Below, in pieces: positions 1-64,000 of a stretch of DNA of 64,000 nt. The stretch's first letter is position 1. Each line of letters begins with the position of its first letter. Made by a program: the position numbers and the translations under genes. This DNA comes from Fluviicola sp. (GTDB taxonomy: Bacteria; Bacteroidota; Bacteroidia; Flavobacteriales_D; Crocinitomicaceae), in contig NZ_JBCNJT010000001.1 of NCBI RefSeq assembly GCF_039596395.1, forward strand, positions 1,461,315 through 1,525,314, read 5' to 3'. Below the pieces are notes generated by a model, which saw only the letters and a program-made list of their open reading frames with translations, ran no database searches and was not told where the DNA came from.

Positions 1-59
1 AGCACATTAAAACCAACTCTGAAAAGAATTAACCAATTAGTACTGAACTGATAAGAATT

Positions 60-386
60 ATGAAAGCTGTTGAAATCATTATGATTCCCGTTGCCGACCA
101 GCAAAAAGCAAAAGCATTTTATTTGAAGCTGGGATTTGAATTATTGATGGAAGCTCCTGCAGAGCATGGTGAAACCTGGATTCAAATGGGATTACCCGGT
201 CAGAATGTAACGATCTCATTGGCGAAATTTCATGGAATTATCATCGAAACAGAAGATATCACTGCAAAGATGGAAGCCTTGAAGGAAGAAAACATACTGG
301 TTGAACAAATGCATGAAACTCCCTGGGGGAAATTTGCATGGCTGAAAGATCCGGACGGAAACAGTTTATGCCTCCATCAGAAATAA
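60..386 (+). CDS. VOC-family (glyoxalase/bleomycin-resistance-like) protein
   Basis: A 108-residue protein with the layout of a single vicinal-oxygen-chelate module: an N-terminal strand (MKAVEIIMIPVADQQKAKAF), a helix reading YLKLGFEL, and a C-terminal WGKFAWLKDPDGNSLCLHQK, the usual 'f.DPdGN...l' ending of VOC proteins. VOC members dimerise and bind a metal to act as glyoxalases, dioxygenases or drug-binding proteins; the substrate cannot be told from sequence. The ATG at 60 is the first good start. It lies 113 bp upstream of the thioredoxin gene on the same strand and may be transcribed separately, since a -7-like box precedes that gene. Family call is firm, function unknown. Confidence 0.8.
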   Translation: MKAVEIIMIPVADQQKAKAFYLKLGFELLMEAPAEHGETWIQMGLPGQNVTISLAKFHGIIIETEDITAKMEALKEENILVEQMHETPWGKFAWLKDPDGNSLCLHQK

Positions 387-442
387 ACCGGATCATTAAC
401 ATCATTTACCACAATCCGCCGGGAAAACTAAACAGTGATCCT

Positions 443-450
443 TAACTTTG
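443..450 (+). promoter_or_regulatory. Candidate Bacteroidota -7 box (TAACTTTG) for the thioredoxin gene
   Basis: TAACTTTG matches the Bacteroidota housekeeping -7 consensus TAnnTTTG and sits 49 bp before the thioredoxin ATG. No clear TTTG -33 element is visible at the usual distance, so this is only a half-promoter match. Confidence 0.35.
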
Positions 451-499
451 AGTCACTTAATTTCCTGTCCGTTGAACAGGCGGGAATAATTGATTTATT

Positions 500-796
500 A
501 TGGCATCTTTTTCTGAAATCATCAACTCCGAAAAACCCGTTCTGGTCGACTTCTTTGCAACCTGGTGCGGCCCTTGTAAAACCATGCAGCCAATCCTGGA
601 TGACCTGAAATCCAAAGTCGGGAATTCAGCTTCCGTGCTGAAAGTAGATGTGGATAAAAATCCGCACGCTGCCGAAAAATACCAGGTGAGGAGTGTTCCG
701 ACTTTGATCTTGTTTAAAAATGGGAAAGTAGTGTGGAGACAATCAGGCGTGATGCAGGCAGGCCAATTGGCACAAATCATCAAACAGCATCAATAA
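500..796 (+). CDS. Thioredoxin
   Basis: A 98-residue single-domain thioredoxin. The active site WCGPC lies at residues 22-26, preceded by VLVDFFAT; the cis-proline loop reads RSVPTLILFKNGK. There is no signal peptide, so it should act in the cytoplasm, reducing protein disulfides with electrons from thioredoxin reductase. Length is slightly short of the typical 105 residues but the fold appears complete. A strong hairpin follows at 847-880. It might be one of several thioredoxins in the genome, so the trxA symbol is withheld. Confidence 0.95.
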   Translation: MASFSEIINSEKPVLVDFFATWCGPCKTMQPILDDLKSKVGNSASVLKVDVDKNPHAAEKYQVRSVPTLILFKNGKVVWRQSGVMQAGQLAQIIKQHQ

Positions 797-846
797 GCAA
801 AAAATGCATTTCTATTTGACGTAAATATTACGTCAAGTATTCGAAA

Positions 847-880
847 AAAAAGAGCCCGCCGTGCCGCAACGGACTCTTTT
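847..880. terminator. Bidirectional terminator between thioredoxin and nitroreductase genes
   Basis: The arms AAAAGAGCCCG and CGGACTCTTTT pair with one mismatch around an 11-nt loop, with A-run on one side and T-run on the other. It lies between two convergent genes and can serve both. Confidence 0.8.
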
Positions 881-906
881 CTTTGAGTTGAGTTGGTTAT
901 TGCAGG

Positions 907-1533
907 CTAGTTTAAAGTAATAGTCAATTCGTCCAAAGGAACACGTACTTTCTTCGCTTTTGCAAGGAAATCCGCTTCTTCATCCCTGTATCCCAAAGCA
1001 AGGATCACAGCAGACTGAAGTCCTTTTTCTTTCAATCCCAAAATTTCATCGAAAGCAGCATTGTCAAAACCTTCCATCGGTGTAGAATCCACTTTCAGGT
1101 TTGCAGCCGCAACAATAGCAGTTCCCAAGGCAATGTAAGCCTGTCTTGCTGCCCAGTTCTTTACAAATTCTTCCGGCATGCTTGCAAATCCTGACAATTT
1201 CTCTTTAAAGTCGTTTAAGCTTTCTACCGGAATGCCACGAGTTTTTGCAACCAGTTCAATATATTCGTCTACGTGAGTTTGTGAAACGTGTGTATAGGAA
1301 GCAAAAACCAATAGGTGAGAAGATTCCTTCACCTGCGGGTTAAATGATGCCGCCTGTAATTTTTCCTTGATCTCCGGATTGGAAACAACCAATACTCTGA
1401 AAGGCTGCATTCCTGCAGAAGTTGCTGTTAAATTGATTGCTTCCAGGATCTCTGTTACTTTCTCGTCTGATACTTTCTCAGATGTCATGCGTTTTACGGC
1501 GTATCGCCAGTTTAATGTGTCTATTAAATTCAT
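907..1533 (-). CDS. NAD(P)H-dependent nitroreductase family oxidoreductase
   Basis: A 208-residue FMN-dependent nitroreductase-fold protein. The start is placed at the ATG at 1533 (MNLIDTLNWRYAVKRM), which matches the usual family start; an upstream in-frame ATG at 1575 would add 14 unlikely residues. Family features include the N-terminal RYAVK substrate/FMN phosphate-binding segment, SAGMQPFRVLVV, and the C-terminal ALGYRDEEADFLAKAKKVR, typical of NfsB-type enzymes. Such enzymes reduce nitroaromatics, quinones or flavins using NAD(P)H. It is a monocistronic gene convergent with the thioredoxin gene. The natural substrate is unknown. Confidence 0.9.
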   Translation of the reverse strand: MNLIDTLNWRYAVKRMTSEKVSDEKVTEILEAINLTATSAGMQPFRVLVVSNPEIKEKLQAASFNPQVKESSHLLVFASYTHVSQTHVDEYIELVAKTRGIPVESLNDFKEKLSGFASMPEEFVKNWAARQAYIALGTAIVAAANLKVDSTPMEGFDNAAFDEILGLKEKGLQSAVILALGYRDEEADFLAKAKKVRVPLDELTITLN

Positions 1534-1818
1534 CTTTCTGTGTTTTGAGGCAAAGGTACAATCGAATAGTTTCAAAAAGATATCGATATACTAAACGAAA
1601 CTAGTTTCCACGGGTAAACCACCTTGTTTGTAATATGGCAAATTTGCGAATTTGAAATATCGAAGCAGGATTTGTTTTAGGCTAAATAGAATCGAAACAA
1701 ATGTAAAGTATCCATCCGATTCGGTTTCATTGCTTAAATTTGAAAGAATAAAGACCTGGAATTGCGGGAAAATCCAAGTCTTGAAATCTTGCAGTCTTAA
1801 TGTGCTAATATCCAAAAC

Positions 1819-2388
1819 ATGAAACTCCACGAAGGAAAAACATTCAATAAAGTTAATTACGCGAACAAACAGCTGATCAACAACGAGTTCAGCAATTGCC
1901 GGTTTGTGGATTGTGATTTCACCAAAAGCAACTTCAGCAGTATTGATTTCATTGACTGTGAATTTGTAAGCTGTAATTTCTCCCTAACCATTTTGAAACA
2001 TTCCGGGATCAAAGACATTCATTTCAAGGATTGCAAGATCGTAGGAGTAGATTTCAGTGCCTGCAACGACTTTTTATTCTCCGTGAAATTCACAGACTGC
2101 AGCCTGGATTACGCCACTTTTCATTCCCGGAAGATGAAAAGCACCCAGTTTACCAACTGCGTGATCAAAGAAGTTGATTTTTCGGAAGCAGATCTGACAC
2201 AAGCCGTATTCCGGAATTGTGATCTTACCAGAAGCATTTTCGACCGCAGCATCCTGGATAAAGCAGATTTCAGTTCGGCAATCAATTTTGAGATCAATCC
2301 GGAGCGCAACAGGTTGAAGAAGGCGATTTTCTCTTCCAATGGATTACTGGGATTGCTTACGAAATATGATTTGGTAGTGAAAGATTGA
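1819..2388 (+). CDS. Pentapeptide-repeat protein (Qnr-like architecture)
   Basis: A 189-residue protein in which nearly every fifth residue is F, L or I in the pattern A/C/S-[D/N]-[F/L]-x-x (for example NCRFVDCDFTKSNF, SEADLTQAVFRNCDL). Such repeats form a right-handed quadrilateral beta-helix. The C-terminal NPERNRLKKAIFSSNGLLGL resembles the dimerising end helix of small pentapeptide proteins such as Qnr and McbG, which bind DNA gyrase. Whether this one has any gyrase role is not shown; it is about 30 residues shorter than Qnr. It has no signal peptide and no operon partners. Confidence 0.85.
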   Translation: MKLHEGKTFNKVNYANKQLINNEFSNCRFVDCDFTKSNFSSIDFIDCEFVSCNFSLTILKHSGIKDIHFKDCKIVGVDFSACNDFLFSVKFTDCSLDYATFHSRKMKSTQFTNCVIKEVDFSEADLTQAVFRNCDLTRSIFDRSILDKADFSSAINFEINPERNRLKKAIFSSNGLLGLLTKYDLVVKD

Positions 2389-2413
2389 CTCAGATTTCAT
2401 TCATTATTCTTTC

Positions 2414-2444
2414 TCCCACAGAGGACACAGAGAGGTTCGCAGAT
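2414..2444 (+). repeat. Dispersed CCACAGAGG repeat, left copy
   Basis: Contains CCCACAGAGGACACAGAGAG followed by TTCGCAGAT. An inverted relative lies at 3557-3585 and two more copies lie near 57.9 kb. The two copies here bracket the AT-rich gene at 2509-3444. Confidence 0.6.
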
Positions 2445-2508
2445 ATTCATTTTTATGAATAAATTAAAGTCTTGAAGATAGAGTAAGTTTTATTAGCTTC
2501 AAATACAC

Positions 2509-3444
2509 CTAATTGTTCAAATATTTAAAATAACTCTTTTGATTCCATCGCCTGAAGGAACTTACAATAAAATAAGTTCCTCCTAATAAGAGAAATATTG
2601 AAAAAAACATATCAATCAGATCTGAATCCCACACTCGCCTATAAAAAACATCAATTCGTATTTCTTTTTTTGATTTAATATCTCTACAAACTAACTTATA
2701 TGTTTTTGATTTTGAAAAGAACAGCTTATACCCTATATAATCATCATTAAGTTTTTCAAGAATAGAGTCATTGCATTCTGAGTGAATAATTTCGACACTA
2801 CTAATTTTATTTCCAGTTCTTGAATTAAACATTTCTGAGTTATATGCTGTCATTTCGGGACCGTCATAAAATGTAAAAAGTCCAAACAACATAGTAAATG
2901 ATCCCATTACTAAACGGCTGATAATATCCTTTGTCTTTGATTTATCAAATTCGGTAATTTTTGGCAGGTTAGGAATACGATGGAAAAAACTTAGTTTAAT
3001 GTCATCTCTTTTTTGACCAACAAAAGAATTGTTATTGTTGATGATTCCCTCGAATTCAACCCATTCTTTGTCTTTTAATAATCCAAATTCAAGTATTACC
3101 TTTTCTTTTTTTATAGTACTTGTAATTTCAACGCCCTTACTAGTATTTGTTATCTTAAAATCCAACCAGATAATTTCATCAGCAGAAATCTCAATTTTAT
3201 TTACTTTTTCAGTCAGATCTTTGTTGCCAAGACATAACACATGTCCTTTTATAAAAGTAATCTTATCATTTATCTCTACATCATTGTATTTAATTGTAAG
3301 ATTTTCAAAATTTTTAAGTAAGTCATCTTGAAGGTTGATTTGCTTATCCTTTATGAAATAAAGTTTAGTTTTTTTACTCCTAACAAAAATAATAACACCA
3401 GGAATTCCAAGTAGTACAGTAATTATTAACGTGATTATCTCCAT
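2509..3444 (-). CDS. Hypothetical AT-rich membrane protein
   Basis: A 311-residue protein that I do not recognise. Three hydrophobic segments are visible: residues about 3-22 (TLIITVLLGIPGVIIFV), about 175-192 (LVMGSFTMLFGLFTFY) and about 280-298 (FFSIFLLLGGTYFIV). Between the first two is a roughly 150-residue polar, beta-rich region, and about 85 residues separate the second and third. It therefore looks like a membrane protein with two soluble domains. Base composition is clearly more AT-rich than the neighbouring genes, with many AAA, ATT and AAT codons. The gene is bracketed by inverted CCACAGAGG repeats. Both suggest recent acquisition. No partner gene is adjacent. Confidence 0.65.
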   Translation of the reverse strand: MEIITLIITVLLGIPGVIIFVRSKKTKLYFIKDKQINLQDDLLKNFENLTIKYNDVEINDKITFIKGHVLCLGNKDLTEKVNKIEISADEIIWLDFKITNTSKGVEITSTIKKEKVILEFGLLKDKEWVEFEGIINNNNSFVGQKRDDIKLSFFHRIPNLPKITEFDKSKTKDIISRLVMGSFTMLFGLFTFYDGPEMTAYNSEMFNSRTGNKISSVEIIHSECNDSILEKLNDDYIGYKLFFSKSKTYKLVCRDIKSKKEIRIDVFYRRVWDSDLIDMFFSIFLLLGGTYFIVSSFRRWNQKSYFKYLNN

Positions 3445-3556
3445 CTGATTAGTTTCTGATTTTCAATGAATTTAGTGCCACAAACTTAATGATCAATTTT
3501 ACCAGTAACAAGTGACAAAGAACAGTAATTATTAACAAAAGCAAACAATTATGATC

Positions 3557-3585
3557 TTCTGCGAAATCTGTGCCCTCTGCGGGGA
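3557..3585 (-). repeat. Dispersed CCACAGAGG repeat, right (inverted) copy
   Basis: Read on the minus strand it gives CCCCGCAGAGGGCACAGATT followed by TCGCAGA, a divergent copy of the element at 2414-2444 in opposite orientation. The rest of 3445-3707 holds no gene that I can see; the stretch around 3630-3700 has loosely inverted CACTCTCA/TGAGTGTG words. Confidence 0.5.
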
Positions 3586-3707
3586 AACAAAAATTTCAGA
3601 GCGGGCCGCCCACTAACTAATAGCACATCACTCTCAAATCTCAGTTCTCACACTGAAAGAAAAGATGAGGCAAGAGTGAGTTTGAGTGTGAGAGAAGAGG
3701 GAAAAGA

Positions 3708-3741
3708 AAAAGGTGTAAACACTACCGCGTTTACACCTTTT
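3708..3741 (-). terminator. Terminator downstream of tRNA-Met
   Basis: A perfect 13-bp inverted repeat (AAAAGGTGTAAAC / GTTTACACCTTTT) with an 8-nt loop starts 7 bp after the tRNA 3' end on the minus strand and is followed by a T-rich stretch on that strand. Confidence 0.85.
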
Positions 3742-3748
3742 CTTTTTG

Positions 3749-3822
3749 TAGCGAGACCGAGAGTTGAACTCGGGACCTCAGGGTTATGAATCCTGCGCTC
3801 TAACCAACTGAGCTATCTCGCC
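3749..3822 (-). tRNA. tRNA-Met (anticodon CAU)
   Basis: The minus strand folds as a complete cloverleaf of 74 nt: acceptor arm GGCGAGA/TCTCGCT, D-arm with GCTCAGTTGGTTAGAGC, anticodon loop TTCATAA with CAT, variable region and T-arm containing GTTCAACTC. CCA is not encoded. Position 1-72 is a G-U pair. CAU anticodons can also belong to initiator tRNA or to tRNA-Ile2; an initiator is less likely given the sequence of the anticodon stem, which lacks the three G-C pairs. Elongator Met is the best call. Confidence 0.9.
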
Positions 3823-3890
3823 AGGTTTTCTTTTGCGCCTATTCCTGAAAGGCGAGTGCAAAGATAGTTACTTTTTTCATCTGTGCAAGC

Positions 3891-4640
3891 CTATGAACGG
3901 TCTTCTTCGTATAAAACTTTTGTGTTATGTTTTAGGAGCTTGAAAATCAAGCTAAAAAGCAATGCACCAACAATCCAATAAACATAACAAAGCCAGTTTT
4001 CAAGGGTCTTAGTCATGAAATATTCACGGATTCCGGCTACAAAAACAAAGCCCAATACCGTTGCAGAGATACCTGAATATTCCCGGCGAAGGATGGTTTT
4101 CATGGAAAAAGGAATAGTTCCTTTGATGTAATTCTTCATGCTTGGCCAGAAAGCCGGAACGGAGTTCGACCAGTTTACATAGCTCTCACCGAATTTACGC
4201 TCCAGGAAACGTTCTTCTGCAAACATGATACGCTCGTAATAGATCCAGAATAGCAAGCTCACGATGATAATAAAGTAAATATTGAATGTGAAGCATACGA
4301 TCCCGATCCACATGAAATAATTCCCCAGATAAAGCGGGTGACGAACCGTTGAGTAGATTCCTTTTGTATTCAAAGCCTCGGCAACCTGTTCCTGTGTATT
4401 TCTTCCGGAAGTGTTCTTATTACTCGTTCCGATAGCAATAGCGCGGATTACCTGTCCTAAGATTGACATAGCAATAGCCGCTCCGGTACAAATGTAATAC
4501 CAGCGCGCATCGTCCATAATGCATTGAACGTCTGTAAAATAAATTACAGGAACTGCTAAAACGAATAAAATAACTGGAATTTGTCCTCTGTACTTGAAGA
4601 GCTTGTTTCCGTTTTTTTCAAATGAATGTACTAACGCCAT
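3891..4640 (-). CDS. Isoprenylcysteine carboxyl methyltransferase / phospholipid methyltransferase-like membrane protein
   Basis: A 249-residue integral membrane protein with about six hydrophobic segments. The C-terminal half of the core carries the motif STVRHPLYLGNYFMWIG and, after a membrane segment, EERFLERKFGESYVNW, the SAM-binding signature of the ICMT/PEMT family (RHPxYxG...E...L). The last 70 residues add two more hydrophobic segments. Members methylate prenylcysteines, phospholipids or lipid A phosphate in various organisms; the acceptor here is unknown. The gene is divergent from the START-like gene, with a 62-bp shared promoter region. Confidence 0.8.
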   Translation of the reverse strand: MALVHSFEKNGNKLFKYRGQIPVILFVLAVPVIYFTDVQCIMDDARWYYICTGAAIAMSILGQVIRAIAIGTSNKNTSGRNTQEQVAEALNTKGIYSTVRHPLYLGNYFMWIGIVCFTFNIYFIIIVSLLFWIYYERIMFAEERFLERKFGESYVNWSNSVPAFWPSMKNYIKGTIPFSMKTILRREYSGISATVLGFVFVAGIREYFMTKTLENWLCYVYWIVGALLFSLIFKLLKHNTKVLYEEDRS

Positions 4641-4702
4641 GAAAGAAATGTGTATATTTCGAAAATGATTTTTCGGCGCGAAGTTAACATTATTAAACTA
4701 CT

Positions 4703-5092
4703 ATGACAAATAAGGAACAATTCGAATTAGAATATGTATTAAAAACCTCACCACGGGTGCTGGATAAATTACTGTCAACACCTGACGGATTGAGCGAATG
4801 GTTTGCCGATGATGTTATTGTAAAAGACGATATGTACACCTTCCATTGGGATGGGAGTGAAGAACAAGCGCGATTAATTTCCAAAAAAGCAGGGGAGTCC
4901 ATTAAATGGCAATGGCTGAATGACGAAGAAGACGAACTCGAAACGTACTTCGAAATGAAATACACCATTGATCCGATGACGAAAGTGGTAATCCTTACTG
5001 TTTCCGATTTTGCAGAACGCACTGAAAAAGATGAGATTGTCCGTCTCTGGGAATCACAAATCAGTGATTTACGCAGAGTAATCGGAGCATAA
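4703..5092 (+). CDS. START-like domain protein (SRPBCC superfamily)
   Basis: A 129-residue cytoplasmic protein. The pattern LEYVLKTSPRVLDKLLSTPDGLSEWFADDV, then FHWDGSEEQARLI and the long C-terminal helix EIVRLWESQISDLRRVIGA, is that of the small SRPBCC/AHSA1-like domain found across Bacteroidota and annotated as START-like. Such folds hold hydrophobic ligands, but no ligand is known for this group. The stop codon is followed immediately by a 38-bp perfect palindrome. Confidence 0.8.
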   Translation: MTNKEQFELEYVLKTSPRVLDKLLSTPDGLSEWFADDVIVKDDMYTFHWDGSEEQARLISKKAGESIKWQWLNDEEDELETYFEMKYTIDPMTKVVILTVSDFAERTEKDEIVRLWESQISDLRRVIGA

Positions 5093-5093
5093 C

Positions 5094-5131
5094 AAAACGT
5101 AGGCGCGCGATTAATCGCGCGCCTACGTTTT
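5094..5131. repeat. 38-bp perfect palindrome, terminator and REP-like element
   Basis: The 19-base arm AAAACGTAGGCGCGCGATT is followed directly by its exact reverse complement. It lies between the convergent START-like and M3 peptidase genes, with A and T runs at the two ends, so it can terminate both. The foot contains GTAG/CTAC, as in the palindrome at 6874-6911. Confidence 0.85.
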
Positions 5132-5152
5132 GTTTTTTATTTTATTTGACTT

Positions 5153-6847
5153 TTAATTCAATGCATTAATCGAATCCATCAGGTTCTTACTGATATCTTC
5201 CAGTGCAGCCTGTGAAAAATCAAATTTCAATCCGGCTGTTTCGTAAATTTCAGGAATGGATTTCGTATATCCCAGTGAAAGCGCGTTCTTGTAATCAGTC
5301 AATGCTTTCGCCGGATTCTTCTTGTAGTTGCTCCAAACACCCAGAGCACCCAACTGTGCAATTCCGTATTCAATATAGTAGAACGGCACTTCGAACAAGT
5401 GCAACTGTTTTTGCCAGGAACTTTCCAGAACAGCTTCGTATCCGTCGTAATCAACCAACCCTGTTCCGAAACGCTTACTCAATCTCAGCCATTCCTGCGT
5501 TCTTTCTGCTGTGGAATGGTTCGGATGCGTATAGATCCAATGCTGGAAAGCATCAATGGTAGCAATCCACGGCAATACTTTCACAACCGATTCCAATTGC
5601 TCCAGTTTGGCGCGTCTCAAATCATTTTCATCGGTGTAGAATTCGTTCCACAACTCCATGGTCAGTAATTCCATGGACATGGAAGCCAATTCCGCTACTT
5701 CAGAAGGTAAGGATTTAAATCCGGTCAATTCCAGGTCGCGGCTCAGGAATGAATGAACAGCGTGCCCGCCTTCGTGCACCATCGTTGTTAAATCGCGTTG
5801 CGCTCCGGCAGCATTCATGAAAATAAACGGAATACCGGATTCGTAAAGCGGGTAGTTGTATCCTCCCGGAGCTTTCCCGGCTTTCGAATCCAAGTCCAGG
5901 AACCCGCCCGTTTTCATGGTTTTCAGGCAATCTCCGAAATAAATATCCAGCTTTTGGAAAACTGCAATGGATTTATCCAGTAATTCTTCCCCGTTTTGGA
6001 ACGGTTTCAAAGGAGCCAATCCATCCGGATCTACTTCCGAATCCCATGGCTTCAATTTGGACTTGCCTAATTTCTCCAGCTTTTTCAGGTTCAATTGTCT
6101 TACGATCGGAACTATCAGTTTCTCAATTGCTTCATGGAAAGCCAAACAATCTTCCACCGTATAATCGAACCGGCCCAATGCTTTGAACTTGTATTCGCGG
6201 TAATCTTTGCAATCTGCATTCTTCGCAACCTGGTTCCGTAATTGGATCAACTGATTGAATAAATCATCCAATGCATCTCGGTCCTGCAGTCTGCGGGCTG
6301 AAATCAATTCATAAACTTCTTTTCTGACGCTTTCATCCGGATCTTTCAGGAAATTGGCTGCCTGTGGCATGGTCCATTCTTTCCCTTTGTAAGTAATCAT
6401 CTGCTTACCTGAAATAGCGCCAAACTGCTGGCTCAAGGTGCTCAATTCGGTTTCCAATGCAATATTCTCTTCACGGAACAATTCCAGTGCAGACTGAACT
6501 CCTCTGAAATAAATGGCATATGCTTTATCTTCGGCCAATTCCTTCACAAAAGGAGAAGCCATCATTTTTTGGTTCAACGAATCCTCGAAAGGAGCCAGGT
6601 TCGGCTGGATCTCAGTCACGAAAAACTGGTACGATTCCGTTAATTTTTCATCCAGCGTATTGATCGTCATTTTGATATAGCGCCAGGCCATATTTTCTTC
6701 CAGTACAGCTTCCAGTTCGCTCTTGTCGGAAAGCCAGCGCTTAAATGATTCTTTGGAAGATATATCCCTGTTTTGAAGGTCTAAAAGATAAGATTCTACG
6801 GATTTCCAACTTTCGCAGGTGAAGTCGGCTGAAACAAATTTTCTCAT
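5153..6847 (-). CDS. M3 family oligoendopeptidase
   Basis: A 564-residue zinc peptidase. The start is the ATG at 6847 (MRKFVSADFTCESWKSVESY). The frame stays open for another 120 codons upstream only because it reads through the Lys-codon-rich tail of the next gene; that extension is not real. The zinc motif HEGGH lies at about residue 358 (MVHEGGHAVHSF), and the downstream helix LPSEVAELASMSMELL supplies the third ligand. No signal peptide, so it acts in the cytoplasm, trimming short peptides. It follows the DUF5606 gene on the same strand, but a palindrome separates them. Confidence 0.93.
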   Translation of the reverse strand: MRKFVSADFTCESWKSVESYLLDLQNRDISSKESFKRWLSDKSELEAVLEENMAWRYIKMTINTLDEKLTESYQFFVTEIQPNLAPFEDSLNQKMMASPFVKELAEDKAYAIYFRGVQSALELFREENIALETELSTLSQQFGAISGKQMITYKGKEWTMPQAANFLKDPDESVRKEVYELISARRLQDRDALDDLFNQLIQLRNQVAKNADCKDYREYKFKALGRFDYTVEDCLAFHEAIEKLIVPIVRQLNLKKLEKLGKSKLKPWDSEVDPDGLAPLKPFQNGEELLDKSIAVFQKLDIYFGDCLKTMKTGGFLDLDSKAGKAPGGYNYPLYESGIPFIFMNAAGAQRDLTTMVHEGGHAVHSFLSRDLELTGFKSLPSEVAELASMSMELLTMELWNEFYTDENDLRRAKLEQLESVVKVLPWIATIDAFQHWIYTHPNHSTAERTQEWLRLSKRFGTGLVDYDGYEAVLESSWQKQLHLFEVPFYYIEYGIAQLGALGVWSNYKKNPAKALTDYKNALSLGYTKSIPEIYETAGLKFDFSQAALEDISKNLMDSINALN

Positions 6848-6873
6848 AACACAAAAATAAAAAAAGGGATAAA

Positions 6874-6911
6874 AAAAAGTAGGGACACGAAGCTTCGCGT
6901 CCCTACTTTTT
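6874..6911. repeat. 38-bp near-perfect palindrome (GTAG-type, REP-like)
   Basis: The left arm AAAAAGTAGGGACACGAAGC and the right arm form a 19-bp inverted repeat with one mismatch, flanked by A and T runs. Same length and same GTAG/CTAC foot as the element at 5094-5131. It can terminate the DUF5606 transcript upstream of the M3 peptidase start. Confidence 0.8.
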
Positions 6912-6929
6912 GTGAATATTTTGGAATAA

Positions 6930-7574
6930 TTACTTTCCTCTGGAAGAACCTGTTTTAGGCGCAGCCACTTTTTTAGCGCTGGTAGCTTTAGCAGACGCTT
7001 TTGCCGGAGCCTTTGCAGCAGGAGTTTTAGCAGTAGTTGCTGCTTTTGGGGCTGCTTTCTTGGCTGGAGCTTTTTTCGCAGGTGCTTTTTCTTCTTTTGC
7101 TTCTTTAGCTTCTCCGTCTTCTTTCTTAGCTGCTGTTTTTGGTGCTTTTTTCTCTTTTGCAGGAGCCGCTTCTTTTTCTTCTTCTTTTTCCTCAGGTACC
7201 AATGCACCTGCTTTCAATAACAAGTTATACCACTGGAAGATTTTCTTGATATCGGAAGCATAAACACGCTCCTGGTCGAAATTAGGAAGAACTTCAATCA
7301 AATAAGCCTTCAACTTATTTTGATCTTCTTTGTGAGAAATGGTTTCCTTTCCTTTCTCTTTTTCAAAAATCGAAGTGAAGATTTCTTTCAACGGTTTGTC
7401 ATCATCGTATGTGTAGATAGAAATGTCATCCAAAGCGGAAATTCTGTCTGAAGCATACGCAGGAACGCGTTTTTTATCTTCCAGCGATTCTACAATGATG
7501 TTGTTTTTACCTTGTGCCAACACTTTATAAAGTCCTGGTTTTCCTGAAATAGCAATGATACCTGTTAAATTCAT
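6930..7574 (-). CDS. DUF5606 protein with histone H1-like Lys/Ala/Pro tail
   Basis: A 214-residue protein in two parts. Residues 1 to about 125 form the DUF5606 domain known from Bacteroidota (MNLTGIIAISGKPGLYKVLA... DIKKIFQWYNLLLKAGAL). Residues from about 126 to the end are of very low complexity: first a Glu/Lys-rich stretch, then repeats of AKKAPAKKAAPKAA type ending SSRGK. The tail resembles eukaryotic histone H1 and bacterial Hc1-like DNA-binding tails. The function of DUF5606 is not known to me. The start codon lies 37 bp after the stop codon of the secreted subtilisin gene on the same strand. Confidence 0.85.
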   Translation of the reverse strand: MNLTGIIAISGKPGLYKVLAQGKNNIIVESLEDKKRVPAYASDRISALDDISIYTYDDDKPLKEIFTSIFEKEKGKETISHKEDQNKLKAYLIEVLPNFDQERVYASDIKKIFQWYNLLLKAGALVPEEKEEEKEAAPAKEKKAPKTAAKKEDGEAKEAKEEKAPAKKAPAKKAAPKAATTAKTPAAKAPAKASAKATSAKKVAAPKTGSSRGK

Positions 7575-7611
7575 TCGATTAATTTATTTGCGCCAAAAAT
7601 ACGGCTTCTTT

Positions 7612-10197
7612 TTAATTCTTCACAATTTTCACCTGAAAGTATTGAACATCGGTGTGGATAACTAAATAATATGTTCCATTTTTCAACTCCGAAATGGAAA
7701 TTTCGTGCTTTGCTTCAGAAATTGTTTTTACCACTCTTCCCTGAACATCAATCACTTGCAATCCCGTTACGGGAACAGTTGCATCAATTGTGAGGTTACC
7801 CGCTGTAGGATTCGGGTATACCTGAATTTGATTCGCCAGTTCTTCAATTCCTAACGAAGGATTGTAAGGTTGTGAAAAAACTTCACATCCGTCGGTGCTT
7901 GTACGGGAAACCGTGAAGTTGGAAGAAGTCGGTAAAGTGATTGTATAAATGGTGTTTGTCGCCCCGGGAATCGCAACTCCGTTTTCATACCACTGCAGGC
8001 TCGGGTAAGGATCTGTTGAAAGCAAAGTTCCGTTCACATAAACTACCGGAGCGGGTGGAGCAGAAAGGGCTACAACGGAAAGCGTATCGGAGTAGGAAAC
8101 ACATCCGTTTTGATCGTAAGCCATAAAATATACATCTCCGGAAGCTGTTAAGGCGGAACTCAAAGTGGTATCTCCATTCATCCATTCAATCGAGTATCCC
8201 GGAATAGAAGCCGTTGAAACAGCCAGGTCTCCCGGACAAAACAGCGAATCTGCAGTAATTGTAGTAGTAAAGTTTGATTGCAACATCGTATTTAAAGCGT
8301 GAATTTTACCATATCCATAAGCATTGTTCGGAATGGTTCCGGTGAATGCATCGGTAAATGCGGTTGAATGAATCGCATCCAGGAAGCTCTGGTAATTTCC
8401 TTTCGAACATTTTTCCAGGTAAAGTGCCGCAATTCCCGCTACCATCGGAGAAGCCATGGAAGTTCCACCGTTACGCACGTGCAAACCGTCATCAGACATG
8501 GAAGCGTTCCATCCCGGATCGTTCAGCAACCAAAACGGACCTGCACTCAAAGTCACGTCGCCGCAAGCCACCAAATCCGGCTTGATGTGTCCGCGTCTGG
8601 TAGGCCCTTTCGAAGAATTCGGGGATAATTCACCCACTGCCGCCGTGTAGGAAGGAGCAGGAGTGTAGTAGTTCCCGTTTTTGTCCAAATGCCCGAAGCG
8701 GTTGCGGATATTTCCCACGGTCACCACTTTCGGGGAACAGTTCCAGGAAGAAACGATTGTTTGCAACGTATCTGCCATATTATAATGTACAATATTCGGA
8801 TAAACCGCCGCTGAAGGAAGCCCCGTTGTCAGCATGTCGTTCAGGGAAATGGAAACGGAACCGCTCCATGCATCGTAATTCCCTGTACCGGTTGTTTTCA
8901 GTGCATATAAATAGCTGGTAGAATCGACGTTATTGAGGTAAAACTCCAGATGCAGGTTCGGACCTACAATTTCCGGGTAAATTTCCATGGTTGCAATGCG
9001 ATTCGATCCATTCCACAAGGTGTCGCGGATCACTGTTCCAATTCCGGTATTTGCTGCCCGGTAGATGGTTTGAGCCCGCTGCTGGAAACTTCCGCTTCCC
9101 TGGTTTGCTGCCCAGGCATAGTTCCATCCGGCATCCGAAAGGTCTGTCCATAAATCCAGGTAAACGGTATTCGCTCCCAGCTGGCTTGCCGGATTCGGTT
9201 TTACCCAAACGAAGGAAGTGTCCGCATCGATATCGTCGTGAACGTGGTATTTTCCCCAGGAACCCGAGTTTCCGGCTGCACAGACAATGATTCGCCCGCT
9301 TTTTTCATCCAGTAAATTATCCATCAAAACTGCAGCTGGGTCTGTTCCGTCATGACTTCCCAAATAGCTTCCTACCGATAGATTCACTACAGCAGGAAGT
9401 CCAAGCTGGTCTGCTGTCTTGAATACAAAATCACAGGCATCTGCCACGGTCATGGTCCAGTTGGGTAAATTAAAGTTCGTTTCAATAACAATAATCTTTG
9501 CTTCGGGAGCCATTCCGGTTTCCCGTCCGCTTGCCAGTCCGTTGGAAACACCCGCTCCTGCAACGGATGTACCGTGAGCCGAAGATTCTTCCATACTTCC
9601 GCAGGTTCCGGCCTGGATCTGGGCTCCGGTCCATAATTGCCCGTATCCGTAAGGCTGCGGTGTATTTGAAGCAACCGGTAAAGTGTGGTCCCAATAATAA
9701 AGTACACGTGTATTTCCGTTTGCATCTCTGAAATCCGGGTGATTGTAATCCAATCCCTGATCCACAAATGCCACAATGACATCTTTTCCTTTAAAGGATG
9801 TTTGCAATCCTCCCAATCCCTGGTGAACGGGTTTTACATAATGCTTCACCAAACTGGAATCGTTTAGCGGTTTCGGCATGGAAAATTCCAGGTAAAAGGA
9901 TTTGATGAGTTTGGAATCCATTGCCTGGCGGATCCATTCCGGCGTTGCCTGAATATAAATCCATTCGCGGGTGACCTGTTTCACAGAAATTTCCTTCACA
10001 GCCAGCAAAGCATCCAGGTTACCTGTATTCGTAACAGCAAAGGCAGCAGGAACAGTCCCTTGTTCGGCCACTAATTTCTTAAACCGGAAATTATCTGTTT
10101 GTGCAAAACCTTGTGCCGAATTAATCAAAATTAATCCTGCTATGAATAATATTTTATTTATTTTCACCGCTTGTCGTAGTAGTTTTCCTATGAACAT
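7612..10197 (-). CDS. Secreted S8 (subtilisin-like) peptidase with T9SS C-terminal sorting domain
   Basis: An 861-residue exported protease. A signal peptide ends near residue 33 (LINSAQGFAQ). The catalytic triad is intact: Asp146 in VIVAFVDQGLDYNHPDF, His207 in SSAHGTSVAG, Ser579 in GGTSMASPMVAG; the oxyanion Asn lies in VCAAGNSGS. The roughly 270 residues between the oxyanion Asn and the Ser include a beta-rich insert. After the protease comes an Ig-like region and then the T9SS type A sorting domain, VYPNPTAGNLTI ... LKNGTYYLVI ... FQVKIVKN. It should be secreted and anchored at the cell surface. It is divergent from a second subtilisin gene. Confidence 0.93.
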   Translation of the reverse strand: MFIGKLLRQAVKINKILFIAGLILINSAQGFAQTDNFRFKKLVAEQGTVPAAFAVTNTGNLDALLAVKEISVKQVTREWIYIQATPEWIRQAMDSKLIKSFYLEFSMPKPLNDSSLVKHYVKPVHQGLGGLQTSFKGKDVIVAFVDQGLDYNHPDFRDANGNTRVLYYWDHTLPVASNTPQPYGYGQLWTGAQIQAGTCGSMEESSAHGTSVAGAGVSNGLASGRETGMAPEAKIIVIETNFNLPNWTMTVADACDFVFKTADQLGLPAVVNLSVGSYLGSHDGTDPAAVLMDNLLDEKSGRIIVCAAGNSGSWGKYHVHDDIDADTSFVWVKPNPASQLGANTVYLDLWTDLSDAGWNYAWAANQGSGSFQQRAQTIYRAANTGIGTVIRDTLWNGSNRIATMEIYPEIVGPNLHLEFYLNNVDSTSYLYALKTTGTGNYDAWSGSVSISLNDMLTTGLPSAAVYPNIVHYNMADTLQTIVSSWNCSPKVVTVGNIRNRFGHLDKNGNYYTPAPSYTAAVGELSPNSSKGPTRRGHIKPDLVACGDVTLSAGPFWLLNDPGWNASMSDDGLHVRNGGTSMASPMVAGIAALYLEKCSKGNYQSFLDAIHSTAFTDAFTGTIPNNAYGYGKIHALNTMLQSNFTTTITADSLFCPGDLAVSTASIPGYSIEWMNGDTTLSSALTASGDVYFMAYDQNGCVSYSDTLSVVALSAPPAPVVYVNGTLLSTDPYPSLQWYENGVAIPGATNTIYTITLPTSSNFTVSRTSTDGCEVFSQPYNPSLGIEELANQIQVYPNPTAGNLTIDATVPVTGLQVIDVQGRVVKTISEAKHEISISELKNGTYYLVIHTDVQYFQVKIVKN

Positions 10198-10299
10198 ATT
10201 TTTAAACCTTTAATAAAGAATACTCAGAATATCTTTTCGCAAATTAAGATATTTGTTTAAAAGGAATTGTATTCCTCTCAAAAAAAGAATTATATAGTC

Positions 10300-11874
10300 A
10301 TGAAGAAAAGAATCCTCACATTGTCATTGGCCCTGTTCTCCGTAGGTGTAATGAACTTTATTTACGGTCAGAAATCAGAAGAAGTTAAAAACTGGTACAA
10401 TGGCCCGACTCCAGGGATGAATACGGAAAAAGCTTATTCAGCGTTGAAAAAGCAGCAATCTACAACCGTTATTGTAGCGGTAATTGATTCAGGAATTGAT
10501 ATTGAGCACAAAGACTTACAGGGAAAGATCTGGACCAATGAAGATGAAATTCCGAACAACGGAATTGACGATGATAAGAACGGATACATTGATGACGTTC
10601 ACGGATGGAATTTCCTTGGAAACCCGAACGGACAGAACCAGAACTATGCACGTTTGGAAAAAACACGTATCTGTGCCGAACTGCATGCAAAATTCAAAGA
10701 TAAGTCAGAAGCGGATATCGCCGCAGCAGATAAAGCAGATTACGCTCAATACCAGAAGCTTTTAAAAGAGATCGAAGCAGAGCGCCAGGAAAACCTGGGA
10801 GCTTTGGAGCAATATACGCAGTTGGCAGAAATGTTCCCGACTTTGAAAGCAAAACTGATCGAGAAATTAGGTGCTAATTTTACAGAGAAAGACGTAGATG
10901 CATGGAAACCGGAATCTCCGCAGGATATGCAATTAAAGCAAATCGGTAAGTACATTGCAAACGGCCAGTTGTCTGAAGATGCTATTAAAGAAGGCATTCA
11001 GCATTTGAACGGAAGTGCTAACTACCAATTGAATATGGAATACAACGACCGCGAGTTTATCGGTGACAACCCAGATGATTTCAGTGATGTTCATTACGGA
11101 AACAGCGACGTGGAAGGGCCGGATGCTTTGCACGGTACACACGTTGGGGGTATCATCGGTGCTACACGACACAATGACCTGGGAGGTGACGGTGTTGCTG
11201 AAAATGTTCGTTTGATGTCAGTTCGCGCAGTTCCGGATGGAGATGAGCAGGATAAAGATGTGGCTTTGGCCATTCGCTATGCAGTAGATAACGGAGCTTC
11301 CGTGATCAACATGTCATTCGGTAAAGCTTATTCCAAGCACCAGAAAGAAGTTTACGATGCATTGGCATATGCCGATTCAAAAGGAGTTTTGTTGGTTCAC
11401 GCAGCAGGAAACGACGGGGTGAACTTAGACGAGAACCCGAATTTCCCAACGAATGAATATTCATTCCAATCCAAGCCATTGGATATGTACATCTGTGTAG
11501 GAGCATCTACGAGAGATAAAAAACATTTGGCTGCTGATTTCTCCAACTACAGCTCCCGCCAGGTAAATATCTTTGCTCCGGGATTTGAGATCTACAACAC
11601 CGTTCCGCAAAGCGATTATAAAATCCTTCAGGGAACTTCCATGGCTGCGCCGATGGTTTCCGGTGTTGCTGCATTGCTGAAGTCTTATTTCCCTTCTTTA
11701 AGTATGAAGGAAATTAAAGACATTATGCTGGCTTCAGCGAAACAATACAAAGGAACAATGATCCCTGCACCGGGAACAGGTTCTTCCGTAGATTTCGGAA
11801 CACTTTCTTCAACGGGCGGAGTTATTGACATCTCTGCTGCTGTGAAAATGTGCCAGGCAAAAGTTAAAAAGTAA
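10300..11874 (+). CDS. Secreted S8 (subtilisin-like) peptidase with long helical insert
   Basis: A 524-residue protein. The ATG at 10300 begins a clear signal peptide (MKKRILTLSLALFSVGVMNF); an earlier in-frame ATG at 10267 would bury it. Catalytic residues are Asp63 (VIDSGIDIEH), His278 (ALHGTHVGG) and Ser447 (GTSMAAPMVSG). The Asp-His distance of 215 residues is far larger than in classical subtilisins because of a charged, helical insert at about residues 110-240. No T9SS sorting domain is present, so it is probably periplasmic or released otherwise. A terminator follows at 11902. Confidence 0.92.
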   Translation: MKKRILTLSLALFSVGVMNFIYGQKSEEVKNWYNGPTPGMNTEKAYSALKKQQSTTVIVAVIDSGIDIEHKDLQGKIWTNEDEIPNNGIDDDKNGYIDDVHGWNFLGNPNGQNQNYARLEKTRICAELHAKFKDKSEADIAAADKADYAQYQKLLKEIEAERQENLGALEQYTQLAEMFPTLKAKLIEKLGANFTEKDVDAWKPESPQDMQLKQIGKYIANGQLSEDAIKEGIQHLNGSANYQLNMEYNDREFIGDNPDDFSDVHYGNSDVEGPDALHGTHVGGIIGATRHNDLGGDGVAENVRLMSVRAVPDGDEQDKDVALAIRYAVDNGASVINMSFGKAYSKHQKEVYDALAYADSKGVLLVHAAGNDGVNLDENPNFPTNEYSFQSKPLDMYICVGASTRDKKHLAADFSNYSSRQVNIFAPGFEIYNTVPQSDYKILQGTSMAAPMVSGVAALLKSYFPSLSMKEIKDIMLASAKQYKGTMIPAPGTGSSVDFGTLSSTGGVIDISAAVKMCQAKVKK

Positions 11875-11901
11875 CTCGATTACACAATTATTATAAGTTA
11901 T

Positions 11902-11934
11902 GCCGTCTGAACAAGCGTTTGGACGGCTTTTTTT
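11902..11934 (+). terminator. Terminator after the second S8 peptidase gene
   Basis: GCCGTC...GACGGC with G-T wobble extension to an 11-bp stem, followed by seven T. Its position also argues that the next gene starts at 11942 and not at any earlier codon inside the hairpin. Confidence 0.88.
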
Positions 11935-11941
11935 ATCGCTT

Positions 11942-12424
11942 ATGAAAACACTGAAATTCATTCCGGTTTTACTGATGGGGCTTTATTTCCTTACAGGCTT
12001 CACCGGTCCGAAACCGACGGAGAAAGAAACGATCGATCGCCTGATGGACGAATGGCATTCGGCTGCGGCACAGGCAAACTACGCCAACTACTTCGCGTTT
12101 ATGTCCGACAATTTCATCTACCTGGGAACAGACCCGGGCGAACGTTGGGATAAAGACGCATTCGGCAGATTCTGCAAACCGTATTTCGATAAAGGAAAAG
12201 GCTGGGATTTCCGGAAAATCGAACGCCACATTGAAATTTCCAAAGACGGGAAATTTGCCTGGTTTGATGAAAAGATCAGCACCTGGATGAAAGATTGCCG
12301 GGGAAGCGGTGTGCTAATGAAAGTAGGAAAAGAATGGAAGATCTGCCAGTACAACCTGGCTGTTCTGATCGAAAACGATAAAATCCAAGACTTTATTCGA
12401 CTCCGTGAGTTGATAAAGGAATAA
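11942..12424 (+). CDS. Secreted NTF2-like/SnoaL-like (DUF4440-type) protein
   Basis: A 160-residue protein starting MKTLKFIPVLLMGLYFLTGF, a probable signal peptide. The mature part reads ETIDRLMDEWHSAAAQANYANYFAFMSDNFIYLGTDPGERWDKDAF, then an aromatic and charged beta-sheet with WFDEKISTWM and GVLMKVGKEWKICQYNLAVLI. This is the layout of the NTF2-like DUF4440/SnoaL superfamily, in which an alpha+beta cone forms a pocket that may bind a ligand or serve as an enzyme. No specific substrate can be named. The gene sits alone between terminated neighbours. Confidence 0.75.
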   Translation: MKTLKFIPVLLMGLYFLTGFTGPKPTEKETIDRLMDEWHSAAAQANYANYFAFMSDNFIYLGTDPGERWDKDAFGRFCKPYFDKGKGWDFRKIERHIEISKDGKFAWFDEKISTWMKDCRGSGVLMKVGKEWKICQYNLAVLIENDKIQDFIRLRELIKE

Positions 12425-12509
12425 AGATTAGATACTTACATTAACTTTTTTTAGCTCAGATAAAATTAATCCTCGTACGGTTTTTGGTATCTTAAAGAAA
12501 ACCAAAGTC

Positions 12510-13694
12510 ATGAAACGATTAGTTTATTTGGGGTTGATCATGTTGGCCGGGCCAACATTCAGCACATTCGCTCAGGAAAGTGACAGTACCGGCATGCCGG
12601 GAGATAATTTCGATTTACAGGGAGCCTTAAACCTTTTTAAAGAATCCAAAAACCTGGAAGACTTCGAGAAGAAGTTAAATACAGAGGCGAACCATGTAAA
12701 CAACCTGGATTTGGACGGAGATAACAAGATTGATTACATCCGTGTCATCGATAAAAAAGATGGGAATAGCCACGCCGTTTTGCTCCAAATCCCTGTCAAC
12801 AAAAAAGAAAACCAGGATATCGCAGCCATTGCGATTGAGAAACGCTCCGATAAGGAAGCGCAGCTTCAGATTATCGGGAACGAAACGATCTACGGGGAAG
12901 AAACCATCATGGAGCCGATTGATGAAAAGGAAATCAAACGGTCAAGCGGTCCTGCAACACTTTCAGCGCCGGTAGTTGTTTTCGTCAATGTTTGGTATTG
13001 GCCTTGTGTGCAATACATGTACGATCCTTTTTACGATCCGTGGTATTCACCGTATTACTGGGACTATTATCCTTCCTGGTGGTATCCGTGGAGACCGGTT
13101 TATTACACCGTTTATTACCAGCAAATGTATTACTACCACGGTTGGTGCCAATACACTCCGTATTATCACGTTCCGCAAGCACATGCTATTTACGTATCGA
13201 ATCATTCCAACAGTAACACTGTTCGAAAAAGATATGAACCGCAGCGTACCGCATACCGGGGAAGATCAGTTTACAATCAGTCGGCTAACGGGTCCAAAGG
13301 ACGTGTAGAAACCGGAACACCGCAAACAACAAACGGAAGGGTAAACGGAACCAAAGCAGAACCGGTTCGTCCGACAGCAAATCCGGAACGTCAGACCATC
13401 AATAGGGATGCTCCGAGACCGATGCGTGAAAACGGAAACAACGGCGGAACGATACGAAATGAAAATAACGGGAATCAAAGAACCATTGATCCTCCGAGAA
13501 GAAATCCAACTACAGCGCCGCAGCCGCGACCTGTAGAAAGACCACAACGGATAGAACCGCAGCCAAGACCCATTGAAAGAAGTCCGCAGCGGGTAAATCC
13601 TCAGCCACAACGACAAACACAACCTGCTCCAGTAAGACAGGCTCCGGTAAACAGACCGGTGATCAGACCTGGCGGTGGAGGCGGAAGACGTTAA
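12510..13694 (+). CDS. Secreted protein with Trp/Tyr-rich segment and basic Pro/Arg/Gln tail
   Basis: A 394-residue protein in three parts. A signal peptide (to about residue 21, TFSTFAQ) is followed by a folded domain (about 30-140) containing an EF-hand-like loop at 67-77 (DLDGDNKIDYI) and a beta-rich LLQIPVNKKE region. Residues about 161-220 are extraordinarily aromatic: 6- to 10-residue runs such as YSPYYWDYYPSWWYPWRP. The last 160 residues are disordered and strongly basic (repeats like PQPRPIERSPQR, ending GGGGGRR). Related Bacteroidota proteins with the N-terminal domain exist, but I know of no function. A terminator follows. Confidence 0.75.
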   Translation: MKRLVYLGLIMLAGPTFSTFAQESDSTGMPGDNFDLQGALNLFKESKNLEDFEKKLNTEANHVNNLDLDGDNKIDYIRVIDKKDGNSHAVLLQIPVNKKENQDIAAIAIEKRSDKEAQLQIIGNETIYGEETIMEPIDEKEIKRSSGPATLSAPVVVFVNVWYWPCVQYMYDPFYDPWYSPYYWDYYPSWWYPWRPVYYTVYYQQMYYYHGWCQYTPYYHVPQAHAIYVSNHSNSNTVRKRYEPQRTAYRGRSVYNQSANGSKGRVETGTPQTTNGRVNGTKAEPVRPTANPERQTINRDAPRPMRENGNNGGTIRNENNGNQRTIDPPRRNPTTAPQPRPVERPQRIEPQPRPIERSPQRVNPQPQRQTQPAPVRQAPVNRPVIRPGGGGGRR

Positions 13695-13718
13695 AATAGT
13701 AGTAACATAAAACAAGCA

Positions 13719-13752
13719 GGGCCGTCCCGGATAATCCGGGACGGCCCATTTT
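13719..13752. terminator. Terminator between the aromatic-rich protein gene and yidC
   Basis: Perfect 12-bp stem GGGCCGTCCCGG / CCGGGACGGCCC with a 5-nt loop, then ATTTTATT. Lies between convergent genes. Confidence 0.88.
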
Positions 13753-13756
13753 ATTG

Positions 13757-13811
13757 AAAGCAATGCTTATGACCGCGCTAACGCTTGTCTTATCGAAAGC
13801 AGTGCTTTCTC
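13757..13811 (-). repeat. Degenerate copy of the hairpin repeat module, 3' of yidC
   Basis: Immediately after the yidC stop the minus strand reads GAAAGCACTGCTTTCGATAA, a hairpin, then a GTTAGCGC half-palindrome and GCGGTCATAAGCATTGCTTT. The word CGGTCATAAGCA resembles CAGTCATGAGCA in the tandem array at 15831-15995, and TTTCGATAA is shared, so both are probably the same repeat family. Confidence 0.5.
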
Positions 13812-15764
13812 TTATTTTTTCTTTCTATTCTTAGCTTGCTCCAACTGAGCTTTTTGCGCATCTTCCAAACGCTGCATGAAGCTCGATTTCTTTTTAGGGG
13901 CTGCTGCTCCTTTTTTAGCAGAATTCACCTGCGCTTCAGCCATTTTCGCTTTCAATTTCTCTTCGTCTACGAAGAAACGCTTGATCACAAACATCAGGAT
14001 GATGGTCATCAACGTAGAAATGAAGTAATAATAACTCAAACCGGAAGAGTAATTGTTGAAGAAGAAGATCATCATAATCGGGAACATGTACATAATGATT
14101 TTCATGTTCGGCATTCCCGGCTGTTGCTGCTGCGTCATGTTTGACGAATTCAAATGCGTATATGCCAGCGTTGTTACCGCCATCAATAAGGTAAACAAAG
14201 AGATGTGATTACCATATAGCGGAATGTACGTTCCGAAATCCCAGATCGAGTCGAATGAAGACAAATCTTCCGCCCAAAGGAATCCGCGTTGTCTCAGATC
14301 AAAAGTTGCAGGGAAGAAACGGAATACTGCCAGCAAAATCGGCATCTGGAATAACATCGGAACACAACCGGCAAGGGGAGAAGCTCCCGAAGCACGGTAA
14401 AGCGCCATCATATCCATTTGCTTTTTCATAGCATCTTCCTTATTCGGATACTTCGCATTGATCTCGTCGATTTGCGGTTTCAGAATACGCATCTTGGCAG
14501 ATGAGACGAACATCTTCCACTGAACCGGCATCAACACCAATTTCAGGATAATCGTCAGCAATAAGATCGCCAAACCTGCATTTACACCTAAATTCAGGAA
14601 GAAAGTAAACACCGGCTGAACTGCATACAGGTTGATCCATCGGAAAACACCCCAACCTAAGTTCAGGATATCGTCGTAATCTTTATCGTAAGCAGCTAAC
14701 GTATGGTAATCGTTTGGCCCGAAATACCAGGAGAAACTGGCTTTTCCGTCTTTCACGGACTGCATTCCCAGGTTCAAACGTGAACGGTATTTGCGAATGT
14801 GTGTAAAGAAATGGTCGGAACCTTCTTTGTAATTGGTCGATGTAAATTTCGTTCCTTTTACTTTGAATCCATTATCTGCATCCAGGATAGAGGAGAAGTA
14901 GCTTTGTTTGTAAGCCACCCATTTTTTATCGGTTTCAGCTACTTTGTAGCTTTCTGCCACTTCGCTGTTCCAATCCAGCTTGCCATCCATTCCTTCGTAA
15001 CAAATCGTGGAAACTTTACGCTGCTCGGAAAGCAAACGCTCTGAACGAAGCATTTCCATTTGCCAGTCAAGCATCACCGAATTCGGCAACACTTTTCCGT
15101 TCAGGTCTTTCATTTCGATCGTATAACCTACATCGTATCCGCCTTTCAGGTTGTACGTATAAATGATCGATCCGTCGGCAACGTCGTGTTTCAAAACAAC
15201 TTTGGTCTTTGATTTCGAAACGATCTCAAACTCCTTGTTTCCTGTTACGTATTTGTTTCCTGCAATGTTGAAGATCAATTGGTTGGTATGGTCTCCGTCT
15301 TTGAACAGGTAAAGCGGTGTAATCTTGTTGTCTTTTTTCGCGAAGTTTACGTACGATTCGTATTCTTTCAACTGCACGGCAGAAACAATTCCACCTCTGG
15401 TAGAAAGGTCAACGATCAGCTTTTCGGACTCCAACCGAACGATTTCCCCTTTAACCAGGACATTCGAAGGAACTTTTGCTTTAGCAGCAATGATCGTATC
15501 TTTCTTTGTCTTTTCATTGACATACACCAAACCTCCTTTTTCGTCCTTGATCTGGTTTCCATCTTTGTCTTTCTTAGCAACCAGAACCGGTTTGTTCTTG
15601 TTTGCCTTCTCTGTAGAATCAGCATCTTTCTTTGCTTGTTCTGCTAATTCTCTTTGCTCTTTTTGCTTGGCTTTAACCTCTTTTTCACTTGGCTGGCTCA
15701 TGTATGTGAACACCACCAATAAGGCACCGATAAGCGTAAGACCAATAACTGTATTCCTATCCAT
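13812..15764 (-). CDS. yidC: Membrane protein insertase YidC
   Basis: A 650-residue YidC/Oxa1 insertase of the long Bacteroidota type. An N-terminal membrane anchor (NTVIGLTLIGALLVVFTYM) is followed by a charged linker, then the large periplasmic beta domain (about residues 100-350) and the conserved five-helix core: AILLLTIILKLVLMPVQWKM, the cytoplasmic hairpin with PNKEDAMKKQMDMMALY, then GCVPMLFQMPILLAVFRFF. The tail is Lys-rich (KKGAAAPKKKS), as expected for ribosome contact. It inserts membrane proteins with or without SecYEG. It follows pyrG on the same strand, a conserved order in Bacteroidota. Confidence 0.97.
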   Translation of the reverse strand: MDRNTVIGLTLIGALLVVFTYMSQPSEKEVKAKQKEQRELAEQAKKDADSTEKANKNKPVLVAKKDKDGNQIKDEKGGLVYVNEKTKKDTIIAAKAKVPSNVLVKGEIVRLESEKLIVDLSTRGGIVSAVQLKEYESYVNFAKKDNKITPLYLFKDGDHTNQLIFNIAGNKYVTGNKEFEIVSKSKTKVVLKHDVADGSIIYTYNLKGGYDVGYTIEMKDLNGKVLPNSVMLDWQMEMLRSERLLSEQRKVSTICYEGMDGKLDWNSEVAESYKVAETDKKWVAYKQSYFSSILDADNGFKVKGTKFTSTNYKEGSDHFFTHIRKYRSRLNLGMQSVKDGKASFSWYFGPNDYHTLAAYDKDYDDILNLGWGVFRWINLYAVQPVFTFFLNLGVNAGLAILLLTIILKLVLMPVQWKMFVSSAKMRILKPQIDEINAKYPNKEDAMKKQMDMMALYRASGASPLAGCVPMLFQMPILLAVFRFFPATFDLRQRGFLWAEDLSSFDSIWDFGTYIPLYGNHISLFTLLMAVTTLAYTHLNSSNMTQQQQPGMPNMKIIMYMFPIMMIFFFNNYSSGLSYYYFISTLMTIILMFVIKRFFVDEEKLKAKMAEAQVNSAKKGAAAPKKKSSFMQRLEDAQKAQLEQAKNRKKK

Positions 15765-15830
15765 TCGTGTTTATTTGTTTTAAATTAATCGACCAGTGTT
15801 CGATTAATTATTTTTCAGTTTAACATCTTG

Positions 15831-15995
15831 TTATCCGCCACCGCGGATGTATTTTCGATAAATGCTCATGACTGCACTACCGTTTTCTCATTATTCGCTA
15901 CCGCGAATATCTTTTTCGATAAAGTGCTCATGACTGCACTACCATTTTCTCATTATTCGCTACCGCGAATATCTTTTTCGATAAGCCCACCGGGC
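15831..15995 (-). repeat. Tandem array of 60-62 bp hairpin repeats between pyrG and yidC
   Basis: Three units begin at 15831, 15891 and 15953. Each carries a short palindrome (ATTCGCTACCGCGAAT in two units, ATCCGCCACCGCGGAT in the other), the word TTTTTCGATAAA or a variant, and a second inverted repeat around GTGCTCATGACTGCAC. The array ends in GATAAGCCCACCGGGCTTATC, whose outer arm overlaps the pyrG stop codon. The unit differences include compensating changes in the palindrome arms (TTCGC/GCGAA versus TCCGC/GCGGA), so structure rather than sequence appears conserved. The first hairpin may terminate pyrG. Confidence 0.75.
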
Positions 15996-17621
<1,626 letters not shown>

Positions 17622-17720
17622 CTACGGGGCGCAAAATTACATCAAATAAATGAATATACGAGCATGTTTGAATCGGTTTTTGAGAAATAAAGGCGAATGG
17701 TAGAATTTGTCGGTGAACGG

Positions 17721-17792
17721 GACTTCGGCTCCGCTCAGCCACCTTTCACCGGTCTTCCGGTAAATTCAAAGACGACTGAGCGGAGTCGAAGG
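17721..17792. repeat. Inverted pair of GAGCGGAGTCGAAG elements
   Basis: ACTTCGGCTCCGCTCAGCC at the left and GACTGAGCGGAGTCGAAGG at the right form an imperfect inverted repeat with a roughly 30-nt loop that itself holds ACCGGTCTTCCGGT. Other copies lie at 38355-38374 and near 61655-61684. This word is a frequent dispersed intergenic repeat in Bacteroidota genomes (from general knowledge). Confidence 0.6.
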
Positions 17793-17809
17793 CATATTTG
17801 GTTTTGTAA

Positions 17810-18718
17810 TTAATACGGCAATCCGTCATTCAAAAATGTCGAAAAATAAAACCGTGGTTTTCGTGCTTCTTTTCGGGTAAAAACATTATTCCCGGATTCA
17901 TCCAAACGCGGGTAATGCGGCGTATTCCTAACCATTTTCTTTGGAAACAAGATCAAATCGTGGCTGAGCTTATTCTGAAAGACATGACGGATTTGTTCGC
18001 TATCCCAGCCTAAACGCGCTCCCGCAGTTTGTACTCCCACGAAACGATGTTTCAATTCCCCGTATAAAATTCCATGATTCAGCTTTCCGAAAGGTTTGGA
18101 GGTCAAATCCCTGTAACCGTTCGGGGCTCCCGGAAGCGCCGTTCGGTCCCAGGTTGTTCCGGCAGTTTCGCCGGTCCAGATCGTCAGGCCGATACTTGCT
18201 TTGTACAAACTATCGCGATAGGAAACGATAACACCACCTGTACGAAACCGGTCTTTTGCCTGGCCTCCGAACACATCGTTTTCCATAACAATATCAATCC
18301 GCTGAATTCCCAGGTTCCACGCTCCCGATCGTTGTGAAGTTCCGCGCCGATCGAGGTACCAGTAATGTGCATAACCGATGGAATATTCCGACTTTGACTG
18401 GTGCAGCGGGCCGTCCCAATCCATATTCACGGGATTCTTTCCTTTTCCGAACATCAGCACTCCGCCGGCACTCAACCGCAGTTCCCCGAAATCGGAGCGG
18501 TTCCCCAGATTGGTGAGGAAATAACGGCTGGTTACTCCTGCATTTAGTTGCACGAAATCATTTCCGAGGTACGAATCCAGCTTGATTCCGAGTGAATTTT
18601 GATGAGAACCGAATGTTACCAGAAGCGTTGCTTTTATTCCCGCACCGGGTTTCCACCGATTTTGGCAGAACACCACAACCGGAAGCCAGAAGAAGAACAG
18701 GAATAAGAAGCGATTCAT
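17810..18718 (-). CDS. Secreted protein resembling the type 23 polymorphic-toxin domain family
   Basis: A 302-residue protein starting MNRFLFLFFFWLPVVVFCQ, a signal peptide; the upstream in-frame ATG at 18772 would place 18 polar residues before it. The mature part is beta-rich with Gly-aromatic alternation (SIGYAHYWYLDRRGT). The stretches VMENDVFGGQAKDRFRTGG, IGLTIWTGET and LGWDSEQIRHVFQNKLSHD fit my memory of the Bacteroidota proteins annotated as polymorphic toxin type 23 domain. In these proteins the domain often sits alone behind a signal peptide, and whether it is toxic is doubtful. An outer-membrane barrel is an alternative. No immunity gene is obvious nearby. Confidence 0.6.
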   Translation of the reverse strand: MNRFLFLFFFWLPVVVFCQNRWKPGAGIKATLLVTFGSHQNSLGIKLDSYLGNDFVQLNAGVTSRYFLTNLGNRSDFGELRLSAGGVLMFGKGKNPVNMDWDGPLHQSKSEYSIGYAHYWYLDRRGTSQRSGAWNLGIQRIDIVMENDVFGGQAKDRFRTGGVIVSYRDSLYKASIGLTIWTGETAGTTWDRTALPGAPNGYRDLTSKPFGKLNHGILYGELKHRFVGVQTAGARLGWDSEQIRHVFQNKLSHDLILFPKKMVRNTPHYPRLDESGNNVFTRKEARKPRFYFSTFLNDGLPY

Positions 18719-18833
18719 GAAAAACGAATTTACAATTTTCAGACCGAAATCGCTTGTCTTCACGAAATACATCCAATCAAACGCATAAAATGCCGTTTAT
18801 TCCAAACGGATGTGTTTCGCTGCGGAATTCGTT

Positions 18834-18841
18834 TAACTTTG
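18834..18841 (+). promoter_or_regulatory. Candidate -7 box very close to the lytS-like start
   Basis: TAACTTTG matches TAnnTTTG. A TGTG at 18811-18814 lies 19 bp upstream, near the -33 spacing. The box ends only 4 bp before the ATG at 18846, so transcription would start at or just after that codon. The message would be leaderless, or translation would begin at the ATG at 18873. Confidence 0.4.
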
Positions 18842-18845
18842 GTTT

Positions 18846-19883
18846 ATGTTTAAAGCAAGAAGGACGTATTGGATGGCACAGATAGGAGGGTGGGCATTGC
18901 TTTCCCTGCTGATTTTTTCGGCATCGACCTTTTCGAACCAAAGCATCGACCTGAAAACGATCGTTATTTCAACCAGTTGTTTCTTTGTGCTCGGGATCAT
19001 GCTGACTCACCTGATGCGTTACTTCTTTATCGCGATGGGCTGGCTGAATATGCGTTTGACCAACCTGATTCCGCGCGTTTTGATCACTTCGATTGTTGTT
19101 GCGGCGATCATGTCGTTTTTAAACATGCTCGTTTCTCATTTTGTATCGAAAATCCCGTTTAAGTTCTCCGTCGTAGAATTTTCGCTGGATGTTTCTGCAA
19201 CCCTGATTTTCTTCGTATTGTGGAACAGTGTTTACTTTACCTTCCACTTCTTCCAGCGATCACGGGAACAGGAGGTGAATAACCTGCAATTAACGGCAAG
19301 CCACAACGAGATTGAACTGAAAAACCTGCGTTCACAGCTAAATCCGCACTTTTTGTTCAACTCCCTGAATTCCATCCGTGCGCTGATCGATATCGAACCT
19401 TACCGGGCGCAGGAAAACATTACCAAGCTTTCCAACCTGCTTCGGAAATCATTGATTATCGGAAGTGAACAATTGGTTCCGTTGGAAGAAGAACTGGCTA
19501 TCGTACAGGATTATCTCGACCTGGAAAAAGTACGTTTCGAAGAGCGACTCGAGATAGTGCAGGAATTAGACAAGAGTGTTATGCACTTCCTGATTCCGCC
19601 GTTTATCCTTCAAACATTGGTTGAAAACGCTTTAAAACACGGCGTTTCACAATTAATTGAAGGCGGGACCGTTTGGATACGTGCAAAAAAGCGCGGTGAA
19701 TCGATCATCCTGGAAGTTGAAAATAACGGAAGCCTGCGTTCAACACGCAAAGATTCTACCGGGATCGGGATTGCCAATACGCTTAGAAGGCTTGAACTAC
19801 AATATAAAGGAAAAGCACATTTTCAGATTAAACAGAACACCCCGAATACTGTTATTGCAACGATAGAAATTAAAGATATATGA
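18846..19883 (+). CDS. Sensor histidine kinase, LytS/YehU type
   Basis: A 345-residue membrane kinase. Four hydrophobic segments occupy residues about 12-135 (for example WALLSLLIFSASTF). The His_kinase domain follows with the phospho-acceptor His168 in LRSQLNPHFLFNSLNSIRAL, then the ATPase part with FILQTLVENALKHGVSQ and DSTGIGIANTLRRLELQY. It should sense a membrane or extracellular cue and phosphorylate the LytTR regulator encoded immediately downstream; the two genes overlap by 4 bp (ATGA). A later ATG at 18873 (MAQIGGWALLS) is a serious alternative start given the promoter position. Confidence 0.93.
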   Translation: MFKARRTYWMAQIGGWALLSLLIFSASTFSNQSIDLKTIVISTSCFFVLGIMLTHLMRYFFIAMGWLNMRLTNLIPRVLITSIVVAAIMSFLNMLVSHFVSKIPFKFSVVEFSLDVSATLIFFVLWNSVYFTFHFFQRSREQEVNNLQLTASHNEIELKNLRSQLNPHFLFNSLNSIRALIDIEPYRAQENITKLSNLLRKSLIIGSEQLVPLEEELAIVQDYLDLEKVRFEERLEIVQELDKSVMHFLIPPFILQTLVENALKHGVSQLIEGGTVWIRAKKRGESIILEVENNGSLRSTRKDSTGIGIANTLRRLELQYKGKAHFQIKQNTPNTVIATIEIKDI

Positions 19884-20659
19884 AGACAATAATCATTGAC
19901 GATGAGAGACTTGCACGAGAAGAGTTAAAGAAACTCTTGAAGGATTATCACGAAATTGAGATCATCGACGAAGCAAAGAATCCGGAAGAAGGAATTGAAA
20001 AAATCAAGGCCCTGAAACCCGATTTGATTTTCCTGGATATCCAGATGCCGGGAATGACCGGTTTCGACATGTTAAAAAAACTGGATGAAATTCCACAAGT
20101 GGTTTTCGTAACGGCCTTTGATGATTTCGCGTTGAAAGCTTTCGAGGTCAACGCTCTGGATTACGTTTTGAAGCCGGTAGATCCTGCGCGTTTGGATGAA
20201 ACCGTTAAGAAACTGCTCAATAATTCCGAAGCGGATTTTCAGTCTACGGCAAAAGCTCCGAAAATCGATCGTTCTTCGCGTCCGTTAACTATTTCGGATT
20301 CCATCTTCATCAAAGACGGTGAAAAATGCTTTTACATTTCCCTGGAAAAGGTACGCATGTTTGAAAGCGACGGGAACTATGTGAAAGTGTACTTTGAAAA
20401 GAGCAGGCCGTTGATCTTAAGATCGCTGAACAGCCTGGAAGAACGTTTGGAACCGCAGCATTTTTTCCGTGCCAACCGCAAATACATCATCAACCTGAAT
20501 TGGATCCAGAAAGTGGAAAACTGGTTCAATGGAGGGTTGCAGGTGGAATTAAAACCCGTAATCATCAAAACCGCTGCCGGAGAAGAGATCCGTGAAGGGG
20601 AGAAGATTGAAATCTCAAGACGCCAGGCAATTAAGTTTAAGGAGCTCTTTTCTATTTAA
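19880..20659 (+). CDS. LytTR-family response regulator
   Basis: A 259-residue two-domain regulator. The receiver domain (about 1-120) has the acidic pair in IIIDDERLAREEL, the phospho-acceptor Asp53 in LIFLDIQMPGM, Thr/Ala in VVFVTAF and Lys in DYVLKPV. The LytTR DNA-binding domain (about 150-250) shows FIKDGEKCFYISLEKVRMFESDGNYVKVY and HFFRANRKYIINLNWI. It partners the upstream LytS-like kinase. Such pairs in other Gram-negatives regulate transport or surface genes; targets here are unknown. Confidence 0.95.
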   Translation: MKTIIIDDERLAREELKKLLKDYHEIEIIDEAKNPEEGIEKIKALKPDLIFLDIQMPGMTGFDMLKKLDEIPQVVFVTAFDDFALKAFEVNALDYVLKPVDPARLDETVKKLLNNSEADFQSTAKAPKIDRSSRPLTISDSIFIKDGEKCFYISLEKVRMFESDGNYVKVYFEKSRPLILRSLNSLEERLEPQHFFRANRKYIINLNWIQKVENWFNGGLQVELKPVIIKTAAGEEIREGEKIEISRRQAIKFKELFSI

Positions 20660-20793
20660 TTGAAAATGTAAAATGGAGAATTGAAAAGAAGGGAATTTTC
20701 TTTAAAATATCGATTCTCCTTCGTAAGATTATTTGTGATTGACAATTGAGAGTCTTTAAACTTTTCAATTTACAATTCTCAATTTTCAATTAA
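20660..20793. repeat. Inverted TTGAAAATG/CAATTTTCAA low-complexity repeat
   Basis: TTGAAAATGTAAAATGGAGA at 20660 and the inverted run CAATTTACAATTCTCAATTT near 20768 form a long, imperfect stem between two convergent genes; the right arm runs into the end of the RNA-binding protein gene. A relative lies at 24081-24115. Confidence 0.5.
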
Positions 20794-21612
20794 CGTGATT
20801 CCATTTTCGTGCAAGCTGATCAGTCTTTGTTTGTAAAGGTTTCCAACCACTTGTTTGAAGACTTTTTTCGACCAGCCTGTTCTGTATTGGATTTCTTCGG
20901 GTGAAGATTTATCCGTTAAATCCAGAAATCCCTCGTTATCGTGCAACATTGCCAGTAATTTACGGGAATGTGCGTCAATCTTGTCGTAACCCGGTTTTTC
21001 CAGAACAATATCCAGCTTTCCGTCGGGACGTACTTTTTTCACGTAACCCTTCAGGTTTTCGCCCATGCGTACACGCCGGTGTAATTCGTTTTTGAAGATT
21101 AATCCCTGGAATTTATTGTTTACGATAACTTTCAATCCCAGGTCGGTAAATTCCCAAACCATCAGGTCTACCAGGTCATTTTCCTGAAGCTCATCTTTCA
21201 CAGGCTCCATATACATCCCGATTCGTGAAGTTCCCACCAAACGCTCTGTAGCTTCATCAATGTACATGTAAATGAAGTAGTGTTTTCCTTCTTCCAGAGG
21301 TTTTGGCTGTTCCCGATAAGGAATCAAGAGGTGTTTTTCAACGCCCCATTCGGCAAAAGCACCGTATTGGTTCACTTCCGCAATTTTCAGGAAAGCAAAC
21401 TGGTTAACAAGCACTTTCGGAGTCAGTGTTGTAGCAATGATTCTTCCTTCCGAATCTTTGTACAGGAACACTTTTACCATATCATCTATCTGGAAAGACG
21501 GATCCACATATTTTGTCGGCAACAATACATCGTTCCCTTCCTCATCTTCCAGGTAAGCTCCCGGACTCGTAAAACGGTCAAGGCGCAATTCGTTATAAAC
21601 TCCTAATTCCAC
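20779..21612 (-). CDS. S1-like RNA-binding protein, CvfB/YitL family
   Basis: A 277-residue cytoplasmic protein made of tandem OB-fold modules. It begins MELGVYNELRLDRFTSPGAYL, the usual start of the CvfB family, includes the S1-like stretches FLKIAEVNQYGAFAEWGVEKHLLIPY and GENLKGYVKKVRPDGKLDIVL, and ends in a winged-helix domain (SPEEIQYRTGWSKKVFKQVVGNLYKQRLI). In Staphylococcus CvfB binds RNA and affects virulence gene expression; the role in Bacteroidota is unknown. The gene is convergent with the LytTR regulator. Confidence 0.92.
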   Translation of the reverse strand: MELGVYNELRLDRFTSPGAYLEDEEGNDVLLPTKYVDPSFQIDDMVKVFLYKDSEGRIIATTLTPKVLVNQFAFLKIAEVNQYGAFAEWGVEKHLLIPYREQPKPLEEGKHYFIYMYIDEATERLVGTSRIGMYMEPVKDELQENDLVDLMVWEFTDLGLKVIVNNKFQGLIFKNELHRRVRMGENLKGYVKKVRPDGKLDIVLEKPGYDKIDAHSRKLLAMLHDNEGFLDLTDKSSPEEIQYRTGWSKKVFKQVVGNLYKQRLISLHENGITLIEN

Positions 21613-21698
21613 AGCGCAAAGGTAGTTAAAAGAATTGCCAATTACGAATTGCGAATGATATCCGATGCTCTTGAAGGGAGGCTAGACTCTTTCGTATC

Positions 21699-21964
21699 TT
21701 ACCAAATTCCCCGGGTAATGATATTATAGCAATAATCTTCATAGTCAAATTCCTTCAACTCTCGAATATAATTCTGTAATAAAAGGAATGATTCTTTCTC
21801 TACGAAAACGCCATCACAATACTCTAAATCATCCTCCATTTCGGGGGACATAACTTATTAATCGTTGCTAAGTCGTAATTGGAAATGTCAATTTCCCCAA
21901 TAAAACTATCGTTATCAATAGCATAATACTCGATCAGTAATTGGGTTGAACTATAATTGACCAC
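21699..21964 (-). pseudogene. Frameshifted small AT-rich gene (possible DUF7683-like)
   Basis: Directly after the stop of the stress-protein gene, a GTG begins a frame VNYSSTQLLIEYYAIDNDSF...ATINKLCPP that soon hits a stop. A second frame starting inside it continues EMEDDLEYCDGVFVEKESFL...YCYNIITRGIW and stops at 21699. The two join smoothly if one base is added to the run of five C in TTATGTCCCCCGAA, so a single-base deletion (or a sequencing error) broke one gene of about 88 codons. Style and acidity recall DUF7683-type small proteins found in immunity-rich loci, but that is a weak guess. The 5' end may also be missing. Confidence 0.55.
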
Positions 21965-22771
21965 CTAGAAATACAAATTCCCGGATTGCTTCGCTGCAAT
22001 GATCATACAAGGCAGTTTCAGGTCATTCGTGATCAATGACTGGGCAAAATTATCGAACTGAGGAAGCAAACTTTCCGAGTGATAAGCAATTGCGATCATA
22101 TCGATTTTCTTCTCACTCACGTATCCCATGACTTTTTTGGAATAACCGCCGCTGGATGGAAGCAGGTTTACTTCACATTTAGCGCCCTTTTCGTCGTATT
22201 TGTTGCGGATCAGCAAAACGCGGTTCTTGGTCTGCTGCGATAACCCTTCATCCGTGTGTTTTTCCCCGATTACGTGAACGGTTGCATCAAAAATGCGGGC
22301 CAAATCTCCGGCCGGGCTTACAATCTGAAGACTTTCTTTCGTTAGATCGATCGGAACAACGATGTTCTTGATTTCTACGTGCTTGGTTTCTTTTTGTACA
22401 ATGATAAAAGGAACATCACAACTCGTAATCACCTTCATGGCAAAACTTCCTGTTAACTTCTGGAAGCCTTTTGCACCGTGGGTTCCCATCAAAATCAACT
22501 GGGCATGTTCCCTGTTGGCAATTTTATTGATATCCGTGAAAATATCGCCGACGGTTACCAGTACAAACATTTCTACATTGGAAGGAATCGTTTTTGTTTT
22601 CACAATATCCCACAACCTGGCTTCGATGGTAGCGATTTTGGATTTATTGTCCACTAAATGAAGGAGCATAATGTCCGTTCTTACGTGTGTACCTAAGAAT
22701 AAAGCATAGTCTAATGCAGTGTTTCCAACCTCCGTAAGATCATGGGGCACAATGTACAAATTTCGACTCAT
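21965..22771 (-). CDS. Universal stress protein, two tandem Usp domains
   Basis: A 268-residue protein with two Usp modules. The first starts NLYIVPHDLTEVGNTALDYA and contains ILMGTHGAKGFQKLTGSFAMKVI, the G-x2-G-x9-G-S/T nucleotide-binding pattern. The second starts IKNIVVPIDLTKESLQIVSP and is more degenerate at the C-terminal loop (AIAYHSESLLPQFDNFAQSL). The ATG at 22771 is used; a TTG at 22780 is the only other in-frame option. Usp proteins bind ATP or act as stress-survival factors. The gene is followed immediately by a broken gene and is divergent from the metallophosphoesterase gene. Confidence 0.92.
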   Translation of the reverse strand: MSRNLYIVPHDLTEVGNTALDYALFLGTHVRTDIMLLHLVDNKSKIATIEARLWDIVKTKTIPSNVEMFVLVTVGDIFTDINKIANREHAQLILMGTHGAKGFQKLTGSFAMKVITSCDVPFIIVQKETKHVEIKNIVVPIDLTKESLQIVSPAGDLARIFDATVHVIGEKHTDEGLSQQTKNRVLLIRNKYDEKGAKCEVNLLPSSGGYSKKVMGYVSEKKIDMIAIAYHSESLLPQFDNFAQSLITNDLKLPCMIIAAKQSGNLYF

Positions 22772-22943
22772 AGCGATCAATTTAAGACCAAAATAGCCAA
22801 AAAAACGATTCAGTAAGTGTATTTATTTTTAACAACTCAATGTTGATCAAATATTTCGCCGATTATTTCACCGATTTTAACGAAGATTAGCTAAAGAGTC
22901 GCTCGGACCTGTCTAATTTTACCTTTTCTTAAAAATATCCGCA

Positions 22944-24080
22944 ATGTTTGGAATTATTCTTTTACTCATTCTTTTAGCCCAGGCTACACTTTCCTACGCA
23001 CTTTTCGAATTTCAGAATCCTTTCGTTATTATTCTGGGAATCTTACAACTGACATTATTCTTCGGGAGTATGATCGTCATGATGCGTATGTTCCGGAACC
23101 GCAAAACAACCGATTACCGAAAAGGTTTCAACGCATTTGGCGTCATGATCGCAACAGGTGTTCCGGCCCTGGGCTTCTTTCTTTTCGGGATCATCTACCT
23201 GATTACGGGAATTGCTTTTGTCGAATACATAGGATTCGGGATCGCCATTGCTTTACTCGTTGCTATTTTGGTTGGAATTATTTGGGGAAGATGGAACTGG
23301 AAAACGCATACCATCGACTTGCCTTTTGAAAACCTGCCGGCAGATTCCGACGGATTGAAAATTGTTCAGATCAGCGATGTCCATGTGGGAAGCTTCTTTA
23401 ATAAATACGACAAAGTCGAAAAAGCCATTCAGCAAATCAATCGGCTGGAAGCTGATTTTGTGTTCTTTACCGGCGATTTGGTCAATAACATTGCTGAAGA
23501 AATGCTTGGCTGGGAACCGGTTTTTTCAAAAATCCAGGCGAAAAGAGGAAAATACAGCATTCTTGGGAACCACGATTATGGTGATTATGTACCATGGGAA
23601 CGGGAAGAAACCAAAAATGCCAACCTGACGAAATTGATTGCTATTCATAAGGAAATCGGATTCACACCGCTCTTGAATGATGCTGTGGAAATCAAACCGG
23701 GATTCTGGCTGCTCGGCGTTGAGAATTGGGGGACAGCGCCTTTTCGTCAGAGCGGGAAACTGGATGAAACCCTGGAAAAAGTTCCTGCAGACTCCTTTAA
23801 ATTATTGCTTTCCCACGATCCGAGCCATTTTGACGAGCAGGTGGTTGCCAAAACAGATATCGATCTGACCTTGTCCGGACACACGCACGGCATGCAATTC
23901 GGCATTGAACGCTTCGGAATCAAATGGAGCCCCGTTTCGTTCCGCTATAAAAAATGGGCGGGATTGTACCATGTCGGGAAACAATTCCTGTATGTAAACC
24001 GCGGATTCGGCTACCTGGGCTTTCCGGGAAGAGTAGGGATTTACCCGGAGATTACGCTGATTAAATTACACCGAAAATAA
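22944..24080 (+). CDS. Membrane-anchored metallophosphoesterase
   Basis: A 378-residue protein. Four N-terminal transmembrane helices cover about residues 1-120 (IILLLILLAQATLSYALF to FGIAIALLVAILVGIIW). The calcineurin-like domain follows with all metal-binding blocks: QISDVHVGSF (DxH), FFTGDLVNN (GD), ILGNHDYGD (GNHD), LLSHDP and LSGHTHGMQFG (GHxH). Similar YkuE/YaeI-type proteins hydrolyse phospholipids or UDP-diacylglucosamine at the membrane; the substrate here is not known. A TTGAAAATT repeat follows the stop codon. Confidence 0.93.
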   Translation: MFGIILLLILLAQATLSYALFEFQNPFVIILGILQLTLFFGSMIVMMRMFRNRKTTDYRKGFNAFGVMIATGVPALGFFLFGIIYLITGIAFVEYIGFGIAIALLVAILVGIIWGRWNWKTHTIDLPFENLPADSDGLKIVQISDVHVGSFFNKYDKVEKAIQQINRLEADFVFFTGDLVNNIAEEMLGWEPVFSKIQAKRGKYSILGNHDYGDYVPWEREETKNANLTKLIAIHKEIGFTPLLNDAVEIKPGFWLLGVENWGTAPFRQSGKLDETLEKVPADSFKLLLSHDPSHFDEQVVAKTDIDLTLSGHTHGMQFGIERFGIKWSPVSFRYKKWAGLYHVGKQFLYVNRGFGYLGFPGRVGIYPEITLIKLHRK

Positions 24081-24115
24081 TTGAAAATTGAAAATTGAAA
24101 ATGTAAAATTGAAAA
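24081..24115 (+). repeat. TTGAAAATTGAAAATTGAAA tandem repeat
   Basis: Three tandem 8-base TTGAAAAT words followed by GTAAAATTGAAAAG, directly after the metallophosphoesterase stop codon. Same class as the arms at 20660-20793. Frequent in Bacteroidota intergenic regions. Confidence 0.6.
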
Positions 24116-24150
24116 GCTTTTTGAATCTTAGTACTCTTTTCAATCATGAA

Positions 24151-24804
24151 TTATCCATTTTCAAGGGGATCGAATTCTTTCTTCAGGGCGTGAATCTGCA
24201 ATTCCACTTCATTCACGATTTCTTCAGCGGTTTTTCCTTTCGGGAAGACAGGTTTTCCGATATACATGTAGCTATCAAAAGGAACCGGAACAGGATCGCC
24301 TTTGGGTAAGATTTTCCCCAGGCCTTTCATGTAAACAGGAATGAAGGGAATATCCGGGCATTGTTCCAGCACCAATCCGACTCCGCGTTTGAATTTCTGG
24401 AATTTCTCCGGTTCACCTCTCGATCCTTCCGGAAACAGCAACAAGGATTCTCCTTTTTGAAGCACTTCTATCATGAGCTGAATCGGATCCGGGCCGGTTT
24501 CGCCTTCTTTCGGGCGTGAACGCGGAATCAGTATTGCATTCACAAAAAAGCGCGTCAACGCGGCTTTAAAAGGAGATTTCCCGAAATAATCACCAGCCGC
24601 AATGGGATGTGTTTTAGCAAGCTGATGAAAGGACAAATGAGCCATGATTGAAATCGTATCCAAATGTGAATTGTGATTTCCCACGATGATACACGGACCT
24701 TTATAGACTAAATTCTCCTTATGGATCAGTTTGGTACCCGAAAAAAGCTTGAGTACCATCCGCATAATGACGGAATAAACGACGAATAGAACGACCTTTT
24801 TCAC
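24151..24804 (-). CDS. 1-acyl-sn-glycerol-3-phosphate acyltransferase-like protein (PlsC family)
   Basis: A 217-residue acyltransferase with an N-terminal membrane helix. The catalytic H-x4-D motif is at His44/Asp49 (VGNHNSHLDTI), and the phosphate-binding block is FPEGSRGEP near residue 120. It should transfer an acyl chain to lysophosphatidate or a similar lysolipid at the inner face of the membrane. Its start overlaps the cdsA-like stop by 4 bp. It is the last gene of a four-gene lipid operon, so it may serve that module rather than bulk phospholipid synthesis. Confidence 0.9.
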   Translation of the reverse strand: MKKVVLFVVYSVIMRMVLKLFSGTKLIHKENLVYKGPCIIVGNHNSHLDTISIMAHLSFHQLAKTHPIAAGDYFGKSPFKAALTRFFVNAILIPRSRPKEGETGPDPIQLMIEVLQKGESLLLFPEGSRGEPEKFQKFKRGVGLVLEQCPDIPFIPVYMKGLGKILPKGDPVPVPFDSYMYIGKPVFPKGKTAEEIVNEVELQIHALKKEFDPLENG

Positions 24805-25766
24805 TTCAGGTAATACAAGTTGTAAACGATGTGGAAAAATACCGGCGCCGTGAGTGCCAGGGAATCAATCCGGTCCAGAATTCCTCCGTGGCCCGGAATC
24901 GTATTCCCGGTATCTTTCATCCCGATATCGCGTTTGATGGCCGAAACCACGACATCTCCGATAAAGCCGGTAATGGCTACGGACAAACAGATCAGGATGG
25001 CCTCCATTCCGGAAAAAGGGGTGAGAAACCGGAGAAAATAACCGACAACGGTGGTAGTGATAATTCCACCGATGAATCCTTCCCAGGTTTTATTCGGGCT
25101 GATCTTGGGAATAATTTTATACCGACCGAACATTTTTCCCCAGGTAAACTGGAATACATCATTCATTTCGGTAATAAAGACCACAAAAAGCAACAAACCG
25201 CGACCGCCTGCTTTGAACCCTTCCAATTCCGGCAAACTGAGCAAAAATGCCAGGTGACTCACGCCAAAAACCGTCAGCATCAATTGAGTGGGCAGCACCG
25301 ACATGGCCCGGCCGATATTTTCTGTTACTCCACGTAAAACCAACATAAATGGTATCCACAAGTGCATAAAAATCGGGATGAATGTCAGGAACAAACTGTA
25401 TTGCTTGTAATACGCGAAGAGGTACTGAACCGGAATTGCCAGGTAACACCAAATCAGGATCTTGCGGTCCTCGTCGCGCATATTTTTACTGATTGAGGCA
25501 ATTTCACGAAGCGCCATAAATGAAAGCGCACCGATTGCCACGAATGAAATAGCGGGATCCAAAACGGTTGCAACCACAAAAATCGTCGCCATCATCCACC
25601 AGGATTTCGTACGCATTTTCAATTCTGCAATATTTGCGTTGGGCTTCACCAATCCCATAATCCAGAACAGAAGTGTGGCAAAAACGAGAATACCAAAGAT
25701 CAAACCGATCACAATCAGGGTTTCTTTATTCTCTACAAAAGCAACTAAATCAAAGGCTAAAATCAT
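24801..25766 (-). CDS. Phosphatidate cytidylyltransferase (CdsA family)
   Basis: A 321-residue integral membrane enzyme with about eight helices. The C-terminal signature VVVSAIKRDIGMKDTGNTIP followed by GHGGILDRIDS is the CDS-family motif (S-x-x-K-R-x2-K-D-x-G-x3-PGHGG-x-x-DR-x-D). It makes CDP-diacylglycerol from phosphatidate and CTP. The start overlaps the CDP-alcohol phosphotransferase gene by 4 bp. It may be a second, operon-dedicated copy resembling E. coli YnbB rather than the essential cdsA; a genome-wide copy count would decide. Confidence 0.9.
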   Translation of the reverse strand: MILAFDLVAFVENKETLIVIGLIFGILVFATLLFWIMGLVKPNANIAELKMRTKSWWMMATIFVVATVLDPAISFVAIGALSFMALREIASISKNMRDEDRKILIWCYLAIPVQYLFAYYKQYSLFLTFIPIFMHLWIPFMLVLRGVTENIGRAMSVLPTQLMLTVFGVSHLAFLLSLPELEGFKAGGRGLLLFVVFITEMNDVFQFTWGKMFGRYKIIPKISPNKTWEGFIGGIITTTVVGYFLRFLTPFSGMEAILICLSVAITGFIGDVVVSAIKRDIGMKDTGNTIPGHGGILDRIDSLALTAPVFFHIVYNLYYLK

Positions 25767-26356
25767 GCGAGTGTTTTTTTAATGCGAATGGCTGTACTAA
25801 TTACCAACAGCAGGCTTCCCGTTCCGAAAATATAATTCAATGCAACTTTTATTTCCGGGAAGAAGTAGAGCAGGAGCTGTGTCAAACCAACGAGCAGAGC
25901 ACGGTCACTTTTCCCCATCGGGCCATCGTAGCGGCGCTGACCGGTCATTGCTTTTGCCAGAACTCCTGTAAATTCGTTTACCACTCCCAAAATCACAAAT
26001 GCAAACAATACCAAAGGATGCATTCCCGGAAGCAGTACCAAAGGCAGGAACATCGCAATATCGGCTAAAACATCTCCCAATTCATTCAGTAATTCGCCTT
26101 TTTTGCTCTGCATGTTGTATTCGCGCGCCATCATTCCGTCGAGTGCGTTCAGAGCCATTCTTACCAACAAAGAAACCGGTAAAACAATCAGCATAAATCC
26201 GGAAGGTTTCCAGTAGAATAATCCACCGACAGCAAAAGAAAGCACAATTGCAGCCCAGGTAATTCCGTTTGCAGTGATTCCCATTGCATGCAATCTGACC
26301 AATACCGGACGCAGGAGCTTTTGAAATTTGGGCTTGATGTTGTAGACAGAAATCAT
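25763..26356 (-). CDS. CDP-alcohol phosphatidyltransferase with altered metal-binding motif
   Basis: A 197-residue membrane protein with about five helices. The family motif is D-x2-DG-x2-AR-x8-G-x3-D-x3-D. Here it reads NALDGMMAREYNMQSKKGEL followed by LNELGD: Asp73, Gly74, Ala77, Arg78, Gly87 and Asp95 are present, but the first and third aspartates are Asn70 and Asn91. The spacing is exact, so this looks like a distinct subfamily rather than decay. Family members replace CMP of CDP-diacylglycerol with an alcohol. The acceptor alcohol is unknown. It starts 3 bp after the upstream hydrolase-like gene stops. Confidence 0.88.
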   Translation of the reverse strand: MISVYNIKPKFQKLLRPVLVRLHAMGITANGITWAAIVLSFAVGGLFYWKPSGFMLIVLPVSLLVRMALNALDGMMAREYNMQSKKGELLNELGDVLADIAMFLPLVLLPGMHPLVLFAFVILGVVNEFTGVLAKAMTGQRRYDGPMGKSDRALLVGLTQLLLYFFPEIKVALNYIFGTGSLLLVISTAIRIKKTLA

Positions 26357-26359
26357 ATG

Positions 26360-27142
26360 CTATTTTTGAATGAGCGGATCAGCACCGGGAGCTTTCCGGT
26401 TTACCTGTTCTCCAAATTTCCCGTTTTTCATAAAACCCAACACTTCAGCCCCTGTTTTTTCAATGTCTGTGTACATTTCGTCGTGATTGACCGGTGCGTA
26501 AAAATAATCGGAACAGTATTGGCGCAACGAATCAACCGACCATTGGACAGGCCCCAAAGAAGCGGCAGTTTTCCGGTGCCTCAGAATGAGTTTGGTAGGA
26601 ACTGTTTCGATCAGAAGCCCAATGTTTCCCTTGAAATTTGTCAGTGGAGGATAAGGAGTAGTTGCCAGTTCATGATTTATTTTTCCAATGACCAGGCGGG
26701 CAATAAACCTGCTGTCTTTCATCAGGACATAGGGCGCCCGTTCCTGCAACGGACTTCTGTCGTAAACAATTGTAGCAATATTCGTAAGGTTTGATTTAGG
26801 ATACCAGCGATTGAACGTCCAGCTACCGATGATGTAGCAGAAGAAATGGACTTTTTTATAGGTGTTCAGTTCGTGCTTTTTGGAAAACCTATCCAATTTA
26901 TCAACGCCTTTATCCATTCCTTTCCGGTAAATGTAAGAGGGCTGGTAAACGTCGTATCCTTTATTTTTAAAATACCGGGCTATTTTTGCTTCATTGTGTA
27001 CTTTGGATCCTAATCCTGCCAGGATAACAATGGCCTCGCGTTCACTTTTGGGTTGCGGCCCGGATTGCAGGAAAATACGATCTCTGCCAAAAGAAATCAG
27101 GCTCATGAGCAAGAAGGTTATGACCAGGTAAAAAGGTTTCAT
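26360..27142 (-). CDS. Alpha/beta-hydrolase-like exported protein lacking the nucleophile
   Basis: A 260-residue protein starting MKPFYLVITFLLMSLISFGRD, a signal peptide or anchor; the ATG at 27142 is preferred over 27181. The core AIVILAGLGSKVHNEAKIAR and YFKNKGYDVYQPSYIYR is a lipase-type alpha/beta-hydrolase opening with the oxyanion region. At the nucleophile elbow, where lipases have GHSxGG, this protein has CYIIGS, so the serine appears replaced by Ile. A late NHDEMY may hold the old catalytic His. It is the first gene of the lipid operon and may bind lipids rather than hydrolyse them. Confidence 0.65.
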   Translation of the reverse strand: MKPFYLVITFLLMSLISFGRDRIFLQSGPQPKSEREAIVILAGLGSKVHNEAKIARYFKNKGYDVYQPSYIYRKGMDKGVDKLDRFSKKHELNTYKKVHFFCYIIGSWTFNRWYPKSNLTNIATIVYDRSPLQERAPYVLMKDSRFIARLVIGKINHELATTPYPPLTNFKGNIGLLIETVPTKLILRHRKTAASLGPVQWSVDSLRQYCSDYFYAPVNHDEMYTDIEKTGAEVLGFMKNGKFGEQVNRKAPGADPLIQK

Positions 27143-27177
27143 CAAAACGAATATATTGATTTCCACCGAACAATCAA

Positions 27178-27221
27178 ACATGCAGGAGCGAATCCCGCAT
27201 GTACGGATCGCCCCTGCATGT
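27178..27221. repeat. REP-like palindrome / terminator
   Basis: ACATGCAGGAGCGAATCC pairs with GGATCGCCCCTGCATGT with one mismatch and one bulge; inside it CCG/CGG closes a short loop. It lies in the 87-bp gap between the T9SS protein gene and the lipid operon, both on the minus strand. Confidence 0.65.
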
Positions 27222-27229
27222 TTCTGCTA

Positions 27230-28864
27230 TTAGTGGGAAACCACTATTCTTCCTGATCCGGAATTCCCGGTTTCAGTGATTAACAGGAACTGATAAGCTC
27301 CGTTTGACCAGTTTTTTACCGGAATAATCACTTGTTCTGTTTCTTGTGTGAGAGATGATTGATAAACTGTTCTTCCACTTAAATCCAGGATGATCAATTC
27401 TTTTGATCCGGCCAAAACACTTGAAAACACCAGTTGAACCGATTCTGACGCTGGATTCGGAAAAACAGTCCATACAAAGGATGTTTCTTCACCCAAACCG
27501 GCTGTGGAAGAAATCACCAGGCAACTATCCGTCGTGCAGTTATTGGCATCGGTAACGGTCACACAATAAGTTCCTGGAACTCCGATAATCTGGCTGGAAG
27601 CAGCGTTGTTTGACCACCAATAGGAGTAAGGCGCATTTCCACCGCTTACATGCAGATCAATCGACCCAAAGCACGATGCACAAAGCGCATTGCTGATAGT
27701 AGCCGACACATTGAAAGCGGGAACAGGAAGGATCTGGAAAGAAGAATCTGCCGAACAACCCGCCTGATCCGTTACCAAAACAGCCACATTTCCTCCCGGA
27801 AGGTTGGCCACATCTTCTGTCGTTTGCCCGGTCGACCAATCGTATTGAATGATTCCCGTTCCTCCTGAAAGTTCCAGGTCGATTTCACCGGTATTATCGG
27901 GGCAAGCCGGCTGAAGGACCGAAGCCGTTAAAACAATCCCGGAATTTATTAATAAACCGGTTGTGTCTAACCCGGTAACTGCCGGATTGCTGGATCTCAC
28001 TCTTAAACGATAGGACGCACTGGAAGTTCCTGACGGAATAAATCCATGGATCGTACCGCTGTTCGATGAACTATTCAACGAACCGATTGCCAATGGAGTG
28101 GAAAATGATCCGGAAGCATCTGACAATTCAAGTGTATAGCTGTTCCCGCCGTCAAATGTCCCGGTGGTATTGAATATCACCTGAACGCTGTCGCCTTTTA
28201 TGGCAGATACGCACAGCGCATCTGTGATTTGTACATTGGGTGCTTCAATGGTATTTAACGGAATGGCCCGGCCATACACTGCGGTGTTGTTGACCATTCT
28301 CATTTTTCCCAGCGAACTGCTCGCATGCCATGCCACCAACCGGAAAACAATGCTGTCGGAAGCGGGGACCATCAAAGGCATCGCCGGAACAACTGAAATG
28401 GAAGTCGTAGGATCTGTTGAAGGATTTAAAATGGTGTAAGTATCCGGAGCCACGGGAACAAAATTGTAACCGGTAGCCGGCGATTTATATTGAAGGATGC
28501 ACGAATCAGGACCGGCGCTTGTTCTGGCAAGAATCAGTAAAAGGCTGTCGACCTGGATGGATGTACTCGAATTGGCTGTTATTGAAAAAACAAAATACCG
28601 GTTGGCTGCAATTGCGTCGGAAGAACTGGTATTTTGCCATTGACCGGAATTAATCCCGTCGGCTGCAGTTGAAAATTGATTACCGGCTCCTCTTGCCGGC
28701 TGACTGAATGTAACTCCGGATGCTGCAGGAAGGTTTGCAAAATAATTGTTCGGGGTAGTCATCCATCCCGAATAGGTTGTTGGGTTAAAAGGTGTTTGAG
28801 CTTTTACAGGATTTATTCCTAATCCAAAAACACTCACTAAAAGGAACATTAATTTTCTTTTCAT
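27230..28864 (-). CDS. T9SS-exported protein with SprB-type repeats
   Basis: A 544-residue secreted protein with a signal peptide (MKRKLMFLLVSVFGLGINPVKAQ). The N-terminal 200 residues form a beta-rich domain of unknown role. After an Ig-like part come two SprB-type repeats, each a GGTGIIQYDWSTGQTTEDV or GGNAPYSYWWSNNAASSQI pattern with a VTVTDANNC ending. The last 80 residues are a T9SS type A sorting domain (FPNPASESVQLVF...LDLSGRTVYQSSL...NGAYQFLLI). Expected location is the cell surface or outside. Function unknown; adhesion is plausible. It follows a second T9SS gene, separated by a terminator. Confidence 0.88.
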   Translation of the reverse strand: MKRKLMFLLVSVFGLGINPVKAQTPFNPTTYSGWMTTPNNYFANLPAASGVTFSQPARGAGNQFSTAADGINSGQWQNTSSSDAIAANRYFVFSITANSSTSIQVDSLLLILARTSAGPDSCILQYKSPATGYNFVPVAPDTYTILNPSTDPTTSISVVPAMPLMVPASDSIVFRLVAWHASSSLGKMRMVNNTAVYGRAIPLNTIEAPNVQITDALCVSAIKGDSVQVIFNTTGTFDGGNSYTLELSDASGSFSTPLAIGSLNSSSNSGTIHGFIPSGTSSASYRLRVRSSNPAVTGLDTTGLLINSGIVLTASVLQPACPDNTGEIDLELSGGTGIIQYDWSTGQTTEDVANLPGGNVAVLVTDQAGCSADSSFQILPVPAFNVSATISNALCASCFGSIDLHVSGGNAPYSYWWSNNAASSQIIGVPGTYCVTVTDANNCTTDSCLVISSTAGLGEETSFVWTVFPNPASESVQLVFSSVLAGSKELIILDLSGRTVYQSSLTQETEQVIIPVKNWSNGAYQFLLITETGNSGSGRIVVSH

Positions 28865-28885
28865 GCTAAACATTATAAATGATTA

Positions 28886-28919
28886 AAAGAGTCCCTCTGC
28901 CGAAACAGAAGGACTCTTT
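28886..28919 (-). terminator. Terminator between two T9SS protein genes
   Basis: AAAGAGTCC/GGACTCTTT with an inner TCTG/CAGA stem. On the minus strand it follows the lamin-tail protein gene by 20 bp and ends in TTTTAATC. Confidence 0.8.
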
Positions 28920-28938
28920 CCTTAAGAATCCGAAATTC

Positions 28939-30891
28939 TTATTTTTCTGCTTTAACTACACGAAATGTTTGGTTTTCAGTAGCAGAAGAAATTTTGATCA
29001 GGTAAGTTCCAGGAGCAAGGCTCGACAAGTCAGCTTGCATTCTGTGAGTTCCTTTTGACAATAATCCGTTTTGGATAGTCATTTGTTCTTTTCCGGAAAG
29101 ATCAACCAATACGATGGAAACTTCTTCTTCTGAAGCAGTATTGAAGTTAATCATTACAGAACCTGTTGTAGGGTTAGGGAACAAATCTGCAGTTGGAGTA
29201 GATTTTGAACTGTTAACACGTGCTCCGCAGTTGATCACGTTTACGTTAATCTTTCCTGGCGCAGCATTACAGTTGTTGAATGTACAGAACGATCCCGTAA
29301 CATCAATCACAGAATTCACTGACCCAACTTCGATATCCACACAGTTTCCAATAACTCCTGCAACACTTGCATTACCTGAAGAAGGTGTAAAGTTGAAAGA
29401 AGAAGGACCGAATGTGTGAGATCCCAAACCAGTTACATCATCTTTAGCAAGTGTATCCCACTCCGTGAATAGCGTAGGGAAACCTCCGATTCCCGGTAAA
29501 CCTGGATTTACAGTAATTCCGGAGTAAACACATGGTTTTCTAACCAAGGTTTTGTCCTCAGTAGTCCAGTGGTAAGTAGTGCTGGTAGAATCGTTGTCTC
29601 TCCAGGAAGATCCCGGATCATTTCCTACGGAACCGAAGATATCAACTACAGCAGATGTGTTTGTGTTATACAATACCAAAGCATCGTCACCGTTGAACTG
29701 AAGGTTTGCCGAGAAAATGTTTGGTGTACCGCTCCAGATAGTTGCAGACGGATTCGCAATAACAATTGTTCCGTTTGCAGCAATCGTTCCTGAAAGCGCA
29801 ATTGTAAATGAAGGTGTTCCTGTCATAGGCGTTCCGTTGTGGTAAGCACGCACCTGGTAACCTGTAAGGTTAATTGCAGAACAAGTTCCGTTGTAAATCT
29901 CCAGGTATTTGTTCAATCCGCTTCCTTCTACGTACTGAGAGAAGATCAATTCTGGTGCTTTCACGCTTATACAAGCTGAAACGATTTCTGTAGCACAACC
30001 TTCCACGATATCGATCGGGCAGTATTGAACCTGCGGGTAAACCAACACATACACTTCTTCAGAAATAGCTTCACATCCGTCTTCGCTGCTAACAACTACA
30101 TGGTAAGTTCCTGAAGTTGCAGGAGTGTAAACATCCTGATCAGCTCCTGTGATCATTCCGTCCTGGTTGTACCATTGGTAGAAAGGATCGATGATTCCTG
30201 TTGTAGCAGTCAGTTGTGGCATAGTCGCTCCCGCACACAATACTGTTGCACCTGAAGGAGAAATGGATGCTGCTGCATCTCCGCAAGAGGTAGTTGATCC
30301 ACACTTGAACCGGATGTCATCGATACGGTACTGCGGATTAGATGAAGCCGTTCCTACCAACGTATTTGTGAAACGGATTCTCAGGTTCGCAACATGAGCA
30401 CCAGCTGGCAAAACAACTCCTCTTAAATACCATTTTGCAGTTCCCGACCCTGTTGGCAATGCATTGTAAGTAAGCGGATTCCAGGTAATCCCATTGTCGT
30501 TACTGTATTCCAGTGTTAAATAATCGATCCCGGTAGCGGCATTCGTGTTTTTGTAGATACCGAATGTCAAAGAGTCTGTGCTTCTGCATCCTACAGCGTT
30601 TACTCCCTGCATTTCGAAGTACTTTTGGGCGGCAATAAATGTGTTGTAACCTCCCGATGCACCCGTGTAACCTGTTGAGATAGTAGTTGTTCGCATGTCT
30701 GCAGTACCAACATAAGTAAGCGCAGTTTGGTCAAAGCTTCCTGCTGCTTCTCTGGCAGCGATAGTTTGAGTACCTGTACCCAAAGCGGTTGTACCCATCG
30801 TTTCCAATACTTGTCCGTTAGTGGCAAAACCTGTAAGTGCCAACACACTTGTCAGGAATAGTGATCTTACTACTGTGTTTCTTTTTTTCAT
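28939..30891 (-). CDS. T9SS-exported protein with lamin-tail domain
   Basis: A 650-residue secreted protein. A signal peptide ends near residue 26 (TGFATNGQ). Residues about 30-200 form a jelly-roll-like domain (YLTLEYSNDNGITWNPLTY, RIDDIRFKCG). An Ig-like segment follows (YQWYNQDGMITGADQDVY). Residues about 315-430 form a lamin-tail (LTD) domain beginning LIFSQYVEGSGLNKYLEIYNG, common in Bacteroidota surface nucleases and adhesins. The protein ends in a T9SS type A sorting domain (LFPNPTTGSVMINF...LAPGTYLIKI). There is no obvious catalytic domain, so a structural or binding role is likely. Confidence 0.9.
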   Translation of the reverse strand: MKKRNTVVRSLFLTSVLALTGFATNGQVLETMGTTALGTGTQTIAAREAAGSFDQTALTYVGTADMRTTTISTGYTGASGGYNTFIAAQKYFEMQGVNAVGCRSTDSLTFGIYKNTNAATGIDYLTLEYSNDNGITWNPLTYNALPTGSGTAKWYLRGVVLPAGAHVANLRIRFTNTLVGTASSNPQYRIDDIRFKCGSTTSCGDAAASISPSGATVLCAGATMPQLTATTGIIDPFYQWYNQDGMITGADQDVYTPATSGTYHVVVSSEDGCEAISEEVYVLVYPQVQYCPIDIVEGCATEIVSACISVKAPELIFSQYVEGSGLNKYLEIYNGTCSAINLTGYQVRAYHNGTPMTGTPSFTIALSGTIAANGTIVIANPSATIWSGTPNIFSANLQFNGDDALVLYNTNTSAVVDIFGSVGNDPGSSWRDNDSTSTTYHWTTEDKTLVRKPCVYSGITVNPGLPGIGGFPTLFTEWDTLAKDDVTGLGSHTFGPSSFNFTPSSGNASVAGVIGNCVDIEVGSVNSVIDVTGSFCTFNNCNAAPGKINVNVINCGARVNSSKSTPTADLFPNPTTGSVMINFNTASEEEVSIVLVDLSGKEQMTIQNGLLSKGTHRMQADLSSLAPGTYLIKISSATENQTFRVVKAEK

Positions 30892-31336
30892 AATTGAAAT
30901 TTTTAACGTGAATAGATGGTTTCGAAACCGGAGCTAAGTTACAACGGACTGATTTTAAAGGTTTAAAGCAAATAATAAGAATGCTTTAAGTTTTCCCGGA
31001 AATGGAAACCAATATTAATTTTCAATGAGTTAACAAAACTGGAAAATCGATTTAGACCTGCAAAAAATGCATTCGGGATGTTTACTATTTTTTAAATAGA
31101 TTCCAATAAAGAAATTGCGGACTGATTTTTGATTTATATAAGGTGCTTAAAAAGAACCTATTGCTTGTTTAACGATTGTTATTTTTTTCGTTAAAACCTG
31201 TGACAAAACAGCAGTTTTTAACCTTTTTCCGAAAGCAAATACTTGCGTAACACCGAATTCACATGCTATTTCCAACTCGAATTCAGGAGAACATTTTTAC
31301 GAAAGAATAGGGTTGTAGCAGTACACCGAAACGGCT
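30892..31336. other. 445-bp intergenic region without a recognised gene
   Basis: AT-rich leader upstream of the lamin-tail protein gene and downstream of the FMN reductase gene. I see no ORF with coding character, no tRNA and no strong hairpin. It is long enough to hold a promoter with a long 5' leader for the 30891 gene, but I found no clear TTTG/TAnnTTTG pair at canonical spacing. Confidence 0.4.
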
Positions 31337-31858
31337 TTAGCCCAATAGAACAGTAAAAGCATCCAAAAAGTGCTTCAACTCGGACCGCGTTTGGGTATCC
31401 ACATTTCCCGAACGGTCGATTTTTCCTTTAACTCCGGGAATCAACAAGGTAGTTTCCGCTGTGAATCTGGCCGTCAGCGTTTTCATCAGTAATTGCAATT
31501 CTTCATGGCCTTTTTCTCCCTGTGCCGAAGCAGTAATCAATCCACAGAGTTTATCCGAGAAAACAGTTGTGGAAACGCACCATTCAATGGCATTTTTCAA
31601 TCCGGCGGGAATACTGAACACATATTCCGGAGTGCAGATTATAACTCCGTCTGCCTGTTCAATCTGTTTTCTGAAAGCTGCAATTTCGGCTGGCGTGTTG
31701 TTTACCGATAATTCCGGATCGAAATGCGGCAGGGATTTCAATGAATTGAAAATGGTCCAACGGATTGTATCGCCTGTTGAATTTGCCAGGAATTGAACCA
31801 ATCGTTCATTGGTGGAGTTTTCACTCGCGCTGCCTATGATTGCCAGGATTGTTTTCAT
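31337..31858 (-). CDS. NADPH-dependent FMN reductase family protein
   Basis: A 173-residue flavodoxin-fold protein. The N-terminal ILAIIGSASENSTNERLVQF is the FMN phosphate loop, and TPEYVFSIPAGLKNAIEWCV is the second FMN-binding block (usually PEYN...PGxLKNAIDW). It should reduce FMN, quinones or azo compounds using NAD(P)H in the cytoplasm. The start overlaps the acyltransferase gene stop by 4 bp, so it is the last gene of an operon. Confidence 0.92.
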   Translation of the reverse strand: MKTILAIIGSASENSTNERLVQFLANSTGDTIRWTIFNSLKSLPHFDPELSVNNTPAEIAAFRKQIEQADGVIICTPEYVFSIPAGLKNAIEWCVSTTVFSDKLCGLITASAQGEKGHEELQLLMKTLTARFTAETTLLIPGVKGKIDRSGNVDTQTRSELKHFLDAFTVLLG

Positions 31859-32958
31859 GCGTTTACCGGTTTTTTATTCAGTCTGTTATACATCCAGCTC
31901 TTCACTTTTTTGGTAAGAACAACCTCCGTATATCTTCCAACCAACATGCTTATTGCGTTTGAAAGTATGAAACCTATCACAAATAACAGATACGGATTGT
32001 ACTTATTAAAGTAGTGCGAATACATAAAATCCAAAATATTGTAATGGAACAAATACAGCGTATAGGAATAACTTGCGTTAAACCGGATCAACTGTTTTAA
32101 TCTTTCCGGGAAATGCACATCTTTAAACAGATCAATGATCAACCACAACGCAACCGCCATCATAAATGCAAAAACGGCATCATAAGCTTTCATTAAGTAA
32201 TAAATGCGAATGAATGCCAGCAAAACAATTGCTAATACGGCTATAACCTTGAATTTTCGTTCCACATTTTTTAGCAAATCGGTGGTTGAAATAACATAGA
32301 TGAACACTCCGAAAAACCAAAAAACGGTCAATCCGCTTCCTCTTCCTCCGATGATATTAATTATCGGGAAATAAGAGAATAAAAGCAGGAGCGGAATCAT
32401 AAAGACAGTACTCTTTCTTTTAAGTACTACGAGTAAAATAAATCCGAAAAGCATGTAAAGCCACCATTCGACGGCCAACGACCAAAACGAATTTGCAGAA
32501 CCAAAACTGGTAATATTATCGAAAGGAATCGAACTGAACGCTTTAAAATCCTGGAACATAAACAGGTTTACCACGAACGTTTTCAGATTAAACGAATGCT
32601 CATGATTATAGGCACTTATATTTACATACCTGCTGATAAGATCGACAATAAACACAAATACCAAGGCTGGAATAAATGTCGTGTAAATGCGTGAAAAACG
32701 ATCTGCAAAATAATGACGAAAGGTATAACCAGAATCATTTTCAAGCTTTTTCACCGTAGCATAAGTAACCAGGTATCCGGAAAGCAAAAAGAAAATAAGT
32801 ACCGCAATGTGCTGGATCCAGGGAAAATTCGGTTCGTGCAACGATTTAAATACGTCGAAAAAGGACATTGCGTGCCCAATCACTACTGCCTGGGCACTCA
32901 ATCCTCTAATCAAATCCAGGATGACCGAAGAGCCCTCCCTTAAGTGGTATGCATTCAT
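31855..32958 (-). CDS. Acyltransferase 3 (OafA/NodX-type) membrane protein
   Basis: A 367-residue integral membrane protein with about ten helices. The N-terminal block LDLIRGLSAQAVVIGHAMSF contains the R..A...V...H signature of the acyltransferase 3 family, and FSRIYTTFIPALVF and FWSLAVEWWLYMLFGFI are family-typical. Such enzymes O-acetylate sugars of lipopolysaccharide, exopolysaccharide or peptidoglycan. It starts 27 bp after the M1 peptidase stop and overlaps the FMN reductase gene. Confidence 0.92.
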   Translation of the reverse strand: MNAYHLREGSSVILDLIRGLSAQAVVIGHAMSFFDVFKSLHEPNFPWIQHIAVLIFFLLSGYLVTYATVKKLENDSGYTFRHYFADRFSRIYTTFIPALVFVFIVDLISRYVNISAYNHEHSFNLKTFVVNLFMFQDFKAFSSIPFDNITSFGSANSFWSLAVEWWLYMLFGFILLVVLKRKSTVFMIPLLLLFSYFPIINIIGGRGSGLTVFWFFGVFIYVISTTDLLKNVERKFKVIAVLAIVLLAFIRIYYLMKAYDAVFAFMMAVALWLIIDLFKDVHFPERLKQLIRFNASYSYTLYLFHYNILDFMYSHYFNKYNPYLLFVIGFILSNAISMLVGRYTEVVLTKKVKSWMYNRLNKKPVNA

Positions 32959-32985
32959 AAAATAAATTCAGGTGGTTTTGCCTTA

Positions 32986-35274
32986 TCAATTTCCGCTTTC
33001 CAAACGCTTCTGACGCTGCATCGGGTTTTCGTTGCTTTGTTTTTGCTGGAATAACTGGAAACGTGTCGGTTTGGAAGCAGGAGGGAAGGAATTGTTATTC
33101 ATATCGCAATCTGCAGTTTCCAGGAACGGATCCAATTGGAAAGACACGGCAGGTTTGTCAAAGATCAGTACTTTCGTTACCGTGATGTCATCCATTCTCC
33201 AGATCTCAGCCGGAATGCGCACTTCCTGTGTAGTACCGTCTTCAAAAGTTGCCTGGATGATCAACGGGGTTACCAAACCGCCTTTGTTCGTGAATGACAA
33301 TTCGTAAAACTGTTTTTTGGAATCCAGTAATTTCTTTTGTTCCGGGGTTAATTTCGCCTGGAATTCTTCGTATTCCTTTTTATCCAAACGGTCTACCTGG
33401 TAAATATCCCTTTTTGCGTAGAAATCATCGATTGCCGGATCTTTTTCGTTCACTGTTTGCTTGATCGATTCTTTGTTGCGGATATCTCCGATAAACTGGG
33501 GCTTCGCATCAGAAGCTTTCTTATTTTCTGCTTTTTCGATTTCCGGATTGTTCGAATTCAATTCAAACTGTTTCACATAATCCAGGGAAACATCCACGTA
33601 TTCGGTTGTGTAGAACCAGCCTCTCCAAAACCAGTCCAGATCCACTCCGGAAGCATCTTCCATGGTGCGGAACAAATCAGCCGGAGTAGGGTGCTTGAAC
33701 TTCCAGCGCTCACAATATGTTTTGAACGCAAAGTCGAACAATTCTCTTCCCATCACGGTTTCACGCAGGATGTTCAAGGCTGTAGCCGGTTTTCCGTAAG
33801 CATTGTTCCCGAATTGCCAGATTGATTCGGAGTTGGTCATGATCGGAGAAATGAATTTTTTGTCGCCGCCCATGTAATCAGTGATCATAGATGCCGGACC
33901 TCTTCTGGAAGGATAACCGCGTTCCCATTCCTGTTCAGTCAAATATTGTACGAAGGTGTTCAATCCTTCATCCATCCACGACCACTGGCGTTCGTCGGAG
34001 TTGATAATCATCGGGAAGAAGTTGTGCCCGACTTCGTGGATAATCACACCCCACATCCCGTATTTCGTTTGCTCCGAATACGTACCGTCTTCATTCGGTC
34101 TTCCGCCGTTGAAGCAGATCATCGGGTATTCCATCCCGATTTGATTGGAGTGAACAGAAATCGCAACCGGGTACGGATAATCGATCGTGTATTTCGAATA
34201 AGTTTGGATCGTATGTGCGACTAATTTGGTGGAATAACGCTCCCAAAGCGGATTTCCTTCTTTCGGGTAAAAAGACATGCACAGGATGTTTTTTCCTTTC
34301 ACGACCGTATTTTGTGCATCCCACATGAACTTACGGGAAGTGGCAAAGGCAAAATCGCGCACGTTTTTCGCTTTAAAAGTCCAGGTTTTCGTTCCTGTAG
34401 CTTTGTTTTTCTCTGCATTTTCAGCTTCGGCCTGTGTTACGATCAAAACAGGTGTGTTGGAAGATTTCGCTTTATCCATACGCTGTCTTTGCTCGGCAGT
34501 CATTACGGAAGCTCCGTTTTGCAATTCTCCTGTACCTGCCACAATGTGATCGGAAGGAACGGTAATGGAAACTTCGTAATCCCCGAACGGAAGCGTAAAT
34601 TCACCTTTTCCAAGGAATTGCTTGTTCTGCCAGCCTTCTACATCGTTATAAACACACATTCTCGGGAAAAACTGTGCGATGGTGTAGAGGTAATTGTTGT
34701 CTTTTTCGAAATACTCGTAACCGGATCTTCCTCCGAATTTCATGCGGTCGTTGATGTTGTACCACCATTTGATCTTGAAAGAAATACTTTGTTTTGGCCC
34801 TAAAGGTTTCGCCGGATCAATACGCATCATTGTTTTGTTGATCGCATAATGCATTTTTTCACCGTTTACCGTGGCTACCATTTCGATGTTGAAGCCTCCG
34901 TCAAACGTCATTAATTTGCGTTCTACGTCTTTGATGGACTGAAAATCTTCCATTTTCTCCACGGCGATCAATTTGCTGTCGGAATCCGGTTTGAAGATGT
35001 TTTGATCCAATTGCAGCCACAGGTATTCCAATACATCCGGGGAATTGTTGGTATACGTGATCACTTCTTCTCCGTGAATGGTTTGTTTGGTATCATCCAG
35101 AGTCAGATTCATTTTGTAATCTGCTTTTTGCTGGTAATAATTATGCCCGGGAGCTCCTGCAGCCGTACGGTATTCGTTCGGAGTAGGAAGTTCAATGTCC
35201 AATTGAGCAAATTTCGTTTGTGCCGAAAGATTCAGGGCAAACAAAACAGTTGAGAGAGAGAGGATTTTTTTCAT
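32986..35274 (-). CDS. Secreted M1 family zinc metallopeptidase
   Basis: A 762-residue aminopeptidase-like enzyme with a signal peptide (MKKILSLSTVLFALNLSAQ). The zinc site is HEVGHNFF at His413/His417 with the third ligand Glu in WSWMDEGLNTFVQYL. The substrate-anchoring exopeptidase motif appears as GMEYPMICFNGG, a variant of GxMEN. Such periplasmic or surface M1 enzymes digest imported peptides in Bacteroidota. The C-terminal region is Gln/Asn/Lys-rich (FQLFQQKQSNENPMQRQKR). It starts 2 bp after the DUF6702 gene stop, a pairing often seen in this phylum. Confidence 0.93.
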   Translation of the reverse strand: MKKILSLSTVLFALNLSAQTKFAQLDIELPTPNEYRTAAGAPGHNYYQQKADYKMNLTLDDTKQTIHGEEVITYTNNSPDVLEYLWLQLDQNIFKPDSDSKLIAVEKMEDFQSIKDVERKLMTFDGGFNIEMVATVNGEKMHYAINKTMMRIDPAKPLGPKQSISFKIKWWYNINDRMKFGGRSGYEYFEKDNNYLYTIAQFFPRMCVYNDVEGWQNKQFLGKGEFTLPFGDYEVSITVPSDHIVAGTGELQNGASVMTAEQRQRMDKAKSSNTPVLIVTQAEAENAEKNKATGTKTWTFKAKNVRDFAFATSRKFMWDAQNTVVKGKNILCMSFYPKEGNPLWERYSTKLVAHTIQTYSKYTIDYPYPVAISVHSNQIGMEYPMICFNGGRPNEDGTYSEQTKYGMWGVIIHEVGHNFFPMIINSDERQWSWMDEGLNTFVQYLTEQEWERGYPSRRGPASMITDYMGGDKKFISPIMTNSESIWQFGNNAYGKPATALNILRETVMGRELFDFAFKTYCERWKFKHPTPADLFRTMEDASGVDLDWFWRGWFYTTEYVDVSLDYVKQFELNSNNPEIEKAENKKASDAKPQFIGDIRNKESIKQTVNEKDPAIDDFYAKRDIYQVDRLDKKEYEEFQAKLTPEQKKLLDSKKQFYELSFTNKGGLVTPLIIQATFEDGTTQEVRIPAEIWRMDDITVTKVLIFDKPAVSFQLDPFLETADCDMNNNSFPPASKPTRFQLFQQKQSNENPMQRQKRLESGN

Positions 35275-35276
35275 AA

Positions 35277-35777
35277 TTACAGGGTTATAACTTCTGTAGG
35301 TTTAGCAGGTAAAAAAACGGCTGTTTGTTTTTGGCTGTTTCGAATAAAGGTGATTTTGTTTTGCTGATCGGGAAAGGATTCCATCAGTAAGTCAAATTTA
35401 AAGCGGATCGATTTTGTCAGTTCAAGAACTCCGCTTTCCAGGTAAACGTACAGCAAACCGGTCGGCAACACATCGAATCCGACTACCGAAAGCGGAACAG
35501 GGGAGTCGTTCACTGAAATGCTGAATCCTTTGGCAAGATGCGTTTCCAATTGTTTTTTGAAATCTGCATTCCCGGTTTGGTTCTCAATGTGATTATCCAG
35601 TGTAATTCCCGATTTCTTCATGTCGAACTCCAGGTCGTGTGCGCTTATTTCGAGCGTGATTTCCAGCTTTTTGGTCGACACGTTGTATTCTACCTCGCCG
35701 AAAGCAAAGTAATACTCGTGTGCATTTGCTGAAAACAAAACAGAAAAAAATGCAAAGACTGCAATGAGTTTCTTCAT
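35277..35777 (-). CDS. DUF6702 family secreted protein
   Basis: A 166-residue protein with a signal peptide (MKKLIAVFAFFSVLFSANA) immediately followed by HEYYFAFGEVEYNVSTKKLE, the typical His-containing beginning of DUF6702 mature proteins. The rest alternates beta strands (LEITLEISAHDLEF, LYVYLESGVL). It precedes the M1 peptidase gene by 2 bp and should be co-transcribed; the conserved pairing suggests a joint role at the cell envelope, but no function is known. Confidence 0.85.
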   Translation of the reverse strand: MKKLIAVFAFFSVLFSANAHEYYFAFGEVEYNVSTKKLEITLEISAHDLEFDMKKSGITLDNHIENQTGNADFKKQLETHLAKGFSISVNDSPVPLSVVGFDVLPTGLLYVYLESGVLELTKSIRFKFDLLMESFPDQQNKITFIRNSQKQTAVFLPAKPTEVITL

Positions 35778-35924
35778 AAATAGATTGTTACCACAAAAAT
35801 AACAGAATGGTTAAAGAAGCAAGCCGATTTTTGACCAAAGGGAGAATAATCAGGTTGAAAGTTGGAATTCTTCTGATAAATGAACAAACTGCCTTGCGCG
35901 GTTAAAGTTCATCTGTATATTGTT

Positions 35925-35990
35925 CAAAAGATCAAAAGGTTCAAAAAGTTCAAGTATCATCCATTGAACTTTTTGAACACTTGAACTTTT
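35925..35990. terminator. GTTCAAA repeat region containing a terminator hairpin
   Basis: Runs of GTTCAAA-type words lead into TCAAAAAGTTCAA (35941) and its exact inverse TTGAACTTTTTGA (35964), a 13-bp stem with a 10-nt loop. It lies just after the fructose-6-phosphate aldolase stop and probably terminates it. Confidence 0.6.
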
Positions 35991-36647
35991 TTACTTATTC
36001 CCCTTCGCGTGATCTGCCAGGAATTGAGCCAATCCGTTATCAGTCAGCGGATGTTTTGCAAGAGCTACAATTGCGCTCAATGGACCAGTCATTACGTCGG
36101 AACCGATTTCTGCACACTGAATGATATGCATCGGGTGACGAATGGAGGCTGCCAGGATTTCTGTTTCAAACCCGTAATTGTCGTAAATAATGCGGATTTG
36201 CTGGATCAGGTCCAATCCGTTTGTAGAAACATCGTCCAAACGGCCCACAAACGGCGAAACGTAACTTGCTCCGGCTTTAGCAGCCAACAATGCTTGTCCG
36301 GCACTGAAGATCAGGGTACAATTCGTTCGGATTCCCTTCGAAGAGAAGTATTTGATCGCTTTAATTCCTTCCGGGATCATCGGGATCTTTACCACAATAT
36401 TTTTATGCAATTCAGCCAAAGCTTCTCCTTCACGGATCATTCCTTCGAAATCAGTTGCAATCACTTCCGCACTTACAGGTCCGTCTACAATTTTGCAGAT
36501 GTCCACATAATGCTTCAAAATATTGTTTTGCCCGGTGATTCCTTCTTTAGCCATCAAAGACGGGTTGGTGGTTACTCCATCCAAAATCCCTAAATCGTTG
36601 GCTTCGCGAATGTCGTTCAGATTTGCTGTATCAATGAAAAATTTCAT
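35991..36647 (-). CDS. fsa: Fructose-6-phosphate aldolase / transaldolase-like (FSA type)
   Basis: A 218-residue short transaldolase-family enzyme. It starts [20 protein letters not shown] at 36647; the frame extends 11 codons upstream without support. Family blocks include [31 protein letters not shown] with the Schiff-base lysine, [19 protein letters not shown] and SPFVGRLDD. The length (about 215-220) fits the FSA/TalC type. These enzymes act as fructose-6-phosphate aldolase or as short transaldolase in the pentose phosphate pathway; which activity applies cannot be settled by eye. Confidence 0.93.
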
Positions 36648-36874
36648 ATTTCTTTTATTTGGTGACAAAGATAAAAGCATTTAGTAGAAATTGCATAATG
36701 GGCTGCCGCTGACTGACATTTCAACACTGAAAAAATTTCAGAAAGACAGAAATTTTGTCATTTTTTCATGAAAAATTTTCAGGAAATTTCGAATGGCATT
36801 TCGCTTGATAATGAGGGAACAAGGCAAAGCCTTATTTAAGTTCTTTAATTATTGTTTAACTAAAAAAAGAGGTT

Positions 36875-37324
36875 ATGAATCCAGCAAAAAGGAATGGGAA
36901 CAGATTCCCGGTAATTTCCCCGTTGTTCGACGATTTTTTTGGCCGCGAACTTTTTAACTGGGGAAACAACAATTTTTCATCGACACGCACCACGATGCCT
37001 TCGGTAAACATTCGTGAAACCGGCGATAACTACGAAGTAGAAGTTGCGGCACCGGGTATGGAAAAAAAGGACTTCAAGATTACGCTTGACGGTAATTTAT
37101 TAACGATTTCTTCCTTCAAACAGCAAAGCAACGAGGAAAATAACGACCGTTATACGCGCAGAGAGTTCAGCTATCAATCCTTCCAGCGAAGTTTCGAGCT
37201 TCCGAAAGATGTGGTTGACCAGGAGAATATCAATGCCCGATACGAAAACGGATTGTTGTACTTAACTATTCCCAAGAAAGAAGAAGTGCGTCGGAAAGAG
37301 CCCAAATTAATAGAAATTTCATAA
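36875..37324 (+). CDS. Small heat-shock protein (Hsp20/alpha-crystallin family)
   Basis: A 149-residue chaperone. The N-terminal region contains FDDFFGRELFNW. The alpha-crystallin domain spans about residues 45-140 (SVNIRETGDNYEVEVAAPGM, then KDFKITLDGNLLTIS and the consensus ARYENGLLYLTIPK). The C-terminal KLIEIS contains the I-x-I motif used in oligomer assembly. It holds unfolding proteins under stress. AGAGG, 4 bp from the ATG, is a better Shine-Dalgarno than is usual in this phylum and may support strong expression. A terminator follows. Confidence 0.95.
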   Translation: MNPAKRNGNRFPVISPLFDDFFGRELFNWGNNNFSSTRTTMPSVNIRETGDNYEVEVAAPGMEKKDFKITLDGNLLTISSFKQQSNEENNDRYTRREFSYQSFQRSFELPKDVVDQENINARYENGLLYLTIPKKEEVRRKEPKLIEIS

Positions 37325-37346
37325 AATAAGCACACTTCTGTTTTTT

Positions 37347-37375
37347 AATGGCTGTCTTCAAGGCAGCCATTTTTT
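37347..37375 (+). terminator. Terminator after the Hsp20 gene
   Basis: AATGGCTG/CAGCCATT with a 9-nt loop followed by a T run. Confidence 0.85.
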
Positions 37376-37474
37376 ATTGATGGTCAACAAGATGCGCTAT
37401 TCAAAGAATTCTTAAAAGAAAAATTCGAAGAGGAAAAGAAAGCTAGAGAAAAGAAAATTCAGGGCAAAAAAAGA

Positions 37475-37572
37475 GGGGTAAGCTACTCTTATCGCACCGC
37501 TACAACCTCTTACCTTTGCTACGTTCCCGTCCTGGAGGAATTAGAGGGAGCTGGTCGTAAAAGACTTACCCC
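37475..37572 (-). ncRNA. ffs: Signal recognition particle RNA (4.5S-like, small bacterial type)
   Basis: On the minus strand a 98-nt RNA starts and ends with complementary GGGGTAAG/CTTACCCC. The apical part carries CAGGACGGGAACGTAGCA, which fits the SRP domain IV consensus (CAGG..CGGAA...AGCA) bound by Ffh: a GGAA-type tetraloop flanked by the asymmetric and symmetric internal loops. TCTTTTTTTG follows the 3' end as a terminator. The SRP RNA with Ffh targets membrane and secreted proteins. The call rests on motif and fold only; a covariance-model search would confirm it. Confidence 0.8.
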
Positions 37573-37690
37573 GCCGCAAAATTAGTTATTTATTGGAGAT
37601 TCGGTATAGAAAAACTGTTTTTTTCTAAAGATTGGATGAAAAAGGGACTTAAACTTTTCTGTTTCAGGGAAAAAGGTGTAAACTGTTTTA

Positions 37691-37738
37691 AAAGGTTCCA
37701 ATAGTTCCAGGAGTTTAAAGGGTTCAAGAGGTTCAAAA
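37691..37738. repeat. GGTTCAA-type simple repeat
   Basis: Imperfect repeats of AGGTTCCA/GGGTTCAAG/AGGTTCAAA lie between the SRP RNA and the GNAT gene. Same class as at 35925, 39824, 50218 and 61618. Confidence 0.5.
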
Positions 37739-37802
37739 ATGAACTTTAGAAATCATTTCCTGTAAATCCTTCCAACATGTGACATTTGAACATTTGAACA
37801 AT

Positions 37803-38303
37803 TCATAGAACCTTCACGTAAACAAACTTCAAATACTTTCCTTCCGGTTTCTTTTCAGCGCGAAATCCATTCCGGCTCAATACTGCAATCGCTTTTTCAT
37901 TGTCGGGCTTTGTAAACGCTGTAACACCTTTCAGTTTCATTTCGTTTAGGCCAAATTCCGTAGCCAGAACAAGTGCAGGCGACATGAATCCCAGACCGCG
38001 GAATGCTGCTTTCAAGATAAATCCTATTTCACCGATACCGTTCCCGAAACCGCGATAATACCCCACAAAGCCCATCAATTCATGAGTCTCCGGGTTTTCA
38101 ATGACCCAATTCACAGAGTTGCCATCGAGGTAGTTTTGATGGATCTGGTTCACAATGTGAGTTCCCCCTGTCAGCGTTTCAGCAGGTTTTCCATCGTAGG
38201 TCAGAATCTCCAGCAGGTTGGGAATGTCTTCCGGCCGGACTTCTCTCAACCGTATTCTTTCGGAACTCAATTCGGGAAAGGATTTGTATGGAGGAAGATT
38301 CAT
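37803..38303 (-). CDS. GNAT acetyltransferase, RimJ/RimL type
   Basis: A 166-residue acetyltransferase. The beginning SERIRLREVRPEDIPNLLEI and the acetyl-CoA-binding part EIGFILKAAFRGLGFMSPAL (a Q/R-x-x-G-x-G/A-like pattern reading RGLGFM) followed by ELNEMKLKGVTAFTKPDNEKA and VLSRNGFRAEKKPEG match RimJ/RimL proteins, which acetylate N-termini or small molecules. The substrate is unknown. Monocistronic. Confidence 0.9.
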   Translation of the reverse strand: MNLPPYKSFPELSSERIRLREVRPEDIPNLLEILTYDGKPAETLTGGTHIVNQIHQNYLDGNSVNWVIENPETHELMGFVGYYRGFGNGIGEIGFILKAAFRGLGFMSPALVLATEFGLNEMKLKGVTAFTKPDNEKAIAVLSRNGFRAEKKPEGKYLKFVYVKVL

Positions 38304-38354
38304 GCTTTTTTAGCTTAAAATTAATCAAAAGGTCAACGGATGTATTATCAAAAG

Positions 38355-38374
38355 GTCAATGAGCGGAGTCGAAG
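38355..38374 (+). repeat. GAGCGGAGTCGAAG dispersed repeat
   Basis: GTCAATGAGCGGAGTCGAAG, a single copy of the element found as an inverted pair at 17721-17792. It lies between the GNAT and OmpA-like genes. Confidence 0.5.
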
Positions 38375-38399
38375 TGCCCTTTTTAATCCACTATTTGAG

Positions 38400-39791
38400 T
38401 CAGACCAACTCGCGTCTTTTGGCATTTCTCCAGCTTAAGCGGTTCTTTTTCAAGAGGTAGAACTGTTTGATTTTCCCGTATTGATGTCCGTCTTTTTGTT
38501 TCATCCGGATCTTTTTCCCTTTGTTTTTTTCGATGAAATAACGGGTATTTTTGATATAACACAATTCAAAGCCATCCTCGTAGATGGTTCCGTACCAACT
38601 GTTTCCGCCCCTTCTTTCCAGGGGAATAAACAAGTCGAAATCGCGGTGATAATAACCCACTTTATCGATGTTCTTCTTTTTGACTTTCAATTCAATTTCT
38701 ACTTTCGGTGAAGCAACCAGGTAATCTGATTCATAGATCGTTGCATAGTTAGGAGAAAGAGAATCGCGATTGATGTATAACCTGCGGATTTTTTGCGCGG
38801 GCTGCAGGAAAAGATGCCAATCCCGGCCCACGGCATAATAACTGATCACCTGGTGAACATCTGAAGGAAAGTCAAGCGTATCATTCGCTAATTTCAAAAC
38901 GGGCCTTTCGGGCAGGAAAGTGAAAAATGATTTCCCGGTGGTTGAAGCTTCCGGCAGGATCAACCCGATCTTTCTTTTCCGGACATCCAGGTTTATTCTT
39001 CCGGACCGTGAACAGAAACGCACGGTTTCCCGGATGGAATCACGTTCCCATGAGTCGTTCAGGAGGCGCCAAACATCATTTCCCGGCTGTTCAACCAATT
39101 CAAATAATTCTACCCGACGATTCCATTTTGAAGCGGGCATCTGCATACAGGTCCTCATGTTCCTGCGCTCTTCCGGCGAAAGGGAAGAACAGGTATCGAT
39201 ATCAAACAGCGCCATGCCATAAGTTTCCAGGGGTTCTTCCCGGTCTGTAAACAAGTCGATGCCATTTGCTTTTGCGTCCGCTTCATTTTGCAGGTACCGG
39301 ATCTTCGGTTTGAGCGCACAAATCCCGCAATCGCCGAATGTGGCCAGGTCTCTTTTGACAATTACACCGGAAGAGGATTTGAAAACTACGTCGTTTCCTT
39401 CCATCGGAGTCAGGTAAATATCCACGCGACGCTGAAAACCGGCATGTTTACTTTGTTGGCTGGAATTGAAATCTTCTCCTTCGTTGAACGTCCGGATTTC
39501 TTTCGGAACGACCTGTGTTGATTTCAAATGATTCAAAACCGATTCAATCCGGCTCTGGGATAGCTTCCGATTGTAATCTGCCGTGTTCGATGTATCGGTA
39601 TAGCCGTAAACTTCCAGGATAAACTCCGATCCGTTCATGGATTTCACCAGGCTGTCGATGGTGATGATTCCAGCGGGTTTTAATTCGGATCTGTTCAGGT
39701 CGAAAAATACGCTGCTTGCTTTGCAAAAATCCTGGGCTTGCAGGTAGGAAAGGCTTAAAGACAGCAAGAGAAAAGAAAATAGGTACTTCAT
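38400..39791 (-). CDS. OmpA-like protein with N-terminal OmpA domain and unknown C-terminal region
   Basis: A 463-residue envelope protein with a signal peptide (MKYLFSFLLLSLSLSYLQAQ). An OmpA-like domain comes directly after it (about residues 25-130): VFFDLNRSELKPAGIITIDS, LEVYGYTDTSNTADYNRKLS and AGFQRRVDIYL, the peptidoglycan-binding fold. OmpA domains are usually C-terminal, so the order here is inverted. The remaining 330 residues are not recognised; they contain several Cys (GDCGICALKP, DIDTCSS) and a very basic C-terminus. It likely tethers a periplasmic or outer-membrane component to peptidoglycan. Confidence 0.8.
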   Translation of the reverse strand: MKYLFSFLLLSLSLSYLQAQDFCKASSVFFDLNRSELKPAGIITIDSLVKSMNGSEFILEVYGYTDTSNTADYNRKLSQSRIESVLNHLKSTQVVPKEIRTFNEGEDFNSSQQSKHAGFQRRVDIYLTPMEGNDVVFKSSSGVIVKRDLATFGDCGICALKPKIRYLQNEADAKANGIDLFTDREEPLETYGMALFDIDTCSSLSPEERRNMRTCMQMPASKWNRRVELFELVEQPGNDVWRLLNDSWERDSIRETVRFCSRSGRINLDVRKRKIGLILPEASTTGKSFFTFLPERPVLKLANDTLDFPSDVHQVISYYAVGRDWHLFLQPAQKIRRLYINRDSLSPNYATIYESDYLVASPKVEIELKVKKKNIDKVGYYHRDFDLFIPLERRGGNSWYGTIYEDGFELCYIKNTRYFIEKNKGKKIRMKQKDGHQYGKIKQFYLLKKNRLSWRNAKRRELV

Positions 39792-39823
39792 GGAAGAAGA
39801 TGTCTGAGAAGACGGAAGGTAAA

Positions 39824-39912
39824 CAGTTCAGAGTTCAAAGAGTTCAAGGGTTCAAAGGGTTTAATCGTTCAATTTGAACTTTTGAACTTTTGAACTTTTG
39901 AACTTTTGAACA
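39824..39912. repeat. GTTCAAAG / TTTTGAACT tandem repeats
   Basis: GTTCAGAGTTCAAAGAGTTC-type words run into an inverted block of four TTTGAACT octamers, giving a potential long stem. It lies between two minus-strand genes and may terminate the upstream rpe transcript. Confidence 0.65.
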
Positions 39913-39913
39913 A

Positions 39914-40327
39914 TCATTCTACTTTCAAAAGCGTTTCATCCAATTCCTCCAAGCCATGTTGTGCCACCAGCAATTTCAATTGTCCGATGTATTGTGCACT
40001 TTCATGCAACGATTTGAACAGGAGAGGAGTGAGCCATTCGATATTATCCTGGAGTCCCTGGTTGTACTGCAGAAAGACATTCATCCATTGCTTGTAATTG
40101 TCGCGTTCGAGCGATTCCCAGTGCATTTCCGGTAATACGTCGTTCAGATCGGACTCTGCTTCCTGGTCGAGAATACTGCAAACGGCAATGTGCTGCGAAT
40201 TGATCAGCAGGGAAACCGCCACTTTAATATCCCAGGGAATATTGCGATCATCTCTCGTTAAATGAGCGATCCAGCTCAAATTCAATTGATGGATGTAAGA
40301 AAATCGTTGCTGGAAAAAATCGAGCAT
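39914..40327 (-). CDS. Small DinB-like hypothetical protein
   Basis: A 137-residue helical protein. MLDFFQQRFSYIHQLNLSWI and VSLLINSQHIAVCSIL resemble the first two helices of DinB/YfiT-like four-helix bundles, where a His in the second helix is a metal ligand, but the other ligands are not evident, so the assignment is weak. It starts immediately after the rpe stop codon with no spacer and must be translated with it. Confidence 0.55.
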   Translation of the reverse strand: MLDFFQQRFSYIHQLNLSWIAHLTRDDRNIPWDIKVAVSLLINSQHIAVCSILDQEAESDLNDVLPEMHWESLERDNYKQWMNVFLQYNQGLQDNIEWLTPLLFKSLHESAQYIGQLKLLVAQHGLEELDETLLKVE

Positions 40328-40978
40328 TCAGAGTTGTTTCAGGGAAGAAATGGTTGCTTTCGGATCCGGGCTGTTGAAAACAAAACTTCCGGCTACTAAG
40401 GCCTGGGCTCCGGCATCTACCAATAATTTTCCGGTTTCGGTATTCACACCTCCGTCGACCTCTATGATTGCTTTAGAACCTGTTTTAGCGATTAGTTCCT
40501 TAGTTTGTTTCACTTTTTCAATCGCCTGGTGGATGAATTTCTGTCCACCGAATCCCGGATTTACCGACATGATCAAGACCAAATCCAGATCCGCAATCAC
40601 ATTTTCCAGAACGGAAACAGGTGTATGCGGATTCAAAGCAACTCCGGCTTTCATTCCTGCTTCGTGAATGGCTGAAATGGTGCGATGCAAGTGGGTACAA
40701 GCTTCGTAATGAACCGTCAGGATATCTACTCCGGCTTTCGCAAAATCCGAAATATACTGATCCGGGTTTACGATCATAATATGACAGTCGATTGTTTTCT
40801 TCGCTACCTTTTTCAATGCTGAAATAATCGGGAAACCAAAGGAAATGTTCGGAACGAAGACCCCGTCCATCACATCCACATGGAACCAATCGGCTTCACT
40901 TTGATTAATTAATTCGAAATCGCGTTCCAAATTCCCGAAGTCGCAGGATAGAATAGAAGGAGCAATAATCACTGACAT
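40328..40978 (-). CDS. rpe: Ribulose-phosphate 3-epimerase
   Basis: A 216-residue TIM-barrel epimerase. It opens IIAPSILSCDFGNLERDFEL and has the metal/catalytic blocks WFHVDVMDGVFVPNISFG, DCHIMIVNPD, VLIMSVNPGFGGQKFI and IIEVDGGVNTETG, all in the right order and spacing. It interconverts ribulose-5-phosphate and xylulose-5-phosphate in the pentose phosphate pathway. The DinB-like gene follows directly. Confidence 0.97.
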   Translation of the reverse strand: MSVIIAPSILSCDFGNLERDFELINQSEADWFHVDVMDGVFVPNISFGFPIISALKKVAKKTIDCHIMIVNPDQYISDFAKAGVDILTVHYEACTHLHRTISAIHEAGMKAGVALNPHTPVSVLENVIADLDLVLIMSVNPGFGGQKFIHQAIEKVKQTKELIAKTGSKAIIEVDGGVNTETGKLLVDAGAQALVAGSFVFNSPDPKATISSLKQL

Positions 40979-41084
40979 ATCTTTAATTTTTTTTGCAAAA
41001 GTACTTTTTAAATTATGAATTAAGTAATTATCAATTATTAAGTGAAAAGCCTGTTGATAATTACCGCATTCATAATTGATAATT

Positions 41085-42695
41085 TTAATTCACCTTCGGA
41101 TAGATTTTCATCATTTTCAAATACTTCTCATCGCGGTCGTAAACATCCGGGAAGAAAAGCAGGTTTCCTTTTTCATTGACCACCACGGTGATGTAATCAA
41201 CCTGGATCGGGATGGGTTTTCTCAACGGAATGGAAAAATGCTCGGCCCTTGCAATCAATGTATCCAGGGAATCACGGGTCATTTTCTGTTTATCGTCACG
41301 AGTCAGGATAAAACGCGCCAGTGAATCCGGCATGTCACAACGCATACAGCCGTGAGAATACGCGCGAATGTCTTTGTTGAAAAATCCTTTGGACGGCGTA
41401 TCGTGAATGTAGACTCCGTATTTGTTATTGAATTCGAATTTCACCAAACCAAGCGCATTGTCGTTTCCGGGCTCCTGTCTGACTCTGAACGGGAAATTCT
41501 TTTCCTTGTAGCGTTTCCAGTTAATGGTAGTCGGGTCTACTTCCGTATCACCACGATAAACTTTGTAGTGATTCTTTGCCGCGTAATTGGAATTTCGCTG
41601 GATAGCCGGCAGGAATTCCTTGCTGGCAATGGATTGCGGCTGTGTCCAGTACGGCAAGGAAACGATCGCTCTCAATTTGGAGCTTAGCTGCGGCGTTTGG
41701 TTTTCCGGTTTTCCAACTACCACCCGGTGTTCTGAAAGCAAACTGTCGTTATAGAACAGGCGTAGTTTGTATTCCGGGATATTCACCCAAAGATATCTTT
41801 CCACCGGGAAAGGCGCGCGCCATCTCCAGCGTTCCATCGACAAAATAGCCCGGTGACATTTGTAACGCTCCGATTCATCCAGGGCTTTTCGTGTGTAAAT
41901 CCCGATGACACCATCTGCCTTCAACCCATTATCTGCCTGCAAACGGCTCATGGCATCCCAGAACGATTCGTCATCGGTCTTTTTGGGGTCCAGGTATCCT
42001 TTATCGATCAGGGATTCTTCCGCCAATTCCAAACAACGAATGGAATCCTCCACCAAAGCAGGAACTTCAAAATGAATGGTCGACAATTGTTTTTTATACG
42101 CGTAACGGAACAATCCTTTTGCCAAAGCACGGTATTCCGGTCGTGCAGGCCCCATTTTAGCAAGCCAGTTTCCCCAATCCTGCACAGTGTCCATTTGTTG
42201 AATGGATCTGTTGAGTGATTTCAAATCAATCGATACGATTGGGCGGTAAGCACTGACTGCCGTATCCAAAAAACCCACTTTCAGGTCTTGCTGCAACTGC
42301 GCCAAACGTGCTGTCAGAACAAATTCCTGGATAATGGATGTAGTTGACAAGGAATCTTCCTTAAACTTAAAAGGCCTGTTGTCCGGCAATCCCAAAGCAC
42401 ATGGAAAATCAAGCAATTCTTTCCATTTCGTTCCTTTTTCCAGCAACATGGAGTCGTTTGCCCAAACCGGTCTGAAATCACGTGATTTATAAAAAGCGTA
42501 AACCGAATCTCTGATTCCTTCCGGAAGTTTCAACTTTGTTAATAAATCGGATTCGATAGCCAATGCAATCCGTTTTTTCAACGAAACTTTCTGGTCAAAA
42601 ACAGGATCCGTTTGATCGATGTCTGAAGAACACCGGATTAGGGTGAAAGTGGCTGCAAATACAAGAAATAGTGCGAAAAGTCTGCTAATTTTCAT
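41085..42695 (-). CDS. L,D-transpeptidase, YcbB type
   Basis: A 536-residue envelope enzyme. The N-terminus MKISRLFALFLVFAATFTLI then RCSS is lipoprotein-like, but Arg at the -1 position of the would-be lipobox is unusual, so a plain membrane anchor is possible. The scaffold region (about 60-210) is followed by a peptidoglycan-binding segment (IDKGYLDPKK...LKADGVIGIYTRKALDE), then the YkuD catalytic domain with YIHDTP and SHGCMRCDMPDSLA, where the Cys is the nucleophile. It makes 3-3 cross-links in peptidoglycan or attaches proteins. It is divergent from the rhomboid gene. Confidence 0.93.
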   Translation of the reverse strand: MKISRLFALFLVFAATFTLIRCSSDIDQTDPVFDQKVSLKKRIALAIESDLLTKLKLPEGIRDSVYAFYKSRDFRPVWANDSMLLEKGTKWKELLDFPCALGLPDNRPFKFKEDSLSTTSIIQEFVLTARLAQLQQDLKVGFLDTAVSAYRPIVSIDLKSLNRSIQQMDTVQDWGNWLAKMGPARPEYRALAKGLFRYAYKKQLSTIHFEVPALVEDSIRCLELAEESLIDKGYLDPKKTDDESFWDAMSRLQADNGLKADGVIGIYTRKALDESERYKCHRAILSMERWRWRAPFPVERYLWVNIPEYKLRLFYNDSLLSEHRVVVGKPENQTPQLSSKLRAIVSLPYWTQPQSIASKEFLPAIQRNSNYAAKNHYKVYRGDTEVDPTTINWKRYKEKNFPFRVRQEPGNDNALGLVKFEFNNKYGVYIHDTPSKGFFNKDIRAYSHGCMRCDMPDSLARFILTRDDKQKMTRDSLDTLIARAEHFSIPLRKPIPIQVDYITVVVNEKGNLLFFPDVYDRDEKYLKMMKIYPKVN

Positions 42696-42750
42696 GCGTG
42701 TATCAAAAAATAATAAGCAATTTTACTGCAAGATACTTATTCCCCCGAAC

Positions 42751-43377
42751 ATGGAGTCTCAATTTTATTCAACATACATTATTCTTGGTATCACGGTCAT
42801 CGTTTCGTTAATCGGATTTAATAATCCCAATTTCCTGGATAAATTCCTCTTCCAGCCTTACAAAGTGCGAGAGGAAAAACAATACTACCGGTTTGTGACC
42901 AGCGTATTCCTTCACGGAGATATGCAGCACCTGATTTTCAACTGCCTGACCTTTTTCATCTTCGGGAAATACCTGGAACAGGAACTCCTGATCATTTACC
43001 GCGACCCGATAATGGTACAGGTAGTTTACTGGACACTGATTTTTGGTTCGATGATTACTTCCAGCATTTTCTCGTATTACCAGCACCGGTTCAATTATTC
43101 CTACCGTTCACTGGGATTGTCGGGAGTTGCCTGTGCGGTACTTTTCGCCATGTTTACACTGAAACCGGATATGGAACTCCGCAATTTGTTCCTTCCGATT
43201 CCGATCAAAGCATGGATTTACGGGATTCTTTACCTGGCATTCGAAATTTATTCCAATCGCAACCGGAGAACAAATATTGCACACGATGCACATATATCCG
43301 GTGCAGTTTTCGGGATTATTTTCATTTTAATTACTAATATTGAACAAGTGATTAAGGCATTTCAAAACCTACTTTAA
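42751..43377 (+). CDS. Rhomboid family intramembrane serine protease
   Basis: A 208-residue, six-helix membrane protein. The ATG at 42751 (MESQFYSTYIILGITVIVSL) gives a standard N-terminus; the longer frame from 42619 would overlap the divergent L,D-transpeptidase gene. The HxxxN element is His60/Asn64 (FLHGDMQHLIFN), the catalytic Ser124 lies in LGLSGVACAV and the catalytic His181 in AHDAHISGAVFG. All are intact. It cleaves transmembrane helices of unknown substrates. The aminotransferase gene begins at the base after its stop codon. Confidence 0.9.
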   Translation: MESQFYSTYIILGITVIVSLIGFNNPNFLDKFLFQPYKVREEKQYYRFVTSVFLHGDMQHLIFNCLTFFIFGKYLEQELLIIYRDPIMVQVVYWTLIFGSMITSSIFSYYQHRFNYSYRSLGLSGVACAVLFAMFTLKPDMELRNLFLPIPIKAWIYGILYLAFEIYSNRNRRTNIAHDAHISGAVFGIIFILITNIEQVIKAFQNLL

Positions 43378-44232
43378 ATGAGCGATCAGGAATTATTCGT
43401 AAACAATAACGGTAAAATCATCAGTAACACAGGACATTCCATCACTGCGGGAAACCGTGGTTACACTTACGGAGACGGTCTTTTTGAAAGTATCCGGGTG
43501 ATGAACGGCAAAGTATTGAACCTTTCCCATCATTTTTCCAGGTTGGCGGAAGGAGCAAAAGTCCTAAAAATGCGTTTGCCGGCTTTTTATACCACCGAAT
43601 TTTTCCAGCAACAAATCGATGAACTGATCCAGCTGTCCAAAATTACGGAAGGTGCGCGCGTAAGGCTTTCAATTGACCGTTTAGGTGGAGGAACTTATCT
43701 TCCTGACACCAATGAAGTTAGCTATTTCATCGAAATCTATCCGATCGAGCACAATTTATTCGGGTTGAACGCCAAAGGACTGGAAGTAGACCTTTACCAG
43801 GACATCAAGAAAAACAAGAACATTCTTTCGAATTACAAAACAAAGAATGGCATTCTATACGTACTGGCCGCTATTTCTGCAAAGGAAAAAGGGCTGGACG
43901 ATATGCTGATTACCAATGAGAACGGCCAGATCCTGGAAAGTTCGCACAGTAATATTTTCGTTGTCAGCAACGGCGTTTTATATACACCAAGTCTTTCAGA
44001 CGGTTGTTTGGCCGGAACAATGCGCATGCAGGTGATTAACCTCGCATTGAAAAACGGTTTAAAAGTGTACGAATGCCCAATCCTGCCTTCCAATTTGCTG
44101 GTGGCGGATGAAGTATTCCTGACGAATGCCGTTCGCGGAATTACCTGGGTCGGCGGATACCGTACGAAACGTTATTTCAATACTACCGCCCGCAAAATCG
44201 TTGCTTTCCTGAACGAAGAATGGGACGTTTGA
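43378..44232 (+). CDS. Class IV aminotransferase (PabC/IlvE/Dat family)
   Basis: A 284-residue PLP enzyme. It opens with RGYTYGDGLFESIRVMNGKV, has the PLP lysine in ILSNYKTKNGILYVLA and the conserved NENGQILESSHSNIFVV and GCLAGTMRMQVI blocks. Candidates are aminodeoxychorismate lyase (PabC), branched-chain or D-amino acid aminotransferase; the family cannot be split reliably by eye. The gene starts directly after the rhomboid stop (TAAATG) and overlaps the next gene by 13 bp, giving a tightly packed operon. Confidence 0.92.
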   Translation: MSDQELFVNNNGKIISNTGHSITAGNRGYTYGDGLFESIRVMNGKVLNLSHHFSRLAEGAKVLKMRLPAFYTTEFFQQQIDELIQLSKITEGARVRLSIDRLGGGTYLPDTNEVSYFIEIYPIEHNLFGLNAKGLEVDLYQDIKKNKNILSNYKTKNGILYVLAAISAKEKGLDDMLITNENGQILESSHSNIFVVSNGVLYTPSLSDGCLAGTMRMQVINLALKNGLKVYECPILPSNLLVADEVFLTNAVRGITWVGGYRTKRYFNTTARKIVAFLNEEWDV

Positions 44233-44930
44233 TCCCGGCTTATTTTAACTGGAGCGGCGGTAAAGACAGCACATTGGCACTTTACAAAATTCTTCAGTCG
44301 GGGCAATTCGACATCCGGTATTTACTAACGACGTTAAACGCTGAAGCAGATCGTATTTCGATGCATGGCGTTCGCAGTGAATTGCTGGAAGCGCAGGCAG
44401 AATCACTGGGTATTCCAGCGAAAAAAGTTCATTTACCGGCCAGTCCGGATATGCAGGCTTACGAAGCTGCTATGAACACGGCAATCGGCGAATTGAAATC
44501 AGAAGGAATAGCTGACTGCATTTTCGGAGATATTTTCCTGGAAGACCTGAGAAATTACCGCGAGGAAAAACTGCGTGAAGTTTCCATTTCCGCTCATTTT
44601 CCGCTGTGGAAACAAGATACTACTGCGCTTGTGCGTGAGTTTATTGACCTGGGATTCAAAACCATCGTAGTTTGCGTGGATTCTTCCAAACTGGACGAAT
44701 CATTTGCGGGAAGAACCATCGACCATCAATTCCTTGCGGATTTACCCGATCATGTAGATCCATGCGGCGAAAACGGTGAATTCCATACGTTTGTTTTCGA
44801 CGGACCGATTTTTCAGAAGCCTGTTTCTTTTGAAAGCGGGGAGAAGGTATTGAAAACGTATACCGCTCAAAACAAAGAAGGCGAAACCACAGATTACGGA
44901 TTTTGCTTCCAGGAACTTATCCCGGTTTAG
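44220..44930 (+). CDS. DPH6-like ATP pyrophosphatase (adenine nucleotide alpha-hydrolase superfamily)
   Basis: A 236-residue PP-loop ATPase. The PP-loop SGGKDS is at residues 12-17 (YFNWSGGKDSTLALY). Further blocks are MHGVRSELLEAQAESLGIP, CIFGDIFLEDLRNYREEKL, FPLWKQDTTALVREFIDLGF, VDPCGENGEFHTFVFDGPIF. The arrangement follows eukaryotic/archaeal diphthine-ammonia ligase (Dph6). Bacteria lack diphthamide, so the bacterial homologue must do something else, probably an ATP-dependent amidation. It is co-transcribed with the aminotransferase gene. Confidence 0.9.
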   Translation: MGRLIPAYFNWSGGKDSTLALYKILQSGQFDIRYLLTTLNAEADRISMHGVRSELLEAQAESLGIPAKKVHLPASPDMQAYEAAMNTAIGELKSEGIADCIFGDIFLEDLRNYREEKLREVSISAHFPLWKQDTTALVREFIDLGFKTIVVCVDSSKLDESFAGRTIDHQFLADLPDHVDPCGENGEFHTFVFDGPIFQKPVSFESGEKVLKTYTAQNKEGETTDYGFCFQELIPV

Positions 44931-44944
44931 GGTCTATTTCAAAT

Positions 44945-46099
44945 TTAAAACAATTGTTTTCCCTGCTTATCAATGAAGAGCCAGTAGCCATTTTTTTTCA
45001 CCAAAGCGGCTCCATCACTGAAACCGTATAAATTCTCATAGACTTCCGGAAACAGTTGTTTTCCTTTTAAATCTAAAAACTGTCCTTTCCCGCCAGCGAT
45101 AACACCAAGAATTCCTTCACCGACCTGAATTTCATCGTAAATTGCCGGAATGATCAGTTCGCCTTTCTGATTGATGCAACCCCATTTACCTGCAATCCGA
45201 ACCCGTGCCAGGCCATTGTAAAAACTATAGACATTCGGGTACTTCGGTTCAATAACCATCTTGCCTTTCTTATCAAGAAATCCAAAATTATCACCAACGA
45301 TTACCGCTGCCAATCCTTCTTTAAAATTCGGATAGCCGTCATATACCAAGGGAACAACTTCTTGTCCCTTTGTATTGATGAACCCATACTTTCTGTTCAA
45401 TTCAACCAAAGCCAGTCCTTCGCTGAAATAAAATATCTGGTCATATTTTGGCTGAAGGACTATATTTCCCTGCTTATCTATAAATCCTGTTTTTCCTTCA
45501 ACCCTGATAGCTGCAAGTCCTTCATTAAAGGAGCCGATATGTTCACAGTTATGTAGAACAGGTTTTCGGTTATTCATTTTATCGACGATAAACCATTGGC
45601 CATTATCTTGAACGGTTGTTGTTTCCTCTAAAAACTCGTTGACCTGATCACATGTCACCGGAATAATCTCGTATCCTCTTTCATCAATAAAGCCCCATTT
45701 CCGGTTCAACTTCACCAATGCTCTTCCGTTTTGGAAATCACCTGCAAAATCATATCTGAATGAGGTAATTGCTCTGCCGGAAGAATCAATAAAAGCGATT
45801 TTTTCGCCATTTTTCACCTGTGCAAATCCATGGATAAAATCATGTGCATAATCGTATTGACAGGGGATGATATTGTTTCCTTTTTTGTCAATGACCCCGT
45901 ACTTTTTATTGATCACCACCAATGCCCGTCCCTCCTTAAAGGAATACACATATTGATAGGACGCTAGTGGCCGCAGACTGTCGTATTCCGGAGCACACTC
46001 TATTTCATTGTTTTTGTTTGAAGCACCGTAAACAACGCTTTGAAACAGCACTAATAAAAAAAGCAGAAAGCCGGTTTTTCGGTATGAAAGCGTATACAT
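44945..46099 (-). CDS. Secreted WG-repeat protein
   Basis: A 384-residue protein with a signal peptide (TGFLLFLLVLFQSVVYGAS). The rest is about a dozen repeats of roughly 30 residues with the pattern KYGVIDKKGNNIIPCQYDYA, F.DG.A.V..., the KWG-x-ID/N-x-x-G signature of WG repeats. They probably form a beta-propeller-like or solenoid structure. Function unknown; in Bacteroidota many WG proteins are encoded singly, as here. It is convergent with the DPH6-like gene. Confidence 0.88.
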   Translation of the reverse strand: MYTLSYRKTGFLLFLLVLFQSVVYGASNKNNEIECAPEYDSLRPLASYQYVYSFKEGRALVVINKKYGVIDKKGNNIIPCQYDYAHDFIHGFAQVKNGEKIAFIDSSGRAITSFRYDFAGDFQNGRALVKLNRKWGFIDERGYEIIPVTCDQVNEFLEETTTVQDNGQWFIVDKMNNRKPVLHNCEHIGSFNEGLAAIRVEGKTGFIDKQGNIVLQPKYDQIFYFSEGLALVELNRKYGFINTKGQEVVPLVYDGYPNFKEGLAAVIVGDNFGFLDKKGKMVIEPKYPNVYSFYNGLARVRIAGKWGCINQKGELIIPAIYDEIQVGEGILGVIAGGKGQFLDLKGKQLFPEVYENLYGFSDGAALVKKNGYWLFIDKQGKQLF

Positions 46100-46168
46100 C
46101 AGTTCGTTTAAAGTTTAGGGTTCTTTTTGCAAAACAAACAAAAAATAACGAACCATTACGTACAAACT

Positions 46169-47338
46169 TTATTCCGGTTTAGGCTTCTGTCTTGTACCGG
46201 TTCCTGTTTCCGGTTTGTCCGGTTTCGGATTTTTGATCTGTTCTTTCACAATTTTATTGGTGACTTCTTTCTTTTTCGTCCAGAATACCTTTTTCGGCAA
46301 TTCATCACCCAACAAGAAGCCATAAGGCTCCAGGTTCGGAATGGCATCAAAAACAACTTTTATAATCGCGGTAATCGGAATAGCCAGGAACATCCCGGGA
46401 ACTCCGGCAAGAGAGCCACCCACGATCACACACAAAATAGAAGCCAAAGCGTTGATTCGCACTTTTGAACCCACAATGCGCGGCAGAAGAATATTGTTGT
46501 CGATCAACTGCACCACACCGATTACGGCTATTACTCCTAAAACAGATTGCTGGATATCCGGGTTATTGGAAAGCGAGATCAAACAACTTAGTGCGTTGGC
46601 TACCAGGATACCCACATACGGGATAAGGTTCAGTAAAGCAACCAATAATCCCAAGAACAAAGCGTATTTCACCCCGATGATCCAAAGTCCCAGCGTTGTC
46701 AATGCGGCCACAATAGCAATTTCCAGCAACAATCCCAGGATATACATGCGGATAATGACTTTGATATCATTCACTACAATCTGCATTCTTTCCGCACTTT
46801 TAGCGGGAACCAGTTTCATGAGGAATGCCAGCAATAATTCGCGGTAGAATAAAAACAGGAATAAATAGAGTGGTACCAGAATAAAATTCACCAGCGCACC
46901 CGTAATTGTTCCGAAACTCTCCAGGGAAAACATGCTCCGGTTTTTCATGAGGTTTTCTTTGACAATCTTTTCCTGTTTGACGTTTGAAACATCGAATGTT
47001 TTAGCAATCCAATCACCAATATCGTGAATGACTTTCATCATATTCTTTTCCAAAGTGGGAAGATCACTGAAGAAATCCTTCAGCTGAAGGCCCAGCAGGA
47101 ATATGATCCCGGCAAAAACAACAATGGCTATCGCGACAGTAAGAATCACCGAAAGTATTTTTGGAAAGTGCCATTTCTTTTGCAGGAAAGCGTCTATGGG
47201 CCGGATGAGCACTCCGAAAATAAAAGCTAAAATAACCGGGAATAAAATATCGCTTCCCAGGAAGATAATGGCGGCTATCACTACCAACAGCAGAATAGTG
47301 AAGATGCGTTTTTGGTAATTTACCTGCGTATTTTCCAT
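46169..47338 (-). CDS. AI-2E family transporter (TqsA/PerM-like)
   Basis: A 389-residue membrane protein with about eight helices. Family features: IFTILLLVVIAAIIFLGSDI at the N-terminus, FGVLIRPIDAFLQKKW, VPLYLFLFLFYRELLL and the C-terminal helices AILCVIVGGSLAGVPGMFLA with IPITAIIKVVFD. It has a charged Lys/Pro-rich C-terminal tail. The family includes a proposed autoinducer-2 exporter and Na+/H+ antiporters; the substrate is unknown. Upstream gap to the next gene contains nothing notable. Confidence 0.93.
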   Translation of the reverse strand: MENTQVNYQKRIFTILLLVVIAAIIFLGSDILFPVILAFIFGVLIRPIDAFLQKKWHFPKILSVILTVAIAIVVFAGIIFLLGLQLKDFFSDLPTLEKNMMKVIHDIGDWIAKTFDVSNVKQEKIVKENLMKNRSMFSLESFGTITGALVNFILVPLYLFLFLFYRELLLAFLMKLVPAKSAERMQIVVNDIKVIIRMYILGLLLEIAIVAALTTLGLWIIGVKYALFLGLLVALLNLIPYVGILVANALSCLISLSNNPDIQQSVLGVIAVIGVVQLIDNNILLPRIVGSKVRINALASILCVIVGGSLAGVPGMFLAIPITAIIKVVFDAIPNLEPYGFLLGDELPKKVFWTKKKEVTNKIVKEQIKNPKPDKPETGTGTRQKPKPE

Positions 47339-47434
47339 AAAATGATCTTTACTTAAATATAGGCATATTCGGTTAGGGTGTACGATTAAAACCGGCGATA
47401 ATCGATAACTTTATGATTCGTTATCATTTCAACT

Positions 47435-47791
47435 ATGAAAAACCTGATTTTTATTTTGCTTTTAACACTGATTATTCATCGGGCGGGAGCACAAACCGAT
47501 CCGTCTGATAAGATTGCCGCTATTTACTGTGAATGCAGCGAGGGAAAAGACCTGGACCCCGGAATCAAACTTCTCAAAAAATATGGAAAGGACATGCCTA
47601 TTAAGGAGTTCGATGTTTTATCCGTTATGTATTATGATATCCAAGAGTGTGCAAGAAGAAAAATGGAGAAGCTGGGTCCTGAAATCGAACCATCTAACGA
47701 GAAAAAAATTTCCAGGCGTCTGAAAGCAACTTGTCCTAAAACGCGTGAATTTATGGAAGGTCTCAGACCAATCGCACGTGCCCGGGATTAG
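47435..47791 (+). CDS. Small secreted hypothetical protein
   Basis: A 118-residue protein with a signal peptide (MKNLIFILLLTLIIHRAGAQ). The mature part is helical and charged, with four Cys (two in IYCECSEG, one in IQECARRK, one in LKATCPKT), suggesting two disulfides in the periplasm. I do not recognise the family. It is monocistronic and convergent with a GNAT gene. Confidence 0.7.
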   Translation: MKNLIFILLLTLIIHRAGAQTDPSDKIAAIYCECSEGKDLDPGIKLLKKYGKDMPIKEFDVLSVMYYDIQECARRKMEKLGPEIEPSNEKKISRRLKATCPKTREFMEGLRPIARARD

Positions 47792-47807
47792 CCAATAGAC
47801 TACGTGC

Positions 47808-48356
47808 TTATTTCAAGCGCAAGTGCATGGATATCTCGTCGTGGTAACGGCCGTTCTGCTTGAAAAAATCCGGAATTCTTCCATGCTCTTTGAAGCCCAT
47901 TTTCCGGTACAGCGCCAATCCGGCTTCGTTTTCAGCATAAACCTGTAAAAACAGGATTTCCAATTCGGGATTGTTCCGTCCCCAATCGATTGCAGCGCCC
48001 AAGATGGCTGTTCCCAAACCGCAGGATTGCCATTCTTTGTGCATACCCATTCCGAAAACGGCCGTGTGACGCAGGATTTTTCGCTGATTGCCGTCCAGAT
48101 TGATATTCGCCACCAGTTTTCCTTCATATTCCGCTACCAGGAACAAGCAATTGGAGCGCTCCACGTAGTTGGACAGAATCTGTTCTTCTTCCGCCATCGT
48201 TGGGTTGAACTCTCCTTCACTTAATGGAACGAACTCCGAGTCGTAGACAAATCCGTGCACAAATTCGATTACCCGCGGAGCATCGGCAACTTCAACATGG
48301 CGCAGCAGGACTTCCCGTCCGTCTTTCAATACAACTATGCGTGGTGAGAACTTCAT
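47808..48356 (-). CDS. GNAT acetyltransferase
   Basis: A 182-residue GNAT-fold enzyme. The core shows VVLKDGREVLLRHVEVADAP, FLVAEYEGKLVANINLDG, the acetyl-CoA loop GMGMHKEWQSCGLGTAILGA (Q-x-x-G-x-G) and LQVYAENEAGLALYRKMGFK, as in many N-acetyltransferases. The substrate is unknown. It is the last of three co-oriented genes starting with a lipoprotein and a ceramidase-like protein. Confidence 0.92.
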   Translation of the reverse strand: MKFSPRIVVLKDGREVLLRHVEVADAPRVIEFVHGFVYDSEFVPLSEGEFNPTMAEEEQILSNYVERSNCLFLVAEYEGKLVANINLDGNQRKILRHTAVFGMGMHKEWQSCGLGTAILGAAIDWGRNNPELEILFLQVYAENEAGLALYRKMGFKEHGRIPDFFKQNGRYHDEISMHLRLK

Positions 48357-48393
48357 GTTTTAAAATTACGAATTCCTGCTTACGAATTGCGAA

Positions 48394-49092
48394 TCAGGAC
48401 CCGGATGTAGAAGGATATGCATTTTTAATCAGGTATTCTCCCAGGAAGTAAGCACCGAAAGCTGTTGAAACGTGCCACAGCCAATGCGTTCCCCAGGGCA
48501 TGAATGTTATTTCTATTTTTTCATCCAGGAAACGGAAGAGCAGGGCCAGAATGAAGAAACCGATTGCAGTGAACAAACGTCCGGAATTGCGGAATTTTGT
48601 TTTGCGCAGGAATAAGTAACAAGGCAGTAAAAGCATCCATCCACGGAAGAAATAACCGGCAGAAATGCGGTCCTGGCCTTCCAGTAACAACATGGACAGG
48701 AATGTGAGACCGAAGAATATGAGCAGTATCCAAAGCAACTGAATCTTTTTGGGAAGCACTTTCAGCCACATCCAGATGCTGATGCCCAACACCAAAACGA
48801 TGATCGGAACGGCATCCATTAACAGCAACCACTTGGAAGCACGAAAAGCATGAAAAAACGTACTTCCTAGTCCGCCGATAACCAGCAAGGGACAGCAAAA
48901 CCAGACAATGAATGCATATTGCGCATGTTTTCCGCGAAGCTGCCACAAAAAAATGAGCACCGGAACCAAAAAGGTCAGGGAAGACCAGGCGTTCCAGGGT
49001 TCAACGATAAACAACGACAGATCAACCGTTTCCCGGTAAACCGGGCCGTTATCCGGCACAGAAGTAATCGCTGCTAAAAAGGAATCAAACAA
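48394..49092 (-). CDS. CREST-superfamily (alkaline ceramidase-like) membrane hydrolase
   Basis: A 232-residue protein with seven hydrophobic helices. It has the metal-site residues of the CREST superfamily: Ser77 and His81 in LGSTFFHAF, Asp93 in LLMDAVP, and His203/His207 in WGTHWLWHVST near the C-terminus, plus VEPWNAWSSLTF near residue 31 (E...N...S). These coordinate zinc in alkaline ceramidases and relatives. It may cleave an amide- or ester-linked lipid in the inner membrane; Bacteroidota do make sphingolipids, so a ceramide is a reasonable but unproven substrate. It starts 2 bp after the lipoprotein stop. Confidence 0.78.
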   Translation of the reverse strand: MFDSFLAAITSVPDNGPVYRETVDLSLFIVEPWNAWSSLTFLVPVLIFLWQLRGKHAQYAFIVWFCCPLLVIGGLGSTFFHAFRASKWLLLMDAVPIIVLVLGISIWMWLKVLPKKIQLLWILLIFFGLTFLSMLLLEGQDRISAGYFFRGWMLLLPCYLFLRKTKFRNSGRLFTAIGFFILALLFRFLDEKIEITFMPWGTHWLWHVSTAFGAYFLGEYLIKNAYPSTSGS

Positions 49093-49094
49093 AA

Positions 49095-49466
49095 TCAGAA
49101 GCTGACAATCAGCTTGGTAGATTCACAAGGTGTTTTTTGGCTCATCATGAAAGTACCCGAAAAAATCAGGCTGTCTGATTCGTCCAAAATACGGTAGGAA
49201 TGCGTTTTGTTCTCTTTTTTGAACATTTGGTCCGTGTAAACGAAGTTTCCGCTTCCACAACCCGGATCGGCAGTATAGTGATCGTATGCATCGATGGTAG
49301 CAATTTCAACTTCATCCACGTACAATGTCAGTTCGTTGACACCATAAGCTAATAAATCATCGGCAGTTTCAGTATTGTACCAAAAGGAGTGCGTACCTGT
49401 GAATTTTTCCTTGGTACAACCAAGAACAGATACGACAAGGATGGATAGGAAAATTCCTTTTTTCAT
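49095..49466 (-). CDS. Small lipoprotein
   Basis: A 123-residue protein with a lipoprotein signal (MKKGIFLSILVVSVLGCTKE, lipobox VLGC). The mature part is beta-rich with two more Cys in GCGSG and TPCEST. Family not recognised. It is the first gene of the lipoprotein-CREST-GNAT operon; expected location is the outer or inner membrane, periplasmic face. Confidence 0.75.
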   Translation of the reverse strand: MKKGIFLSILVVSVLGCTKEKFTGTHSFWYNTETADDLLAYGVNELTLYVDEVEIATIDAYDHYTADPGCGSGNFVYTDQMFKKENKTHSYRILDESDSLIFSGTFMMSQKTPCESTKLIVSF

Positions 49467-49721
49467 GTTTTAGAAGTTTTGTACAAATTAAACAAAAAGT
49501 TCTCAAAATGAATCAATTTTGTCCTTCGAATGAAAGATCCCTGGCCTGAATCGAATAAACCAAGTCATTCTGCGACTGATCATTCGTGACGTTTTCGGCT
49601 TAAAATCTTACATTAGCATTCCTAAAGAACCGAAACATGTGTCTAAACTTCCGATCAGTACTACTTTTTTGTAGAATTGCTGTTTCCAGTATGTGCTAAC
49701 CGTTTGCTGATTGCGCCTATC

Positions 49722-50198
49722 ATGAAAAGCCGTTCGAAGATATTGACCTTTATTTGTTTTGGAATCATCCTCATTTCCTTATTCCTGCCATTTTTTGAAG
49801 GCCTGGGAAGAAACGGAATTATTCCAACCGGATCGTTCTCCACGCTAAAGGTTTACGATTCGCCCGAATTTGGCCTTCGAATAACTGTTTTCAATGGTTT
49901 CGGATCTTTGTTTGCGCTTACAAATACATTTATAGCCATTATTCTGGTACTATCCCGGCTCTTCTTTCCAAAATCACTTCCGACCGCTGTTATTACGGCT
50001 TTGATATTCGCTGCTTCCGTGATTTTGCTCATGCGGAGTAACTCGGAAGAACAGGGAGTTGTGCTCACCGATGAAATGCTGATCGGTTTTTACCTGATGC
50101 TGATTTCACAGGTCATTCTCATTGCCCAATCCTTTACAACTGCCATTACCGAAGCACCGAAAGACCGGAGAGCCGATTCCGACATCCTGGATTTTTGA
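49722..50198 (+). CDS. Hypothetical four-helix membrane protein
   Basis: A 158-residue integral membrane protein with four hydrophobic helices (ILTFICFGIILISLFLPFF, LTNTFIAIILVLSRLFF, TAVITALIFAASVILLM, LIGFYLMLISQVILIAQ). The start MKSRSKILTFI at 49722 is preferred to the non-ATG frame opening at 49677. I recognise no family. It stands alone. Confidence 0.6.
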   Translation: MKSRSKILTFICFGIILISLFLPFFEGLGRNGIIPTGSFSTLKVYDSPEFGLRITVFNGFGSLFALTNTFIAIILVLSRLFFPKSLPTAVITALIFAASVILLMRSNSEEQGVVLTDEMLIGFYLMLISQVILIAQSFTTAITEAPKDRRADSDILDF

Positions 50199-50217
50199 GG
50201 AAGGTGAGGATTAAGAG

Positions 50218-50324
50218 CTCAATGACTTAAGGGTTTAAGGGATCAAAGAGTTCAAATAAAGTAGTGATCAGTCACGACTGATCACTACGTTCAAATGGTT
50301 TAAAGGTCCAAACGTTTAAACCGG
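50218..50324. repeat. GTTCAAA repeats surrounding a GTAG palindrome
   Basis: AAGGGTTTAAGGGATCAAAG-type words flank a hairpin at 50261-50288: GTAGTGATCAGTC and its exact inverse GACTGATCACTAC separated by AC. The region lies between convergent genes and probably terminates both. The hairpin foot GTAG/CTAC matches the palindromes near 5.1 and 6.9 kb. Confidence 0.7.
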
Positions 50325-51251
50325 GCAAATTGTTGTTCCGGTGCACGTTCCCTGCATGTACCGGTATCCGCAGCTTGCATGGTGTGCATCACCGATAGCT
50401 GATAAATCAAAGGTTACGATCTTTTCAGTGATCTCTGCCATGCGGACAGGCAATAAAAGTTCTGCTTCAATAGCTGTGTATGGTTTCGCTACTGCACTTG
50501 AATCGATGTACATGAGACTTCCTACCGGCTGGTAATCGTATGCTTTCATCTCATTGAGCTTGTTTACGAAGGAAACAGGTAAGTCCGGAATGGTCTCCAA
50601 AATATCAATAAACTCGCTGTCGGGCGGCAAAAGCGGTACAATGTCCAGATAATTTTCATAGCGTACATCATTCGGGAACGTAGCATTATATACATTCACA
50701 AATTCGGTATTTCCGCAATTCGGGCCTGCAAAGGTGATTGTCTGAGTAATATTCAAACCGTAAGCATTCTTAAAATACATGGCTGCTATCGGGGCAATTC
50801 CACCACCTTTACTATGTCCTGTGATATAAATCGGCAGTGTTCCTTCCGGATCGAGCGCCTTGATCGCATCAACAATTCCACCTCTCAGTAAACCTAAAGC
50901 AAACAAAAATCCTTCATGCACTTCACCCGGAAGTTCTATATTACTGGTAGTAGGTGCCATGAAGTCTTCCAGCCAATCAAAAAAGGAGTCCCAATTTAAA
51001 GCAGGAGGAAGGGTTCCCCGAAATGCGACAATAATACTGTTTGCTGTTTGTCCGACAAGAGCCGCTTCGATCTGCTCTGCGGTTACCACATAAGGATCTA
51101 CGACGAAACCAATGGCATCGTACTGATTTTGAAAAGGAGAATCCGTTCCCAGCGGATTGTACTGTCCGCTAGGATCAGTGGGAGTGATGGCATACGTGGA
51201 TGCTGCGGCGCACAGCAGTTGGCATGGTAGCGATAATGTACTCATAATCAA
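50316..51251 (-). CDS. Class 3 lipase family protein without clear signal peptide
   Basis: A 311-residue alpha/beta hydrolase. The oxyanion region is SIIVAFRGTLPP, the nucleophile Ser147 lies in ITGHSKGGGIAP, Asp203 in YENYLDIVPLLP, and a candidate catalytic His in GDAHHASCGYRYM. These are the features of lipase class 3 (fungal lipase-like). The N-terminus (MIMSTLSLPCQLLCAAASTY) has no basic residue before its weakly hydrophobic part, so a standard signal peptide is doubtful. It lies 119 bp downstream of the candidate eCIS payload gene on the same strand, and could be a second payload or an unrelated lipase. Confidence 0.88.
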   Translation of the reverse strand: MIMSTLSLPCQLLCAAASTYAITPTDPSGQYNPLGTDSPFQNQYDAIGFVVDPYVVTAEQIEAALVGQTANSIIVAFRGTLPPALNWDSFFDWLEDFMAPTTSNIELPGEVHEGFLFALGLLRGGIVDAIKALDPEGTLPIYITGHSKGGGIAPIAAMYFKNAYGLNITQTITFAGPNCGNTEFVNVYNATFPNDVRYENYLDIVPLLPPDSEFIDILETIPDLPVSFVNKLNEMKAYDYQPVGSLMYIDSSAVAKPYTAIEAELLLPVRMAEITEKIVTFDLSAIGDAHHASCGYRYMQGTCTGTTICPV

Positions 51252-51370
51252 TAGTGTTTAGTTTGAACTGTTTTTTGAGGTAAAAGTAGCATCAAAGCCG
51301 AACATGGAACCAGATAAAAATATCTGATTTTTAAGACCAGCTCAGATTCGCATCTCCCGGGTTCTGAAAC

Positions 51371-52852
51371 TTATCTTCCTCTTAAAACTCCCATGACGGC
51401 CAGGAACATTTCGGGATCTTTAATAGCTATCCGATACGCTTTATCCCGATCGTGGAATACTTCAAATGCGGTGGAAACCACTTCTGTGCTTCCGTGCTCA
51501 TAATACTTGACGTTATAGCCGAAATAACCACCCATTTCTCCGGAAGCCGGCAAGTCGGTATCATAGCGCATTTCATCGCTTGAAATAACATAAGGAATCG
51601 TGAACGGGAAAATACGTTTCAAATCTTTGCCCTGTGACCTGTTGCGCATCAATTGCTGCAATTTGATCCAGCGCGGAGCTTCCGAATTGTTTTCCAGGTG
51701 GTGCCCGAATTCATGCATAATAATCCCTTTCGTTGCAACATATTTCCCCAGGTGGATCACTCCGCTGTTCTGATGAGCGCGCGTAAACCATCCGTCAACC
51801 TGCACATGGGCAGGGCCGGCGTGATTTAAAACAGCCGGTGATACGATGTCCCTGATCTGGGTCCAGGCATCCCTTACTTTCGGACGAATCCAGGTATCAT
51901 CTTCATCGAAATCATTTTCCTGAGCGTCTAAAATTCCATCGTTGAGTGTTCTGCCGTTCCACACATCTTCATCATCCATTTGTTCCGCAAGGGGAATGCG
52001 GTAAATGAAATTCATCAGTTTTGGCTTGAGGTAGTTTTCCAAAATCCGCGAGGCGATATCCAAACTTACATTCGGGCTGTTCATTGTTTCCCGGATTGCC
52101 ACCGCCAGCCTGAAATAGATTTCTTCCTGGGAAGCAGACTGGAAAGCTTCACTCAGTACCCGGTTCGCAATACTCGTCCCGATATCCAGGTCTGTTTGAT
52201 CCGGCCCCAGCAAACCGGCTTTCGGAGTTTCATACTGAACACCTTCATCGCCTTCAAAACCAAAATCGAAATTCTGATCCTGATGAACCAGGTTTTTCAG
52301 GTATTCTTCGGCTTTTGCCTGATTCAGGACTTTCTGGTAAAAATATTTGGCTACGTTGGCCGCATTACTGTTTCCCCTAAGCTTTTTCTTAATTACCGAA
52401 TCAAAGTACCCCGCCTCTTCAGCTTCAATGCTTTTTCCCAGTACCTTAGATTCGTTCACCGCTTCCCGAACCAATGCGATAGCGCCGTTTACTGCATTAT
52501 TCAGACCGTCATTAAACGCAGGAAGTTGCTGTATCCCGAAATCGTGATCGCGCGCCTGCCGGTATAATCTCAACGCTATTACATCCGGATCAACAGCCTC
52601 TTCTATATCACTCTTGGTTTCCCGTCCGTGATCGGTATCCTTGCCAGCACGGTCAACGAGCATTTCCGACAAGGGCTTGGGTTTTACAAATTGAACAGGA
52701 GCAGTCTGTGCCGAATCCTGCAGTTTTTTCAGCTGAAGTGTTTCAGAGCGATTATCTTCAAACGAAACTGCTCCGTCTTTCTTTTTTTTAGAACCAAAAG
52801 AACTTTCCTGAACAGGAGCGGCAGTGCGTGTTTTTCGTTGTTTCGAGTGCAT
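51371..52852 (-). CDS. Zinc metalloprotease-like protein with eCIS-payload-like N-terminus
   Basis: A 493-residue protein without signal peptide. Residues about 1-60 are basic and disordered, with SFEDNRSETLQLKKLQDSAQ at 30-49, resembling the DNRPEA-x2-QRKLQ-type motif found at the N-terminus of many eCIS-associated toxins. A helical middle region follows (about 85-290). The C-terminal part holds the zincin motif HEFGHHLE at 380-387 with candidate third ligand Glu in EHGSTEVVSTAFE (near 457 or 464). It could be a metalloprotease toxin carried by a contractile injection device. No eCIS structural gene is in this window. Confidence 0.7.
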   Translation of the reverse strand: MHSKQRKTRTAAPVQESSFGSKKKKDGAVSFEDNRSETLQLKKLQDSAQTAPVQFVKPKPLSEMLVDRAGKDTDHGRETKSDIEEAVDPDVIALRLYRQARDHDFGIQQLPAFNDGLNNAVNGAIALVREAVNESKVLGKSIEAEEAGYFDSVIKKKLRGNSNAANVAKYFYQKVLNQAKAEEYLKNLVHQDQNFDFGFEGDEGVQYETPKAGLLGPDQTDLDIGTSIANRVLSEAFQSASQEEIYFRLAVAIRETMNSPNVSLDIASRILENYLKPKLMNFIYRIPLAEQMDDEDVWNGRTLNDGILDAQENDFDEDDTWIRPKVRDAWTQIRDIVSPAVLNHAGPAHVQVDGWFTRAHQNSGVIHLGKYVATKGIIMHEFGHHLENNSEAPRWIKLQQLMRNRSQGKDLKRIFPFTIPYVISSDEMRYDTDLPASGEMGGYFGYNVKYYEHGSTEVVSTAFEVFHDRDKAYRIAIKDPEMFLAVMGVLRGR

Positions 52853-53007
52853 AGTTTACAGGTTTGTCAGTCTAAATATAACCAAAAAAGCACATGAAAA
52901 ACGTTCAACATGCTGAATAAAAAGGAATTAAATCTTTCGTTCAAAAGCGTTTAATTTTTGATCGTAAAAATGTTATTTTTGTTTAGAAACGCTTTTTACA
53001 ACAGGTT

Positions 53008-55410
53008 TTGAACAACTACATCAAAGATATCGACAGGCTCAAAGCTTTACTGGCTTATTCTGTCATTGATACTCCTTCGGAGGAATTTTACGATACGTTG
53101 AACAGTTTGGTGGCCACCATCTGTAATACACCCATATCGCTGATTTCTTTCATTGATGACAAAAGGCAATGGTATAAATCGAAGACGGGAATGGACATTG
53201 ACGAACTTCCGATCGAAGAAACCATTTGCCAGTATTCCCTGCTGGAAGAAGACATCCTGGAAATTCCCGACACGCTGGAAGATGGCCGGTTAACGAATAT
53301 TCCTGCGGTACAAGCCGAAAACGGAATCCGTTTTTACGCCGGGATTCCGCTTCGTTCTCCGGGCGGCTATGCCATCGGTTCTGTTTGTGCGGCCGACTAT
53401 AAACCGCAGCAACTGGACGAAACCCAAAGACAAACCTTGCGGGACGTGGCCAAAATGGTGATGATCCACCTGGAAGCGAAGAAACGCAACGAAGAAATGG
53501 AAGCGGGGCTGAAAGACCTTCTTACGGAAAAGATCCAGGCTTCCGAAAGACAGATACGGATCCAGGAACGTGTTTACAACAACCTGTTTGAAGCCATTTC
53601 CCAATCCAATGCCATTATTGAATTCTCTATCGACGGGACCATTCTGAACCTGAACGAGCGGTTTGCCGAAATGATGGGATATTCCGTAGAAGAACTGACC
53701 GGTCAGAAACACACGATCCTGATGACAGAATCACTAACAGAGAACAACGATTTTGTGTGGGAAAAGATCGCTGCCGGACAACCTTATTCGGGCAAGTTCA
53801 GACGCCGGCACAAGGACGGGAAAACAATCTGGATCCAGGCTTCCTACAGCCCGGTAATCAATATCAAAGGTGAGGTGACCAAAATCACCAATATTTCCAT
53901 TGACATCACCAATGATATCCTGGCAATTAATTCCCTGGAAGCCCTGAGTAATCAAAAAGATAATTTCATTGCCAATATCAGCCACGAATTGCGCTCTCCG
54001 CTTCATGCGATCCTTGGTTTTACGGAACTTTTGATCGAAGAGGAGGCAAACGGGCAGAAACGGAAACAATTGCAATCCGTGAAAACTGCCGGAGACACCT
54101 TACTTTACCTGGTAAACGGGATTTTAGACCTCAGTAAGATCGAAGCCGGGTTGTTCCAGTTTGATTTGCGGGATTTTAACCTGCACGACACGGTGGAGAA
54201 CGTATTCTCCATTTTGAACGGAAAAGCACAGCATAAAAAACTTTCACTCAGTTACGAGATCGCACCGAATATTCCGAACACACTGAACGGAGATCCGCAC
54301 CGCCTGGAACAAGTACTGATCAATTTACTGGACAATGCCTTGAAATTTACCGCTGAAGGATCCGTGAAACTCCACATTTCAGCAGAACAAAGCGATCCGG
54401 GATCAGCAACGCTGACCTTTGTTGTTTCCGATACAGGAATCGGGATACCGGAAGAGAAACTGGAAAGCGTTTTCGGCCGGTTTACACAGGCCGAGGAAAA
54501 CACTACCCGTAAATACGGCGGGACCGGTTTGGGCCTGAATATTTGCAAATTGCTGGTTGAGAAACAGGGCGGAAACATCTCTGTGAGCAGTAAACCCGGA
54601 GAGTACACAAAATTCACCTTCCAGCTGACTTACGCTGTTTCCGAAAAACAGGAGCAGCAGGAATCCGCTGCTACCCACAAAGATTACAGCTTTTTAACGG
54701 GAAAAGTATTGATGTGCGAAGACAACGAGGCCAACCGCATTCTTGCACAGCATTTGTTCGATTCCACCAATATAGAACTGGACATGGCGGAAAACGGCAA
54801 AATAGGAGTGGAGTTGTTCCGGGAAAAGAACTACGACGTGGTGCTGATGGACATCCAGATGCCGGAAATGGACGGATACCAAGCCACAGCTTATATCCGC
54901 AACGAACTGAAATCGGAAACACCGATCGTTGCACTGACAGCCCATTCAATTGGCAAAGAGAAAGAAAAATGTGTGGCTGCCGGCATGAATGGTTATTTAT
55001 CGAAACCCTTCAAAAAAAGCGAGTTACTGGACCTGATCGGACACTGGCTGAAAGAAGAAAAAGAAGTGCAGGAGAAAGAAGAGTTTGCATTTTCACTGGA
55101 AATCATCCGGGAAGCTTCTTTGGGAAATACTGATTTCGAGAACCAAATGCTCCGGCTTTTCCTGGACCAATCGAACGAATCGCTGGAAAAAATGAAGAAC
55201 TGGTATACCGAACAGGATTGGGATGCGATCTGCAAACAGGCCCATCAATTGAAATCTACTTTCGGCATGTTCTTAATGGACACTGCTCTTTTGGACCGGA
55301 TCGAGAAAAGGATCGGCCAGGATGAGCTGGATCAGCAGCTGAAGACACTTGAACAACAGATTATGCGTGCGCATGCACATATTCACCAATTAATGCATTC
55401 GGACAAATGA
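53008..55410 (+). CDS. Hybrid sensor histidine kinase (GAF-PAS-HisKA-HATPase-REC-HPt)
   Basis: An 800-residue cytoplasmic hybrid kinase. The start is a TTG (reading MNNYIKDIDRLKALLAYSVI), because no ATG lies between it and the GAF domain. Domains: GAF (about 15-165), PAS (about 190-305, NAIIEFSIDGTILNLNERFA), HisKA with His326 (FIANISHELRSPLHAILGF), HATPase (NLLDNALKF, GTGLGLNICK), receiver with Asp615 (VVLMDIQMPEMDGY) and a C-terminal HPt domain with His746 (CKQAHQLKSTFGM). This allows an internal four-step phosphorelay. It overlaps the first of two small response regulator genes by 4 bp. Confidence 0.95.
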   Translation: MNNYIKDIDRLKALLAYSVIDTPSEEFYDTLNSLVATICNTPISLISFIDDKRQWYKSKTGMDIDELPIEETICQYSLLEEDILEIPDTLEDGRLTNIPAVQAENGIRFYAGIPLRSPGGYAIGSVCAADYKPQQLDETQRQTLRDVAKMVMIHLEAKKRNEEMEAGLKDLLTEKIQASERQIRIQERVYNNLFEAISQSNAIIEFSIDGTILNLNERFAEMMGYSVEELTGQKHTILMTESLTENNDFVWEKIAAGQPYSGKFRRRHKDGKTIWIQASYSPVINIKGEVTKITNISIDITNDILAINSLEALSNQKDNFIANISHELRSPLHAILGFTELLIEEEANGQKRKQLQSVKTAGDTLLYLVNGILDLSKIEAGLFQFDLRDFNLHDTVENVFSILNGKAQHKKLSLSYEIAPNIPNTLNGDPHRLEQVLINLLDNALKFTAEGSVKLHISAEQSDPGSATLTFVVSDTGIGIPEEKLESVFGRFTQAEENTTRKYGGTGLGLNICKLLVEKQGGNISVSSKPGEYTKFTFQLTYAVSEKQEQQESAATHKDYSFLTGKVLMCEDNEANRILAQHLFDSTNIELDMAENGKIGVELFREKNYDVVLMDIQMPEMDGYQATAYIRNELKSETPIVALTAHSIGKEKEKCVAAGMNGYLSKPFKKSELLDLIGHWLKEEKEVQEKEEFAFSLEIIREASLGNTDFENQMLRLFLDQSNESLEKMKNWYTEQDWDAICKQAHQLKSTFGMFLMDTALLDRIEKRIGQDELDQQLKTLEQQIMRAHAHIHQLMHSDK

Positions 55411-55769
55411 ATATCTTATTGATCGAAGACGAAGATTTGCTTCGTAAATCACTGGCTTTTTTCCTGCGATCCAATGGTTACGAAGTAGAGGAATTTGACA
55501 ACGGAGCGGATGCCATTGAATACATCCAGGCAAAGCATGAACACATAGACCTGGTTATTACGGACCTGAATCTTCCTTTTGCAGGAGGAAAACAAGTGCT
55601 TCATTCCACCAATCCTTATAAAAACATTAAGAAAATTGTTTTGACCTCCCAATCTCATGAATCAACAGAGGTAGAAGTTTTTGAAATAGGTTCGGACGAC
55701 TTCATTTCCAAGCCGTTCAGTCCGGCAGCATTACTTAAACGTATCGAAAAACTGATTCCCCAAACCTGA
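55407..55769 (+). CDS. Single-domain response regulator (copy 1)
   Basis: A 120-residue stand-alone receiver. Acidic pocket IEDEDLL, phospho-acceptor Asp in LVITDLNLPFAGG (about residue 52), Thr in IVLTSQSHE and Lys in DDFISKPFSP are all intact. No output domain, so it must act by protein contact or as a phosphate sink. The 4-bp overlap with the hybrid kinase gene points to it as the receiver for the HPt domain. It is a close paralogue of the next gene. Confidence 0.93.
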   Translation: MNILLIEDEDLLRKSLAFFLRSNGYEVEEFDNGADAIEYIQAKHEHIDLVITDLNLPFAGGKQVLHSTNPYKNIKKIVLTSQSHESTEVEVFEIGSDDFISKPFSPAALLKRIEKLIPQT

Positions 55770-55951
55770 TCATCCTTTAGAAATAAACCGCCGTTGACCA
55801 GTTTACATTTGGAATTTTTCTCCCGGATACTTATCTTTTAATCCTAATAAAAAAAGAAGATGCCAATTTGAGCCGATTAATAGCTTGAAAAAGCAGAAAA
55901 AATCAAACACACAATTGACAGCACTATTCACAAATGAATAACCGGAAACAG

Positions 55952-56314
55952 ATGAATATCGTATTGATTGAAGACGAAGACCTGCTTAGAAAATCACTGG
56001 CTTATTTCCTGCGCTCTCATGATCACCAGGTAGAAGAATTCGATAACGGGGCCGATGCCATTGTTTACATTCACAAAAACCATGAGGCCATTGACCTGAT
56101 CATTACGGATCTGAATTTACCGTTCGCAGGAGGAAAACAGGTGTTGCATTCCAGTAATCCTTATAAACAGATCAAAAAGATCGTCCTCACATCTTATTCC
56201 ATGGAATCCAACGAATTGGAAGTATTCGACCTGGGAGGCGATGATTTTATTGCGAAACCTTTTAGTCCACAGGTATTGCTCAAGCGCATTGAAAAATTAT
56301 TTTCTCCCATGTAA
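55952..56314 (+). CDS. Single-domain response regulator (copy 2)
   Basis: A 120-residue receiver almost collinear with its neighbour: MNIVLIEDEDLLRKSLAYFL versus MNILLIEDEDLLRKSLAFFL, and ITDLNLPFAGGKQVLHSSNP versus the same with STNP. By eye roughly seven of ten residues are identical. Catalytic Asp, Thr and Lys are intact. An earlier ATG at 55934 would add MNNRKQ; the start at 55952 matches the paralogue. The 182-bp spacer from the first copy suggests a tandem duplication with its own promoter or a processed leader. Partner and target unknown. Confidence 0.92.
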   Translation: MNIVLIEDEDLLRKSLAYFLRSHDHQVEEFDNGADAIVYIHKNHEAIDLIITDLNLPFAGGKQVLHSSNPYKQIKKIVLTSYSMESNELEVFDLGGDDFIAKPFSPQVLLKRIEKLFSPM

Positions 56315-56374
56315 CGGTTTTTAATTGCAAACCTGCTACATTTATTTCTACTAATTATTCACTCATACGATTGC

Positions 56375-57184
56375 ATGAACCCTGCTAATACTTCTTCAGA
56401 CAATCACATCCTGTTGTATTTCGGATTGACCATTTCGCTTATTCTCATAGGGATCGCGGTTGCTATGTTCGTCAGAAGACGTATGCGTTCCCAGCTTGTT
56501 AAAAACGCTGAAGTTTATCAGGAAATTATCGAAGACATTTTATTCCGTTTGATGTTCGGGAAACTAAGCATGGAAGAAAGCCTGAAACTTTTCCGGGCGT
56601 TGAAACAAAGCAATCTGCTGAGTAAAGTCACCACGCAATCCATTATTTTCCTGCACGAGAATTATTCGGGCAAACAACGGGAGATCCTGGAAGATTTCTT
56701 TGTATTGTCGGATCTTACGGCTTATTCCTTCAAAAAGATCCGGTCCCGAAAAGCTGCCGATATTATCTCCGGTATTCGTTATTTATCCACCATGAATGTC
56801 CGCGAGGCATTTGAATTCATGAAACTGGAACTGGAACACCCGAATGACGATGTCAAAAAAGAAGCATTTATCGGCCTGGTAGCCTTACAGGGAATGGAAG
56901 GACTGTCTTTTTTCAAGCTTCCCGTTTTCCCGATTGATGATATTACGCAGGAACGTATTCTCAACCAGTTAAAGAACAAACGGTTTACTTCATTCGCAGG
57001 TGTTCACCTGTTGCTTTATGCCGAAAATCCAAGTTTGATCCTCCTGGGAGCACGCATTACGGAACAATTTCAGCTACATGCTTACTACGAATACATCCTT
57101 TCATTTGATAAAGAGCTTCAGCCAAGGTATGCTGTTCCGTTGGAAGCCATTCGGGAACGGATCGGAAAGGAAACCCGTCATTAA
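56375..57184 (+). CDS. Membrane-anchored HEAT-like repeat protein
   Basis: A 269-residue protein. One transmembrane helix near the N-terminus (ILLYFGLTISLILIGIAVAMF) followed by basic RRRMR gives a cytoplasmic C-terminal domain. The rest is helical, with pairs such as AADIISGIRYLSTMNVREAF and PNDDVKKEAFIGLVALQGME, the spacing of degenerate HEAT repeats. It follows the two response regulator genes and may be their effector at the membrane; similar HEAT proteins sit beside response regulators in other Bacteroidota, from general recollection. Confidence 0.7.
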   Translation: MNPANTSSDNHILLYFGLTISLILIGIAVAMFVRRRMRSQLVKNAEVYQEIIEDILFRLMFGKLSMEESLKLFRALKQSNLLSKVTTQSIIFLHENYSGKQREILEDFFVLSDLTAYSFKKIRSRKAADIISGIRYLSTMNVREAFEFMKLELEHPNDDVKKEAFIGLVALQGMEGLSFFKLPVFPIDDITQERILNQLKNKRFTSFAGVHLLLYAENPSLILLGARITEQFQLHAYYEYILSFDKELQPRYAVPLEAIRERIGKETRH

Positions 57185-57246
57185 TCGGGTATCTCAAATT
57201 TCTGTAAAGATTTTTGCCGCTTTTTGTAGTAATTTCACTGCTGATT

Positions 57247-57876
57247 ATGGTATTTGAGAAAGAATTCAAGGAAGCAATCGTCAATTTGTCTATCAAGGAA
57301 AAAGACCGGCTTTTGCTGCGCCTGCTAAAACGGGATATTCCGCTGGCAAACCAGTTGTATTTTGAATTGGTGAGTACACAAACGGTAGAAGAGCGCCGCA
57401 CGGAACTGGAGGAGATGGTGGTGAAACGTGTTGCGACTATGAGTAAACACAGTTCGTCGATCCAGGATTTGCTGCAGAAAACGCGTTCATTGAGCGGCGA
57501 TATTACCGAGCAGGTAAAGATTACCAAAGACAAGTTCGGTGAAGTAAGCCTGAATTTATTAATGATGATTGAACTGCTGAAATCCAATAATCCGAAAATT
57601 TCCTTCTTTTCACGGGGAAAGCCACAAAAATTTGCTGTTTACCTGGTTGCAAGGGCTTTTAAGGTGTTGGTGCTCATCGGAGCGATGCATGAAGATTATC
57701 TGGTTGATTTTAAGTCAGACCTGGAGCGCCTGGGAGAACTGATTTCACAAAATGATCTATTGAATAAGACTGCGAAACATCATGGACTGGAAGTGGAGTG
57801 GTTGCTTTCGGGGGAAATCCCGGAGAACATCAAAGAACGGCAGGATGCGCTGCGGAAGAGGGGGTTGTTGAAGTGA
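57247..57876 (+). CDS. Conserved hypothetical cytoplasmic protein
   Basis: A 209-residue helical protein starting MVFEKEFKEAIVNLSIKEKD at 57247; an ATG at 57214 would add 11 hydrophobic residues that do not look like a signal peptide. It has a middle coiled-coil-like stretch (TELEEMVVKRVATMSKHSSS) and a C-terminal helical bundle. I believe it belongs to a group conserved in Bacteroidota without known function, but cannot name it. It ends the kinase-regulator gene run; a short GCAAC/GTTGC hairpin follows. Confidence 0.6.
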   Translation: MVFEKEFKEAIVNLSIKEKDRLLLRLLKRDIPLANQLYFELVSTQTVEERRTELEEMVVKRVATMSKHSSSIQDLLQKTRSLSGDITEQVKITKDKFGEVSLNLLMMIELLKSNNPKISFFSRGKPQKFAVYLVARAFKVLVLIGAMHEDYLVDFKSDLERLGELISQNDLLNKTAKHHGLEVEWLLSGEIPENIKERQDALRKRGLLK

Positions 57877-58225
57877 AGGGCAACTGCGTTGCTGATTTTT
57901 CCCACAGAAGAGCATAGAGGAAACGCAGATGTTATTTGTAATCCCGGGTGGTAACTGAGTGGTTGGTTTACCACAAGGAACACAAAGACATAGCAGATCA
58001 GCCGCGGCTGACCGCTATATCCTTCAGAGCACGAAGTTTTTCACTTATTCCAATGGCAACTGCGCTGCTTTTTTATTCCGAAGTATGTCATGTTACAAGA
58101 AATTTTACCCGGGATTTATCAGCAACCGCGAGGCTTTCACATTTGTTAACAAACAAAAATCAATAGCTGCTGTAACATATCAGCGATGAGTTGGTCTTAC
58201 GACAAACCAATTCAAAATATCAGAT
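57877..58225. other. 349-bp intergenic repeat cluster
   Basis: Holds no gene that I can see. It contains two copies of GGCAACTGCG(T/C)TGCT (57880 and 58051), the first a hairpin that may terminate the upstream gene; two CCACAGAGG-class pieces (CCCACAGAAGAGCATAGAGG and CCACAAGGAACACAAAGACA); and a GATCAGCCGCGGCTGACC palindrome at about 57990-58017. It looks like a landing zone for several of the dispersed repeat families. Confidence 0.5.
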
Positions 58226-58552
58226 ATGAAAACAGTAATCCTTTTTATCGCATTAATCTTAACAACCGGTTCATTTGCCCTGGCAGGAAACGGTGAAACT
58301 TTACTGGACCGCATCATGCACCGCAAAATCTCTTACCCGGAATCTTTACGTGAGAAGGGAATTGAGACAACAGTTCGTGTGAAGGTGCGCGTTTTGGCGG
58401 AAAATCAACTGGAAATCATCGAAATAGATTCGGATTCCAAAGAAATGAAAGCAGCAATCGAAAAACAAGTGCAGCAAATAAAGATCAGAGTGCCCCAAAA
58501 TCTGATCGGAAACACATTCAATTACACCTATAAATTCCAGGTACAAAAGTAA
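58226..58552 (+). CDS. Small secreted protein with TonB C-terminal-like domain
   Basis: A 108-residue protein with a signal peptide (MKTVILFIALILTTGSFALA). The mature part, KISYPESLREKGIETTVRVK and VRVLAENQLEIIEIDSDSKE, has the YP...A/L-x-x-x-GI-x-x-V-x-V pattern of TonB C-terminal domains (here a single copy without membrane anchor or proline linker). It cannot act as a full TonB; a soluble accessory of a TonB-dependent or signalling system is possible. A terminator follows. Confidence 0.7.
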   Translation: MKTVILFIALILTTGSFALAGNGETLLDRIMHRKISYPESLREKGIETTVRVKVRVLAENQLEIIEIDSDSKEMKAAIEKQVQQIKIRVPQNLIGNTFNYTYKFQVQK

Positions 58553-58592
58553 TTCACTATTCAATCACTGAACACCTAAATCTAAATGTGAG

Positions 58593-58614
58593 AGCGGCTA
58601 AAGCCGCTTTTTTT
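58593..58614 (+). terminator. Terminator after the TonB-C-like gene
   Basis: AGCGGCT/AGCCGCT stem with a 2-nt A-rich loop, followed by a T run. Confidence 0.85.
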
Positions 58615-58672
58615 GTTACTACCAGGAGTTCGAAGAGCACGAAGTTTATTTTATGGGTAACAGCATGACTTA

Positions 58673-59041
58673 TTATCCATTCAGGGCAATTTTCATGTAT
58701 TTTCTCACTTCTTCGTTCAAATCTTCTTTTTGGAGCATTCGGAAATGGTGATTAAATTGATTGCTGCCCGGAACCTGTCCTACTTTTTGGAAACACAGGT
58801 TGTCGTAGTAGGGTTCTTTGAGCGGGAAGACCACATGGATGAAATTCTTTCCCAGTTGGGTAATCCAGGCAATGCGTTTTTGGCCGTTGTCAATGGCAAT
58901 CATGGTTTTGGTGGGATGCAGGGTAATGGTTCCCGCCGCGACGGATTCAAATTCGGCAACAAAATAGTCGAACAAACTCAGGGTATGTTCTGATTTTCCT
59001 GCAAGAAAACTGGCTATGGAAGGATTTCCGGTTTCACTCAT
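58673..59041 (-). CDS. DUF5655-like protein
   Basis: A 122-residue cytoplasmic protein; the ATG at 59041 (MSETGNPSIASFLAGKSEHT) is used, as the upstream ATG at 59119 would run into the promoter region shared with the MFS gene. The order TLSLFDYFVAEFESVAAGTI, TLHPTKTMIAI, IAWITQLGKNFIHVVFPLKE and the C-terminal FNHHFRMLQKEDLNEEVRKY matches the DUF5655 domain, which folds like small restriction-related or DNA-associated modules but has no known activity. It is divergent from the MFS gene. Confidence 0.75.
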   Translation of the reverse strand: MSETGNPSIASFLAGKSEHTLSLFDYFVAEFESVAAGTITLHPTKTMIAIDNGQKRIAWITQLGKNFIHVVFPLKEPYYDNLCFQKVGQVPGSNQFNHHFRMLQKEDLNEEVRKYMKIALNG

Positions 59042-59143
59042 TGTTCTCCATTCATTATTCGTTTGCAATATAAAGAAATTGTGTAATTTACCTGGAGTTT
59101 TTACATGGGTAAACTCCAATTACAAACTAAACAGAACACTTCT

Positions 59144-60703
59144 ATGCCTGATATTTCCTTGAAAAGCGCTACCGGCCGATGGGTCCTGTTTTCAACCATA
59201 TTGGCAACATCGATGGTATTCATTGACGGAAGCGCGCTGAATGTTGTTCTGCCATCCTTACAAAAAGACCTGAACGCTTCCGGAGCGGATATTTTCTGGG
59301 TGTTGAATGCGTATTTGCTTGTTTTGGCAGCAATGATGTTGCCCGGAGGTTCGTTCGGGGATAAATTCGGCCGGAAGAAAATCTTCGGTCTGGGAATTGT
59401 CATTTTTATCATCGGTTCTTTGCTTTGCGGCATTTCACCGACTGTCAATTTTTTAATTGTTTCCAGATCCATACAAGGGTTGGGAGGCGCATTCATGGTT
59501 CCGGGAAGTTTATCGCTCATTACATCTCTTATCCGGGAGCAGGAGCGGGGAAAGGCAATCGGAACCTGGTCGGCAGTGACGACTATTGTAAGTATCGGAG
59601 GTCCGATTATCGGCGGCGTTTTGGGTGATCATGGCTTGTGGCGCTATATTTTCTTTATCAATATTCCCATCGGCGTTATTTCGCTGATTGCGCTCTGGTC
59701 AAAGGTACCGGAAACCTCCAATGAAGACGATCAAAGCAAGGTAGATCTTCCAGGAGCTTTCCTGCTGGTAGCCGGCCTGGCTTCCATTACGTATAGTTTT
59801 TTGAAGTTTCCCTCGACCGGGTTGCAGGATTGGAAAGTCAACGCGATCCTGGTTTTTGGCATTGTGAGCCTGATTTTATTCCTGATCGTTGAAAAACGAA
59901 GCGCAAGTCCCATGATCCGGTTAGAACTTTTTTCAAACAAGAACTTCAGCGGGTTGAACCTGCTTACTTTTTTCCTCTACGGCGCACTGGGTGCAGGTTT
60001 CCTGTTCTTAAGCCTGAATTACGTCCAGATCCAGGGATATACCCAAACAGAATCCGGGCTGACCTTTTTGCCATTTACATTCATACTGGGATTATTTTCC
60101 CGGTACATTGGCACGCTTTCAGACCGGTTCGGGACCAAACTGTTTCTCATCGCCGGACCTTTTACAACCGGTTTAGGATTTTTATGGATGTCTTTCATTC
60201 AGCAAACCAGCGGTTTTCATGCATACTGGACGACCTATTTTCCCGGAATGATAATTATCAGTATCGGCATGCTTTTAACGGTTGTACCGCTTACAACGGC
60301 GGTTATGAATTCGATCAGTCAAAAACAGTCGGGGATTTCTTCCGGTGTTAATAATGCCGTTTCACGCATAGCGGGTATTTTCGCAAACGCTGCTTTCGGG
60401 GCGCTGGCTTTGTTCCTGTTTACGAACATCGTGCTACAAAAACTGGATGGATCGGAGTTCAGTGCAAACCAAAAAGCCAAAATTGTTGCGGAAACCGTGA
60501 ATTTAGGCAATGCGCAGGTTCCTTCCGGCAATTTTACTCCCACTCAGAAAACAACCATCCATCAACTTTACCGCGGTGCCTTCTTAAATTCCTATCAATC
60601 CGTATTGTGGTGTTGTACTGCTATGTGCTTTACCAGTTCGGCAATGGCTTATTTCCTGGTTAGGAACAGGGCCGGAAAATCGTCGGATCAATTAAAAGCC
60701 TGA
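59144..60703 (+). CDS. MFS multidrug transporter, DHA2 (EmrB/QacA) family
   Basis: A 519-residue transporter with 14 predicted helices. Motif D1 near the first helix reads MVFIDGSALNVVLPSLQKDL, motif A is SFGDKFGRKKIF, and motif C follows in VSIGGPIIGGVLG. These place it in the 14-helix DHA2 drug:H+ antiporter family. The start could also be the ATG at 59105 (adds 13 polar residues). It is divergent from the DUF5655 gene, and its 3' end overlaps the convergent AraC regulator gene by 16 bp. Confidence 0.93.
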   Translation: MPDISLKSATGRWVLFSTILATSMVFIDGSALNVVLPSLQKDLNASGADIFWVLNAYLLVLAAMMLPGGSFGDKFGRKKIFGLGIVIFIIGSLLCGISPTVNFLIVSRSIQGLGGAFMVPGSLSLITSLIREQERGKAIGTWSAVTTIVSIGGPIIGGVLGDHGLWRYIFFINIPIGVISLIALWSKVPETSNEDDQSKVDLPGAFLLVAGLASITYSFLKFPSTGLQDWKVNAILVFGIVSLILFLIVEKRSASPMIRLELFSNKNFSGLNLLTFFLYGALGAGFLFLSLNYVQIQGYTQTESGLTFLPFTFILGLFSRYIGTLSDRFGTKLFLIAGPFTTGLGFLWMSFIQQTSGFHAYWTTYFPGMIIISIGMLLTVVPLTTAVMNSISQKQSGISSGVNNAVSRIAGIFANAAFGALALFLFTNIVLQKLDGSEFSANQKAKIVAETVNLGNAQVPSGNFTPTQKTTIHQLYRGAFLNSYQSVLWCCTAMCFTSSAMAYFLVRNRAGKSSDQLKA

Positions 60704-61608
60704 CGGAACTGCAAAGGCGACAGATTCGTTTTCGATTTAAACAATTTGCTGAAGGACTGTATGTGTTCAAATCCCAGTTCGTAGGCAATTTCACTCACGG
60801 TTAAACCGGTGGTCGATAATTTTTCCTTGGCTAGTTCTATCAACTTCCCATGAATGTGCTGTTGTGTATTCTGACCTGTGAGCATGCGCAATAAACTGCT
60901 CAGATATCCCGGCGAAACATGCAGGGAATCGGCCAGATACTGAACGGTGGGTAAACCTTTCGAAACCAGGTCGTCGCTTTTAAAATAATCGGAAAGCAGG
61001 TGTTCCAGGCGGTCCAACACCTGGTGATTGGCTTGTTCGCGTGTAATAAACTGCCGGTTGTAAAAGCGCTCGGAGTAATTCAACAAGCTTTCCAGCTGCG
61101 AAACAATGATCTGTTTGCTGAATTTATCGATATTGGAATGATATTCCTGGCGGATGTTCCCAATGATCCCGTTCAGGGTATTTTCCTCTTTTTCCGATAA
61201 AAACAGGGCTTCATTCACTGCATAGTCGAAAAATTCGTACTGTTTGATCGTTTTTGCAAGCGGTGTATTCCACAAAAAATCGGGATGTATCAATAACATC
61301 CATCCCGATCTTTCCGTTGTTGCGTCTTTTTCGGCAGCGATGCCAAAAACCTGGTTCGGCGAAATGAAGAACAGAACACCTTCATCAAAATCATATTCCT
61401 GTTGCCCGTATTTCAATTTGGCACTGATTCCTCTTTTCAGGGAAATTTGGTAGAAATCAAACATCCAGTTCACCTCACCGATATCAGCCGGGCGTTGAAT
61501 GGCATTGAAATCAATGACACTGATCAGAGGATGTTCCGGTTTGGGCAAGCCTCTCAAACGGTGAAATTCGGTAATGGTGCTGATCTTTGTTATTTTCTTT
61601 TGTTCCAT
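60688..61608 (-). CDS. AraC-family transcriptional regulator
   Basis: A 306-residue regulator starting MEQKKITKISTITEFHRLRG at 61608; the earlier frame start at 61680 falls in a GTTCAAA repeat. The N-terminal part (about 30-170) is a cupin-like sensor (EGVLFFISPNQVFGI). The C-terminal AraC domain (about 205-305) has the two HTH units: TVQYLADSLHVSPGYLSSLL and LTVSEIAYELGFEHIQSFSK followed by LFKSKTNLSPLQFRQ. It may control the SDR gene upstream on the same strand or the convergent MFS gene. The inducer is unknown. Confidence 0.93.
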   Translation of the reverse strand: MEQKKITKISTITEFHRLRGLPKPEHPLISVIDFNAIQRPADIGEVNWMFDFYQISLKRGISAKLKYGQQEYDFDEGVLFFISPNQVFGIAAEKDATTERSGWMLLIHPDFLWNTPLAKTIKQYEFFDYAVNEALFLSEKEENTLNGIIGNIRQEYHSNIDKFSKQIIVSQLESLLNYSERFYNRQFITREQANHQVLDRLEHLLSDYFKSDDLVSKGLPTVQYLADSLHVSPGYLSSLLRMLTGQNTQQHIHGKLIELAKEKLSTTGLTVSEIAYELGFEHIQSFSKLFKSKTNLSPLQFRQAFN

Positions 61609-61617
61609 GGGGAGAAA

Positions 61618-61684
61618 ATGTTCAAAATGTTTAAACAGGTTCAAAAAGTTTAAAAGGTGACTGAGCGAAGTCGAAGCCACCTTT
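61618..61684. repeat. GTTCAAA repeat plus GAGCGAAGTCGAAG hairpin
   Basis: Words like GTTCAAAATGTTTAAACAGG lead into AAAGGTGACTGAGCGAAGTC and GAAGCCACCTTT, whose ends AAAGGTG/CACCTTT pair. Two of the dispersed families are joined here, in the gap between the SDR and AraC genes. Confidence 0.55.
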
Positions 61685-61698
61685 GTTCAATTACCAAT

Positions 61699-62574
61699 TT
61701 AGAAATAATTTTTCGTCAGGTCTTCCAATAAACCGATTTCTGTAGGTTTCCAGCCTAATACTTCCTGTGTTTGCAGGTTTGTTGCCGGGCTATCGAAGGA
61801 AATGAAATGGCTCATCCATTGGAAATGGGTTGCCGTTTCTTCTTCTGACAAGGATTTTACGGGAACATTCAGTTTTTCACCGATCAATTCCGCGATTTTC
61901 TTTAATTCGATCCCGTTATCGTCAATGGCATTGTATAAAGCGCCTTTAGCACCTTTCTCCACTGCCAACCGGAATAATTTTGCCGCATCCTTGCGGTGAA
62001 CTCCCGGCCAGCGGTTGTTTCCTTCTCCCGGAAACCCGGATACACCGTGAGTACGCGCCTGGTGAATAATGAAAGGCATAAATCCTTTGTCACCTTTATC
62101 GTGCGTGGAAGGAGCCAAACGAACCACCGAAGCGTGCACGCCTTTTTCAGCCAAAGCCAAAGCAGCAGGCTCGGAAGTGCGAAGCGGGATTTGCAGGGTG
62201 CTTTCTTCCGTAACAACCCCATTAATATGCGGCAAGCCCAAAATTCCTGCGGTTACAACAATCGGTTTTTTCGTTCCCATCAATACTTCACCCATGGCGT
62301 TAATGGCTGTTTTTTCCACCTCATTGGACTTCGCGAAGTTTGCAAAATCGTGGATAAAGCCTGTATGAATGACTCCGTCGGCCTCTGAAGCACCTTTTTT
62401 CAAAGCACTCAAATCTTCCAAATCTCCCATCAATACTTCTGCGCCTGCCTGACGGATTGTCTGTGCGGATTCTTCCGACCGTGCCAAACCAACTACATGG
62501 TGTCCGGCTCTCAATAATTCTCTCACAACTTCCGAACCTACAAAGCCGGAAGCTCCTGTTACAAATACTTTCAT
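61699..62574 (-). CDS. SDR-family NAD(P)-dependent oxidoreductase (extended/atypical)
   Basis: A 291-residue Rossmann protein. The dinucleotide loop is VFVTGASGFVGSEVVREL (G-x2-G-x2-G), followed by HHVVGLARSEESAQ, GDLEDLSALKKG and VVTAGILG. The usual YxxxK catalytic pair is not evident, so it may belong to the atypical epimerase-like group. The substrate is unknown. The AraC gene follows on the same strand 90 bp away, a common pairing of an oxidoreductase with its regulator. Confidence 0.88.
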   Translation of the reverse strand: MKVFVTGASGFVGSEVVRELLRAGHHVVGLARSEESAQTIRQAGAEVLMGDLEDLSALKKGASEADGVIHTGFIHDFANFAKSNEVEKTAINAMGEVLMGTKKPIVVTAGILGLPHINGVVTEESTLQIPLRTSEPAALALAEKGVHASVVRLAPSTHDKGDKGFMPFIIHQARTHGVSGFPGEGNNRWPGVHRKDAAKLFRLAVEKGAKGALYNAIDDNGIELKKIAELIGEKLNVPVKSLSEEETATHFQWMSHFISFDSPATNLQTQEVLGWKPTEIGLLEDLTKNYF

Positions 62575-62662
62575 CTGATCTTTTTTAGTTGATACAAAGT
62601 TCTGTATTCAGCTTCAGGGGAATTTAGCCGAATCGGCTGATCGTTTAGCCGAATTGAAGAAA

Positions 62663-62681
62663 ACAGAATCAGAATGAGAAT
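62663..62681 (+). repeat. CAGAATCAGAATGAGAAT direct repeat, left copy
   Basis: ACAGAATCAGAATGAGAAT. The same 18 bases CAGAATCAGAATGAGAAT recur at 63510-63527, so the pair flanks the orphan succinate dehydrogenase cytochrome b gene. Nearby, 62685-62717 contains an ATCAGCCTCGGCTGAT hairpin. Confidence 0.5.
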
Positions 62682-62826
62682 CCAAAGCAAATCAGCCTCG
62701 GCTGATCGCTTCGGATTAACGAGAATGAGAGGAGAAGATTCGATCTCAAGCGGAAAATCATCATTTCTTAAACCAGTTTAAGTTTATTCAAATCGTCAAT
62801 GAGCAGCTTTGTAGTATCGATATTAT

Positions 62827-63501
62827 ATGGCAGCGATTAAAAAACAAATCAACAGTTCGGTAGGAAAGAAGATCAAAATGGCCTTGACCGGTTTGTTCCT
62901 GGTTAGCTTTTTAATAGTACACGCTTCTGTGAATGCACTTATTTTTTACAACGATCAGGGAAAAACCTTTACAATCGGGGCACATTTCATGGCTACCAAC
63001 CCGATTATACGAACCCTTGAAATTGTATTGATTATCGCGTTTGTTGTTCACATGGTGCAGGGTTTGAAACTCTGGTGGGAAAACCGAAAAGCCCGGCCCA
63101 TTGCTTATGCTTATAAGAAGAACTGTACTCCTGATGTGAAGTGGTATAGCAAAAGCATGACATTATTCGGCACATTGATTTTGCTGTTCCTGGTTATTCA
63201 CACACAAAACTTCTGGATTCCCAATCGGGTGCATCAATTTCAAGCCTGCGAGGAGCTTGACTTGTACCGGATGATGGTCTCTAAATTTCAGAACCCTATT
63301 GAAGTAATTATTTACCTCTTAGGCTGTATTTCACTCAGCTGGCATTTGTTACACGGTTTCAAAAGCGCTTTTCAATCCCTGGGACTGAACCATCGGAAAT
63401 ACAATCCGATGATATTGAAAACCGGTTATTTCTTTGCAATTGTGCTTCCACTAACACTCGCCATGATGCCGGTTTCGATTTATTTGGGGTGGCTGAAGTG
63501 A
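62827..63501 (+). CDS. Succinate dehydrogenase/fumarate reductase cytochrome b subunit (orphan)
   Basis: A 224-residue protein with five transmembrane helices, the type B cytochrome b subunit of Bacteroidota. KKIKMALTGLFLVSFLIVHA opens the first helix with its haem-ligand His; VVHMVQGLKLWWENRKARPI, LFLVIHTQNFWI and SLSWHLLHGFKSAFQSLGLN supply the others. In this phylum the order is normally sdhC-sdhA-sdhB, but here no flavoprotein or iron-sulfur gene follows: the next gene is an unrelated one on the other strand. Either sdhAB lie elsewhere or this is a stray second copy. Confidence 0.93.
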   Translation: MAAIKKQINSSVGKKIKMALTGLFLVSFLIVHASVNALIFYNDQGKTFTIGAHFMATNPIIRTLEIVLIIAFVVHMVQGLKLWWENRKARPIAYAYKKNCTPDVKWYSKSMTLFGTLILLFLVIHTQNFWIPNRVHQFQACEELDLYRMMVSKFQNPIEVIIYLLGCISLSWHLLHGFKSAFQSLGLNHRKYNPMILKTGYFFAIVLPLTLAMMPVSIYLGWLK

Positions 63502-63509
63502 GACAGAAT

Positions 63510-63527
63510 CAGAATCAGAATGAGAAT
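63510..63527 (+). repeat. CAGAATCAGAATGAGAAT direct repeat, right copy
   Basis: Exact second copy of the 18-base element at 62664-62681, within a slightly longer run (CAGAATCAGAATCAGAATGA) just after the cytochrome b stop codon. Confidence 0.5.
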
Positions 63528-63541
63528 AAGTCCCGATCTGC

Positions 63542-64000
63542 TTATTTCAGTTTGGTCTTTACGATTTCGATACGTGCAACGATGCGTTCGTGTCCGGGAG
63601 CCAGTTTCAATCCTTCTTCGAGAATTTTCAAAGCGGCCTTATAGTCATTTTCCCGGTATAGATAAGCCCCGGCTTCTGCGTAGAGCCAACCGATATTGTC
63701 CTGGTCCAGCACTTCTTTGTCTTCCATATCGTTCATGGCCTGCACGGCCAGATCGAAGTACTTTTTTCCTTTGGTTCCATCATTATCCACATAGAATTTA
63801 TTGGAAAGTTCGGCATAGGCATAAAAATATCCTACCAGGTACAGGTTGTGCTTGCGCAGAAAGGGATACTTATCCGCATAGGCATCCAATTTGGCTAATA
63901 TTTCTTCTTCGTCTTCATTCGTTTTACTAATGGACAGCATAATGCATCGCACCAACCACAATTGAATGCCCGGAGTTTCTACAGATGTATTGTAGGATAA
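63542..64000 (-). CDS. TPR-containing protein, 5' end beyond the window
   Basis: At least 152 residues; the frame stays open through the edge of the window (…LSYNTSVETPGIQLWLVRCI), so the N-terminus is missing. The visible part is helical, with tetratricopeptide-type pairs: NIGWLYAEAGAYLYRENDYK followed by AALKILEEGLKLAPGHERIV is a good TPR, and KGKKYFDLAVQAMNDMEDKE a weaker one. TPRs mediate protein contacts. No function can be assigned. It is convergent with the cytochrome b gene. Confidence 0.75.
   Translation of the reverse strand, partial: LSYNTSVETPGIQLWLVRCIMLSISKTNEDEEEILAKLDAYADKYPFLRKHNLYLVGYFYAYAELSNKFYVDNDGTKGKKYFDLAVQAMNDMEDKEVLDQDNIGWLYAEAGAYLYRENDYKAALKILEEGLKLAPGHERIVARIEIVKTKLK

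Follow-up and report, generated by a model that had tools for sequence, protein, structure and literature searches.

An ORF of the window likely encodes an orphan cargo protein of an extracellular contractile injection system (eCIS) whose genes lie 1.29 Mb away on the same contig, and the zincin at its C-terminus is probably active. The window is the whole stretch of 64,000 nucleotides that was analysed and corresponds to bases 1461315-1525314 of contig C1, in a genome of 4.64 Mb and five contigs. In the first-pass annotation of the window, this ORF had been read as an eCIS payload with a basic N-terminal motif and a C-terminal HEFGHHLE zincin motif. Both motifs were confirmed, at residues 30-49 and 380-387, and the payload reading is now supported by the presence of an eCIS locus in the genome and by an N-terminus and a zincin that are shared with eCIS_core proteins.

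Table 1. Features of the candidate payload gene and its insertion (window coordinates).
Feature	Position	Strand	Description or basis
Orphan eCIS payload gene, candidate	51371..52852	-	ATG ORF, 493 aa: leader, middle region, C-terminal zincin
N-terminal leader, residues 1-56	52685..52852	-	Leader-only matches in G012 and G005; leave-out profile
Leader core F-E-D-N-R-S-E-T-L-Q-L-K-K-L-Q, residues 31-45	52718..52762	-	20-row leader alignment
Middle region, residues 57-306	51935..52684	-	Without family match
C-terminal zincin domain, residues 307-493	51374..51934	-	Phage Rb1, 41 viral contigs, eCIS_core proteins of G736 and G627
HEFGHHLE, residues 380-387, HExxHxxE zinc-binding and catalytic motif	51692..51715	-	43-row alignment
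TEVVS, residues 456-460; E457 is the probable third zinc ligand	51473..51487	-	43-row alignment; description in PMC5512222
Accessory segment, about 1.6 kb, holding just the payload gene	51338..52967	.	Absent from G005 and G012

The net charge of the protein is +7 at residues 1-60 versus -19 for the rest, and residues 6-21 carry a charge of +2; SFEDNRSETLQLKKLQDSAQ spans residues 30-49. Over residues 1-35, the Kyte-Doolittle sum is -51.1, which is hydrophilic; a hydropathy of -36.9 is given for Pdp1 in PMC11297309, where the calculation may differ from ours. These values agree with the hydrophilic, slightly basic N-terminal signal expected of eCIS cargo. A Sec signal peptide was not apparent by eye. 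Searches of Pfam (E <= 1), NCBIfam and PADLOC returned no match to the protein, including its middle region and its protease, and neither PF13699/DUF4157 (eCIS_core; Pfam, E <= 1) nor PF14891 (Peptidase_M91) was matched. A weak PHROG match over residues 132-187 (E = 0.013) was taken as chance. Within its own genome, the protein matches just itself at E <= 10, and a promoter scan found 6 sites against a mean of 8.2 in shuffles, i.e., no excess.

A leader shared by dispersed proteins

The N-terminal motif SFEDNRSETLQLKKLQ recurs at the starts of otherwise unrelated toxin-like proteins. When the whole protein was searched against 14 genomes of the genus (our own included), a full-length relative with 54% identity was found in one of them, G004. 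The matches in G012 and G005 were limited to residues 15-56 and 4-56, respectively, at the start of proteins with other C-termini. A 20-row alignment of the leader shows that D33 and R35 are invariant and that Q45 is nearly invariant. To a leave-out profile, from which the window protein and its orthologue had been removed, the window protein scores E = 6.5e-8 with the search space set to 50,000, and a stricter 13-row profile with five further rows removed gives E = 1.1e-6. The first-pass annotation had expected the N-terminus to resemble those of payloads from eCIS-bearing strains, and the N-terminal profile search indeed matched eCIS_core and toxin-domain proteins of eCIS-bearing relatives.

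The leave-out profile was also run (E <= 10) on 530 ORFs, taken from the window, from 80 kb around the eCIS locus and from the loci at which the genome encodes its four other leader ORFs. It reported just the five leader ORFs of the genome and no other ORF in the window or in the 80 kb around the eCIS locus; the weakest of the five, L066, had E values of 0.068 and 0.013 in two leave-out profiles. With the 20-row profile, the genome has five leader matches, three of which had supplied profile rows. The four other leader ORFs are dispersed: L064 (C1:1272134) encodes 373 aa, L066 (C1:624539) has a calpain-type peptidase domain (PF00648), L033/L056 (C1:1861409) encodes 317 aa with an Stv-domain match, and L041/L047 (C2:1461923) encodes a leader followed by eCIS_core.

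Pfam was run on 20 chosen leader ORFs, including weak ones such as L042 (leader E = 0.675). The eCIS_core domain was found in 8 of the 20, and other ORFs carry Peptidase_M91, ADP-ribosyltransferase, GH-E nuclease or calpain-type domains; L038 and L062 have endonuclease matches under Pfam's cut-off. No Pfam match was obtained for L022, L026 and L064, and the matches of L033, L043 and L050 (Stv, SabA_adhesion below cut-off and DUF294, respectively) are not toxin-like by name. As judged from sequence, the pattern of this set is that of a shared address on interchangeable warheads. One protein that was also observed, L032:958-3072, carries a leader, eCIS_core and a deaminase domain that is APOBEC/SNAD4-like, and DNRPEA occurs in it a second time, downstream.

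The zincin domain and its relatives

The protease had originally been described as one that could not be placed in a named family. This description stands insofar as Pfam and NCBIfam provide no name, but by sequence the window protein joins a zincin clade of phage proteins. Two weak PHROG matches (E = 0.0046 and 0.014) pointed to phages and later proved meaningful. A tblastn search with the C-terminal 186 residues matched one phage record of 50,697, that of Rb1 (34.8% identity over query residues 52-184, E = 1e-6), in which the gene is annotated as an M12B-like peptidase and the preceding gene as an internal head protein. Twelve plasmid records matched weakly, with E values from 0.003 to 0.8 among the ten matches listed. 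A two-sequence profile of the zincin domain had no match among the viral contigs, and the profile with four phage/plasmid rows added matched 41 viral contigs. All four of these phage/plasmid relatives match PHROGs 20397, 2299, 33618 and 8561, and two of them match PHROG 19443 (minor head protein). Of the 41 viral loci, 19 contain a relative of the DarB-like/SNF2 neighbours.

An alignment of 43 rows was built from 37 of the 41 viral loci, the four phage/plasmid proteins, the window protein and its orthologue; L088, L089, L090 and L107 were excluded, as they look like near-duplicates. R358, H380, E381, H384, Y446, Y451, E457 and D479 are invariant in all 43 rows, and E387, E427 and S460 occur in 42. 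HExxH alone is a weak motif, and the conservation across the 43 rows adds support. Because the window protein retains all of the residues conserved in the clade, we consider its zincin to be probably catalytically active. Sequence searches of solved structures produced matches at E 0.5 or worse, which were unrelated or limited to HExxH. According to PMC5512222, zincin-like peptidases are the commonest domain of the polyvalent proteins that phages and plasmids inject with their DNA, and in these peptidases HExxH lies on one helix and a zinc-binding glutamate on the next. By analogy, E457 would fit the role of this glutamate, and the motif and context indicate that the PHROG zincins are probably the MPTase clade described in that paper. 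The phage zincins of PHROGs 20397, 33618, 2299, 8561 and 19443 have the signature HExxHxxE ... E ... Y..KxY ... TEVxS ... D in common with the window protein. Unlike the window protein, they have no leader match and stand in a phage or plasmid context; the leader was absent at E <= 1 from 3661 ORFs of viral and plasmid loci.

Among genome contigs, a search with the single protein found no match, and a domain profile search found the orthologue in the metagenome-assembled genome (MAG) Flavobacteriales bacterium UBA5871 and one Kiritimatiellia protein. The latter (L068:2814-8480, in a MAG) is a large multidomain protein of 1888 aa with an apparent signal peptide, by eye secreted, and contains a distant HExxH stretch (31% identity, query residues 23-106).

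In 395 genomes of the phylum, a two-row zincin profile matched our own genome only. In 395 genomes of the class, a 23-row profile (E <= 1e-4) matched three, namely our own genome, G627 and G736. The proteins G736 L130:9125-11437 and G627 L129:10175-12289 are eCIS_core (PF13699) proteins with a C-terminal zincin that is 30% and 32% identical, respectively, to that of the window protein; BLASTP with the whole window protein gave E = 2e-13 for G736 and 7e-14 for G627, each in a single comparison. The G736 protein starts with the leader (profile E = 7.3e-7), and its gene lies 5.6 kb from an AAA+ gene that follows CIS_TMP (19.5 kb examined). Between the zincin and AAA+ genes are a DUF4280 gene and three leader ORFs (E = 9.2e-7, 2.9e-5 and 0.013). 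In G627, the leader was seen by eye only and was not found by the profile at E <= 1, and the 19.5 kb around the zincin gene encode no other protein similar to the eCIS proteins of L005, the eCIS locus of our own genome. We consider the G736 protein, in which the leader, eCIS_core and the same zincin are joined a few kilobases from CIS_TMP and AAA+, to be the decisive link to eCIS payloads.

These two proteins are homologous to the window protein in their C-terminal zincin and resemble it in their DNR-type leader (in G627 by eye). However, they carry eCIS_core after the leader and the window protein does not, and the G736 gene is near the tape-measure and AAA+ genes. The eCIS cargo proteins Cgo1 and Cgo2 of AlgoCIS (Algoriphagus machipongonensis; PMC8894135) are similar by description, with a disordered N-terminus and a variable C-terminus, and Cgo1 has two HExxH motifs. 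According to the same source, they have a central DUF4157 (eCIS_core) and are encoded within the eCIS cluster, whereas the window protein lacks eCIS_core and is encoded at a distance. A protein of G001 (L024) is like the window protein in that it combines a leader with a metallopeptidase and has no eCIS_core match, but it belongs to a different family and matches PF14891.

Even for an eCIS cargo, the zincin could be a self-processing peptidase, which would release or mature the protein's own leader and middle region, and not the toxic activity. PMC5512222 describes peptidases of conflict systems as autoproteolytic, as in Photorhabdus virulence cassettes, or as effectors, and a middle region that Pfam and NCBIfam leave unexplained would suit the former role. 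However, no domain follows the zincin in the window protein, its orthologue or either eCIS_core relative, and this final position is where other leader proteins carry toxin-like domains; no other enzymatic domain was found that could be released. We therefore consider self-processing unlikely and prefer the reading of the zincin as the probable toxic activity of the cargo.

An accessory insertion between a lipase and a histidine-kinase gene

The full-length gene occurs in 2 of the 14 genus genomes, our own included. In G005 and G012, the flanking lipase and histidine-kinase genes adjoin each other; their DNA can be aligned with the window as far as 51337/51334, and the alignment resumes at 52968/53008. 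Therefore, a segment of about 1.6 kb that holds just the payload gene is absent there: the payload gene is an accessory insertion, and its site is empty in these two congeners. In G006, G009 and G001, the lipase is present, the payload gene is absent and another neighbour takes the place of the kinase; therefore, these three genomes show no clean empty site. The orthologue in the MAG UBA5871 likewise has the lipase nearby, separated from it by a 585-aa ORF. Its protein equals that of G004, and the two are therefore not independent. An old presence followed by losses and a repeated gain at one place are both possible.

Outside eCIS, the relatives of the zincin are phage and plasmid proteins, several of them encoded beside DarB-like/SNF2 proteins, and the gene might accordingly be taken for a minor-head or polyvalent-type protein left by a decayed prophage. 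We consider this improbable and rejected it: the payload gene is not phage- or plasmid-encoded and was inserted singly between two genes that adjoin each other in G005 and G012, no leader was found at E <= 1 among the 3661 ORFs of viral and plasmid loci, and the same domain is found in two eCIS_core proteins. An insertion that codes for an orphan cargo protein remains the preferred reading. A further gene of ordinary size would not fit into the inserted segment; the payload therefore arrived without an immunity gene of its own, which mildly favours a target that the producer lacks.

The class 3 lipase gene (window 50316-51251) adjoins the payload gene on the same strand. It is present in 7 of the 14 genus genomes, our own included, and five of these seven are without the payload gene, which indicates that the lipase is probably unrelated backbone. 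Two leader-like ORFs with a DNRAST/DKRAST motif, L076:846-3170 (774 aa) and L079:11532-13748 (738 aa), were observed 6-11 kb from the lipase in two congeners. The lipase region may be a hot spot for payloads.

The eCIS locus and proposed delivery of the cargo

The absence of eCIS genes from the genome had been named as an outcome that would speak against the payload reading. The genome search instead found sheath, tube, spike, gp25, CIS_TMP and AAA+ genes. Locus L005 encodes matches to the sheath, CIS_tube, spike, gp25, CIS_TMP (tape measure), AAA+ ATPase and eCIS_core (PF13699), as well as a WHH/colicin-DNase-like protein, and a 99-aa PAAR-like tip ORF, named by eye, is present at the locus. 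A Phage_T4_gp19 search of the genome identified two adjacent tube genes at C1:235838-236699 and had no match in any of 14 control genomes. The payload gene is neither in the eCIS operon nor just downstream of it but 1.29 Mb from the tape-measure gene, which bears out its earlier description as an orphan. According to PMC8213781, eCIS operons carry toxin genes at their 3' ends, and DUF4157 is a core domain; a position near the operon is a tendency of eCIS toxins and no requirement.

Two payload-like genes lie within the eCIS locus itself (L005:1964-2494 and 2510-3328). Their proteins have no DNR motif and were not reported by the leave-out leader profile, and they share another N-terminal pattern, QAKAKNQANEGSILQAYKKGTAQL and QPKAQNQAEEGTILQAYKTSTSQI, respectively, which is perhaps a second leader type. 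Because these in-locus proteins are without the DNR motif, loading here may depend on other signals besides the leader, or on a different signal altogether.

We propose that recognition of the leader would take place while the particle is being assembled and would probably involve the AAA+ ATPase of L005, for which AAA+-aided loading by Pvc15, as described in PMC11495950, offers an analogy. The payload protein would then be loaded into the tube lumen and released on contraction of the sheath, and the zincin would cut a protein of the target cell. In this mechanism, zinc would be held by H380, H384 and E457, and E381 would act as the general base.

More broadly, the DNR(P/S)E..QxKxQ leader may be a loading tag for dispersed orphan toxins, which would then need no eCIS_core, and one of whose warheads is the zincin of phage virion and polyvalent proteins, such that two phage-derived ejection machines share one enzyme module. 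We hold the chances of this wider proposal to be about even. Because a simple profile picks up the leader even at a great distance from the operon, dispersed payloads become findable, and experiments on loading have a concrete motif to address; moreover, an unnamed clade of phage zincins is linked to a second ejection machine. PMC11297309 reports that eCIS signal peptides showed no specific conserved sequence. Literature searches with DNRPEA and variant strings returned nothing relevant among the matches listed; most subscription journals lie outside their coverage, and this result does not establish absence from print. For effectors encoded elsewhere in the genome, the matches listed were mainly work on type VI secretion systems (T6SS).

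The leader and eCIS genes also occur together across genomes. A profile of six N-termini matched 9 of the 14 genus genomes at E <= 0.01, and all nine have CIS_TMP. CIS_TMP is present in 11 of the 14, and the three genomes without it have no leader match even at E <= 1 (9/11 versus 0/3, P = 0.027). The eCIS-positive genomes without a leader match at E <= 0.01 are G002 (best E = 0.287) and G011 (none at E <= 1). The profile rows came in part from five of these nine matching genomes, which makes the association partly circular, and we therefore relied on a test at the level of the phylum. The 20-row leader profile, with rows from the genus only, was searched against 395 genomes sampled across the phylum, and CIS_TMP was searched in 395 genomes drawn by the same rule; the handles agree, and the two were taken as the same set. 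The leader was found in 9 of the 395 genomes (E <= 0.01) and CIS_TMP in 75. With our own genome left out, CIS_TMP occurs in 6 of 8 leader genomes versus 68 of 386 others (Fisher P = 7.5e-4, uncorrected for relatedness). The two exceptions are G338, in which the leader match contains stop codons, and G510, in which the ORF looks by eye like a leader with eCIS_core.

A toxin with such a leader could also be delivered by another route, for example, by a T6SS of Bacteroidota or by lysis. DUF4157, which 8 of the 20 leader proteins carry, sometimes occurs in T6SS effectors (PMC11297309), and a search for PF17541 as a test for T6SS had no match in our genome and none in the controls either. Nevertheless, the genome has an eCIS locus, and leader ORFs lie in or near the eCIS loci of other genomes, and we consider delivery by another route very improbable. 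We give still less credence to, and rejected, the idea of a cytoplasmic or housekeeping peptidase of the ordinary kind whose N-terminus resembles the leader by chance: a signal peptide is not apparent by eye and no named family matches, as such an enzyme would allow, but the patchy presence of the full-length gene (two genus genomes, with an empty site in two others), the leader score and the eCIS_core relatives do not fit it.

In the seven phylum genomes with both the leader and CIS_TMP, 8 of the 18 leader matches are located <= 20 kb from a CIS_TMP gene. The remaining 10, including the five of our own genome, are not within 20 kb, and G290 and G480 have no leader match within this distance. 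Leader ORFs lie 3.4-18 kb from CIS_TMP in G561, G372, G487 and G404. The tape-measure ORF exceeds 900 aa in six of the seven genomes, with G561 as the exception, and this length suggests that the leader goes with one eCIS subtype.
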